Shown: in pieces, positions 1-37,967 of the stretch
How the letters are laid out: the number at the start of each line of letters is the position of its first letter
Numbering within the stretch: the first letter of the stretch is position 1
Source: an uncultured Monoglobus sp.
GTDB lineage: Bacteria > Bacillota > Clostridia > Monoglobales > Monoglobaceae
Length of the DNA: 37,967 nucleotides
Reading direction: 5' to 3'
Assembly (NCBI GenBank): GCA_947624305.1
Contig: CANQKC010000027.1
Location: 1-37,967 of the forward strand
The notes under the pieces: model-generated
Database searches by the model: none
The model's input: the letters and a program-made list of their open reading frames with translations, nothing else
Told to the model about the DNA's origin: nothing
Program-made: the position numbers and the translations under genes

Positions 1-130
1 CAATCTCACTGAATTTCTGCACTTTTTCCTTGCTTTGATCAATGTTACATCTTTGTTAATAAATTAGATTGACGTGTATCATTCAAATTAAGGTATTTGA
101 AAATTTTTTAAAACTTTTTCAAAAAAGTAC

Positions 131-159
131 TTGACAAATCCCTCGTACGGGTGTAAGAT
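131..159 (+). promoter_or_regulatory. Sigma-A promoter of the BlaI/M56 operon
   Basis: A perfect -35 box TTGACA (131-136) is separated by 17 bases from the -10 box TAAGAT (154-159). It lies about 50 bases upstream of the repressor start, which has the strong ribosome binding site AAAGGAGG at 192-199. The boxes and spacing are seen directly; use by the housekeeping sigma factor is inferred. Confidence 0.8.
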
Positions 160-167
160 AGATTTAG

Positions 168-181
168 AGTACTTAAGTAGT
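168..181. promoter_or_regulatory. Candidate operator palindrome for the BlaI-type repressor
   Basis: AGTACTTAAGTAGT is a 14-base palindrome with a single mismatched pair. It sits 8 bases past the -10 box, around or just after the expected transcription start. The half-site AGTACTT also occurs at 126-132, touching the -35 box. BlaI/MecI repressors bind short palindromes with a TAC/GTA core in their own promoters, so autoregulation is the natural reading. It is an inference from position and symmetry. Confidence 0.5.
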
Positions 182-205
182 CTGATTTTCTAAAGGAGGC
201 ATACT

Positions 206-589
206 ATGAAAGGCCATGAAAATTTACCGCAGATCTCAACCTCTGAGCTCGAGGTTATGAATGTTCTGTGGAGAAACGGAAGCATGACAAGCGCGGAGAT
301 CGTCGCCGAGGTGTCAAAGGTCAGCGAATGGAAGCCCAAGACCATCCACACGCTCATCAAACGCCTCGCAGCAAAAGGAGCGATAACGGCTGAAAAGATC
401 AATCTTCACTCCAACATTTACTCGGCGGCAGTCGATGAGGAAGAGTACAGACAGCACGAGGCGGAGACCTTTGTCAAAAAGATGTTCGGCGGCTCGGTCA
501 ACAAGATGCTGATCGGCTTTATCAAAAAGAACAAGCTGACCGGCGACGACATCGAGGAGCTGAAAAACATTCTTAAAGGAGATCAATAA
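206..589 (+). CDS. BlaI/MecI/CopY-family winged-helix repressor
   Basis: A 127-residue protein that matches the BlaI/MecI family in size and layout. The N-terminal winged helix (about residues 8-75) contains ISTSELEVMNVLW, the family's opening helix, and KTIHTLIKRLAAKGAI, the recognition helix and wing. The C-terminal half is the dimerisation and cleavage region. In this family the dimer represses its own operon until the partner M56 protease inactivates it. The stop codon overlaps the protease start by one base (TAATG), so the two are translationally coupled. The start is fixed by AAAGGAGG six bases upstream. A promoter and a palindromic operator candidate lie directly upstream. The family is clear; the true signal and target genes are unknown, and resistance to beta-lactams should not be assumed. 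Confidence 0.93.
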   Translation: MKGHENLPQISTSELEVMNVLWRNGSMTSAEIVAEVSKVSEWKPKTIHTLIKRLAAKGAITAEKINLHSNIYSAAVDEEEYRQHEAETFVKKMFGGSVNKMLIGFIKKNKLTGDDIEELKNILKGDQ

Positions 590-2220
590 TGTTTGTTAAG
601 CTGTTATTCAGTTTTTGCCTCACCGCGGCGCTTTACGGAACGGTTCTGGGCGTTGTTGTGTATCTGCTCAACCTTTTGCTCAAAAAACAAATTCCGGCGC
701 GGTTCAGGTTTTTGCTGTGGCTGATCGCGGCGCTCAGGCTGCTGATGCCGATCGCGCCCGAGGCGAGGTTCAGCCTGTTTAATCTTCTTCCCGCGCCGAT
801 CGCGGAGGGCGTCAGCGCGCAAACGGCGCCCGCGGCGGGAATGGACATATTTTACATAGCAGCGCTGATCTGGCTGTGCGGCGCGGCGGCGATGCTGCTT
901 CGCGCGTTTATCCCGCAATTTTTACTGTGCCGCGAACTTGCAAAGCTTCAAAGATACGACGACCCTGTCTTTGAGGAAACGCTGAAGGAGTGCCGCGAAA
1001 AGCTCGGAATTCGGCGCGAGATCGTTCCGGTGATCCAAAACAGGATCGACACGCCCGCGGTGTTCGGATTTTTCCGTCCGAGACTGCTGCTGCAAAAGGA
1101 TGTTAAATCCATGCCTCGCGACGAGGTTCGGCACATAATTCTTCACGAGTGCTGCCATGTGAAGCGGCATGATGTGCTTAGCGGCTGTCTGCTGTCCGTC
1201 GCGCGGGCTGTTCACTGGTTCAATCCGCTCGTTTGGCTGTTTGATTTTAAGGCTAGGCAGGAAATGGAGATAGCGGCTGACGAGAAAGCCGTGGGTTATA
1301 TGAAAAACGACGAGCGAATTGACTACGGAATGACAATAATCAACACCGCCGCGAAATTCTCGCTCTACGGGCCGAGCGCGGCAGTCGGAATGTCGGGTGA
1401 GAAGCGCAATATAAAGCGCAGGATAAAGAGCGTGGCCGCCTTTAAAAAACCGGCCATGATCTTCAGAATTCTCGGCGCGGCGCTCGTCATGGCCGCGGGC
1501 TGCACATGTCTGACAAACGCCAAGCTGCCCGAGCCGATAAGGCCCGAGAGCAACGAGCTTTACCGATCAATAGTCTCACACCGATTCAGCCCTGACTCCC
1601 AACAGGCGGACCAATCCGCGGATGCCTCCGATGCGGAGCGGACGGATAATTTCCGCCCCGAAAGCTCCGACCGATCCGCGGAAAGCGGCACGAACGCCGC
1701 TCAAACAAACGCGGCGGCGAGTTCCGAACGAACCGTTTCGGGCGGCGAGCCGAACCCCTCAACGCAGCCCCCGACGACGGTCATAATAAACGACGCTGGG
1801 ATCTATTCATCGGCAAGTCAAAACGGCACGGCGGAAAACGCCGCGGAAAACGGCACCGTGTTTTTCACGGACGTTGACGGCGGAACTTTGACCGCGAAGG
1901 CGAACCGCTTGAAGCCCGGCACCGGCTATGACGATGTTAAGTTCGCCGCCGAAGCCGGTGGCGGACAGCCATACGAGACCGGGATCGGCGCGGGCGAGAC
2001 AAAAACCGTCGAAAAGGAGCCGACAGACGGCGAAATCAGCGTTTATCTGAACTCGGAAAGCTCCGACATGGTCTCGATCGACGTGTATGACAGCAATCAG
2101 CCCGCCGGCAGGCTGTTATTAAAACCCAGGACATTCGCCTCATACACTGTGTCGGGCCTCAAAGGGCTTTGCCGCCTCGTCATAAATGCCTCCGCTCCGA
2201 CAAAAGCGTTGATCTACTAA
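589..2220 (+). CDS. M56 (BlaR1-like) membrane metalloprotease with an unusual C-terminal domain
   Basis: A 543-residue integral membrane protein. Hydrophobic segments lie near residues 4-30, 41-55, 86-106 and 290-305. The zinc-protease motif HECCH is at 186-190, followed by the downstream glutamate motif EMEIAADE near 225-232, as in BlaR1/MecR1. Beyond the last membrane segment there is a Ser/Ala/Asn-rich linker (about 320-430) and then a compact domain at 439-543. This domain is not the serine-type penicillin-binding sensor of BlaR1: no SxxK/SxN/KTG set is visible. It matches the next gene's product closely, sharing PGTG, KPRTFA.YTV and the terminal KALIY. By family analogy the outer domain senses an envelope signal and the inner protease domain relieves repression by the BlaI-type partner. 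The ligand is unknown. The gene is co-transcribed with the repressor. Confidence 0.88.
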   Translation: MFVKLLFSFCLTAALYGTVLGVVVYLLNLLLKKQIPARFRFLLWLIAALRLLMPIAPEARFSLFNLLPAPIAEGVSAQTAPAAGMDIFYIAALIWLCGAAAMLLRAFIPQFLLCRELAKLQRYDDPVFEETLKECREKLGIRREIVPVIQNRIDTPAVFGFFRPRLLLQKDVKSMPRDEVRHIILHECCHVKRHDVLSGCLLSVARAVHWFNPLVWLFDFKARQEMEIAADEKAVGYMKNDERIDYGMTIINTAAKFSLYGPSAAVGMSGEKRNIKRRIKSVAAFKKPAMIFRILGAALVMAAGCTCLTNAKLPEPIRPESNELYRSIVSHRFSPDSQQADQSADASDAERTDNFRPESSDRSAESGTNAAQTNAAASSERTVSGGEPNPSTQPPTTVIINDAGIYSSASQNGTAENAAENGTVFFTDVDGGTLTAKANRLKPGTGYDDVKFAAEAGGGQPYETGIGAGETKTVEKEPTDGEISVYLNSESSDMVSIDVYDSNQPAGRLLLKPRTFASYTVSGLKGLCRLVINASAPTKALIY

Positions 2221-2251
2221 CGCAACACGCTTATTGATGTAGGGCGGCTGA

Positions 2252-2339
2252 GGCCGGAGCCGCGTAAGCGGGTTCGTGGCAACGTAATATTCCGATTGCA
2301 CTAATAAACGGGGCCACAAATCATTAACGAGAACGGACA
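2252..2339. repeat. 88-bp dispersed repeat, inverted copy at 34596-34683
   Basis: Read on the minus strand, this stretch follows the same order of blocks as 34596-34683: TGTCCG, CGTTAATGATTTG, CGTTTAT, CGGAATA, GAACCCGCT and ACGCGGCTCCGGCC. The spacing is identical and only scattered bases differ. Both copies are intergenic. The far copy lies inside a MITE-like element, so this one may be a remnant of the same family. Confidence 0.7.
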
Positions 2340-2342
2340 CTC

Positions 2343-2381
2343 GCCCACATGCCGCCGCGGGCGGATAATATCCGCCCCTAC
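2343..2381. repeat. Short dispersed palindromic repeat fragment
   Basis: This contains GCCCACATGCCGCC followed by the 19-base palindrome GGGCGGATAATATCCGCCC and CTAC. The same string recurs at 16894-16916, near 26150 and in every unit of the array at 30095-30915. It looks like a REP-type intergenic repeat. Together with the preceding 88-bp repeat it fills most of the 213-bp gap between the protease gene and the next gene, where no convincing promoter was found. Confidence 0.75.
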
Positions 2382-2433
2382 AAATTAATTATTACAATAT
2401 AACGCTAAATATTAAACTGAAAGGATGATTGAT

Positions 2434-2877
2434 ATGAAAAACTCGAAAATCAAACAAACGATCGCGGCGCTGTCCGCCGCGGCGATCCTTGCGGCGATGC
2501 CCGCGGCTTACGCCGAAGCAGCGAACCTCTCGCTTACCCCGAGCGCGGCCGCGTCGGCAAACAAGCTGCCGCCCGGCACCGGTTTTGACAGCATGACGTC
2601 TGCCCACCCGACGGCGTGTACCGCGACATTGACCAAAGGCGAAACCGCGGTCACAAAAGCCGCGGACGAAAACGGAAAAATCACGTTTTATTTAAGCTCG
2701 GAAACGGCGGACATAATTAAGATAAACGTCTCGACCGACCCAGCGCGCGAAAAAGTTGCAAGCCTCTGCGCGAAGCCGCGAACCTTTGCGGAATACACGG
2801 TTGAGGGCCTGACTCCCGGCGGGAACTATTTAATCACATTCACTGCCGAGGCAAACGGCAAAGCGTTGATTTACTAA
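2434..2877 (+). CDS. Small secreted protein homologous to the M56 sensor's C-terminal domain
   Basis: The 147-residue product has an N-terminal signal peptide (MKNSK, hydrophobic AALSAAAILAAM, cleavage near AYA-EA). The body from about residue 42 aligns end to end with residues 439-543 of the upstream M56 protease, sharing NKLPPGTGFD, GET, YLSSE, KPRTFAEYTV and the C-terminal KALIY. I recognise no named family. An ATG also occurs at 2425, but it abuts the Shine-Dalgarno GAAAGG (2419-2424). The ATG at 2434 is correctly spaced and puts the signal peptide at the N terminus. A role as ligand, decoy or structural partner of the M56 outer domain is inference from homology and adjacency. The next gene follows after 16 bases. 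Confidence 0.8.
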   Translation: MKNSKIKQTIAALSAAAILAAMPAAYAEAANLSLTPSAAASANKLPPGTGFDSMTSAHPTACTATLTKGETAVTKAADENGKITFYLSSETADIIKINVSTDPAREKVASLCAKPRTFAEYTVEGLTPGGNYLITFTAEANGKALIY

Positions 2878-2893
2878 CGAAAGGATGATCGAT

Positions 2894-5038
2894 ATGAAAA
2901 ACTCAAAATTAAAACAAACGATCGCGGCGCTGTCCGCCGCCGCAATGCTTGCGGCAATGCCCGCGGCTTATGCCGAATATTCACTTGATGATATATCGGC
3001 AATTTCCAACCTGACCGATGTCTCTCAGACAGAGTCGGATCGGGTACCGAATTACAGCTACATGATATATTCCGGTGAAAACGCAAAATTCGGAGTTGAG
3101 CATCAGGGTGACGTTGTTATTGAACCCGTCTGGGACGACATCAATTTCGGCAACAACTATTTCGGCGGCGAGTGCGTCAACCTGATGTCCGCCAGGGAGC
3201 TGGCCGATGTGCGCAAGCTTGACTCCGTCTGCTTTGACACGGTAGCGGCCGGGACAAACAGCAGTCGGTTTGCGACCTACGATGAGATCGCAAAATATCG
3301 CGACAAAGTCAGAGTGTCTGTGAAGAAAGACGGCAAATGGGGCTGCGCGGACGTCAAAACAGGAGAGCTTGTTATTCCGTGCGAGTACAAAGAGGCGGCG
3401 ATCGACTATAACAAGATAGCGCTTCTGACCGCCGATGACAAATATGCCGTGTCCGATCTCGACGGAAACATGATCGTAGGCCCGATATACGACTACGTTC
3501 AAAGCGGATACTCGGGCAGTCTGACCGTTGTAGGCCGAGACTACGGCTACACGGTGATCGACGAGGTGGGCCGCGAACTTCTTCCTCTTTCCGAAAACGA
3601 GCCGCAGATAATCGGCGGCAAATACATCACACTGACGCGCGATGACGAAATTACCGAGGTATATTCAATGGACGGAAAAAAGCTGTTTGAGAAAAAGGCG
3701 AGCGGCATCCTCGACTACAGCGATGACATATTTGTTTTCAACACGAGCGCTTCGGAAAACGACAGCGACACCGCCTTTGAGATCTGCGGCGCTGACGGCG
3801 CCACAATTTTAAGCGACAGCGGCAAATACTCTTCCGAGATCCTGCTCAGCACCAAAGCGTCTTACACCTATATCGACAACCTGTATCCGTTCAGCGATCC
3901 CGCAGCCAAAGACCTGCCGACCGTTATTGCCTTGAGAAGCTCCGAGCGCGATGAAAACGGCATCGGATACTATGATTATTACGACACAAGCGGAAAGCTG
4001 CTTTTGAGCGGATATGAGGCGCAGGGAGGCATATGCCCGTCGGCTGTTTTGATAACGATCTCCAAAAACGGTAAGATCGGTTTTGCGGACAGATACGGCA
4101 ATATCGTGCGCGAACCGCAGTTCGACCGCGTGAGCGGCCCGATCGTCACCAAAAACTGCAAAAACTATTTTATGTACAATGACGGCAGTTTAAAAGAACT
4201 GCCCGATGTGGGCGATCTGCAGGCATACGCGGTCACTGACGGAGAAAAAATTTATTATGAGATAAGCGGCGATTTTCATAACGACGGGGAGTACAATATG
4301 GCTCTGATGGACTCAAACGGCGATTTCATACTTCCTCCGATCTTTCACAGTATGAGCATTTTAAGCGGCGGCCTTATGCGGCTTTATATAAACCGGAACA
4401 ACGGCGTTGATAAGTACGCCGCGAAGCTCGCCGACGATCCAAAGCCCGTTGACATCACGCCGTATATCACAAATCCGACGCTTGACGAGAGCGCTCAGTG
4501 GTTCGTGGATAACGGATATGTAACCGGCGCGACCGCCGAGGAGCTCAGAACAGGCGAAGCGACCACCCGCGCCGAGTTTCTGGCGCTGATTTCAAGAATA
4601 GACAACTGGCAGATCGACGTGAACGCGCCTGCCGCCTTCCCCGACACCGAGGGCCATTGGGCGAACGGGATAATCGTCGAAGCGAAAAACCGCGGTCTGA
4701 TAACCGCGGACGAAAGCGGGAACTTTGATCCCGACGGCGTTATCAGCTATCGCGGTGAATATGAAATTTTGCTCCGTGAAATCGGCTTCTCTGAGGAGGT
4801 TTCGGCATCGGCGAACTCTGATCTTTACGGCGAGGACGCCTTCGGGCGATATGCGAACATCAGCCACAGCAGCTCTGATCCGGTTCCGAGGCTGATAACC
4901 TTCAGGATCCTCAAAGGCTATAATGACGAGGGCAGATATTATCAATTCGATCCGAACAAATTCGGCAGCGAGGAGACACTCTCAGACGGCCCCGTAATAT
5001 CGACCTCAGACAGCACCGATACATATTTCTTTAACTAA
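2894..5038 (+). CDS. Secreted WG-repeat protein with SLH-like domain
   Basis: A 714-residue exported protein. Its signal peptide is nearly identical to that of the preceding gene. WG (KWG)-type beta repeats follow, seen as DGKWGCADVKTGELVIPCEY, the related DDKYAVSDLDGNMIVGPIYD, and NGKIGFADRYGNIVREPQFD. A surface-layer-homology-like region lies near residues 530-640, with FPDTEGHWANGIIVEAKNRGLI and FDPDG as its clearest signature. SLH domains usually anchor proteins to wall polysaccharide, so this is probably a surface protein; what the WG repeats bind is unknown. The ATG at 2894 is preferred over 2885 because GAAAGG directly touches the latter. A strong hairpin terminator follows the stop codon. 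It is probably co-transcribed with the small secreted protein. Confidence 0.82.
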   Translation: MKNSKLKQTIAALSAAAMLAAMPAAYAEYSLDDISAISNLTDVSQTESDRVPNYSYMIYSGENAKFGVEHQGDVVIEPVWDDINFGNNYFGGECVNLMSARELADVRKLDSVCFDTVAAGTNSSRFATYDEIAKYRDKVRVSVKKDGKWGCADVKTGELVIPCEYKEAAIDYNKIALLTADDKYAVSDLDGNMIVGPIYDYVQSGYSGSLTVVGRDYGYTVIDEVGRELLPLSENEPQIIGGKYITLTRDDEITEVYSMDGKKLFEKKASGILDYSDDIFVFNTSASENDSDTAFEICGADGATILSDSGKYSSEILLSTKASYTYIDNLYPFSDPAAKDLPTVIALRSSERDENGIGYYDYYDTSGKLLLSGYEAQGGICPSAVLITISKNGKIGFADRYGNIVREPQFDRVSGPIVTKNCKNYFMYNDGSLKELPDVGDLQAYAVTDGEKIYYEISGDFHNDGEYNMALMDSNGDFILPPIFHSMSILSGGLMRLYINRNNGVDKYAAKLADDPKPVDITPYITNPTLDESAQWFVDNGYVTGATAEELRTGEATTRAEFLALISRIDNWQIDVNAPAAFPDTEGHWANGIIVEAKNRGLITADESGNFDPDGVISYRGEYEILLREIGFSEEVSASANSDLYGEDAFGRYANISHSSSDPVPRLITFRILKGYNDEGRYYQFDPNKFGSEETLSDGPVISTSDSTDTYFFN

Positions 5039-5045
5039 ATAACAC

Positions 5046-5081
5046 AAACACCGCTTCGGCTTTTGAGCCGAAGCGGTGTTT
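5046..5081. terminator. Bidirectional rho-independent terminator
   Basis: A perfect 16-bp stem (AAACACCGCTTCGGCT with its complement) encloses the 4-base loop TTTG. It sits between the convergent WG/SLH and anti-sigma genes. The stem ends in A-rich sequence on the left and T-rich sequence on the right, so it can end transcription from both sides. Confidence 0.92.
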
Positions 5082-5095
5082 CATTATGTCATTAT

Positions 5096-7126
5096 TTATT
5101 TTGTCTTCTTTGTGCTGTCGGTTATCATAACCTTAACATCGTCGCCGCTGCCGAGTGAAACCAAAGTGTAATCAAGGTTCTTTTCCTTGAGATACTCGGT
5201 GAACGCGGGATAATCGTCCTTACTGAAATACAGTGTGACAGCGCCGTCCTTATCGATCTTTGAGCAATCCGCCATGCCCGAGTTCATTATCTCGTCAAGC
5301 GCGTCTTTGTCTTTGATCTCGCAGCTTATTACCGAAGCTTTGTCCATATCAGCGGACTTTTTCGCGTACTCCTCGGTCTCGCCTTTGGCGTTGCGCTTGC
5401 GTTCGGACTCCTTCACGGTTCCGGGACGCAGGGTCGCCTTCGGGCCGGGTGATGTGCTCGGTCCCGGTGAGCCGCTCGGTGCGGGTGACGCACTCGGCTT
5501 AGGCGTTGCCGTCGTCTTAGGTGCCTCCGTCGGCTTGGGAGCCGCCGTCGGCGCCTGCGTGGGCGCGGCCTTCGGCTCAACCGTTGGAATCGCGACCGAG
5601 GCCGCCTGCGCTTCGGGTTCGGTATATGTGAACGTGTCGGGCGCGCTTGCTCCTCCGCCGCCTCCCGCGACAGTCACGCTGTCGGGAGCCACATATGTGG
5701 GCGAGGTTATGCCCGTCGCTATGTCCGGAAGAATTATCTTCGGCGTCACATATGGCATTTTCGTGGGCGCGGGCGTGGGAGCCGCCGCCTTGGCCGTGGT
5801 TGACGATGTAGTCGTTTTCGGCGTTGTACTCGTTGTGGTTCTCGAGGTTGTGCCGCTGCTTGTGGTTGTTCTTGAGGTCGTGCCGCTTGTGGTTTTCGCG
5901 GTGGTACCGCTGCTTGTGGTACTTTTGCCCGACGAGTTGCTTCCCATCGGCAGAGCCGATGACGCGGACGGTCTCGAAGTCGCCTTTGGTGATGCCGCCG
6001 AGGCTGATCCCGAAGCGGGTTTCGGCGTTGCCGCCGACGAACCCGCGGTCGCGCCCGGACGGCTCGTAGACGATGGTGAGTCTTTATCATCGTCCTTATC
6101 ATCCGTCACATACTCGTCAAGACCGCTGGAGCTGGGCTTCGCCGTGGCTCTCGCGTCAGCGATCGCGGCGTTGTCCGAGAAATTATATATCTCGTCAGAC
6201 GACTTCATCACCTGATACAGGCCGCTTCCCGCGACTCCGAGAACCAGCACCGCGCTCAAAGCGGCAGGAGCGACAATGCGCCAGTTTGCATGCTTTATAA
6301 CATAATCGGTCTTATCCTTGACCGCCTCAAGAAAGCCGCGGAGCTTATCCGCCGCTCCTTCGCCGTTTTCGGCCTTTATCGCGGCGCGCTCGGCCTTGAC
6401 CTCTGGAGCCGCGGCCTCAAGCTTTTCGCGAATGCCCGAAAGCAAATCAACATGGGGCTCGGGAGTCTTGGTGTTGTTTAATACGCCGATCATGTCCTTG
6501 ATCTCGTAATATTCCATGCGGCAGTTTTCGCAGTTCTTAAGATGAGCTTCGATCACCGCTTTTTCGTCCTCATCGGAGGCGTCCGACACATAATCATAGA
6601 GCAGATCCGCGCACTCGCCGCAGCTCAGCGTGTCAAGCTCACTGTCGGCGCTCTCAAAGCCCGGCAGAGAGTCGATTGTCGGAATGGGGCCCGTATTGCC
6701 CGTAACCTCACTGTTTTTGATCGGGGCCGCGTCAAATCCGGCGGACATTCCAATGCCTCTTTCAATTTCCTCATCGTCAAACCGAAGAGTGCTTATGCTC
6801 GCCAAAAACTTGTCAAAGCTTCCATCGGGCAAATCGTCATAGGCAACCGCGTTTTCGGGTTCGTCGACAGTCTCTGCTTCGATAACCGCGTTTTCGGGTT
6901 CGTCGACAGTCTCTGCTTCGATAACCGCGTTTTCCGGTTCTTCGGCAGTTTCGGCTTCCGGCATTTCGATTTTGATGCCGCCGTCAGGCTCCGCATCAGT
7001 CTCGAAATCAAAGCGCCTCTCCTCGGTTTTCTCATCCAGATTGATCTGACGGATATCGTCCGCGATACTTCCCATAACTCCGCTGTACTTTTCGGCAAGG
7101 TCTTTATCCTTCTCAAAATCTGACAT
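5096..7126 (-). CDS. Membrane anti-sigma factor with zinc-finger (ZAS) domain and long wall-spanning region
   Basis: The 676-residue product lies downstream of an ECF sigma gene in the same direction. A zinc-binding anti-sigma motif is visible as HLKNCENC (H195, C199, C202), with a second Cys pair at C169/C172. One membrane segment spans about 283-306. A very long Ser/Thr/Pro/Ala-rich stretch follows (about 345-610), then a small C-terminal domain containing DYPAFTEYLKEKNL (about 611-676). In this family the cytoplasmic zinc domain holds the sigma factor inactive until an envelope signal triggers release or proteolysis. Unusually, about 165 acidic residues precede the zinc motif, including tandem copies of a 13-residue unit. 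The start is supported by GGAGGGG a few bases upstream. Confidence 0.88.
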   Translation of the reverse strand: MSDFEKDKDLAEKYSGVMGSIADDIRQINLDEKTEERRFDFETDAEPDGGIKIEMPEAETAEEPENAVIEAETVDEPENAVIEAETVDEPENAVAYDDLPDGSFDKFLASISTLRFDDEEIERGIGMSAGFDAAPIKNSEVTGNTGPIPTIDSLPGFESADSELDTLSCGECADLLYDYVSDASDEDEKAVIEAHLKNCENCRMEYYEIKDMIGVLNNTKTPEPHVDLLSGIREKLEAAAPEVKAERAAIKAENGEGAADKLRGFLEAVKDKTDYVIKHANWRIVAPAALSAVLVLGVAGSGLYQVMKSSDEIYNFSDNAAIADARATAKPSSSGLDEYVTDDKDDDKDSPSSTSRPGATAGSSAATPKPASGSASAASPKATSRPSASSALPMGSNSSGKSTTSSGTTAKTTSGTTSRTTTSSGTTSRTTTSTTPKTTTSSTTAKAAAPTPAPTKMPYVTPKIILPDIATGITSPTYVAPDSVTVAGGGGGASAPDTFTYTEPEAQAASVAIPTVEPKAAPTQAPTAAPKPTEAPKTTATPKPSASPAPSGSPGPSTSPGPKATLRPGTVKESERKRNAKGETEEYAKKSADMDKASVISCEIKDKDALDEIMNSGMADCSKIDKDGAVTLYFSKDDYPAFTEYLKEKNLDYTLVSLGSGDDVKVMITDSTKKTK
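6845..6922 (-). repeat. Two exact 39-bp tandem repeats inside the anti-sigma gene
   Basis: Positions 6845-6883 and 6884-6922 are identical 39-base units, and a diverged third unit begins at 6923. Each encodes a 13-residue acidic unit around PENAVIEAETVDE. The length is a multiple of three, so unit gain or loss would keep the frame. The exact identity suggests a recent duplication by slippage or recombination. Confidence 0.9.
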
Positions 7127-7180
7127 GATACCCCTCCTTCCTTAAAAATAGTCCGCGTATCATTAAAAACCATAACACGC

Positions 7181-7198
7181 AAGGGCGGAATTGCCCTT
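7181..7198. other. Short hairpin between sigma and anti-sigma genes
   Basis: AAGGGC (7181-7186) and GCCCTT (7193-7198) form a 6-bp stem around a 6-base loop in the 80-bp gap after the sigma gene's stop. No T-run follows on the transcribed strand, so it is not a convincing terminator. It may trim or attenuate the transcript and so set the sigma to anti-sigma ratio. Confidence 0.35.
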
Positions 7199-7206
7199 TC
7201 ATTCTA

Positions 7207-7800
7207 TTAGACGAAATATTTCTCAAAAAGTTCCCGATTTTCAAGTAAAATTTCTCTTAAATTTTTCCGCGCGCGGCTGATGCGCGATTTGACGGTTCCG
7301 ACCGAGCAGTCTACTATCTCGGCAATCTCGTCATATGACAGTCCGCGTATATCTCTGAGGATAACAACGGTCCTGTACTCGTCGCTGAGCTCGCTTATGG
7401 CGCGGTTCACAACATCCTTTGTTTCAGCCTCCTCAAGCCTCGCGTCAGGCATAAAACGCGAGTCAGCCGGCTCGGACGCGAAGTTGTTACCGTCATCATC
7501 ATCAAAGCCGCCGAGCGGAAGCGCCAACGCCGCTCTCCTCTGCCTCTTGACTATATCGAGGCAGGTGTTTGTGGCAACGCGGTAGATCCATGTGGAAAGC
7601 TTGGACTCAAACCGAAACGAGTTGATAGTCTTAAACATCTTCAAAAAAACTTCCTGCGCCATATCCGCCGCGTCATGCGCGTTGTCCGCGTATCTGTAGG
7701 AAATGCTGTACACCACCGACTGATACTCGGTGATTATCTTTTCAAAAGCGTTAACGTCACCCTTTTGCGCTTTTTTGATAAGCTTCAATTCGTCAGCCAA
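7207..7800 (-). CDS. ECF (RpoE/SigW-type) RNA polymerase sigma factor
   Basis: A 197-residue protein with sigma region 2 (residues about 20-90, including YADNAHDAADMAQEVFLKMF and STWIYRVATNTCLDIVKRQ) and region 4 (about 135-190, including LSDEYRTVVILRDIRGLSYD and SVGTVKSRISRARKNL). It is followed by its probable membrane anti-sigma factor. The frame stays open to a TTG at 7884, but a TTGACA-17-TATCCT promoter lies inside that extension. The TTG at 7800 has a strong AGGGGGTGA site and gives the family's usual opening (ADELKLIKKAQKGDVNAF). I therefore take 7800 as the start. The regulon is not deducible here; pairing with a wall-spanning anti-sigma factor suggests envelope stress. I saw no obvious ECF-type autoregulatory promoter. 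Confidence 0.93.
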   Translation of the reverse strand: MADELKLIKKAQKGDVNAFEKIITEYQSVVYSISYRYADNAHDAADMAQEVFLKMFKTINSFRFESKLSTWIYRVATNTCLDIVKRQRRAALALPLGGFDDDDGNNFASEPADSRFMPDARLEEAETKDVVNRAISELSDEYRTVVILRDIRGLSYDEIAEIVDCSVGTVKSRISRARKNLREILLENRELFEKYFV

Positions 7801-7842
7801 ACACTCACCCCCTAATTGTGTCAAAATATCATACCGCTTATT

Positions 7843-7871
7843 AGGATACCACAATTCAGCGGATTTGTCAA
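7843..7871 (-). promoter_or_regulatory. Promoter of the sigma/anti-sigma operon
   Basis: On the minus strand, TTGACA (7866-7871) and TATCCT (7843-7848) are separated by 17 bases, a near-consensus housekeeping promoter. The transcript would begin near 7836, leaving about 35 bases of leader before the TTG start at 7800. Confidence 0.78.
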
Positions 7872-7911
7872 ATAAATCAGGCAATTTTTTCTTAAATTAA
7901 AGACAAAATTT

Positions 7912-8931
7912 CTATTTCTTAAGCAAAAGCTCGGAAACATACAGCTCTACAGCGTCCCAGCCGTCAAGCCGTCCGGTCTTTATGTCAACGGAATATTTAA
8001 GCCCTCGGTCAACGAGGCGCTTTAGCTCGCCCTCTCCGTATCTCCTGCCGTTTTCCACGGCCTTGTTGATCGCGAACATAGGCACATGCCTGTCAAAATA
8101 TTCCGCCATCTCGCGGGCGGTCAATCCGTCCTGCTTAAGCAGCTTGCAAAGCAGCAGCTCATACACGCCGTCGAGGATAACGCTGAGCACAACCGTCGGG
8201 CGAACGTTCTCGTTTTTGAGGCTTTTAAGCTGTTCCATGGCTTTGCCTCCGCTGCCTCCGACTATGCTGCCGCTGAAAATATCGTAGATCTTCACCTCGG
8301 CCGACTTGTCGACCACCGCGTCAATATCGGCGCGGGTCACATTGTGACGGTTTTCACCCATATAAAGAATGAGCTTTCGGCACTCGTTGTCAAGCTTGCC
8401 CATAGACGTTCCCGAAGAGCGCACAAAATAGCTGAGATCCTTCGCCAGGATCCGTTTGCCTGCCTTCTCAAGCGTTTTCTCGACCCACACCTCAAGCTTG
8501 TTCACGGGCATGCGCTCAAAGTTTACGACGCCTCCGCCCGCGTCCTCAATGAATTTAAGGGATTTTACCTTTTTCGGATCAAAGCCGGGCTCGCGGAAAA
8601 TCAGACAAGCGTAATCGGGCAGTTCGGCGATATAGGCCTTAATTTTCTTAAAAGCGGATGTCGTCAAATTTGAGAACAGTCCGCTGTCCTTAACTATAAT
8701 GAGCCGCCTGTCGCCGCCCTGGGGCAGCATCTCGGCGGCGGCGATTATCTCGTCAGCCGCGGTTCTGCCGTCAAAATACGCGCAGTTAAAGCGGGCGAGC
8801 TCTCCGGGCGCCAGTTTCTTTTTGATCGCCTCTATGCGGTTGTCAAGCAAAAACTCCTCCTCGCCGAAAAAGAACAAAATCCGCGGCACCGCGCCGCTTC
8901 TGATCAACTTGTTGAGCTCATCATATGTCAT
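7912..8931 (-). CDS. holA: DNA polymerase III subunit delta (HolA)
   Basis: The 339-residue product matches the delta-subunit family in length and layout. The N terminus reads RILFFFGEEEFLLDNRIEAIKKKL, typical of the clamp-loader delta AAA+ fold. CRKLILYMGENRHNVTRADID falls in the middle region, and a C-terminal helical collar starts around IYDIFSGSIVGG. Delta opens the beta sliding clamp within the clamp loader. Translation is placed at ATG 8931, which has GAGGT upstream; an in-frame ATG at 8946 has no ribosome binding site. The gene lies between a wall hydrolase terminator and the sigma operon, and probably has its own weak promoter. Confidence 0.9.
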   Translation of the reverse strand: MTYDELNKLIRSGAVPRILFFFGEEEFLLDNRIEAIKKKLAPGELARFNCAYFDGRTAADEIIAAAEMLPQGGDRRLIIVKDSGLFSNLTTSAFKKIKAYIAELPDYACLIFREPGFDPKKVKSLKFIEDAGGGVVNFERMPVNKLEVWVEKTLEKAGKRILAKDLSYFVRSSGTSMGKLDNECRKLILYMGENRHNVTRADIDAVVDKSAEVKIYDIFSGSIVGGSGGKAMEQLKSLKNENVRPTVVLSVILDGVYELLLCKLLKQDGLTAREMAEYFDRHVPMFAINKAVENGRRYGEGELKRLVDRGLKYSVDIKTGRLDGWDAVELYVSELLLKK

Positions 8932-8965
8932 AATATTACCTCGCATACCGAATATATATAATCAG

Positions 8966-8993
8966 AAAAAGGGAGTGGCTTTAAAACCACTCC
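8966..8993 (-). terminator. Rho-independent terminator of the NlpC/P60 gene
   Basis: On the minus strand, GGAGTGG (8987-8993) pairs with CCACTCC (8972-8978), and the inner TTTAAA is also self-complementary. A run of five T residues follows (8966-8970). It lies about 20 bases past the hydrolase stop. Confidence 0.85.
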
Positions 8994-9011
8994 GACTTAA
9001 TATCAAACCGA

Positions 9012-9719
9012 TTAGTAAATTATTCTGCGTCCGCCTAAGAAACGGCTTGCATAATAATCCGAATCAATGCTTGTGTACTTAACAACGTCACCCGTGTGCG
9101 GCGCGTGGATCATCATACCGTCGCCCACATAGATACCGATATGGGAAGCGTAACCGCCGGAACCAAAGCCGACGAGGTCGCCGGGCATAAGCTGGTCTCT
9201 TGTAACATAAACGCCTTCCTTCATCTGGTCGTCAGCGACGCGGGCAATCTTGATGCCAAGCTGCGCGTAAACATACTGGCAAAGGCCGCTGCAGTCAAAT
9301 CCCGAAGGCGATGTGCCGCCCCATACATAGGGAACGCCGAGGAACTGCGCCGCCAAGTCACAAACAGCCTGACCGCCCTCGCTTGCCTCGGGAACAGTGC
9401 CGTCATAAACGGAGATGTACTCCTCCGACACATAACCCATTAAACCGTCGTTGTTATAAGCAATGCAAACCCATCCGGGTTCGATCCAGTTAACTCTTAC
9501 TCTTGAGCCGTACTGCAGAGTGGCAATAATACCGGCGTCCATAGACGCACTCTGTCTGACATTAAGACTCGATACTTGTACAACACCGTAGTATTGCGCC
9601 GGCTGATCGATATCGTCAAAATCAGCGTATGTAGGTGCTATTATAAAAGTAGAAATTGTCATCAAAACCACAAGTGTTGCAACAATTCTTCTCAAACTTT
9701 TTCTCAAACTAAAACTCAA
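9012..9719 (-). CDS. Secreted SH3b-NlpC/P60 peptidoglycan endopeptidase
   Basis: A roughly 235-residue exported wall hydrolase. It has a basic/hydrophobic signal peptide (cleavage near TYA-DF), one bacterial SH3 domain (about 43-105; SLNVRQSASMDAGIIATL and GWVCIAY), and an NlpC/P60 domain (about 115-235). The catalytic residues are the Cys in FDCSGLC (about 143), the His in SHIGIYVG (about 193) and the His in MIHAPH (about 205). This family cleaves gamma-D-Glu to diamino-acid bonds in stem peptides. No ATG start exists. TTG codons lie at 9725 and 9719, and 9719 has the better distance (9 bases) from GGAGG at 9729-9733. A consensus promoter lies about 140 bases upstream and a terminator follows, so it is monocistronic. 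Confidence 0.92.
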   Translation of the reverse strand: MSFSLRKSLRRIVATLVVLMTISTFIIAPTYADFDDIDQPAQYYGVVQVSSLNVRQSASMDAGIIATLQYGSRVRVNWIEPGWVCIAYNNDGLMGYVSEEYISVYDGTVPEASEGGQAVCDLAAQFLGVPYVWGGTSPSGFDCSGLCQYVYAQLGIKIARVADDQMKEGVYVTRDQLMPGDLVGFGSGGYASHIGIYVGDGMMIHAPHTGDVVKYTSIDSDYYASRFLGGRRIIY

Positions 9720-9872
9720 AACCAAAAACCTCCAAAAATCTTACGCGATACGTCTAAGCTTTTCCTTCCGTCACTTCCCTTCCGTATCAAATTAATCGTA
9801 TTCGGTTCCAAAAATCAAAATAGGAAAAATTAAGCACAAATTTTGCCTTATAATTTTTAAAACCATGTGATG

Positions 9873-9901
9873 ATTATACAACTATTGGACGGAAATGTCA
9901 A
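9873..9901 (-). promoter_or_regulatory. Consensus promoter of the NlpC/P60 gene with long leader
   Basis: On the minus strand TTGACA (9896-9901), a 17-base spacer and TATAAT (9873-9878) form a perfect sigma-A promoter. The predicted leader is about 140 bases (9866 to 9720). It holds a possible stem pairing GATACG near 9793 with CGTATC near 9755. The rest of 9880-10120 is AT-rich, and I see nothing coding in it. Confidence 0.85.
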
Positions 9902-10129
9902 TACAAACTTTGGCTTATATTGAAGAAACTGCCTCAAAAAAACAAGTAAAAACCCCGCAAAACGCCGTGATTTCGGGCGTTTGCTGAAATTATGAACAAA
10001 TTGTAAACATTTAAATTTTTTCTCCGAAAATGTTAATTTGGGAATAAAATTCGTTAACAATACAATTACGCATATCTAACAAGTGTGTTAAGATAATGTT
10101 ACAATTATGTTTCAAAACTCGATTTCCTA

Positions 10130-10157
10130 TTGCAAAACGGAAAATTTGTGGTATAAT
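10130..10157 (+). promoter_or_regulatory. Promoter of the yicC-def operon
   Basis: TTGCAA (10130-10135) and a perfect TATAAT (10152-10157) are 16 bases apart. The transcript would start near 10164 and carry a leader of about 120 bases. The leader contains CCGCGTT...AACGCGG (about 10177-10216) and CGGAT...ATCCG (about 10236-10252) inverted repeats, which could form hairpins ahead of the first gene. Confidence 0.75.
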
Positions 10158-10287
10158 AATTTTATTATGGAAAAATCCGCGTTTATTTTTCCGTTACCGA
10201 TATTATAACGCGGGGAAGCGGATATTTCAATAGGCGGATCGCACAAATCCGTCATTCGTAAATCTGATTAATTTGAGGTAATTGTTT

Positions 10288-11172
10288 ATGATTAAGAGCA
10301 TGACCGGCTTCGGCAGAGCCGAAACCGTTTTCGCCGAGACCTACGAGATCGGCGTGCAGATAAAATCGGTGAACCACCGCTACGCTGACTACAGCATAAA
10401 GACACCGCGGATATACAGCTTTCTTGAGGAGCACATACGCTCCTGCCTTTCGGGCTGCGTGTCGCGCGGAAAAATCGAGGTTTATGTCTCGATTACCAAA
10501 ATTGACGATGACAACAAGCAGGTGCGGCTCAACAAGGCGCTGGCGCAGTCTTACATTGAAAGTCTGCGCGGCCTCTCGGAATTCGGTTTAAGCGACGATA
10601 TATCCATGAGCACACTTTCAGCTTTCGGCGACATATTCGATGTGGAATACAAAGAGATCGACGAAGAAACCGTGACGGCTGCCATTGACGAGGCTCTCAG
10701 GATCGCGCTCGACGGCTTCACCGCCATGCGTATCAGTGAGGGCGAGCGGCTCAAGGCCAGCATTCTCGAGCACCTTGACTCTCTCGGCGAGCATCTGGAG
10801 GCGGTCAAAAAGCGTTCTCCCGAGACTGTTGCGGAATACGGAGAAAGGCTCAAAAAGCGGCTGTGCGACACGCTTTCCGAAATCGGCGTCACAGCCGACG
10901 AGAGCCGCGTTCTGACCGAGGTTGCGATATTCGCCGACAAGGTGGCGGTCGATGAGGAGACAGTTCGCCTCGGCAGCCACATCAAGGCGTTTAAGAACGC
11001 GCTCGGCGAGGACGGCCCGATCGGCAAAAAGCTCGACTTTATCGTGCAGGAAATGAACCGTGAGACCAACACGATCGGCTCAAAGTGCAATGACATTGAG
11101 CTCACAAAGCACGTCGTTGACATGAAGTCGATCATCGAAAAAATACGCGAGCAAATTCAGAACATAGAGTAA
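10288..11172 (+). CDS. yicC: YicC/YloC-family endoribonuclease
   Basis: The 294-residue product starts with the family signature IKSMTGFGRAE and continues with SVNHRYADYSIKTPR. The C-terminal block DFIVQEMNRETNTIGSK with a HVVDMKSIIEKIREQ ending is the conserved DUF1732-type region. E. coli YicC is an RNA endonuclease linked to RNA turnover, and Bacillus YloC occupies the same operon position. The ATG at 10288 is preceded by TGAGGT (10274-10279); a TTG two codons upstream is less well placed. It is the first gene of a seven-gene operon. Confidence 0.94.
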   Translation: MIKSMTGFGRAETVFAETYEIGVQIKSVNHRYADYSIKTPRIYSFLEEHIRSCLSGCVSRGKIEVYVSITKIDDDNKQVRLNKALAQSYIESLRGLSEFGLSDDISMSTLSAFGDIFDVEYKEIDEETVTAAIDEALRIALDGFTAMRISEGERLKASILEHLDSLGEHLEAVKKRSPETVAEYGERLKKRLCDTLSEIGVTADESRVLTEVAIFADKVAVDEETVRLGSHIKAFKNALGEDGPIGKKLDFIVQEMNRETNTIGSKCNDIELTKHVVDMKSIIEKIREQIQNIE

Positions 11173-11208
11173 CATCATAAAATAAAGCAAAGTGAGGCGG
11201 CTTGAAAT

Positions 11209-11469
11209 ATGAAGCTGATTAACGTAGGATTTGGCAATCTTGTTTCGGGTTCGAGAGTAATCGCTATCGTCAGCCCCGACTCAGCGCCGATAAAGCGCAT
11301 AATCCAGGAGGCCAAAGAGCAGGGCATGGTTATTGACGCCACCTGCGGGAGACGCACCCGTTCGGTCATTGTCACCGACAGCGACCATATAATCCTCTCG
11401 GCTATCCAGACCGAGACGATAGCCGGCAGAGCGGAGCTCAGCCGCGACGAGGGGGACAAGGATGAATAA
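11209..11469 (+). CDS. remA: RemA-family (DUF370) regulator
   Basis: An 86-residue protein. It begins [20 protein letters not shown], contains [18 protein letters not shown] and [20 protein letters not shown], and is typical of RemA/YlzA. In Bacillus RemA is a ring-forming DNA-binding regulator of matrix and osmoprotectant genes. In many clostridia it is simply conserved beside gmk, so its targets here are unknown. GTGAGG lies upstream of the ATG. The end overlaps the start of gmk by 8 bases. Confidence 0.93.
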
Positions 11470-12028
11470 AGGACTTTTAATTATCGTATCGGGTCCCTCG
11501 GGTGTCGGAAAGGGCACCGTGCTCAAGGAGCTGCGGGCGAAAAACCCGAATATCGTGCCGTCGATCTCGGCCACCACAAGAGAACCGAGAAACGAGGACG
11601 CCGAGGGAGTGACCTACTTCTTTAAAACCGAGAGCGAGTTCAAAAAAATGATCGACCGCGGCGAGTTTATGGAATGGGCGATATTCAGCGGAAACTACTA
11701 CGGAACGCCGCGCGAATACGTTGAGAAAAACCTGAACAAGGGGCGCGACGTGCTGCTTGAGATCGACGTGCAGGGAGCGCTCAAGCTCATGGAGAGCGGC
11801 GCCGAGGGCGTGTATATCTTTATCGCTCCCGAAAGCCTTGACGTGCTGCGGCAAAGGCTCCGCGGCAGAGGCACCGAGACAAACGAAGAGATCGAGCGCC
11901 GCGTGAAGGCCGCCGAGTGGGAACTCAAACAAAAGGACAAATACGATTATGTTGTGATAAACCGCGTTGTGCGCGACGCAGCCGATGAAATCGAAAACAT
12001 AATAAAGCAATCAAAGCAAAAACAATAA
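11462..12028 (+). CDS. gmk: Guanylate kinase
   Basis: A 188-residue enzyme that phosphorylates GMP to GDP with ATP. The P-loop GPSGVGKGT is at residues 11-19. The GMP-binding region [17 protein letters not shown] and the helix [20 protein letters not shown] are both present, followed by the [13 protein letters not shown] strand and the [16 protein letters not shown] lid. The length is normal for the family. Its start lies inside the end of remA, consistent with translational coupling. Confidence 0.97.
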
Positions 12029-12058
12029 CGCTAAAATATTTTTAAGGAGAGATGTCAT

Positions 12059-12283
12059 ATGATGATTGACCCGCCTATCGCGGAGCTGGTAAAAAAGGCA
12101 GGAAGCAGATACATGCTGACCATTGAGACCGCCAAGAGAGCGCGCCAGCTTGCTGACGGAAAGCAGCCGCTGATCGACACAAATTCGGGAAAAGAGGTTT
12201 CAATCGCCGCCGAGGAGATTTACGAGGATAAGCTCAACTATATCCACACTCCCAACATCGGCTCTATAAATTTATCCAAATAA
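12059..12283 (+). CDS. rpoZ: RNA polymerase omega subunit
   Basis: A 74-residue protein of typical omega size. RYMLTIETAKRARQLADG matches the conserved helix that cradles the beta-prime C terminus, and the tail includes VSIAAEEIYEDKL. AAGGAG lies 9 bases upstream of the first ATG; a second ATG follows immediately at 12062 and cannot be excluded. Its place directly after gmk supports the call. Confidence 0.93.
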   Translation: MMIDPPIAELVKKAGSRYMLTIETAKRARQLADGKQPLIDTNSGKEVSIAAEEIYEDKLNYIHTPNIGSINLSK

Positions 12284-12288
12284 AACCG

Positions 12289-12309
12289 CGCCCGCTGTCA
12301 AAGCGGGCG
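12289..12309 (+). other. GC-rich hairpin after rpoZ
   Basis: CGCCCGCT (12289-12296) pairs with AGCGGGCG (12302-12309) around a 5-base loop just after the rpoZ stop. What follows is AT-rich but lacks a T-run. It is therefore more likely an attenuator or a 3'-end processing structure than a full terminator within the operon. Confidence 0.5.
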
Positions 12310-12349
12310 TAATTAAACTTCTTATTAAACGTATTATAAGGTGATCAAT

Positions 12350-13543
12350 ATGCTTAAAGACAAAACAGTAGTTTTGGGCGTGACCGGGGGGATAGCGGCT
12401 TACAAAGCGTTGGAGCTGACCTCGATGCTCAAAAAAGCGGGCGCGGACGTCAAAGTCATCATGACCCGCGCCGCGACAGAGTTCGTGGCGCCCTTGAGCT
12501 TTCAGAGCCTGTCGCAGAACCCGGTCGCGGTCGATATGTTTGAGGAGCCCAAGGCGTGGGAGATCCGCCACATATCGCTCGCCAAAGCCGCGGACGTGCT
12601 GGCGGTGGTCCCGGCGACCGCGAACTTCATCGGAAAAGCCGCGAACGGAATTGCCGACGATATGCTGACCACCACGGTTATGGCGTCAAAGGCGCCGCTG
12701 CTCATAGCCCCGGCAATGAACACGGCCATGTTTGAAAACCCCGCGACGCGGGAAAACATAGACAAGCTCAAAACGCGCGGCGCCGAATTTGTGATGCCCG
12801 CAGAGGGCCGCCTTGCCTGCGGCGACACCGGCAGGGGCAAGCTGGCCGACATTGAGCTTATATTTTGGAACATAGCGCGCCTCGCGCTCAAATCAAAGGC
12901 TGATCTGAGCGGCAAAAAAGTGCTCGTGACCGCGGGAGCGACCCGCGAGGCCTTGGACCCGGTCCGCTTCCTTACGAACCATTCAAGCGGCAAAATGGGC
13001 TTTGCCGTCGCCCGCGCGGCCATGCTCCGCGGCGCCGACGTGACCCTTATCGCCGGAGCGCACACCTGCCCGGAGGTTTCGGGAGTGAACACGATCAACG
13101 TTTCCTCCGCTCTCGGCATGCGCGAGGCCGTCATGGGCGCGGCGGAGAGCGCCGACATAATAATTATGGCCGCCGCCGTTTCGGACTACCGCCCGGCAAA
13201 GGTTTCGGAGTCCAAAATAAAAAAGGGCGAGGGCGGCATGAGCCTTGAGCTTGTCCGCAACCCGGACATTTTAAAGGAGCTGGGCGAGAAATACTCGGGC
13301 TCAAAGACGATAATCGGCTTCGCGATGGAAACCGAGGAGCTTATCAAAAACGCCGCGGGCAAATGCGCCGAAAAGCGGGCTGACTTCATTGTCGCAAACA
13401 GCCTGACAGCCGAAGGCGCGGGCTTCGGAAGCGACACCAACGTCATCTCGATCGTTAAAAGCGACGGCACCGCGCGCGACTATCCGATGATGAGCAAGTT
13501 TGAGGCCGCGAACATAATACTGACGGAGGCGGCTAAGCTATGA
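12350..13543 (+). CDS. coaBC: Bifunctional CoaBC (phosphopantothenoylcysteine synthetase/decarboxylase)
   Basis: A 397-residue bifunctional coenzyme A enzyme. The N-terminal flavoprotein decarboxylase (CoaC, about 1-180) shows VLGVTGGIAAYKALEL, the active-site His region IRHISLAKAADVL, PAMNTAMFENP and the RLACGDTGRGKL lid with its Cys. The C-terminal CTP-dependent synthetase (CoaB) shows VTAGATREALDPVRFLTNHS and the later AAAVSDYRP and KKGEG motifs. ATG 12350 has AAGGTGA at a good distance; an in-frame GTG at 12341 lies inside that site. The stop overlaps the priA start (ATGA). Confidence 0.96.
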   Translation: MLKDKTVVLGVTGGIAAYKALELTSMLKKAGADVKVIMTRAATEFVAPLSFQSLSQNPVAVDMFEEPKAWEIRHISLAKAADVLAVVPATANFIGKAANGIADDMLTTTVMASKAPLLIAPAMNTAMFENPATRENIDKLKTRGAEFVMPAEGRLACGDTGRGKLADIELIFWNIARLALKSKADLSGKKVLVTAGATREALDPVRFLTNHSSGKMGFAVARAAMLRGADVTLIAGAHTCPEVSGVNTINVSSALGMREAVMGAAESADIIIMAAAVSDYRPAKVSESKIKKGEGGMSLELVRNPDILKELGEKYSGSKTIIGFAMETEELIKNAAGKCAEKRADFIVANSLTAEGAGFGSDTNVISIVKSDGTARDYPMMSKFEAANIILTEAAKL

Positions 13544-15987
13544 TCGCGCAGATCGCGCTGATAAGCCGCCGCCACATAATCGACCGCGTTTTTGATTACA
13601 GAATACCCAAGGAGCTTGAGGAAGCCGCAGTTCCGGGCATGAGGGCGCTTGTGCCGTTCGGCCCGTACAACAATCCCACCGAGGGACTGATCGTGGGTGT
13701 GGCGGAAAGCAGCGAATACTCGGAATTAAAACCGCTGAAGTCCATTGTCGGCAGCGGCCCCGCCTGCACCGAGGAACAGCTCAATCTCTGCCTCTGGATG
13801 CGCGGCAGATATATCTGCCCGTTTTACAGCGCGTTCAGACTGGTCGCGCCCCCGGGCATGAAGCTTATAATCAAAGAATGGATAACACTTAACGAAAAAG
13901 CCGCCGAGGGCGCTAAACTCAGCGATTTTCAGAAAAGGGTCGTTTCCGCCATACGCGAAAACGGCGGGATAATCGAGTTCCGCCACCTTGAGGAAATCAT
14001 CGCCTCGGGCGGGCTGCGGCGGTGCCTCGCGGCTCTTTCCGAGAAAGGCGTGATAAGCGTTTCGGAAAACGCGGGCGACTCCGTGCGCGAGCTGACTGTG
14101 CGCAAAGCGCGGATCTCGGTTCCGGTCGACGAAGCATACATGGCGGCAGACTTTTTAAGGAACAGCCGCGCCAAGGTCCAAGCGGAAATGCTGCTGACCC
14201 TGGCCGACAGCGGGCCGATGACGACAGCCGAGCTCATATCCCTGTCGGGCGGGAACTACACGTCGCTGGCCGCCCTTAAAGACAGAGGATATATTGAGCT
14301 TTACAACGAGAAAAAATTCCGCGAGGTTTACGACCCGCAAAAATACGGCTCGTCAAAGGAATACGAGCCCACGCCCGAACAAAAGCCCGTGATCGACTAC
14401 ATCGACGGGCTGCTGAGCTGCGGCAGACACGAGAAAATACTTATCCGCGGCGTCACCGGAAGCGGCAAGACCGAGGTGTTCTTGCAGACGATACGCCGCT
14501 GCATCGAGCTCGGGAAAAAGGCGATCATGCTGGTTCCCGAGATCGCGCTTACGCCGCAAATGGTCGAGCGGTTCGTCAGCCGTTTCGGCAGCCGCGTAGC
14601 GGTCATGCACAGCGGCCTCGGATACGGCGAAAGGTTCGACCAGTGGAACAAGATACGGAGCGGCGAGGTGGACGTTGTCGTGGGCGCGAGAAGCGCGGTG
14701 TTCGCGCCGCTGCCCGACATAGGCATGATAATTCTGGACGAGGAGCACGAGAGCAGCTACAAATCCGAGATCGCGCCGCGGTACCACGCGCGCGAGGTCG
14801 CGGCCTTCCGCGCGGAGCAAAACGGCGCGCCGCTTATTCTGGCGTCGGCAACCCCGTCGGTCGAAAGCTATTACAAGGCCCGCGAAACCGGCGAATACAA
14901 GCTGTTTGAAATGAACTCGCGCTACAACAGCAATCCGCTGCCGAAGGTCCGCATTGTGGACATGCGCAGCGAGATATTTGAATATCACAACATGTCGCCG
15001 ATAAGCGGCAGACTTGAAAACGAGATACGGATGAACCTCGAAAACGGTGGCAAGACCATACTGTTTCTGAACCGCAGGGGCTTCAACACCTTCGTGTCGT
15101 GCCGCGAGTGCGGCCACGTTATGGAATGTGAAAACTGCAGCATTCCGCTGACCTATCACAAATACAGCGATACGCTCATGTGCCACTACTGCGGCTACAC
15201 GATAAAAAACGTCGCCGTCTGCCCGGAGTGCGGCTCAAAGCATGTTAAATTTTTCGGCACAGGCACCCAGAAAATCGAGGACGAGCTCAAGCGTCTGTTC
15301 CCCGACGCGCGTATACTGCGCATGGACCGCGACACAACGACGCAAAAAGGCAGCCACGAGCGGATACTCGACAACTTCAAAAACGGCGCGGCCGACATTC
15401 TTCTGGGCACGCAAATGGTCACAAAAGGGCTTGACTTTTCGGATGTGACGCTGGTCGGAGTGCTGGCTGCCGACTCCTCGCTCGGGGTGGACGACTTCCG
15501 CGCCAACGAGCGCACATTCTCGCTGCTGACACAGGTCTGCGGCAGAGCGGGCCGCGGCGACATCCCCGGCAGAGCGGTTATTCAAACCTATCAGCCGAAA
15601 AATTCCACGATAGGCTACGCCAAAGAGCACAACTACGCGGATTTTTATAAAAATGAGATAAAATTCAGAAAACGCTTGATTTACCCGCCATTTTGTGACA
15701 TAATAAACATAATGGTCACGGGAGAGGACAACGAGCGCGTGACAGCGGCGCTCGGGCTTATCCACAGCTTTATCAGTGTGAACGGCGACAGGGAGAACAT
15801 CATATCCCTGAGCGATCCCATGCCGGCCCCGATCGGCAGGATAAAAGGCAGCTACAGACACCGGCTCTTTATAAAGACGCGGGACTGTTCAAAATGCCTT
15901 GATCTGCTGCGCAAAATAAGCGACATGTACGGGCATGACAACCGCACGACTCTCGTGATCGACATAAACCCGCTTAACATGAACTGA
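13540..15987 (+). CDS. priA: Primosomal protein N' (PriA helicase)
   Basis: An 815-residue superfamily-2 helicase that restarts stalled replication forks. The N-terminal DNA-binding region ends before the helicase core. Walker A is GVTGSGKTEVF, Walker B is DEEHESSYK, and motif III is ASATPSVESYY. Two zinc-binding clusters appear as CRECGHVMECENC and CHYCGY...CPECGS, as in PriA. The C-terminal helicase lobe has GTQMVTKGLDF and QVCGRAGRG. The start overlaps the coaBC stop by 4 bases. The length is normal. Confidence 0.97.
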   Translation: MIAQIALISRRHIIDRVFDYRIPKELEEAAVPGMRALVPFGPYNNPTEGLIVGVAESSEYSELKPLKSIVGSGPACTEEQLNLCLWMRGRYICPFYSAFRLVAPPGMKLIIKEWITLNEKAAEGAKLSDFQKRVVSAIRENGGIIEFRHLEEIIASGGLRRCLAALSEKGVISVSENAGDSVRELTVRKARISVPVDEAYMAADFLRNSRAKVQAEMLLTLADSGPMTTAELISLSGGNYTSLAALKDRGYIELYNEKKFREVYDPQKYGSSKEYEPTPEQKPVIDYIDGLLSCGRHEKILIRGVTGSGKTEVFLQTIRRCIELGKKAIMLVPEIALTPQMVERFVSRFGSRVAVMHSGLGYGERFDQWNKIRSGEVDVVVGARSAVFAPLPDIGMIILDEEHESSYKSEIAPRYHAREVAAFRAEQNGAPLILASATPSVESYYKARETGEYKLFEMNSRYNSNPLPKVRIVDMRSEIFEYHNMSPISGRLENEIRMNLENGGKTILFLNRRGFNTFVSCRECGHVMECENCSIPLTYHKYSDTLMCHYCGYTIKNVAVCPECGSKHVKFFGTGTQKIEDELKRLFPDARILRMDRDTTTQKGSHERILDNFKNGAADILLGTQMVTKGLDFSDVTLVGVLAADSSLGVDDFRANERTFSLLTQVCGRAGRGDIPGRAVIQTYQPKNSTIGYAKEHNYADFYKNEIKFRKRLIYPPFCDIINIMVTGEDNERVTAALGLIHSFISVNGDRENIISLSDPMPAPIGRIKGSYRHRLFIKTRDCSKCLDLLRKISDMYGHDNRTTLVIDINPLNMN

Positions 15988-16013
15988 AAATATATTTGTT
16001 TGAGGAGATTAAA

Positions 16014-16472
16014 ATGGCAATAAGAAATATTGTGAAGTTCGGCGACGAGATTTTAACCAAAAAATGCCGCGAGGTAAAGGAGATCAACGACAGGATAATC
16101 TGCCTGCTTGACGATATGCGCGAGACGCTTATCGAGTCGGGCGGCGTCGGCCTCGCCGCGCCCCAGGTTGGCGTGCTGCGCAGGATCGCGATAGTTGACA
16201 CGGGCGACGGGATCCTTGAGCTCATAAACCCCGAAATACTCAGTGCCGAGGGCGAGCAGACCGACGCCGAGGGCTGCCTGAGCTATCCCGGCAAGTTCGG
16301 CATGGTGACCCGCCCGAAAATCGTCAAAATACGCGCCACCGACCGTGACGGCAACGAGTTTGAATACACGGGCGAGGACCTGACCGCCCGCGCGTTCTGC
16401 CACGAGATAGACCACCTGAACGGACACTTTTTCACTGAGTTGGTGACAGAGTGGGTCGAAACCGATGATTAA
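16014..16472 (+). CDS. def: Peptide deformylase
   Basis: A 152-residue metalloenzyme that removes the formyl group from nascent N-terminal fMet. All three catalytic motifs are present: GVGLAAPQVG, EGCLSYPG (metal-binding Cys) and HEIDHLNG (the HExxH helix). ATG 16014 follows TGAGGAGA at good spacing. It is the last gene of the operon and is followed by a strong terminator; fmt, which often follows def, is absent here. Confidence 0.96.
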   Translation: MAIRNIVKFGDEILTKKCREVKEINDRIICLLDDMRETLIESGGVGLAAPQVGVLRRIAIVDTGDGILELINPEILSAEGEQTDAEGCLSYPGKFGMVTRPKIVKIRATDRDGNEFEYTGEDLTARAFCHEIDHLNGHFFTELVTEWVETDD

Positions 16473-16478
16473 ACAACG

Positions 16479-16518
16479 ATCCCCGCGTCGGGCTTTGCCC
16501 GATGCGGGGATTGTTTTT
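16479..16518 (+). terminator. Rho-independent terminator of the yicC-def operon
   Basis: ATCCCCGC and TCGGGC pair with GCCCGA and GCGGGGAT around a TTT loop, with one opposed mismatch. The stem is followed by TGTTTTT. It begins seven bases after the def stop. Confidence 0.92.
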
Positions 16519-16521
16519 ACA

Positions 16522-16866
16522 TCAGCCTTTGAACATAAAATACACCGCGCCCAAAATACACAGAAAGGCCCAAAGGTAATTCAGCGTAAACTTTTCCTTA
16601 AGGTAGAGCACCGAAAAGAACGAGAATACCGTCAGCGTTATGACCTCCTGAATTATCTTGAGCTGGGCCGCGCTGTAATAACGGCTGCCCAACCGGTTGG
16701 CGGGCACCTGAAAAATATACTCGAAAAACGCCAGGCCCCAGCTCGTGAGGATCACGACCCACAAAGCCGTGTCCTTATGCTTCAGGTGGCCGTACCACGC
16801 GAATGTCATAAATATGTTCGATATCGTAAGCAGCCCGATCGGGCTTGCCATTTTTAAAAGTTCCAT
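16522..16866 (-). CDS. Small DMT-type membrane protein (DUF486 family)
   Basis: The 114-residue, very hydrophobic product has four predicted membrane helices. IFMTFAWYGHLK near the N terminus, the central SWGLAFFEYIFQVPANRLG and the ending FLCILGAVYFMFKG match the DUF486 branch of the drug/metabolite transporter superfamily. Its substrate is unknown. ATG 16866 is preceded by GGGAGTT; a more distal in-frame start at 16890 is less likely. It faces the def terminator and lies downstream of murD, with a palindromic repeat between. Confidence 0.85.
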   Translation of the reverse strand: MELLKMASPIGLLTISNIFMTFAWYGHLKHKDTALWVVILTSWGLAFFEYIFQVPANRLGSRYYSAAQLKIIQEVITLTVFSFFSVLYLKEKFTLNYLWAFLCILGAVYFMFKG

Positions 16867-16893
16867 ATTAACTCCCAATATAGTGATCAAAGC

Positions 16894-16916
16894 GGGCGGA
16901 TAATATCCGCCCCTAC
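16894..16916. repeat. Short palindromic repeat copy
   Basis: GGGCGGATAATATCCGCCC (16894-16912) plus CTAC, identical to the core in the 30-kb array, sits in the gap between murD and the DUF486 gene. It is flanked by ATCAAA and TTTGAT, which extend the dyad. Confidence 0.8.
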
Positions 16917-16955
16917 GGTTTGATGAAACACGCGGGAAACGGCGCCCGCTTTATT

Positions 16956-18347
16956 TTACATTTCATTCACTATTTCTTTAAATCGGTTTCCTCTTTCCTC
17001 AAAATTTTTGAACATGTCAAAGCTTGCGCAGGCGGGCGAGAGAATAACCACGTCGCCCGGTTCCGCGATGTCTCTCGCGGTCTCGACCGCCTTTTTGAAA
17101 TCGTCGGTTTTATAGATCGGCAGCCTTGAGGCGCTGTAATTTGAAGCGCCTTTCACCGCTTTCTCGATCTTGTCGGCGGTAAAGCCGCAAAGCACGAGCT
17201 TTTTCACATGCTCCGCCACAACCGGCCCGAAATCATCGAAGGGTATTTTTTTGTCATATCCTCCCGCGATGAGCACCACCTTCCGGTTAAACGAGTTGAG
17301 GCCCGCCGTGGTTCTCGCGGGTGACGAGGCGATCGAGTCGTTATAATACTTAACGCCGTCAATCTCGCGCACAAACTCTATCCGGTGCGGAACCCCCGTG
17401 AACTTTTTCGCTGTTTCGCGTATCACATCATCGCCAACATATCCGGACACGGCGGCGATCGCCGCCATGTAGTTCTCAACGTTGTGCATGCCGGGAATAT
17501 AAATATCGTTTATATCAAGAACCTCACGCTCCGTCGCGCCGCCGGCGCGCTTAACTATCATATCGCCCTCAAGGCAATATCCGTCGCCAAGCGTCTCGCG
17601 GCGGCTGAAATACACGCCGTTTCCGCTCTCCCCGCCAAAGCCGCGGGTGATCTCGTTGTCATAGTTAAACACCGCGATGTCGCCCGGCTTCTGGAATTTG
17701 AACACCGCGCGCTTCGCGTCGATATACTCGTCAAAATCGGTGTGCCAGTCCAGATGGTTCGGAGTAACGTTGGTCACAACAGCCACATGCGGGCTGCGCT
17801 TCATGGTGTGGAGCTGAAAGCTCGAAAGCTCAACAACAGCCTTGTCATCGGGGCTCATGTTCTCCACGTCCCCGATAAGCGGTCTGCCTATGTTGCCGCC
17901 GAGATAACACTTATATCCGCCGCGGGTCAGCATGTCGGCGATCAGCGAGGTCGTGGTCGTCTTTCCGTCGCTGCCCGTGACCGCGATTATCTCGCAGGGG
18001 CACAGCTCAAAAAACAGCTCCATTTCGGAGCTCAGCTCCGCGCCCCGCCCGATGGCCTCAAGAATTGCGGGCGCGTCATAGCGCACTCCCGGCGTCTTGA
18101 AAATGATCCCCGCGCTCTCGTCGATTTTGTCGAGATAATGCTCGCCGAGCACCGTGGCGGCGCCCAGTTTTTCAAGCTCGCCGAGCGTGTCGCCGAGTTC
18201 CTCCGCCGTGCGCTTGTCGTGCGCGATAACCTTGGCGCCGCGCTCGGTCAGAAAACGAATTAAGGGTATGTTACTCACTCCGATGCCGATAACCGCCGCG
18301 GTCATTCCGTTTATCTTTTTGTTAAATTCCGATATAGGATTGGTCAT
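16956..18347 (-). CDS. murD: UDP-N-acetylmuramoylalanine--D-glutamate ligase
   Basis: The 463-residue cytoplasmic Mur ligase adds D-Glu to UDP-MurNAc-L-Ala in peptidoglycan synthesis. The N-terminal Rossmann region has AAVIGIGVSN. The ATP loop is TGSDGKTTTT (124-133). The central domain has VELSSFQLHTM and NVTPNHLDWH, and the C-terminal domain has YNDSIASSPA and LIAGGYDKK. All are MurD hallmarks, and the length is typical. GGGAGGA lies seven bases upstream of the ATG. It stands apart from other division/cell-wall genes and follows the ispH-rpsA fusion by 75 bases. Confidence 0.96.
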   Translation of the reverse strand: MTNPISEFNKKINGMTAAVIGIGVSNIPLIRFLTERGAKVIAHDKRTAEELGDTLGELEKLGAATVLGEHYLDKIDESAGIIFKTPGVRYDAPAILEAIGRGAELSSEMELFFELCPCEIIAVTGSDGKTTTTSLIADMLTRGGYKCYLGGNIGRPLIGDVENMSPDDKAVVELSSFQLHTMKRSPHVAVVTNVTPNHLDWHTDFDEYIDAKRAVFKFQKPGDIAVFNYDNEITRGFGGESGNGVYFSRRETLGDGYCLEGDMIVKRAGGATEREVLDINDIYIPGMHNVENYMAAIAAVSGYVGDDVIRETAKKFTGVPHRIEFVREIDGVKYYNDSIASSPARTTAGLNSFNRKVVLIAGGYDKKIPFDDFGPVVAEHVKKLVLCGFTADKIEKAVKGASNYSASRLPIYKTDDFKKAVETARDIAEPGDVVILSPACASFDMFKNFEERGNRFKEIVNEM

Positions 18348-18381
18348 AAAATATCCTCCCTCAACACAAATGAAAAATTAA

Positions 18382-18404
18382 GGGCAGACACAGGATGTCC
18401 GCCC
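18382..18404. repeat. Diverged palindromic repeat copy
   Basis: GGGCAGACA and TGTCCGCCC form an 8-of-9 inverted repeat around CAGGA, followed by CCTAA. This is a variant of the GGGCGGATA-type repeat, lying between murD and the ispH-rpsA gene. Confidence 0.6.
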
Positions 18405-18422
18405 CTAAACATATACGGTTCA

Positions 18423-20882
18423 TTACTCCGCGTCTTCGGCGGGAGCGTCCTCGGCAGAAGCTTCCTCCGTAGGAGTTTCCTCAGCCGGAGTTTCTTCTGC
18501 GGGAGCTTCCTCAGCGGGAGCCTCTTCAACCGCGGGAGCTTCCTCCGCAGCCGGAGTCTCTTCCTCAACGGGAGCCTCCTCCGCAGGAGTTTCGGCCGAA
18601 TCAAGAATATCGCCGAGAGTGAATGACGTTTCCTCAATATAAGAATTGGGGAGCGCGTCCTCATCCTTCTCCTCCTCGGGCTTAACTCTGTCCTTCATAA
18701 GAGCCTTCATTGAAAGACCGATCTGCTTGGTGTTGTCGTTGATCTCAACGATCTTGCAGTCAACAACGTCGCCGATAGCCAGCACGTCGGAGGGCTTGTT
18801 AATTCTCTCGTTTGAAATCTGCGAGATGTGAATTAAGCCGTCAACATACTCCGCGACCTCGGCAAACGCGCCGAAGGGCAGAATTCTGACGATCTTGGCC
18901 TTGATGTTGTCGCCGACGTTAAGGTCTTTGACCGCCTTAACCCACGGGCTGTCCTCTTCCTTCTTGTAGCCGAGCGAAACCTTGCCCTTTTCTCTGTCAA
19001 GATCCTTAATATAAACCTCAAGCTCCTGACCGACCGAGACAACCTCGGAGGGATGCTTGATCCTGTTCCACGAAAGCTCTGAAATGTGGACCAGACCGTC
19101 AACGCCGCCCACATCGACAAAAGCGCCGAACGGGGTCAGTGATTTAACGATACCCGTGTATTTCTTGCCTATTTCCGCGTTCTTCCAGAACTCCGCAGCC
19201 TTCTGCTCTTTAAGCTCCTTCACAAGCGAAATCCTGTTCTTGGATCTGTCAAGCTCCTTGATGTAAACATCTATCTCGTCGCCGACCGAGAGAACCTCGG
19301 AAGGATGCGCGATGCGAACGGGCGACAGCTCCGATATATGGATAAGACCGTCTACTCCGCCTAAGTCGATGAACGCGCCGAACGATGTGAGAGACTTAAC
19401 CGTACCGGTGTACTGCTTGCCCTCCTCGGCGTTTGCCCAGAACTCTTCGGCGGCCTTGTCAGCCTCTTCCTTTGCAACCGACTTGATCGAGCCGACAACT
19501 CTCTGTCTGCCGCGTCTGTCGGTGTCCATCTTGATAATTCTGAAGCGCTGTTCGGTGTTGAGCAGGACTCCCAAATCAGAAAGATAATTAATAGCGCACT
19601 CCGATGCGGGGATAAACACGCGAACGCCGTTGGCGATCGTAACAACTCCGCCGCGCACGAGCTCAACAACTCTGCCGCTTAAGATCTCTCCGTTCTCAAA
19701 CGCAGCCTGAAGCTCCTGCATACCTTTTACCGCGTCGATCTTCTTCTTCGACAAGGTGACAACGCCGTCTCTGTCGCTGACGTGAACGATGTAAACGTCA
19801 ACCTCCTCACCGATCTTAACGAGATCGGCCGGGTCAGCGCCCGGATCGCTTGTCAATTCGTCGAGCGGTATAACACCGTCGTACTTGTTTCCGATATCAA
19901 CCTGAACCTCGGTCGGCGTGATACCGATAACCACTCCCTTAACAACTTCGCCCGACTTTAAGGGCTTAAGGGTTTCCTCCAGTGCTTCCTCAAAACTCTT
20001 TTCATTTTCCGCCATGGTTAAACAGACCTCCTTGATTACCGACTCGGGCGTTGACGCCCCCGCGGTAATACCTACTTTAAAATTATTTTTTGTTAATATA
20101 TTATATTTATTATTTTTCTCAAGTATATTTTGCTTTTTAAGCTCCGCCGCGTTTTCAATAAGCAGCGTGTTCGGCTGTATCTCGGCGCAGACCTCAAACA
20201 GCTTTTTTGTGTTCGAGCTGTCGCGCCCTCCTATCACGATCATCATGTCCGATTTAGCCGAAAGCTCGGCCGCGGATTTCTGCCGTTCGGACGTCGCACT
20301 ACATATTGTATCAAAAAATTCCGCGTTTGTAAAATGTTTTTTTAAAATTTCTTCAATTTTTTTGAATAATTTTTGTCTGATCGTAGTTTGAGCAACGACA
20401 GATATTGGTAAATCACTCGGTTTTGATAAAATTTCGTTCAAGTCATTCTCGTCGGCCACAACTACCGCCGAGCCGCCGCACCAGCCGTTTATCCCGATAA
20501 CCTCGGGATGGTTTTTGTTGCCCACGATAACGATCGCGCGGTTTTTCTCAAAATACTCGCGGCTGACTATCGAATGTATCTTTTTCACAAACGGACATGT
20601 GGCGTCTATAACTCTGACGCCGCGGCTCTCAAAGGCCTCGATATCCGATTTCGGAACGCCGTGGGCGCGTATTATCACGGTCGAGCCCTCCCCGGCCCCG
20701 TCCACGCTCTCAATAGCGGTGACGCCGCGGGACGCCAGATTGTCCGTGACGTCGCGGTTGTGGATAAGCTTGCCGTAGGTATATATGCCTCCCCCGCCGC
20801 CTTCCGCGGTCTCGTAGGCTATCTTCACCGCGCGGTCAACGCCGAAGCAGAAACCCGCGCGCTTCGCTATCTCAATATCCAT
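18423..20882 (-). CDS. ispH/rpsA: Fused IspH (HMBPP reductase) and ribosomal protein S1
   Basis: An 819-residue fusion. Residues 1-290 are IspH, the last enzyme of the MEP isoprenoid pathway; its three iron-sulphur cysteines are C12 (AGFCFGV), C96 (DATCPFV) and C194 (DTICSAT). From about 311 there are five S1 RNA-binding domains (about 311-380, 398-468, 488-553, 572-638 and 656-727), with FGAF and GLIHISEL-type cores in the last three. An acidic Glu/Ala/Pro-rich tail runs from about 760. Such fusions are known in clostridia, so this is not a frame error. The IspH half has a locally AT-rich stretch (about 20080-20400). GGAGG precedes the ATG. It is part of the cmk-plsC-ispH/rpsA run. Confidence 0.96.
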   Translation of the reverse strand: MDIEIAKRAGFCFGVDRAVKIAYETAEGGGGGIYTYGKLIHNRDVTDNLASRGVTAIESVDGAGEGSTVIIRAHGVPKSDIEAFESRGVRVIDATCPFVKKIHSIVSREYFEKNRAIVIVGNKNHPEVIGINGWCGGSAVVVADENDLNEILSKPSDLPISVVAQTTIRQKLFKKIEEILKKHFTNAEFFDTICSATSERQKSAAELSAKSDMMIVIGGRDSSNTKKLFEVCAEIQPNTLLIENAAELKKQNILEKNNKYNILTKNNFKVGITAGASTPESVIKEVCLTMAENEKSFEEALEETLKPLKSGEVVKGVVIGITPTEVQVDIGNKYDGVIPLDELTSDPGADPADLVKIGEEVDVYIVHVSDRDGVVTLSKKKIDAVKGMQELQAAFENGEILSGRVVELVRGGVVTIANGVRVFIPASECAINYLSDLGVLLNTEQRFRIIKMDTDRRGRQRVVGSIKSVAKEEADKAAEEFWANAEEGKQYTGTVKSLTSFGAFIDLGGVDGLIHISELSPVRIAHPSEVLSVGDEIDVYIKELDRSKNRISLVKELKEQKAAEFWKNAEIGKKYTGIVKSLTPFGAFVDVGGVDGLVHISELSWNRIKHPSEVVSVGQELEVYIKDLDREKGKVSLGYKKEEDSPWVKAVKDLNVGDNIKAKIVRILPFGAFAEVAEYVDGLIHISQISNERINKPSDVLAIGDVVDCKIVEINDNTKQIGLSMKALMKDRVKPEEEKDEDALPNSYIEETSFTLGDILDSAETPAEEAPVEEETPAAEEAPAVEEAPAEEAPAEETPAEETPTEEASAEDAPAEDAE

Positions 20883-20895
20883 AGCCGCCTCCGTG

Positions 20896-21492
20896 TCACA
20901 CAGGAACCCTTGAAAGCTCCGAAATTCTCTTCATCAGCACCTCATCGGTAAATTTCTGAAGCTCCTCGCCGGTATTTTTTTTGTCAAAAAACTCGTCAAG
21001 CCTTATAAGCTCGCCTATATGTATGGTTATGCGCGTAAACGGCTTATAGCTGCCCTCAAGGCCGATCGGCAAAATATTCGCCCGCGCCTTGACGGCCACC
21101 ATCGCCGCTCCGGACTTGCCTCTGCGCAGCCTGCCGGTGTGCGATCTGCCGCCCTCGGGGAAGATCACAATATGTCTGCCCGACTCCGACATCTTTATCG
21201 CCGACCGCAGCGCGCCGAAATCCGACTTGCCGCGCCTTATCGGAAACGCGCCGAGCTTTCTTATGAGCGCGCCGAACAGCTTGTTTCGGAACAGCTCCTC
21301 TTTCGCCATGAACCCGATCTGAAACGGCATGGCGATGCCGACCAGCGGCGGGTCAAAATAGCCCCTGTGGTTGGCGCAGATGATGAACCGCTCGGACTCA
21401 TCGGGAATATTCTCTTTTCCTTCTGTTTTGAGACGGAAAAACGTGCGGAAAAATATATTCACCACAACTCTTCCGACATCATAAAGAGCCAT
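20896..21492 (-). CDS. plsC: 1-acyl-sn-glycerol-3-phosphate acyltransferase
   Basis: The 198-residue membrane-associated enzyme acylates lysophosphatidate to phosphatidate. The catalytic HX4D motif is NHRGYFDP, and FPEGGRSHTG is the glycerol-phosphate-binding block. AKEELF and the hydrophobic N terminus fit PlsC. ATG 21492 is chosen because GGAGGTG, made from the last codons of cmk, sits 7 bases upstream; the frame continues into cmk but without a better site. It lies between cmk and ispH/rpsA with very short gaps. Confidence 0.93.
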   Translation of the reverse strand: MALYDVGRVVVNIFFRTFFRLKTEGKENIPDESERFIICANHRGYFDPPLVGIAMPFQIGFMAKEELFRNKLFGALIRKLGAFPIRRGKSDFGALRSAIKMSESGRHIVIFPEGGRSHTGRLRRGKSGAAMVAVKARANILPIGLEGSYKPFTRITIHIGELIRLDEFFDKKNTGEELQKFTDEVLMKRISELSRVPV

Positions 21493-21496
21493 TTTT

Positions 21497-22165
21497 CTAC
21501 ACCTCCGCGCTCCGCTTTTCGGCCAGCTCAAGAATGGCGCTGATAACCTCGGGAATTGTCATTTTTGTGGTGTCGAGCAGCACCGCGTCCTCCGCCTGCC
21601 TGAGCGGCGCGAACTCCCTTTCGGAGTCGTTCTTGTCACGGGCGATTATCTCGCGCTCGATTTGGTCAATATCGGGCGTCCCGCCCTTTGCGGCAAGCTC
21701 CTTAAACCGCCTCATCGCCCTCTCGCGCGGATCGGCGGTCATGTATATCTTAAGCTCGGCGTCGGGCAGCACATATGTTCCGATGTCCCTGCCGTCCATA
21801 ACAACGTCCGACTTAGCCGCTAAGGCCCGCTGAAGCTCAACGAGCTTCAGACGCACCGCGGGAATGACCGCCACGCTTGACGCGGCCATTGAAACCGGAT
21901 TTTCTCTTATTTTTTCGGTAACGTCCTCGCCGCACAGATAAAAAGCGGGCGCGCCATCGCGGCTTTTTATGTCGATCTCGACGCCGCCGAGGATTTTCTC
22001 GACCGCCTCCGCGTCGCTCGGGTCAACGCCCGAATTAAGCGCCCGAAGGCCCACGCACCTGTACATGGCTCCGGTGTCGATATAAACATAGCCGAGCCTT
22101 TCGGCCACCGCCTTTGAGATCGTGCTCTTGCCCGCGCCGGCGGGTCCGTCAATCGCGATTTTCAT
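21497..22165 (-). CDS. cmk: Cytidylate kinase
   Basis: A 222-residue enzyme that phosphorylates CMP and dCMP. It begins MKIAIDGPAGAGKSTISKAV (P-loop) and continues with VYIDTGAMYR. VVMDGRDIGTYVLPDAELKI and the RDKNDSEREFAPLR lid are characteristic. The length is normal. AAGGAG precedes the start, which overlaps the end of the upstream CobK-like gene by 17 bases. Confidence 0.97.
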   Translation of the reverse strand: MKIAIDGPAGAGKSTISKAVAERLGYVYIDTGAMYRCVGLRALNSGVDPSDAEAVEKILGGVEIDIKSRDGAPAFYLCGEDVTEKIRENPVSMAASSVAVIPAVRLKLVELQRALAAKSDVVMDGRDIGTYVLPDAELKIYMTADPRERAMRRFKELAAKGGTPDIDQIEREIIARDKNDSEREFAPLRQAEDAVLLDTTKMTIPEVISAILELAEKRSAEV

Positions 22166-23003
22166 TTATTAACTCCTTATTTTTCGGCTCTTCCGCGCCC
22201 TCGGGCCCATCAAAGTCCCTCTCCGCGGTCAGCAGGCCGTTTTCCTCAAGAAAGCCGCACAGAGCCTCGATATTGTCATAAATATTCTCGTATTCAAAGC
22301 CGCATGACTGGGTGAAGATCACCCTCGCTCCGACCTCGCCCGCCGCGGCAAGCTTGTCGGAAATGCCGAGCGCGCTGTCCGTGATGAGCAGCTTCGCCCC
22401 GGTGTCGCGCAGGATCCTAAGCATACTGTCCCTGCCGGTTATGCTGTCATATTCCCTGACGTTCATAAGCGGAACACCGTATTGCAGCGCAAGATCAACG
22501 TCAAACTCACCACCCGCGAGTATCGGAACATAAAGCGCGCTTCTGTCAAAAACCTGCTCGGCGATAACGCGCACATTCATCGGACGTGAGAAGAACACCG
22601 CGTTTCCGACGGTATTGTTGATCCTGCCCGCGACGGCGGAATAGGAATACTCGGTCTCGCAAGCGACCTTTGACGGGTCGGCGCTCACCGAAAGACCCCT
22701 CGGCACCGTGGCCTCAATGAGCTTCACTAAGGGGATCTTCAAATCTTCAGCCACATTGGCGGCGGCCAGTGAGCCGTGAGACGCGGGCGCCTCGATAATA
22801 TCCGCGATCGCGCTGACGCGGTTCTTTTTGACTATCCGCGCAAGCCCGCGATAGCTGAGCTTTCCCACGATAACGTCGCCTTTGCCGAAGCCGCCCGCCT
22901 CGCCGAAGGACTCAAAGTGGAATATATAATCCGCGCCCAAGGCGCTCAGGCGTTCGGCAAGCTCGGCGGCCCGCCTTCCGCCGCTCGATAAAATCAACAG
23001 CAT
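22149..23003 (-). CDS. CobK/CbiJ-like (precorrin-6A reductase-like) protein of unclear function
   Basis: A 284-residue protein. Its first half has the layout of precorrin-6A reductase: MLLILSSGGRRAAELAERLS, VGKLSYRGLARIV, a predicted beta-alpha element in ADIIEAPASHGS, and LKIPLVKLIEATVP, where CobK has a conserved Glu-Arg-Pro-type segment. The usual DATHP(F/Y)A motif is replaced by DIIEAPASHGS. The second half (RDSMLRILRDTGAKLLITDS) also fits a Rossmann-like reductase lobe. No other cobalamin genes are in the window. It starts one base after the zinc-ribbon stop and overlaps cmk. Family membership is likely; precorrin reduction is doubtful. Confidence 0.55.
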   Translation of the reverse strand: MLLILSSGGRRAAELAERLSALGADYIFHFESFGEAGGFGKGDVIVGKLSYRGLARIVKKNRVSAIADIIEAPASHGSLAAANVAEDLKIPLVKLIEATVPRGLSVSADPSKVACETEYSYSAVAGRINNTVGNAVFFSRPMNVRVIAEQVFDRSALYVPILAGGEFDVDLALQYGVPLMNVREYDSITGRDSMLRILRDTGAKLLITDSALGISDKLAAAGEVGARVIFTQSCGFEYENIYDNIEALCGFLEENGLLTAERDFDGPEGAEEPKNKELINENRD

Positions 23004-23004
23004 A

Positions 23005-23460
23005 TTACTCGGGCTGCGCCTCTCCGCTGTTTTCGGTCTGAGCCGCGCTCTCGCTCGGCGGCGGCGTCACATAGCCGTCGTGGACCTCAGCGTCCTTTTC
23101 GACCGCGAGCTTCGCTCCGCACTCGGGGCAGAATTTGCTCTCGTCCTTGACGCTCTTTCCGCACTCGGGGCACTTGACCATTGACTTATAGTTGTCGAGC
23201 TGCTCGTCATATTCGTGAAGCTGCTTTGAAAGCTCCTCGATCTTGGCGCACTTTTCCTTAACGATCTCGTCAAGAGGGGAGTTGTTTTTGTAGCTGTCAT
23301 AAACAGCGCCGCCGATCTCTTCCTTAAGACGGCGGATATCGCCCTTCACGTCGTACATCGCGTATTTGATCTTTGAAAATTCCACAACCTCTCCGGACTT
23401 TTTCGCCACAGTCTGGGCGGCCGAGCCCACCGCGTTTTTAACGCTCTCCAAAAAATCCAT
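23005..23460 (-). CDS. Zinc-ribbon protein with helical N terminus
   Basis: The 151-residue product starts MDFLESVKNAVGSAAQTVAK, followed by a long amphipathic, probably coiled-coil region (YDVKGDIRRLKEEIGGAVYD to EELSKQLHEYDEQLDNY). A double-CxxC zinc ribbon then follows (CPECGKSVKDESKFCPECG), with an acidic/Pro-rich end. Such proteins are common in Firmicutes and have no firm role. ATG 23460 is preceded by AGGAGAT at good spacing. It is sandwiched between ychF and the CobK-like gene. Confidence 0.85.
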   Translation of the reverse strand: MDFLESVKNAVGSAAQTVAKKSGEVVEFSKIKYAMYDVKGDIRRLKEEIGGAVYDSYKNNSPLDEIVKEKCAKIEELSKQLHEYDEQLDNYKSMVKCPECGKSVKDESKFCPECGAKLAVEKDAEVHDGYVTPPPSESAAQTENSGEAQPE

Positions 23461-23495
23461 AATTACATCTCCTTTATATAAATTATTGTTTGTTG

Positions 23496-24590
23496 TCACA
23501 CATTAAATCTGAACAGCACAATATCTCCGTCCTTCATCACATACTCCTTGCCCTCGGAGCGGACGAGGCCCTTTTCTTTGGCGGCAGCCATCGAACCGCA
23601 GGTCATAAGATCGTCAAAATGCACCACCTCGGCGCGGATAAAGCCGCGCTCAAAATCTGTGTGTATCTTGCCGGCAGCCTGAGGCGCCTTGGTGCCCTTG
23701 GTTATCGTCCAGGCTCTGACCTCGGGCTTGCCCGCCGTCAGATAGCTGATGAGGCCGAGCAGAGTGTAGCTCGCCTTTATCAGCTTGTCAAGGCCCGACT
23801 CGGACGCGCCGAGCTCGTCCAGGAACATCTGCTTCTCGTCCTTTTCAAGACCGGCTATCTCCTCCTCGATCTTGGCCGAGATCACCATGACCTCCGCCTT
23901 GTCCGCGGCGGCGTATTCCTTTATCTGCTTCACAAACCCGTTGCTGTCCTCGTCGGCATAGTCGTCCTCGGCCACATTCGCGGCGTATATGACCGGCTTC
24001 AGCGTCAGCAGCGAAACCTCGCTGAGCATCTCAAGCTCGTCCTCGGTCATGTCCATCGAGCGGGCGGTTTTGCCGCTCTCAAGGTGAGCCTTGAGCCGCT
24101 CGTAAAACTTTTGGTGGGCGAGATATTTTTTCTCGCCGCCGCGGATCGACTTCATGATCTTGTCGATCCTTCTATCAAGTATTTCCAAGTCCGACATGAT
24201 TAATTCAAAATTGATCGTCTCAATATCTCGAACGGGATCAACGCTGCCGTCAACATGGACGATGTTGCTGTCCTCAAACGCGCGCACGACGTGAACGATC
24301 GCGTCAACCTCGCGGATGTTCGACAAAAACTTGTTGCCGAGGCCCTCGCCGCGGCTCGCGCCCTTGACAAGACCCGCTATGTCCACAAACTCGATAACCG
24401 CGTAGGTCGTCTTGTCCGGATGATACATTTCGGCCAAAGCGTCGATCCGCTTGTCCGGCACAAGCACCGTGCCCACGTTGGGCTCGATCGTGCAGAACGG
24501 ATAGTTGGCGCTTTCCGCCCCCGCCTGCGTTATCGCGTTAAACAGCGTACTCTTGCCCACATTCGGCAGGCCGACAATTCCTAATTTCAT
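23496..24590 (-). CDS. ychF: YchF/OLA1-family ATPase
   Basis: A 364-residue P-loop ATPase of the Obg family. It shows G1 GLPNVGKST (about 7-15), switch [22 protein letters not shown], the N-x-x-E specificity motif NVAEDD, a coiled-coil insert, and a C-terminal TGS domain ([15 protein letters not shown] to [11 protein letters not shown]). YchF binds ribosomes and is linked to stress responses. The length is exactly that of the family. GAGGAAG lies upstream of the ATG. Confidence 0.97.
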
Positions 24591-24610
24591 ATTTTCGCTT
24601 CCTCTTTTCG

Positions 24611-25966
24611 TTAGTTTAATTTTTCCTCAAACAGATCAGCGAGCTCTCTCGCGCGCCTTGTGATAAGCTCGACGTCCCTGCCCTCGATCATGACTCTAAC
24701 CAGTGGCTCGGTTCCCGACGGGCGTATAAGCACTCTGCCGTCGTCCGCGAACTCCTTTTCAAGCTCCGCGATCGCCTCGCGTATCTCCGGGAACTTCATA
24801 TAGTTTTCCTCGTTCTTGAGCTCGTTTTTAACCGTGGCGTTGATCAGCACCTGCGGATAGATCTGCATGATACCCGCGAGCTCCGACGCCTTTTTGCCGC
24901 TGCGCTTTATCACGTCGGCAAGCTGAATTCCGGTCACAAGGCCGTCGCCGGTGGTGTTGTGCTCAAGCAGAATGACGTGGCCCGACTGCTCGCCGCCGAT
25001 CTTGTGGTCGTGAGCGAGCATTTCCTCAAGCACATAGCGGTCGCCCACCTTGGTGCGCTTGATGTTTATGCCGTATTCCTTTCCCATCACGAAAAAGCCG
25101 AGGTTGCTCATGACCGTGGCCACGATCGTGTTGTCGGGCAGCTTTCCTTTTTCTTTCATATCAAGGGCGATTATCGTCATGATCCTGTCGCCGTCGATAA
25201 TTCCGCCGTTTTCGTCAACCGCGAGGACGCGGTCGGCGTCGCCGTCGAAGGCCAGACCCAGATCGGCACCGCTCTCTTTCACAAATTCGGTCAGCGCCTC
25301 AAGATGAGTCGAGCCGCAGCCCGCATTGATGTTGATGCCGTCGGGCTTGTTGTTTATCACAGCCACGTCGGCGCCGAGGCCCTTTAAGGCTTTCTCGGCG
25401 GTCACGCTCGAGGCTCCGTTAGCGCAGTCTATCGCGATCTTCATGCCGCTTAAGTCTCCGCCGCAGGTGCTCTCGGCAAATTCAATGTATTTATCAACCA
25501 AAGTATTGTCGTATGTTATATGTCCGATATTCTCATGGGTGGGCGCGTGGATCTCCTCGGTGCCGTCAAGGATTATCGCCTCGATGCGCTCCTCGATCTC
25601 GTCGCTGAGCTTATATCCCGTGCCGCTGAAATATTTAATTCCGTTGTGCTCAAACGGATTGTGTGAGGCGGAAATCATAACTCCCGCGTCAAAGCCCTCG
25701 CTGCGCACAAGATGCGCTATCGCCGGCGTAGGTATTACCCCCGCGATGACCGCCTCGGCTCCGACGCTGCATATGCCGGCCACCAACGCGCTCTCAAGCA
25801 GGCCGCCCGAAATCCGGGTGTCCCTTCCCACAAGTATTCTGGGCTTCCTGTCGCCCGTTCCCGCCAGAACATACGCCCCGGCTTTTCCGATTTTAAACGC
25901 GAGCTCGGGCGTCAGCTCTTTGTTAGCCACGCCGCGAACTCCGTCGGTTCCAAATAATCTTCCCAT
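24611..25966 (-). CDS. glmM: Phosphoglucosamine mutase
   Basis: The 451-residue enzyme converts glucosamine-6-phosphate to glucosamine-1-phosphate for UDP-GlcNAc and peptidoglycan. It shows the family start GRLFGTDGVRGVAN, the phosphoserine loop GVMISASHNPFEHNGIK, the magnesium loop DGDADR, the sugar-binding GGEQSGH, and RPSGTEPLVRVM at the phosphate-binding end. ATG 25966 has AGGAGG about 11 bases upstream. GlmM is a known c-di-AMP synthase partner in Firmicutes, consistent with the nearby cdaA-cdaR. About 530 bases of repeat-rich DNA separate it from the FAD gene upstream. Confidence 0.97.
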   Translation of the reverse strand: MGRLFGTDGVRGVANKELTPELAFKIGKAGAYVLAGTGDRKPRILVGRDTRISGGLLESALVAGICSVGAEAVIAGVIPTPAIAHLVRSEGFDAGVMISASHNPFEHNGIKYFSGTGYKLSDEIEERIEAIILDGTEEIHAPTHENIGHITYDNTLVDKYIEFAESTCGGDLSGMKIAIDCANGASSVTAEKALKGLGADVAVINNKPDGININAGCGSTHLEALTEFVKESGADLGLAFDGDADRVLAVDENGGIIDGDRIMTIIALDMKEKGKLPDNTIVATVMSNLGFFVMGKEYGINIKRTKVGDRYVLEEMLAHDHKIGGEQSGHVILLEHNTTGDGLVTGIQLADVIKRSGKKASELAGIMQIYPQVLINATVKNELKNEENYMKFPEIREAIAELEKEFADDGRVLIRPSGTEPLVRVMIEGRDVELITRRARELADLFEEKLN

Positions 25967-26050
25967 CGTCGCAAATCCTCCTCGTCGTCGCAAATCCCTG
26001 CGCTAACTCGCTTTCACGCAAGGCGTGAAAGTCTCGCCCGCTTCGGGTTT

Positions 26051-26100
26051 GCTCCTCTTCCCAAAAAGTGCACTTCGTTGGCGCTTTTTGGGAGCCCTAT
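26051..26100. other. Conserved hairpin module upstream of glmM (copy 1)
   Basis: CCCAAAAAGTGC (26060-26071) and GCGCTTTTTGGG (26081-26092) form a 12-position stem around the loop ACTTCGTTG. A related hairpin with the same loop lies upstream of cdaA at 29978-30010, with paired base changes. Outer GCTCC/GGAGC segments could extend it. It lies between glmM and the palindromic repeat at about 26130, and is either a structured RNA or a mobile repeat. Confidence 0.65.
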
Positions 26101-26127
26101 GCGCCTATTTGCTATATATACACTGGT

Positions 26128-26238
26128 GTAGGGCGGCATGCCCACATGCCACCACGGGCGGATAATATCCGCCAACGTAGTGATTAGCGATTAGTAAATA
26201 GTGATTAGAGTTCCCCTCTCAGTCAGCTTCGCTGACAG
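26128..26238. repeat. Partial copy of the 193-bp repeat unit
   Basis: From GTAGGGCGGCATGCCC onward this stretch follows the unit seen at 30095 with few changes: the GGGCGGATAATATCCGCC palindrome, CAACGTAGTGATTAG and CCCCTCTCAGTCAGCTTCGC. It then departs into different sequence after GCTGACAGC. It is fused to the MITE-like element described next. Confidence 0.8.
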
Positions 26239-26476
26239 CATTAAAGAAGCTCTTGGTCAAAATCGCAAGCGATTTTGAAAGATAGCTTTGAACCCGCAAG
26301 CATAGCTTGCTGATTATCCCCAGAGTGGGCGAGCCTATGGGACGTCGAGGGCGCCGTCCCCTACGAAATATTAAGGCAAGCCTTGTGGACTTCGTTTGCC
26401 TCTCCCTTTGGGGAGAGGTGGCGCCGAAGGCGTCGGAGAGGGGTCCTATTCGCTAATCGCTAATTCCTAATCACTA
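26178..26476. mobile_element. MITE-like element with terminal inverted repeats
   Basis: TAGTGATTAG (26178-26187) is inverted as CTAATCACTA (26467-26476), and the GATTAG/CTAATC words repeat inside both ends. The interior of about 300 bases holds no gene but contains hairpins and an 81-bp module found inverted at 34737-34817. No transposase is present, so this would be non-autonomous. It lies in the gap between glmM and the FAD gene; the remaining bases of that gap up to 26524 show nothing else. Confidence 0.6.
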
Positions 26477-26524
26477 TGTTATTATACGCCAATATATTCC
26501 TTTTGTCAAATGATAATTTGATTT

Positions 26525-28084
26525 TTAAACCATTAACGACAAAACGGCCTTTATGCCATCCAACGCGGCACTCATTATTCCGCCCGCGTAGCCTGCGCCC
26601 TCGCCGAGCGGAAACACTCCCTGCGCGCCGACGGCCCGGAAATCCGGGCCCCGGGCGATCCGCACCGGAGCCGACGTTCTTGACTCTATCCCAATCAGAA
26701 CGCCGTCGCCGCTCGCAAAACCGTGTATTTTATGCTCAAAATTCTCAAGGCCCTCGCGCAGGGTGTCAGTTATGAACCCCGGCAGGCACCGCCTGAGGTC
26801 GGCGGGACGCGTCTTTCCCGCAAAGCTCGGGATCACGCCGCCCAATTCTCCCGTGAACCTACCCGCCGCGAATTCCCGAGCAAGCTGGACCGGAGCCGAA
26901 AAATCGCTGCCGCCAAGCTCAAACGCCAAAGCCTCATACTTCCGCTGGAACTCTATCCCCGCCAAAGGGCCGCTTCCGCCGAAGTCGTCGGGGCGAACCG
27001 TCACCACGAGCGCGCTGTTTGCGTTTTCACCGTCACGGCTGTGGTCGCTCATTCCGTTGACCGCCAGACGCCCCGGCTCGGACGAGGCGTTGACCACCGC
27101 GCCGCCGGGGCACATGCAAAACGAGTAGCAGCTCCGTTCCTTTCCGTTATACACAAGCTTATAATCCGCGGGCGGCAGGCTCCGCCAAACTTCGCCGTAC
27201 TGCGCGCGGCTTATGAACTCCTGTCTGTGTTCGATCCTGACTCCCGCCGCAAACGGCTTCGGCTCAAGCCTGAGCCCGCGCTCAAGCAGCATTTCATATG
27301 TGTCGCGGCTGCTGTGGCCGATTGCCAACATCAGCATATCGCACTTTTCGGCCCTTCCGCCGTCCAGCTCTATCTCGCTCAGTCTGCCGTCGCTCAGCTT
27401 TATATCCGTGAGCTTTGTGTCAAACCTTATCTCGCAGCCCAATTCCATAAGCCCGCGCCGCATGTTTATCAGTACCTTTTTGAGCTCGTCGGTACCGATA
27501 TGGGGCTTTGCGTTATAGAGTATGTCCTCGGGCGCGCCGAACTTCGCGAATGTCTCAAGAACAAACCTCTGACGCTTGTCCTTGTTCCCCGTGTTCAGCT
27601 TGCCGTCCGAGAATGTTCCCGCGCCGCCCTCGCCGAACTGCACGTTTGACTCGGGATCAAGCTTTCCGCTTTCCCAGAACCGCGCGACCGCCTCGGTCCG
27701 CCTTTCCACGGGCCCGCCGCGCTCGATCACAAGCGGCGGATTGCCGCCGAGGGCCAGCATGTACGCCGCGAACAGGCCGCTGGGGCCGGTTCCGACCACC
27801 ACCGGTCTGTGCTTCGTCTTTCTGACGGGCCGTATCTCAACGCTTTCCCCGCTCAGCGGTGTTATGTTCCCCGCGCGGCTCAAATCCGTTCCGTCGGGCG
27901 CATCGGCCGCCACCGCGTAAACAAAATGGACGTCGCTTTTGCGGCGCGCGTCCGTCGAGCGGCGGTACACGCGGAAATTTTCGGCATAAACCAAGCTTTG
28001 CCGCGCTTTATCCCGCGCGGCAAGCAGCACATCTTCAATTTTATGGTCAATCGGCATTTTTATATTATTGATTAATATCCGCAT
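26525..28084 (-). CDS. NAD(P)/FAD-dependent oxidoreductase (COG2509-type)
   Basis: A 519-residue flavoprotein. The dinucleotide-binding motif VVVGTGPSGLFAAYMLALGG lies near residue 95. VQFGEGGAGTFSDGKLNTG and MLAIGHSSRDTYEML are typical of the uncharacterised FAD-dependent dehydrogenase group, and the ending VFPLGEGAGYAGGIMSAALDG is conserved in it. The substrate is unknown. The ATG at 28084 has GGAGGT 8 bases upstream and overlaps the end of cdaR by 20 bases, so the two are coupled. It is inserted in the cdaA-cdaR-glmM neighbourhood. Confidence 0.9.
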   Translation of the reverse strand: MRILINNIKMPIDHKIEDVLLAARDKARQSLVYAENFRVYRRSTDARRKSDVHFVYAVAADAPDGTDLSRAGNITPLSGESVEIRPVRKTKHRPVVVGTGPSGLFAAYMLALGGNPPLVIERGGPVERRTEAVARFWESGKLDPESNVQFGEGGAGTFSDGKLNTGNKDKRQRFVLETFAKFGAPEDILYNAKPHIGTDELKKVLINMRRGLMELGCEIRFDTKLTDIKLSDGRLSEIELDGGRAEKCDMLMLAIGHSSRDTYEMLLERGLRLEPKPFAAGVRIEHRQEFISRAQYGEVWRSLPPADYKLVYNGKERSCYSFCMCPGGAVVNASSEPGRLAVNGMSDHSRDGENANSALVVTVRPDDFGGSGPLAGIEFQRKYEALAFELGGSDFSAPVQLAREFAAGRFTGELGGVIPSFAGKTRPADLRRCLPGFITDTLREGLENFEHKIHGFASGDGVLIGIESRTSAPVRIARGPDFRAVGAQGVFPLGEGAGYAGGIMSAALDGIKAVLSLMV

Positions 28085-29030
28085 TGGCTTTTACCTCCGC
28101 AACGTCGCCAACGGTTTTTGCCCAGTCCGGCAGATTGAGACCCACGGTTATCTCGCCGCCCTTTTCAAAATCGGTCCGCGTTATGGGTTTGGTGGTTATC
28201 TCGTCAATATGGTCAACAAGGGCGTTGTCGCCGTAGATCGTGACGGTCTCCGGCTCGAGCGTCACAGCGGTGCCCTGCATGGTCCCGTCTATTCCCGGCA
28301 CGATCGGCACCGTTTTTTCCTTATACAAAACGCACTCGGCGGTGATCTCTGGATTGCTGTTCCAGATCCAGTGCGCGTCTCTCTCGGTCAGTTCCTGGCC
28401 CGCGCTGTCATACAGTCTGACGGCGCACTCCTGCGAGAGTCTGCCCTGATTATACGCGGAATAGTTGGTATTGATCAGGTCTATGTTAACACCCGCGTAG
28501 GCAACCTTGTCAATATTCGACTGCGCTCCGAAAATTCTGATATTGTTTTGAGACAGCGTGAATTCGCCGTGCTGATAACCGCTCAGAACCTCTCCGGCGG
28601 TAGTGTAATTCACGTCAACATCCTTATATTTGGTAGTCTCGATAAACACGTCGACCGCCGACGGGGTGTAGCTCACCACGTCTCCGTAGCGGCTGGTGAC
28701 GTTCAAATTGACGGTCACGGTCTTGTTGTCGCCGAGCTTTGAAAGGTCGATCTCGGAAAAATCAAGCGTGGCGCTGATGTTGCCGAGGTCAAATCCCGAC
28801 ATAACGCGCCGGCTGCCCTCGATCTTGACCGAGGCGCCCAGAACCGAGAGCCGCTCTATGCAGTAGCCGTTGTCGCTGAAAACTTTGTCGTTCACGGTGG
28901 TTATCGGCACATCGCGGAAGGTTCGGTCCGCGGGCGCGTCGTTGATAACGATTATATATGTCCAGAGCACTATCGCCGCTATAAGCGAAATTACCATAAG
29001 GAGAATATTGCTTGAAAAAATCTTTCTCAA
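28065..29030 (-). CDS. cdaR: YbbR-domain regulator of c-di-AMP synthase (CdaR)
   Basis: The 321-residue protein is anchored by one N-terminal membrane helix (LLMVISLIAAIVLWTYIIVI, about 9-28). It carries three or four extracellular YbbR repeats, seen as PITTVND...YCIERLSVLGASVKIEGS, ATLDFSEIDLSKLGDNKTV, and VTLEPETVTIYGDNALVDHI. In Bacillus and relatives CdaR modulates the adjacent diadenylate cyclase from outside the membrane. Its start overlaps the cdaA stop by 4 bases (ATGA). Confidence 0.93.
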   Translation of the reverse strand: MRKIFSSNILLMVISLIAAIVLWTYIIVINDAPADRTFRDVPITTVNDKVFSDNGYCIERLSVLGASVKIEGSRRVMSGFDLGNISATLDFSEIDLSKLGDNKTVTVNLNVTSRYGDVVSYTPSAVDVFIETTKYKDVDVNYTTAGEVLSGYQHGEFTLSQNNIRIFGAQSNIDKVAYAGVNIDLINTNYSAYNQGRLSQECAVRLYDSAGQELTERDAHWIWNSNPEITAECVLYKEKTVPIVPGIDGTMQGTAVTLEPETVTIYGDNALVDHIDEITTKPITRTDFEKGGEITVGLNLPDWAKTVGDVAEVKANADINQ

Positions 29031-29881
29031 CTCTGTCTCTCCTTTCTGTCGAGGATCCCGCGAAACGGCCTCGGCTTCTTCTCGTCGGGCTCAATTCCCA
29101 GAAGGTCCCTTACCTTACGGCGCAGAGACTCCTCATTGAACCCGCGGTAAAGCATGCCCTTGTGGGCCACCGAGATAGTTCCCGTTTCCTCGGACACGAT
29201 AACCACAACAACGTCCGCCTCCTCGGATATGCCGAGGCCGGCCCTGTGGCGCGTGCCCAGATCGCTGGTGATGTTGGGATTGTGCGACAGAGGCAGGACG
29301 CATGCCGCCAGCGCTATTCTATTGTCGCGTATAATGACCGCGCCGTCATGCAGCGGCGTGTTCGGCACAAAAATATTTTTGAGCAAAGCGCTTGACACGT
29401 CGGCGTCGATAACAACTCCGCCGCTTATCAGCGAGTCCACGTCCGAGCTGTGCTCAAGCACAATGAGCGCGCCGGTCTTGGTCTTTGACATGTCTGCCGC
29501 GGCCTCCGCGACGCGGTCGATCACTCCTAGAGTCTTGAGCTTCTCGCCGCTCTCGCTGACAAACCAACTGCTTATGCGGGTCTTTCCTATCTGGTCGAGC
29601 ACCCGTCTCAGCTCCGGCTGGAATATGACTACCAGCGCGATAACGCCGATCTGGGCGCATTTACTCAAGATGTATGATGTTACATGCAGGTTCAGAAGGT
29701 AGATCACCTGAACCACAAGGATGATTATGAGCACGCCCTTTAGCAAGCGCACGGTATGACTGTCGCGGATGAACTTCAGCACGAAATAAATCATGACCGC
29801 GACAAGAATAATGTCGATAACGTCGGCGACTCTTAACAATGAAATCTGATCCGCCGCTGAGCTTATAAAGTTTTCAAACAA
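29027..29881 (-). CDS. cdaA: Membrane diadenylate cyclase CdaA
   Basis: A 284-residue membrane protein that makes cyclic di-AMP from two ATP. Three N-terminal helices (about 15-100) include VADVIDIILVAVMIYFVLKF and end at VIFQPELRRVL. The DisA_N catalytic domain follows, with the DGA motif LHDGAVII and the RHR motif GTRHRAGLG. No ATG fits. TTG 29881 (MFENFISSAADQ) has AAGGGGTGA seven bases upstream, whereas the open frame further upstream, to 29938, runs into repeat DNA. c-di-AMP controls potassium and osmolyte balance and wall integrity. It is the first gene of cdaA-cdaR-FAD oxidoreductase. Confidence 0.95.
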   Translation of the reverse strand: MFENFISSAADQISLLRVADVIDIILVAVMIYFVLKFIRDSHTVRLLKGVLIIILVVQVIYLLNLHVTSYILSKCAQIGVIALVVIFQPELRRVLDQIGKTRISSWFVSESGEKLKTLGVIDRVAEAAADMSKTKTGALIVLEHSSDVDSLISGGVVIDADVSSALLKNIFVPNTPLHDGAVIIRDNRIALAACVLPLSHNPNITSDLGTRHRAGLGISEEADVVVVIVSEETGTISVAHKGMLYRGFNEESLRRKVRDLLGIEPDEKKPRPFRGILDRKERQS

Positions 29882-29977
29882 AGAATCACCCCTTTCGTCG
29901 CCTCGTCGCAGCTCGCCTCTTAGCTCGTTCCGCCGCAAGCGTCGGAAGCTTCGCCCTTACCGGCGGCTGCTCCTCTT

Positions 29978-30039
29978 CCCACAAAACGCACTTCGTTGGC
30001 GTTTTGCGGGAGCCCTGTTTGGCGTTTTGCGGGAGCCCT
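29978..30039. other. Conserved hairpin module upstream of cdaA (copy 2)
   Basis: CCCACAAAACGC (29978-29989) and GCGTTTTGCGGG (29999-30010) pair around the loop ACTTCGTTG, identical to the loop at 26072-26080. The right arm with its flank (GGCGTTTTGCGGGAGCCCT) is repeated directly at 30021-30039. It sits about 100 bases upstream of the cdaA start. Confidence 0.65.
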
Positions 30040-30094
30040 ATGCGCCTTACGGCGCTTTAACATCCCTGCTCTCGTTCGCTATATTTACCTTGAT

Positions 30095-30915
30095 GTAGGG
30101 CGGCATGCCCACATGCCGCCGCGGGCGGATAACATCCGCCAACGTAGTGATTAGCTATTAGTGAATAGTGATTAGTTTCCCCTCTCAGTCAGCTTCGCTG
30201 ACAGCTCCCCCCTCGGGGGAGCCTTTTCGGGCGGCCGGGGTCGTCCGCCCCTACGGTGTGCATTGATTCTGGCTAATTCCCCAGTGTAGAGCGGCATGCC
30301 CACATGCCGCCGCGGGCGGATAACATCCGCCAACGTAGTGATTAGCTATTAGTGAATAGTGATTAGTTTCCCCTCTCAGTCAGCTTCGCTGACAGCTCCC
30401 CCCCTCGGGGGGAGCCTTTTCGGGCGGCCGGGGTCGTCCGCCCCTACGGTGTGCATTGATTTTGGCTAATTCCCCGGTGTAGGGCGGCATGCCCACATGC
30501 CGCCGCGGGCGGATAATATCCGCCAACGTAGTGATTAGCTATTAGTGAATAGTGATTAGTTTCCCCTCTCAGTCAGCTTCGCTGACAGCTCCCCCCCTCG
30601 GGGGGAGCCTTTTCGGGCGGCCGGGGTCGTCCGCCCCTACGGTGTGCATTGATTTTGGCTAATTCCCCGGTGTAGGGCGGCATGCCCACATGCCGCCGCG
30701 GGCGGATAATATCCGCCAACGTAGTGATTAGCTATTAGTGAATAGTGATTAGTTTCCCCTCTCAGTCAGCTTCGCTGACAGCTCCCCCCCTCGGGGGGAG
30801 CCTTTTCGGGCGGCCGGGGTCGTCCGCCCCTACGGTGTGCATTGATTTTGGCTAATTCCCCGGTGTAGGGCGGCATGCCCACATGCCGCCGCGGGCGGAT
30901 AATATCCGCCCCTAC
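30095..30915. repeat. Tandem array of four 191-193-bp units plus a partial fifth
   Basis: Units start at 30095, 30286, 30479, 30672 and 30865, giving periods of 191, 193, 193 and 193; the last is cut after about 50 bases. Each unit has the inverted repeat GGCGGCATG/CATGCCGCC, the palindrome around GGGCGGATAA, the words GTGATTAG repeated, GTCAGC/GCTGAC, and a C-run/G-run hairpin followed by TTTT. Units are nearly identical, so the array is recent. No protein-coding frame is supported. It fills most of the 1.17-kb gap between cdaA and proS. Confidence 0.95.
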
Positions 30916-30936
30916 AACGTTTTGCGCACTGGTATT

Positions 30937-31048
30937 CTATTTGCTATTCGCTAATCTCTAATCACTATGTTCGTAGGGGACGGCGCCCTCGACGTCCCGC
31001 AGGGCGGCAATCTGCCGCCCTCCTAGTCCCTAGTCCCCAGTCCCTACG
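30937..31048. repeat. Right flank of the array: inverted GATTAG arm, shared 29-bp block and CTAGTCCC repeats
   Basis: The arm CGCTAATCTCTAATCACTA (ending 30966) is the inverse of the GTGATTAG words in the array. Positions 30970-30998 are an exact inverted copy of 26339-26367. An AGGGCGGCA/TGCCGCCCT hairpin lies at 31001-31021. CTAGTCCC-type repeats then run directly up to the proS stop codon. Confidence 0.8.
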
Positions 31049-32485
31049 TTAGTATGCTTTTCCCCAGTATACCATATGTTTGGCGGGCTTGCCGCAGCAC
31101 ACGCACTTGTCGCTTATCTGCTCCTGCTCAAAGGGTATGCAGCGCGAGGTGGCTGTGGTGTCGTCCTTTATCTTGAGCTCGCAGGCCTCGTCTCCGCACC
31201 ACATAGCCTTAACAAAGCCACCCTTCTCGTCAATGATCTTTTTAAACTCCTCATACGTCGCCGCCGACGAGGTCTTGCTCTCGCGGTTTGCGAGCGCCGC
31301 GTCATACATCTGCTTCTGTATCTTATCCATGAGCTTTTCAAGCTCCTCCTCAATATTATCGAGCGACACAAACGTCTTTTCGCGGTCAACGCGGCTCACC
31401 AGAACGGCCTGGTTTTTCTCAATATCCTTGGGGCCGATCTCAATGCGCACCGGAATACCGCGCATCTCATATTCGCTGAATTTCCAGCCGGGCGACTTGT
31501 CGCTCGCGTCAAGGCTGACTCTGAATTTTTTCGCCAGTCTGTCTCTTAAAGCCTCCGCCGCCTCGGTAACGCCCTCCTTGTGCATGGCGATCGGGATAAT
31601 AACCGCCTGGGTGGGCGCGATCTTCGGGGGAAGCTTGAGACCCGCGTCGTCGCCGTGGACCATTATTATCGCGCCGATAATTCTGGTCGACATGCCCCAT
31701 GAGGTCTGGTGCACATACTGCTGCTTGTTGTTCTCGTCAAGATACTGAATTCCGAAGGCCTTGGCAAAGCCGTCGCCGAAGTTGTGGCTGGTTCCCGACT
31801 GGAGCGCCTTGCCGTCGTGCATCATGCTCTCGATCGTGAATGTCTCGGTCGCCCCCGCGAACTTTTCGCGGTCGGTCTTTTTTCCCTTTACGACCGGGAT
31901 AGCCAGATAATCCTCACAGACCTTGGCGTAAACGTTGAGCATCATGCGCGTGCGCTCCTCGGCCTCCTCCTGCGTGGCGTGGGCGGTGTGGCCTTCCTGC
32001 CACAGGAACTCGGTGTTCCTCAAAAACGGCCTTGTGGTCTTTTCCCACCTTACCACGCTGCACCACTGGTTATAGAGCTTGGGCAGATCCCTGTATGATC
32101 TGATAATATCCGCGTAGTGGTCGCAGAACAGAGTCTCGGAAGTGGGGCGGACGCAGAGGCGCTCGGGCAGCTTCTCGCTGCCGCCGTGAGTCACCCACGC
32201 GACCTCGGGCGCGAAGCCCTCAACATGATCCTTCTCCTTCTGGAGCAGGCTCTCGGGTATGAACATCGGCATAGCCACGTTCTGCACACCGGTATCCTTA
32301 AACATCTTGTCAAGCGTATGCTGTATATTCTCCCAGATAGCGTAGCCGTAAGGCTGGAAAACCATGCAGCCTCTCACCTTGGAATAGCTGCAAAGCTCGG
32401 CCTTGCGGACTATATCGGTGTACCACTGGGCAAAATCCTCGTTCATCGAGGTGATTTCCTCTACCATTTTCTTGTTATCAGCCAT
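31049..32485 (-). CDS. proS: Prolyl-tRNA synthetase, archaeal/eukaryal-type (ProS type 3)
   Basis: A 478-residue class II synthetase that charges tRNA-Pro. The short form without the bacterial editing insert is seen. Class II motif 2 lies around [29 protein letters not shown], with proline-site residues in that stretch. [20 protein letters not shown] and [14 protein letters not shown] (motif 3) are characteristic. Near the C terminus there is a zinc-binding pattern (CGDEAC...CVCCGKP). The ending YWGKAY is typical of this type. ATG 32485 has GGAGGA 8 bases upstream; ATG 32494 is too close to it. The stop abuts repeat DNA. Confidence 0.96.
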
Positions 32486-32548
32486 TTTGAACATCCTCCA
32501 AAGCTTAATATATACTAATGCCGCGGGATCCCGCGCATACTTAATATT

Positions 32549-32577
32549 AGTATAAATGAAATCCGCCTCTGTGTCAA
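32549..32577 (-). promoter_or_regulatory. proS promoter with overlapping dyad
   Basis: On the minus strand TTGACA (32572-32577), 17 bases, and TATACT (32549-32554) make a near-consensus promoter. Its -10 box is one arm of a 9-bp inverted repeat, ATTAGTATA (32546-32554) and TATACTAAT (32511-32519). The arms flank GCCGCGGGATCCCGCGC. The short leader rules out a T-box. Confidence 0.8.
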
Positions 32578-32638
32578 GGCGGAGCGCGGATTTTAATTCT
32601 TACAAAAATGTTACTGTAACACAAAACCGAGGCTTGAG

Positions 32639-32644
32639 TATAAT
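32639..32644 (+). promoter_or_regulatory. -10 box of the asnB promoter
   Basis: A perfect TATAAT precedes asnB by 17 bases. No good -35 box is seen; TGTAAC at 32615-32620 is the best candidate. The transcript would have a very short leader, so translation depends on GAGGTGA near 32650-32656. Confidence 0.55.
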
Positions 32645-32661
32645 AAACCGAGGTGATTTTT

Positions 32662-34506
32662 ATGTGCGGAATAACAGGCTTTATGAATTTCGGCAGGCGG
32701 GTCGACGAGGACGGCCTTAAAATACTTCACGCCATGGGGGAAACGCTGAACCGCCGCGGCCCCGACGACAAGGGCGAGTTTGTCTCGGGCTTCGCCGCCA
32801 TGGCCCACCGCCGTCTGTCGGTAGTGGACTTAAAGGGCGGCGCCCAGCCTATGATCCGCCGCAGGAACGGCAATACATACGCGATTTGCTATAACGGCGA
32901 GATCTACAACACCGACGAGCTCAGGCGGGAGCTGGTCAAGGCGGGTTACGAGTTCAGCGGACACTCGGACACCGAGGTGCTGCTTTGCTCCTACATCGAG
33001 TGGGGCGAAAAATGCGCGGAGAAACTGAACGGCATTTTCGCCTTCACGATCTACAACGGGGCCCGTGAGGAGTTCTTTTTCGCCCGCGACGGCGGCGGAG
33101 TCAAGCCGTATTTCTACACGACGGCGGGCGGCGGGTTCGCGTTCGGCTCAGAGATCAAAGCGCTGCTCAAATACCCGCCCGTGTCGGCGGATGTGGATAA
33201 GTTCGGCGTGGCGGAGCTGTTTTTGATCGGCCCCGGCAAAACGCCCGGCAGAACCGCTTTCCGCGACGTGCTGGAGCTTGAGCCCGGATTCTGCGGCACC
33301 TTTTCACGGGAGGGGCTTAATATACACCCTTATTTCGCAATCACAGCGCGGGAGCATACCGACAGCTTAAGCGACACGATATACACCCTGCGCTCCCTGA
33401 TTTGCGACTCGATAAAACGCCAGCTTGTGTCCGACGTGCCGCTATGCACCTTTTTATCGGGCGGGCTGGATTCGAGCATAATTTCATACGTCGCCGCCAA
33501 GGAGTTCGGCGAGAGCGGCAGAGGGAAGCTCACCACCTATTCGGTCGATTATGTGGACAACGACAAGTACTTCAAAAAGTCGTTCTACCAGCCCAACAGC
33601 GACGGCTATTATATAAAGCTTATGCGCGATTACATCGGTTCAGACCACATAAACACAGTTCTTGACAACGATGACGTGGGCGACGCGCTCTATGAGTCGG
33701 TGCTTGCCCGCGACCTGCCGGGAATGGCGGATGTGGAGTCCTCACTGCTGCTTTTCTGCCGCGAGGTCAAAAAGACCCACACGGTCGTGCTCTCGGGCGA
33801 GTGCGCCGACGAGATCTTCGGCGGCTATCCATGGTTCACCAACAAGGAAATGCTGGCCGCCGCAGACTTCCCCTGGAGCGGCAACACAAAAATAAAGGCG
33901 GAGCTTGTCCGCGACGATTACCTAAAGCTCGATCCCGAGGAATATGTTTATGAGCGTTACAGAAAAACGGTGAGCGAGGCTCCGAAAACGGGCAGCGAGA
34001 CTCCTGGCGACGCGCGTATCAAAGAGATCACCATGCTGAATTACAAGTGGTTCATGCAGACGCTGCTATCGCGCAAGGATCACTCGTCGATGTACAGCGG
34101 CCTTGAGGTGCGCGTTCCGTTCTGCGACACACGGATCCTGCAGTATGCCTATAACATACCGTGGGACATGAAAGGCTACGCGGGCCGCGAAAAGGGCCTG
34201 CTGCGCAAAGCCTTCGAGGGACTGCTGCCCGACGAGATAGTTCTGCGCAAAAAAAGCCCCTATCCCAAGAGCCACAACCCGATCTACACCCAAAATGTGG
34301 AAAACAAGATCGAAAAAATTCTAGACGACGGCAGCGCGCCGATATTTGAGATCGTCAAGCACGGCAAGCTCAGGGAACTGCTTGACACCAAGGCGGCAAT
34401 GTTCACCAAGCCGTGGTACGGCCAGCTTATGAATTATCCCCAGATTTTGGCATATATTTACATGATCAACGAGTGGCTGAAAGCCTATGCGGTCAACATA
34501 GTGTGA
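32662..34506 (+). CDS. asnB: Glutamine-hydrolysing asparagine synthetase
   Basis: A 614-residue enzyme with an N-terminal glutaminase of the Ntn type whose nucleophile is Cys2 (MCGITGF; the initiator Met is removed). RRGPDDKGEF, AMAHRRLSVVDL, ICYNGEIYNTDEL and SGHSDTEVLL line its active site. The C-terminal synthetase has the ATP-pyrophosphatase loop FLSGGLDSSI and SGECADEIFGGYPWF. It makes asparagine from aspartate, glutamine and ATP. ATG 32662 is required to expose Cys2; a start upstream would block it. It is transcribed divergently from proS. Confidence 0.95.
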   Translation: MCGITGFMNFGRRVDEDGLKILHAMGETLNRRGPDDKGEFVSGFAAMAHRRLSVVDLKGGAQPMIRRRNGNTYAICYNGEIYNTDELRRELVKAGYEFSGHSDTEVLLCSYIEWGEKCAEKLNGIFAFTIYNGAREEFFFARDGGGVKPYFYTTAGGGFAFGSEIKALLKYPPVSADVDKFGVAELFLIGPGKTPGRTAFRDVLELEPGFCGTFSREGLNIHPYFAITAREHTDSLSDTIYTLRSLICDSIKRQLVSDVPLCTFLSGGLDSSIISYVAAKEFGESGRGKLTTYSVDYVDNDKYFKKSFYQPNSDGYYIKLMRDYIGSDHINTVLDNDDVGDALYESVLARDLPGMADVESSLLLFCREVKKTHTVVLSGECADEIFGGYPWFTNKEMLAAADFPWSGNTKIKAELVRDDYLKLDPEEYVYERYRKTVSEAPKTGSETPGDARIKEITMLNYKWFMQTLLSRKDHSSMYSGLEVRVPFCDTRILQYAYNIPWDMKGYAGREKGLLRKAFEGLLPDEIVLRKKSPYPKSHNPIYTQNVENKIEKILDDGSAPIFEIVKHGKLRELLDTKAAMFTKPWYGQLMNYPQILAYIYMINEWLKAYAVNIV

Positions 34507-34568
34507 TAGGGAATAGGCCGTCCCACCCAGCGGCCATCCGGTGACAACTCTAAAGGAATAGGAACCTT

Positions 34569-34860
34569 ACACCTCATCAGTCAGACTTCGTCTCATGTCC
34601 GCAAACGTTAATGATTTGCGGCCTCGTTTATCCGTGGAAACGGAATACCGTAGTGCAACGAACCCGCTAACGCGGCTCCGGCCGCGGACAGCTTCCCCTC
34701 AAGGGGAAGCCTTAGGCCGCAAAGCCTTCCCCTTGAGGGGATAATCAGCAAGCTTTGCTTGCGGGTTCAAAGCTATCTTTCAAAATCGCTTGCGATTTTG
34801 ACCAAGAGCTTCCTTAAAGGTGGGTTTTTGCCCGAATGGGCAAAAAACCGGATGAGGTGT
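34569..34860. mobile_element. MITE-like element with perfect 10-bp terminal inverted repeats
   Basis: ACACCTCATC (34569-34578) is inverted as GATGAGGTGT (34851-34860), enclosing 292 bases without a gene. The interior holds the 88-bp repeat shared with 2252-2339, paired CTTCCCCTCAAGGGGAAG hairpins, the 81-bp module shared with 26241-26321, and a GGTTTTTGCCC/GGGCAAAAAACC hairpin at about 34822-34849. No clear target duplication was verified. It lies between asnB and the terminator of the SGNH gene. Positions 34507-34568 show nothing else. Confidence 0.65.
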
Positions 34861-34884
34861 TTCACAGGCGGATAAACGACATAA

Positions 34885-34919
34885 AAAAGCCGCTCCCGAA
34901 TAAATCGGGAGCGGCTTTT
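34885..34919. terminator. Rho-independent terminator of the SGNH esterase gene
   Basis: A perfect 15-bp stem (AAAAGCCGCTCCCGA and its complement) encloses the loop ATAAA. A-rich and T-rich ends on both sides allow it to act on both strands. It lies 9 bases past the esterase stop and also would stop readthrough from asnB. Confidence 0.92.
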
Positions 34920-34927
34920 GCCAATCC

Positions 34928-37774
34928 TTATTTAACCGCACACGGCTCGCAGAGGGGCGCGATGTTGTCGCGGCTGTCCCAGATAAACACTTTGGTCTCG
35001 CCGTTTTCGGGCTTCGTGTATTCAAGCGTTTGGCTTCCGCTCTTGTCCGCGTCGAATATATTCGCGGCGGTAATCGTATCATTATCATAGGTGGCGATGA
35101 CTATCACCGCGTCGCCGTCGCCCGTCGTGTAGTCAACCTTGACTCCGCCGTCGGTGAACGCCGCGCCTGTTATCTCGTATGACTTAGGCAGCGGCTCGCC
35201 GCCGGCTATGATCTCAACGCTGCCTAAAGCGTCGTCGAACTCATATATTACGGCATGCTCGCCGTCCGCCGCTGCAACAACCTTGGCGGGCTTTGCCGCA
35301 ACCGTAACCACGCCGCTTTGCTCCTCGGGCGAAGGCTCCGCGGCGGCTTCCGCCGCAGCGGCGGTCGCGTCCGCATAGGACGGAACATCGGCCTCTGTCA
35401 TTGTATGGGTGTTTCTCTTTGCGGTCAAGCCGTGGCCGAGCCTCGTCAGCTCATCGCAGAACCACTGCGATATAAGCTGCGCGCCGAAGTAGTTTATATG
35501 CGTGTCATCGGTCGTGCCTTTTGCGTAATACTGCGATTTAGTAAATTCTCCGGCAGCGACATTTAAAAATCTTGAGTCGTGCGCCTTAACGTAGTTATAT
35601 ATATCCTTCGCCTTTTCAACGCCGACCTTGGTGTTGTATCCCACAACCTTACCGTAAAGATCGACAACCGGCAGGCCCAGCTCTTTGCCCAGCTCTTTTG
35701 TTGCGTCCACATACTGCTCAAGGCTGCTGTCGCTCGTTTTGCGACGGCTGATCGAGGTAGTGAGTATCGGATACGCGCCTTTGTCCAAAGCTATATTCAC
35801 ATAGTTGTCGGTCATATTTTTCTTATACGCGCCATCGGTAAACCTGTCGCTCTTCGGGTCGGTATATCTCGCGGCATCGCCCGTTTTTGAATCGTTGTGT
35901 CCGAACTGAATTATGAAATAATCGCCCGACTTTATGCCGTTCTTGATCGTGTTATAATTGCCTTCCTTTAAAAAGTCAAGAGAGCTTCTGCCGCTGAGCG
36001 CGAGATCCTTAACGGTCACGCCCGAGAAATAGTCGCCCAAAACTGCCGCCCAGCCTGTCTGCGGGAAACGGTTGTTGCCGCCGGTCGCAGGATATGTGCA
36101 GGCCGTCGAGTCGCCCGCAACATAAATCGTCGCGCCGTCAGCCACGCTCTGACTGTATTCATAGGTTCCCTGAGGCAGAACCTCCGTCTTCGCGCTGTCG
36201 TTGTACGCGGTCAGTGTGATCTTGCTGTCCGCCCCTACCGGCAGCGCCGCTTTGTCAACATAGATTATCGTCTCGTCGCCGTTTTGGTTTTCGGCTTTAT
36301 CGCAGCTTTCCTTAACGTTGAAATCCGCCGTCTTTGTCTCGCCGCCCGTTGTTACCGACGCGGTGATCGTCTCGCTGCCCGTCAGGTTGGTTATAGAGTT
36401 TACAAACACGATATGGCTGAGACAGCAGCCATCCGAAAGCGCCATTACCACGTCTCCGTCCGCGTTTGAGACAGCCGCCCTTCTGAACTCGATCGGAACT
36501 ATCTTGGGAACGATTATCGTAAACTCTTTTTCGGCCTTCGCCGCGCCTCTGGTAATGGTCGCGGTAAGAGTGACCGTATTGTCCTGTTCAAACGAAGGAT
36601 TGACCGTTCCGTCTGTTCCCACTATTTCGGGATTGCTGCTCGCCCATGTTATAGCCGTGTTTCTTCTGCCCTTTACCGGCAGCTCCAGATTTTTCTTGAC
36701 AGCCGAAGTGTCGCCCAGCGTCAGCGCTTCCGCCGCCGCTTTTACGGCGTCCTCATCGTCGGTGTCGGCGGGAACGGTAAGTTCAAACGGCCTTGTGAGC
36801 CTTATATTGGGATAATCCTGATAAGTAAACACCGCGGTAAATGTAACCTGCGTGTCAACAGCCTTGGCGTTGACCTCGCCCGACTTGCTGATAACCTCCT
36901 CATTCGAGGATTCCCAGCTTACGTCCGCGTAGCCTATCGAGGTCTGCCAGCCGTCAAACGGCGCGAGATCGTCATACACCTCTTTTTCTGAGGTGTTCAC
37001 GCCCTTTATCTCATCAAAAGACACCGCGTCGACTTCTTTCTGCACGTCTTTGCTCACAAAGTCAATATACACGGTCACGTCTTTGTCGGGCATGGTGAAA
37101 GTGCTTTGGGTCATGTCTTTGCTTTTTGAAAGCTCCACCTTCTCATCATCAAGGCGAACATTGCCCAAAAGACCGTTTTCGTTGGGCACGGACTTGATCG
37201 TCACGGTCTCTCCGGTCTTAGCCGGCTTTGACACGATCTCTTTAAACACCGCGCCGTAAACGCGAGGCTTTGTTCCCGTGAACCAGACAAAATATGTCTC
37301 CCCGGCGGTGATATTAAAACTGTGGAACGCCGCCACATCGGCGCCTGTTTCGTTTTTGTAATTGATAATATAATTGTCAAAATCCGAGGCGGCTTTGACG
37401 CACATACCCTTTCCGTTTGCCAAAATCACAGGTATTGAGAGCTTGCCCGAGCGCTGCGTTTCGATTTTGTAGGCCGCGCCCGACATGGTTATCTCGCCTG
37501 TGGCATCATCTTTGGTGACGGACGCGTTGGTTGCGCCTTGAATACTGGCTTCAAACTTTATACCGTCGATCTCGGTTCCGCCGCTCTTTTTATTGTCCTC
37601 CGCGGGTTCTAAGGTGATGCCCTTGATTATCTCGATCTTTTGACCTTTAGTCGCAGCGGCCTTTACCTGCCATATTTCCTCACCCGCGGCGGATACGGGA
37701 AACGCCGCGAATATTGTAAAAACCATCACAAGCGCCAAACACGCGCACACAACCTGTCCCAATTTTTTCTTCAT
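34928..37774 (-). CDS. Secreted SGNH/GDSL esterase with Ig-like domains (rhamnogalacturonan acetylesterase-like)
   Basis: The 948-residue exported protein has a signal peptide ending near PVSAA. A beta-rich N-terminal region (about 30-180) follows, then Ig-like modules near 185-240, 255-335 and 340-425 (including WESSNEEVISKSGEV and WASSNPEIVGTDGTV, the 'atrophied Ig' pattern). The SGNH hydrolase domain spans about 545-785. Its catalytic blocks are YVAGDSTACTY (Ser about 556), IIQFGHNDSK, and DDTHINYFGA (Asp/His about 757-759), as in rhamnogalacturonan acetylesterases. The C-terminal tail ends with KVFIWDSRDNIAPLCEP, a module seen on many secreted Firmicutes proteins. It probably deacetylates plant pectin or related polysaccharide. 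ATG 37774 has GGAGAG 8 bases upstream. Confidence 0.88.
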   Translation of the reverse strand: MKKKLGQVVCACLALVMVFTIFAAFPVSAAGEEIWQVKAAATKGQKIEIIKGITLEPAEDNKKSGGTEIDGIKFEASIQGATNASVTKDDATGEITMSGAAYKIETQRSGKLSIPVILANGKGMCVKAASDFDNYIINYKNETGADVAAFHSFNITAGETYFVWFTGTKPRVYGAVFKEIVSKPAKTGETVTIKSVPNENGLLGNVRLDDEKVELSKSKDMTQSTFTMPDKDVTVYIDFVSKDVQKEVDAVSFDEIKGVNTSEKEVYDDLAPFDGWQTSIGYADVSWESSNEEVISKSGEVNAKAVDTQVTFTAVFTYQDYPNIRLTRPFELTVPADTDDEDAVKAAAEALTLGDTSAVKKNLELPVKGRRNTAITWASSNPEIVGTDGTVNPSFEQDNTVTLTATITRGAAKAEKEFTIIVPKIVPIEFRRAAVSNADGDVVMALSDGCCLSHIVFVNSITNLTGSETITASVTTGGETKTADFNVKESCDKAENQNGDETIIYVDKAALPVGADSKITLTAYNDSAKTEVLPQGTYEYSQSVADGATIYVAGDSTACTYPATGGNNRFPQTGWAAVLGDYFSGVTVKDLALSGRSSLDFLKEGNYNTIKNGIKSGDYFIIQFGHNDSKTGDAARYTDPKSDRFTDGAYKKNMTDNYVNIALDKGAYPILTTSISRRKTSDSSLEQYVDATKELGKELGLPVVDLYGKVVGYNTKVGVEKAKDIYNYVKAHDSRFLNVAAGEFTKSQYYAKGTTDDTHINYFGAQLISQWFCDELTRLGHGLTAKRNTHTMTEADVPSYADATAAAAEAAAEPSPEEQSGVVTVAAKPAKVVAAADGEHAVIYEFDDALGSVEIIAGGEPLPKSYEITGAAFTDGGVKVDYTTGDGDAVIVIATYDNDTITAANIFDADKSGSQTLEYTKPENGETKVFIWDSRDNIAPLCEPCAVK

Positions 37775-37832
37775 ATATAACACTCTCCTTTTATTTTTCG
37801 CGCTCCGCGCATTTTTTACATCATATATTGAT

Positions 37833-37861
37833 ATTATACCACATCAGCTAAAAAAAGTAAA
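37833..37861 (-). promoter_or_regulatory. Promoter of the SGNH esterase gene
   Basis: On the minus strand TTTACT (37856-37861), 17 bases and a perfect TATAAT (37833-37838) lie about 60 bases upstream of the start. No regulator site was recognised. To its right (37862-37967) I see only AT-rich DNA and a possible start of a rightward gene. Confidence 0.7.
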
Positions 37862-37967
37862 TAAAAACTTTTCGGCAAAAGAAAAAACCGCCCGCGGGCA
37901 ATGTCATTAAGTTAAGAAAGACTAATAATGATTAAGTAGTATACAGGGAGAGTGAAAATTGCGATTT

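Follow-up and report, generated by a model that had tools for sequence, protein, structure and literature searches.

A BlaR1-type M56 receptor of Monoglobus, a gut bacterium, is encoded next to a small secreted protein that is a free copy of the receptor's own C-terminal ectodomain. Both genes belong to the first operon of the window, with the order blaI-M56-small-WG/SLH; by the window, we mean the whole stretch of 37,967 nucleotides analyzed here, which is the entire contig C27 of a Monoglobus MAG with a genome of 2.68 Mb. Most of what is known about M56 receptors concerns beta-lactam sensing; to our knowledge, the signals sensed by most of the others are not known. The explanation that we favor overall, tentatively and with slightly less than even confidence, is a signaling operon in which the free ectodomain competes for the partner of the receptor.

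The small secreted protein is a copy of the receptor ectodomain

The preliminary description had proposed homology between the C-terminal ~105 residues of the M56 protein and the mature part of the small protein, and had named the absence of a significant match beforehand as the result that would speak against it. By BLASTP, the match was significant, with 45/114 identities (39%; E=4e-17), and the shared blocks were as described, namely PGTG, YL-SE, KPRTFA.YTV, and a C-terminal KALIY; the boundaries assigned to both genes and to the ectodomain were also correct (Table 1). In a genome-wide search, the only other full-domain relatives of the small protein were two M56 ectodomains, that of its own receptor (E=2e-13) and that of the paralogue on contig C23 (E=2e-10). 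The signal peptide of the small gene matched that of the WG gene (88% protein identity; E=6e-11), and no signal peptide comparable to this pair was found elsewhere in the genome.

The M56 protein scored 182 bits against PF05569 (cut-off, 31), and its HECCH motif corresponds to residues 186-190, of which the H, E, and final H are invariant among 14 relatives. The canonical penicillin-binding sensor is indeed absent, as had been noted: Pfam detected PF05569 only, with no penicillin-binding or beta-lactamase domain, and the NCBIfam model blaR1_generic gave 129 bits against a cut-off of 400. Conserved beta-lactam sensing was rejected because the M56 protein lacks a penicillin-binding domain.

Pairwise omega values, obtained from few pairs with a simple counting method, were 0.07-0.16 for the free domain, compared with 0.13-0.27 for the ectodomain of the receptor and 0.12-0.16 for the WG protein. 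The sequences indicate that the free copy is under purifying selection, about as strong as that on the receptor ectodomain. With 60% of sites differing between them, the two domains may by now have different partners.

Operon organization and regulation

The features of the operon are listed in Table 1. The blaI-type repressor gene lies directly upstream of the M56 gene, with overlapping ends, and the WG gene starts 7 nt past the small gene and is followed by a strong hairpin. Its product carries a single SLH copy, with 26 bits against PF00395 (cut-off, 20.8). No + strand terminator was found within the M56-small spacer (2221-2424), and a promoter belonging to the small gene was rejected, as none was present on the + strand of the same interval. 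The simplest reading of this arrangement is a single autoregulated operon.

The position and symmetry of the palindrome AGAGTACTTAAGTAGTCT suggest that it is bound by BlaI. The palindrome is identical in 6/7 genomes with this locus (that of G005 differs) and is the sole site in its own genome at up to three mismatches. A larger BlaI regulon sharing the palindrome was rejected, as no second site was found genome-wide at that threshold. Convergent with the operon, on the - strand at 5096-7126 of the window, lies a gene for a 676-aa protein with short in-frame repeats and a zf-HC2 zinc finger (PF13490, E=2e-7) of the kind found in anti-sigma factors.

Table 1. Features of the blaI-M56-small-WG/SLH operon and of a further M56 locus (locus C) of the same genome; positions are those of the window unless a contig is named
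Feature	Position	Strand	Basis
Sigma-70-type operon promoter, TTGACA-17-TAAGAT	131..159	+	10/12 consensus positions; kept in 7/7 locus-A genomes
Palindrome AGAGTACTTAAGTAGTCT, candidate BlaI operator just 3' of the -10 box	166..183	+	16/18 positions symmetric
blaI-type repressor, 127 aa	206..589	+	PF03965 Penicillinase_R, E=3e-32
M56 (BlaR1-type) membrane metalloprotease receptor, 543 aa, HECCH	589..2220	+	PF05569, E=2e-53, residues 9-281
M56 C-terminal ectodomain, ~residues 434-543, all-beta	about 1888..2220	+	Homology to small protein
M56-small spacer; ancestral ends TAACG and AAAGGATGAT, separated by inserted palindromic repeats	2221..2424	+	Spacer comparison, six genomes
Small secreted protein, 150 aa: signal peptide (2425-2514) and free M56 ectodomain copy	2425..2877	+	
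Secreted protein of 717 aa with WG repeats and a single S-layer-homology domain	2885..5038	+	PF14903, E=5e-16; PF00395, E=8e-6
16-bp hairpin, likely operon terminator	5046..5081	.	Scored on - strand; stem common to both strands
Locus C: blaI, M56c, SLH protein array, free M56c ectodomain copy mid-array	L122 1488-12235, contig C13	reverse	

Origin of the small gene

The pattern at the gene boundaries provides good support from sequence for an origin of the small gene by tandem duplication of a unit consisting of the M56 3' end, the spacer, and the WG signal-peptide codons. The copied segment would have started within the M56 gene, in the 3' part encoding the ectodomain, crossed a short spacer, and ended among the signal-peptide codons of the WG gene, thereby fusing a signal peptide to an ectodomain. 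Both the gene order and the sequence at the two junctions match this expectation. In the genome under study, the M56 and small genes end with GCGTTGATYTACTAACG, the small and WG genes begin with AAAGGATGATYGATATGAAAAAC, and the M56-small spacer carries extra palindromic repeats between these ends. Within a genome, the small and WG genes share 72-91% DNA identity over their signal-peptide regions. Spacers in six genomes ranged from 16 to 349 nt, and in G005 both are 16 nt long. An event of this type across a gene boundary would represent a clear case of the birth of a secreted gene.

We note that in G011, a large part of the sequence between the M56 and small genes is found again between the small and WG genes. 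Spacers with palindromic repeats of the GGGCGGATAATATCCGCCC type were seen both in the window (2221-2424) and at L058 4642-5716.

Conservation and relatives of the pair

The locus with the small, M56, and WG genes (locus A) was found in seven genomes (that under study, G003, G005, G006, G009, G010, and G011), and the small gene was retained in every one of them. Conservation of the pair, on which the preliminary description had also made its claim depend, was thus found in seven Monoglobus genomes, with the two genes adjacent in six and split over two contigs in G003. The sister loci are named uncultured Monoglobus and, in one case, just uncultured Clostridia bacterium ("Lapin" MAGs). A paralogous locus B, with the order blaI-M56b-WG, encodes the same ectodomain without a small gene. 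The WG proteins of the two loci are homologous (28%; E=5e-34), and the SLH domain is present in that of locus A and absent from both locus-B proteins scanned. In a domain tree, the free copies formed one clade (96/93) that was sister to the M56a ectodomains (98/98), and these two groups together stood apart from M56b (97/96). We conclude that the pair is genuine, that it dates back far within the genus, and that both of its members are under purifying selection; the sequences further indicate a single origin of the small gene.

In other genera (G016, G034, and G046), M56 proteins carry diverged relatives of this ectodomain at their C-terminus, and in G046, WG/SLH proteins again follow the M56 gene. 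In G034, an M56 receptor (L069 1564-4494) carries an extracellular LytR_cpsA_psr domain (PF03816, E=3e-27) followed by ectodomains of the small/M56a family. A phage or plasmid origin was rejected, as there were no relatives among plasmids or viral contigs.

Predicted fold and conserved residues

Structure prediction gave a beta sandwich with one short helix for the small protein (pLDDT 83). In the full-length M56 model, the ectodomain had a pLDDT of about 74-90 and its elements were ordered as in the small protein; the model was set aside for topology, as it was poor beyond the ectodomain (mean pLDDT 48). The best fold matches were GOLD domains, PPC/collagen-binding domains, and CBM-like jelly rolls, none below a Foldseek E of 1e-3, and the top match of the ectodomain family was a GOLD domain (Z 8.6). 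Sequence profiles leaned toward fibronectin III, with E=5e-5 for tenascin-R and only 0.05-0.2 for Pfam fn3. Because these weak hints conflict, with the structure jelly-roll/GOLD/PPC-like and the sequence fibronectin-III-like, function is not readable from the fold.

The residues invariant in free and tethered copies include S62, D66, P88, and R89, while K87 and T90 are common to the small protein and M56a and absent in M56b. All six lie near two strand-connecting loops in the model, and these loops would share one edge of the sandwich if it is of the up-and-down type.

Free copies at other M56 loci

A third Monoglobus M56 locus (locus C) encodes an ectodomain without profile similarity to that of loci A and B (hhalign probability 0.3%). 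A common origin of the locus-A and locus-C ectodomains was rejected on this value, within the reach of profiles, and as no profile match was found, the free copies of the two loci were treated as independent. A secreted free copy of the M56c ectodomain lies downstream, among SLH proteins, in six Monoglobus genomes including that under study. Neither type of free copy (A or C) is present in G002 or G004. In G007, an in-frame TAA in the M56c linker (L094, reverse strand 1554-1556) cuts off the ectodomain, which may reflect a sequencing error, a pseudogene, or a real split.

The wider look for neighboring secreted copies that the preliminary description had envisaged was extended to about 45 ectodomain-bearing M56-like genes of other Clostridia. 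A downstream same-strand homologue of the ectodomain was found at three of these loci, a count that stands without a chance expectation because the cross-locus background was unusable (some M56 genes unmasked and genome labels missing for most loci); frequencies in this survey are rough, as the gene finder requires an HExxH match and missed some M56 genes. At L148, the best of the three, a downstream lipoprotein is 47% identical to the receptor ectodomain over 233 residues. L167 encodes a secreted beta-helix protein carrying two copies of the receptor's terminal module, and at L171, a secreted protein has 93 residues in common with the receptor at 38% identity, with a transposase in between. 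L153 was rejected as a further case, as it consists of two tandem M56 genes. The same screen yielded no free copy at about 16 loci from members of the family or order outside Monoglobus. Since most other Clostridia M56 loci lack a detected free copy, the copy is not needed for the system as such.

We also observed split M56 receptors (L085 6656-9648, L104 3854-7456, L105, L106, L107, and L103), in which the protease gene stops at about 275 aa, and separate downstream genes encode the ectodomain together with the final transmembrane helix. Most of these sensor genes start with variants of MLEKLYTTKMSANKKxLQxRFxKIRS, and at L085, L104, and L105, two different sensor subunits lie in tandem behind one protease each.

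Possible roles of the free copy

The recurrence of free copies at unrelated M56 loci, together with retention and selection, points to a role that depends on the small protein being a duplicate of the receptor's own domain. The ligand/receptor, decoy, or self-association circuit suggested in the preliminary description is thereby supported in part. Because the arrangement recurs independently in unrelated M56 sensors, the ectodomain probably also acts in soluble form, for example, by competing with the receptor. By analogy with BlaR1, an extracellular event at the ectodomain would activate the inward-facing protease, which would then cut BlaI, free the single promoter, and derepress the operon. 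The free copy would add a soluble ectodomain outside the cell, where it could bind the receptor's extracellular partner, either a ligand of cell-wall or glycan nature or the WG/SLH protein. As a product of the same operon, the free domain would then compete with the receptor and damp or tune the response. It is somewhat probable that the free copy and the receptor share a partner. Whether the free copy exerts negative feedback is less certain; we lean slightly against it, and the direction is a guess.

The main rival is a shared binding module without feedback, in which the receptor and the secreted products recognize one substrate and the free copy is an effector, not a decoy; it could, for instance, bind the wall or a glycan and cooperate with the SLH/WG protein. 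Consistent with such a module are the relationship of the BlaR1 sensor domain to class-D beta-lactamases (PMC9834060), the 57% identity between the GH10 ectodomain of RsgI6 and Xyn10D (PMC4711584), the two copies of the L167 terminal module on a secreted protein, and the CBMs and collagen-binding/PPC domains among the Foldseek matches. However, the copy is the ectodomain alone at Monoglobus loci A and C and at L148, with no enzyme or other module, and no fold match was strong; we regard this explanation as unlikely.

We consider it improbable that the free domain acts by self-association, either by hetero-oligomerizing with the receptor ectodomain or by forming a polymer or layer with one receptor-borne subunit, such that the receptor would read the amount of protein assembled outside. 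BlaR1 dimerizes and its sensor domains are mobile (PMC9834060), Ena1B and Ena2A were among the fold matches (Z 6.3-6.8), and weak matches to Enas (endospore appendage) were obtained with PF13157 in 3/20 members (best E=0.019), but all of these hints are below significance, and middling Z scores are common for beta sandwiches. Finally, tandem duplication accounts mechanically for the small gene, yet a nonadaptive by-product, expressed without a role of its own, is very improbable given the purifying selection on the free copy, its presence in every locus-A genome, and its independent recurrence with unrelated ectodomains.

Competition for the receptor's partner remains our preferred reading. 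More broadly, and more doubtfully, the freed sensor ectodomain could be a recurrent M56-BlaI regulatory device, in which unrelated ectodomains were independently copied to antagonize or report to their own receptors, as a bacterial counterpart of soluble decoy receptors. If such copies do act on their receptors, then bacteria possess soluble decoy receptors, which have arisen repeatedly. A free ectodomain homologue in the same operon also offers a small, soluble, purifiable protein with which to fish out the receptor's partner.

Comparison with known systems

The Monoglobus operon resembles BlaR1/BlaI and MecR1/MecI in that a BlaI-type repressor is followed by an M56 metalloprotease with an HExxH motif and a C-terminal ectodomain. 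BlaR1 cuts BlaI directly, its sensor domain can be shed by signal peptidase, and this domain likewise resembles free secreted proteins, the class-D beta-lactamases (PMC9834060). In contrast, the Monoglobus ectodomain is about 105 residues long and all-beta rather than of the penicillin-binding fold, the operon has no beta-lactamase or PBP, and the free relative is a bare ectodomain copy adjoining an SLH/WG surface protein. In the RsgI/SigI systems for polysaccharide sensing of Clostridium thermocellum, the ectodomain of a membrane regulator is also homologous to secreted products of the regulon, as in RsgI6 and Xyn10D (PMC4711584); however, these systems use an anti-sigma factor and a sigma factor instead of a protease and a repressor, and the free relative is an enzyme instead of a bare sensor domain. 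With these two precedents, homology between a receptor and a product is already known as a kind. The variant seen here, an M56 operon holding the ectodomain as a bare copy, is new; the literature searched, which covered few subscription journals, contained no description of M56 receptors with free copies of their ectodomain. The operon product matching PF14903 and PF00395 is akin to known WG-repeat and SLH surface proteins; here, such proteins are tied to an M56 regulator with the A/B ectodomain, an association also seen in another family of the order (L115).
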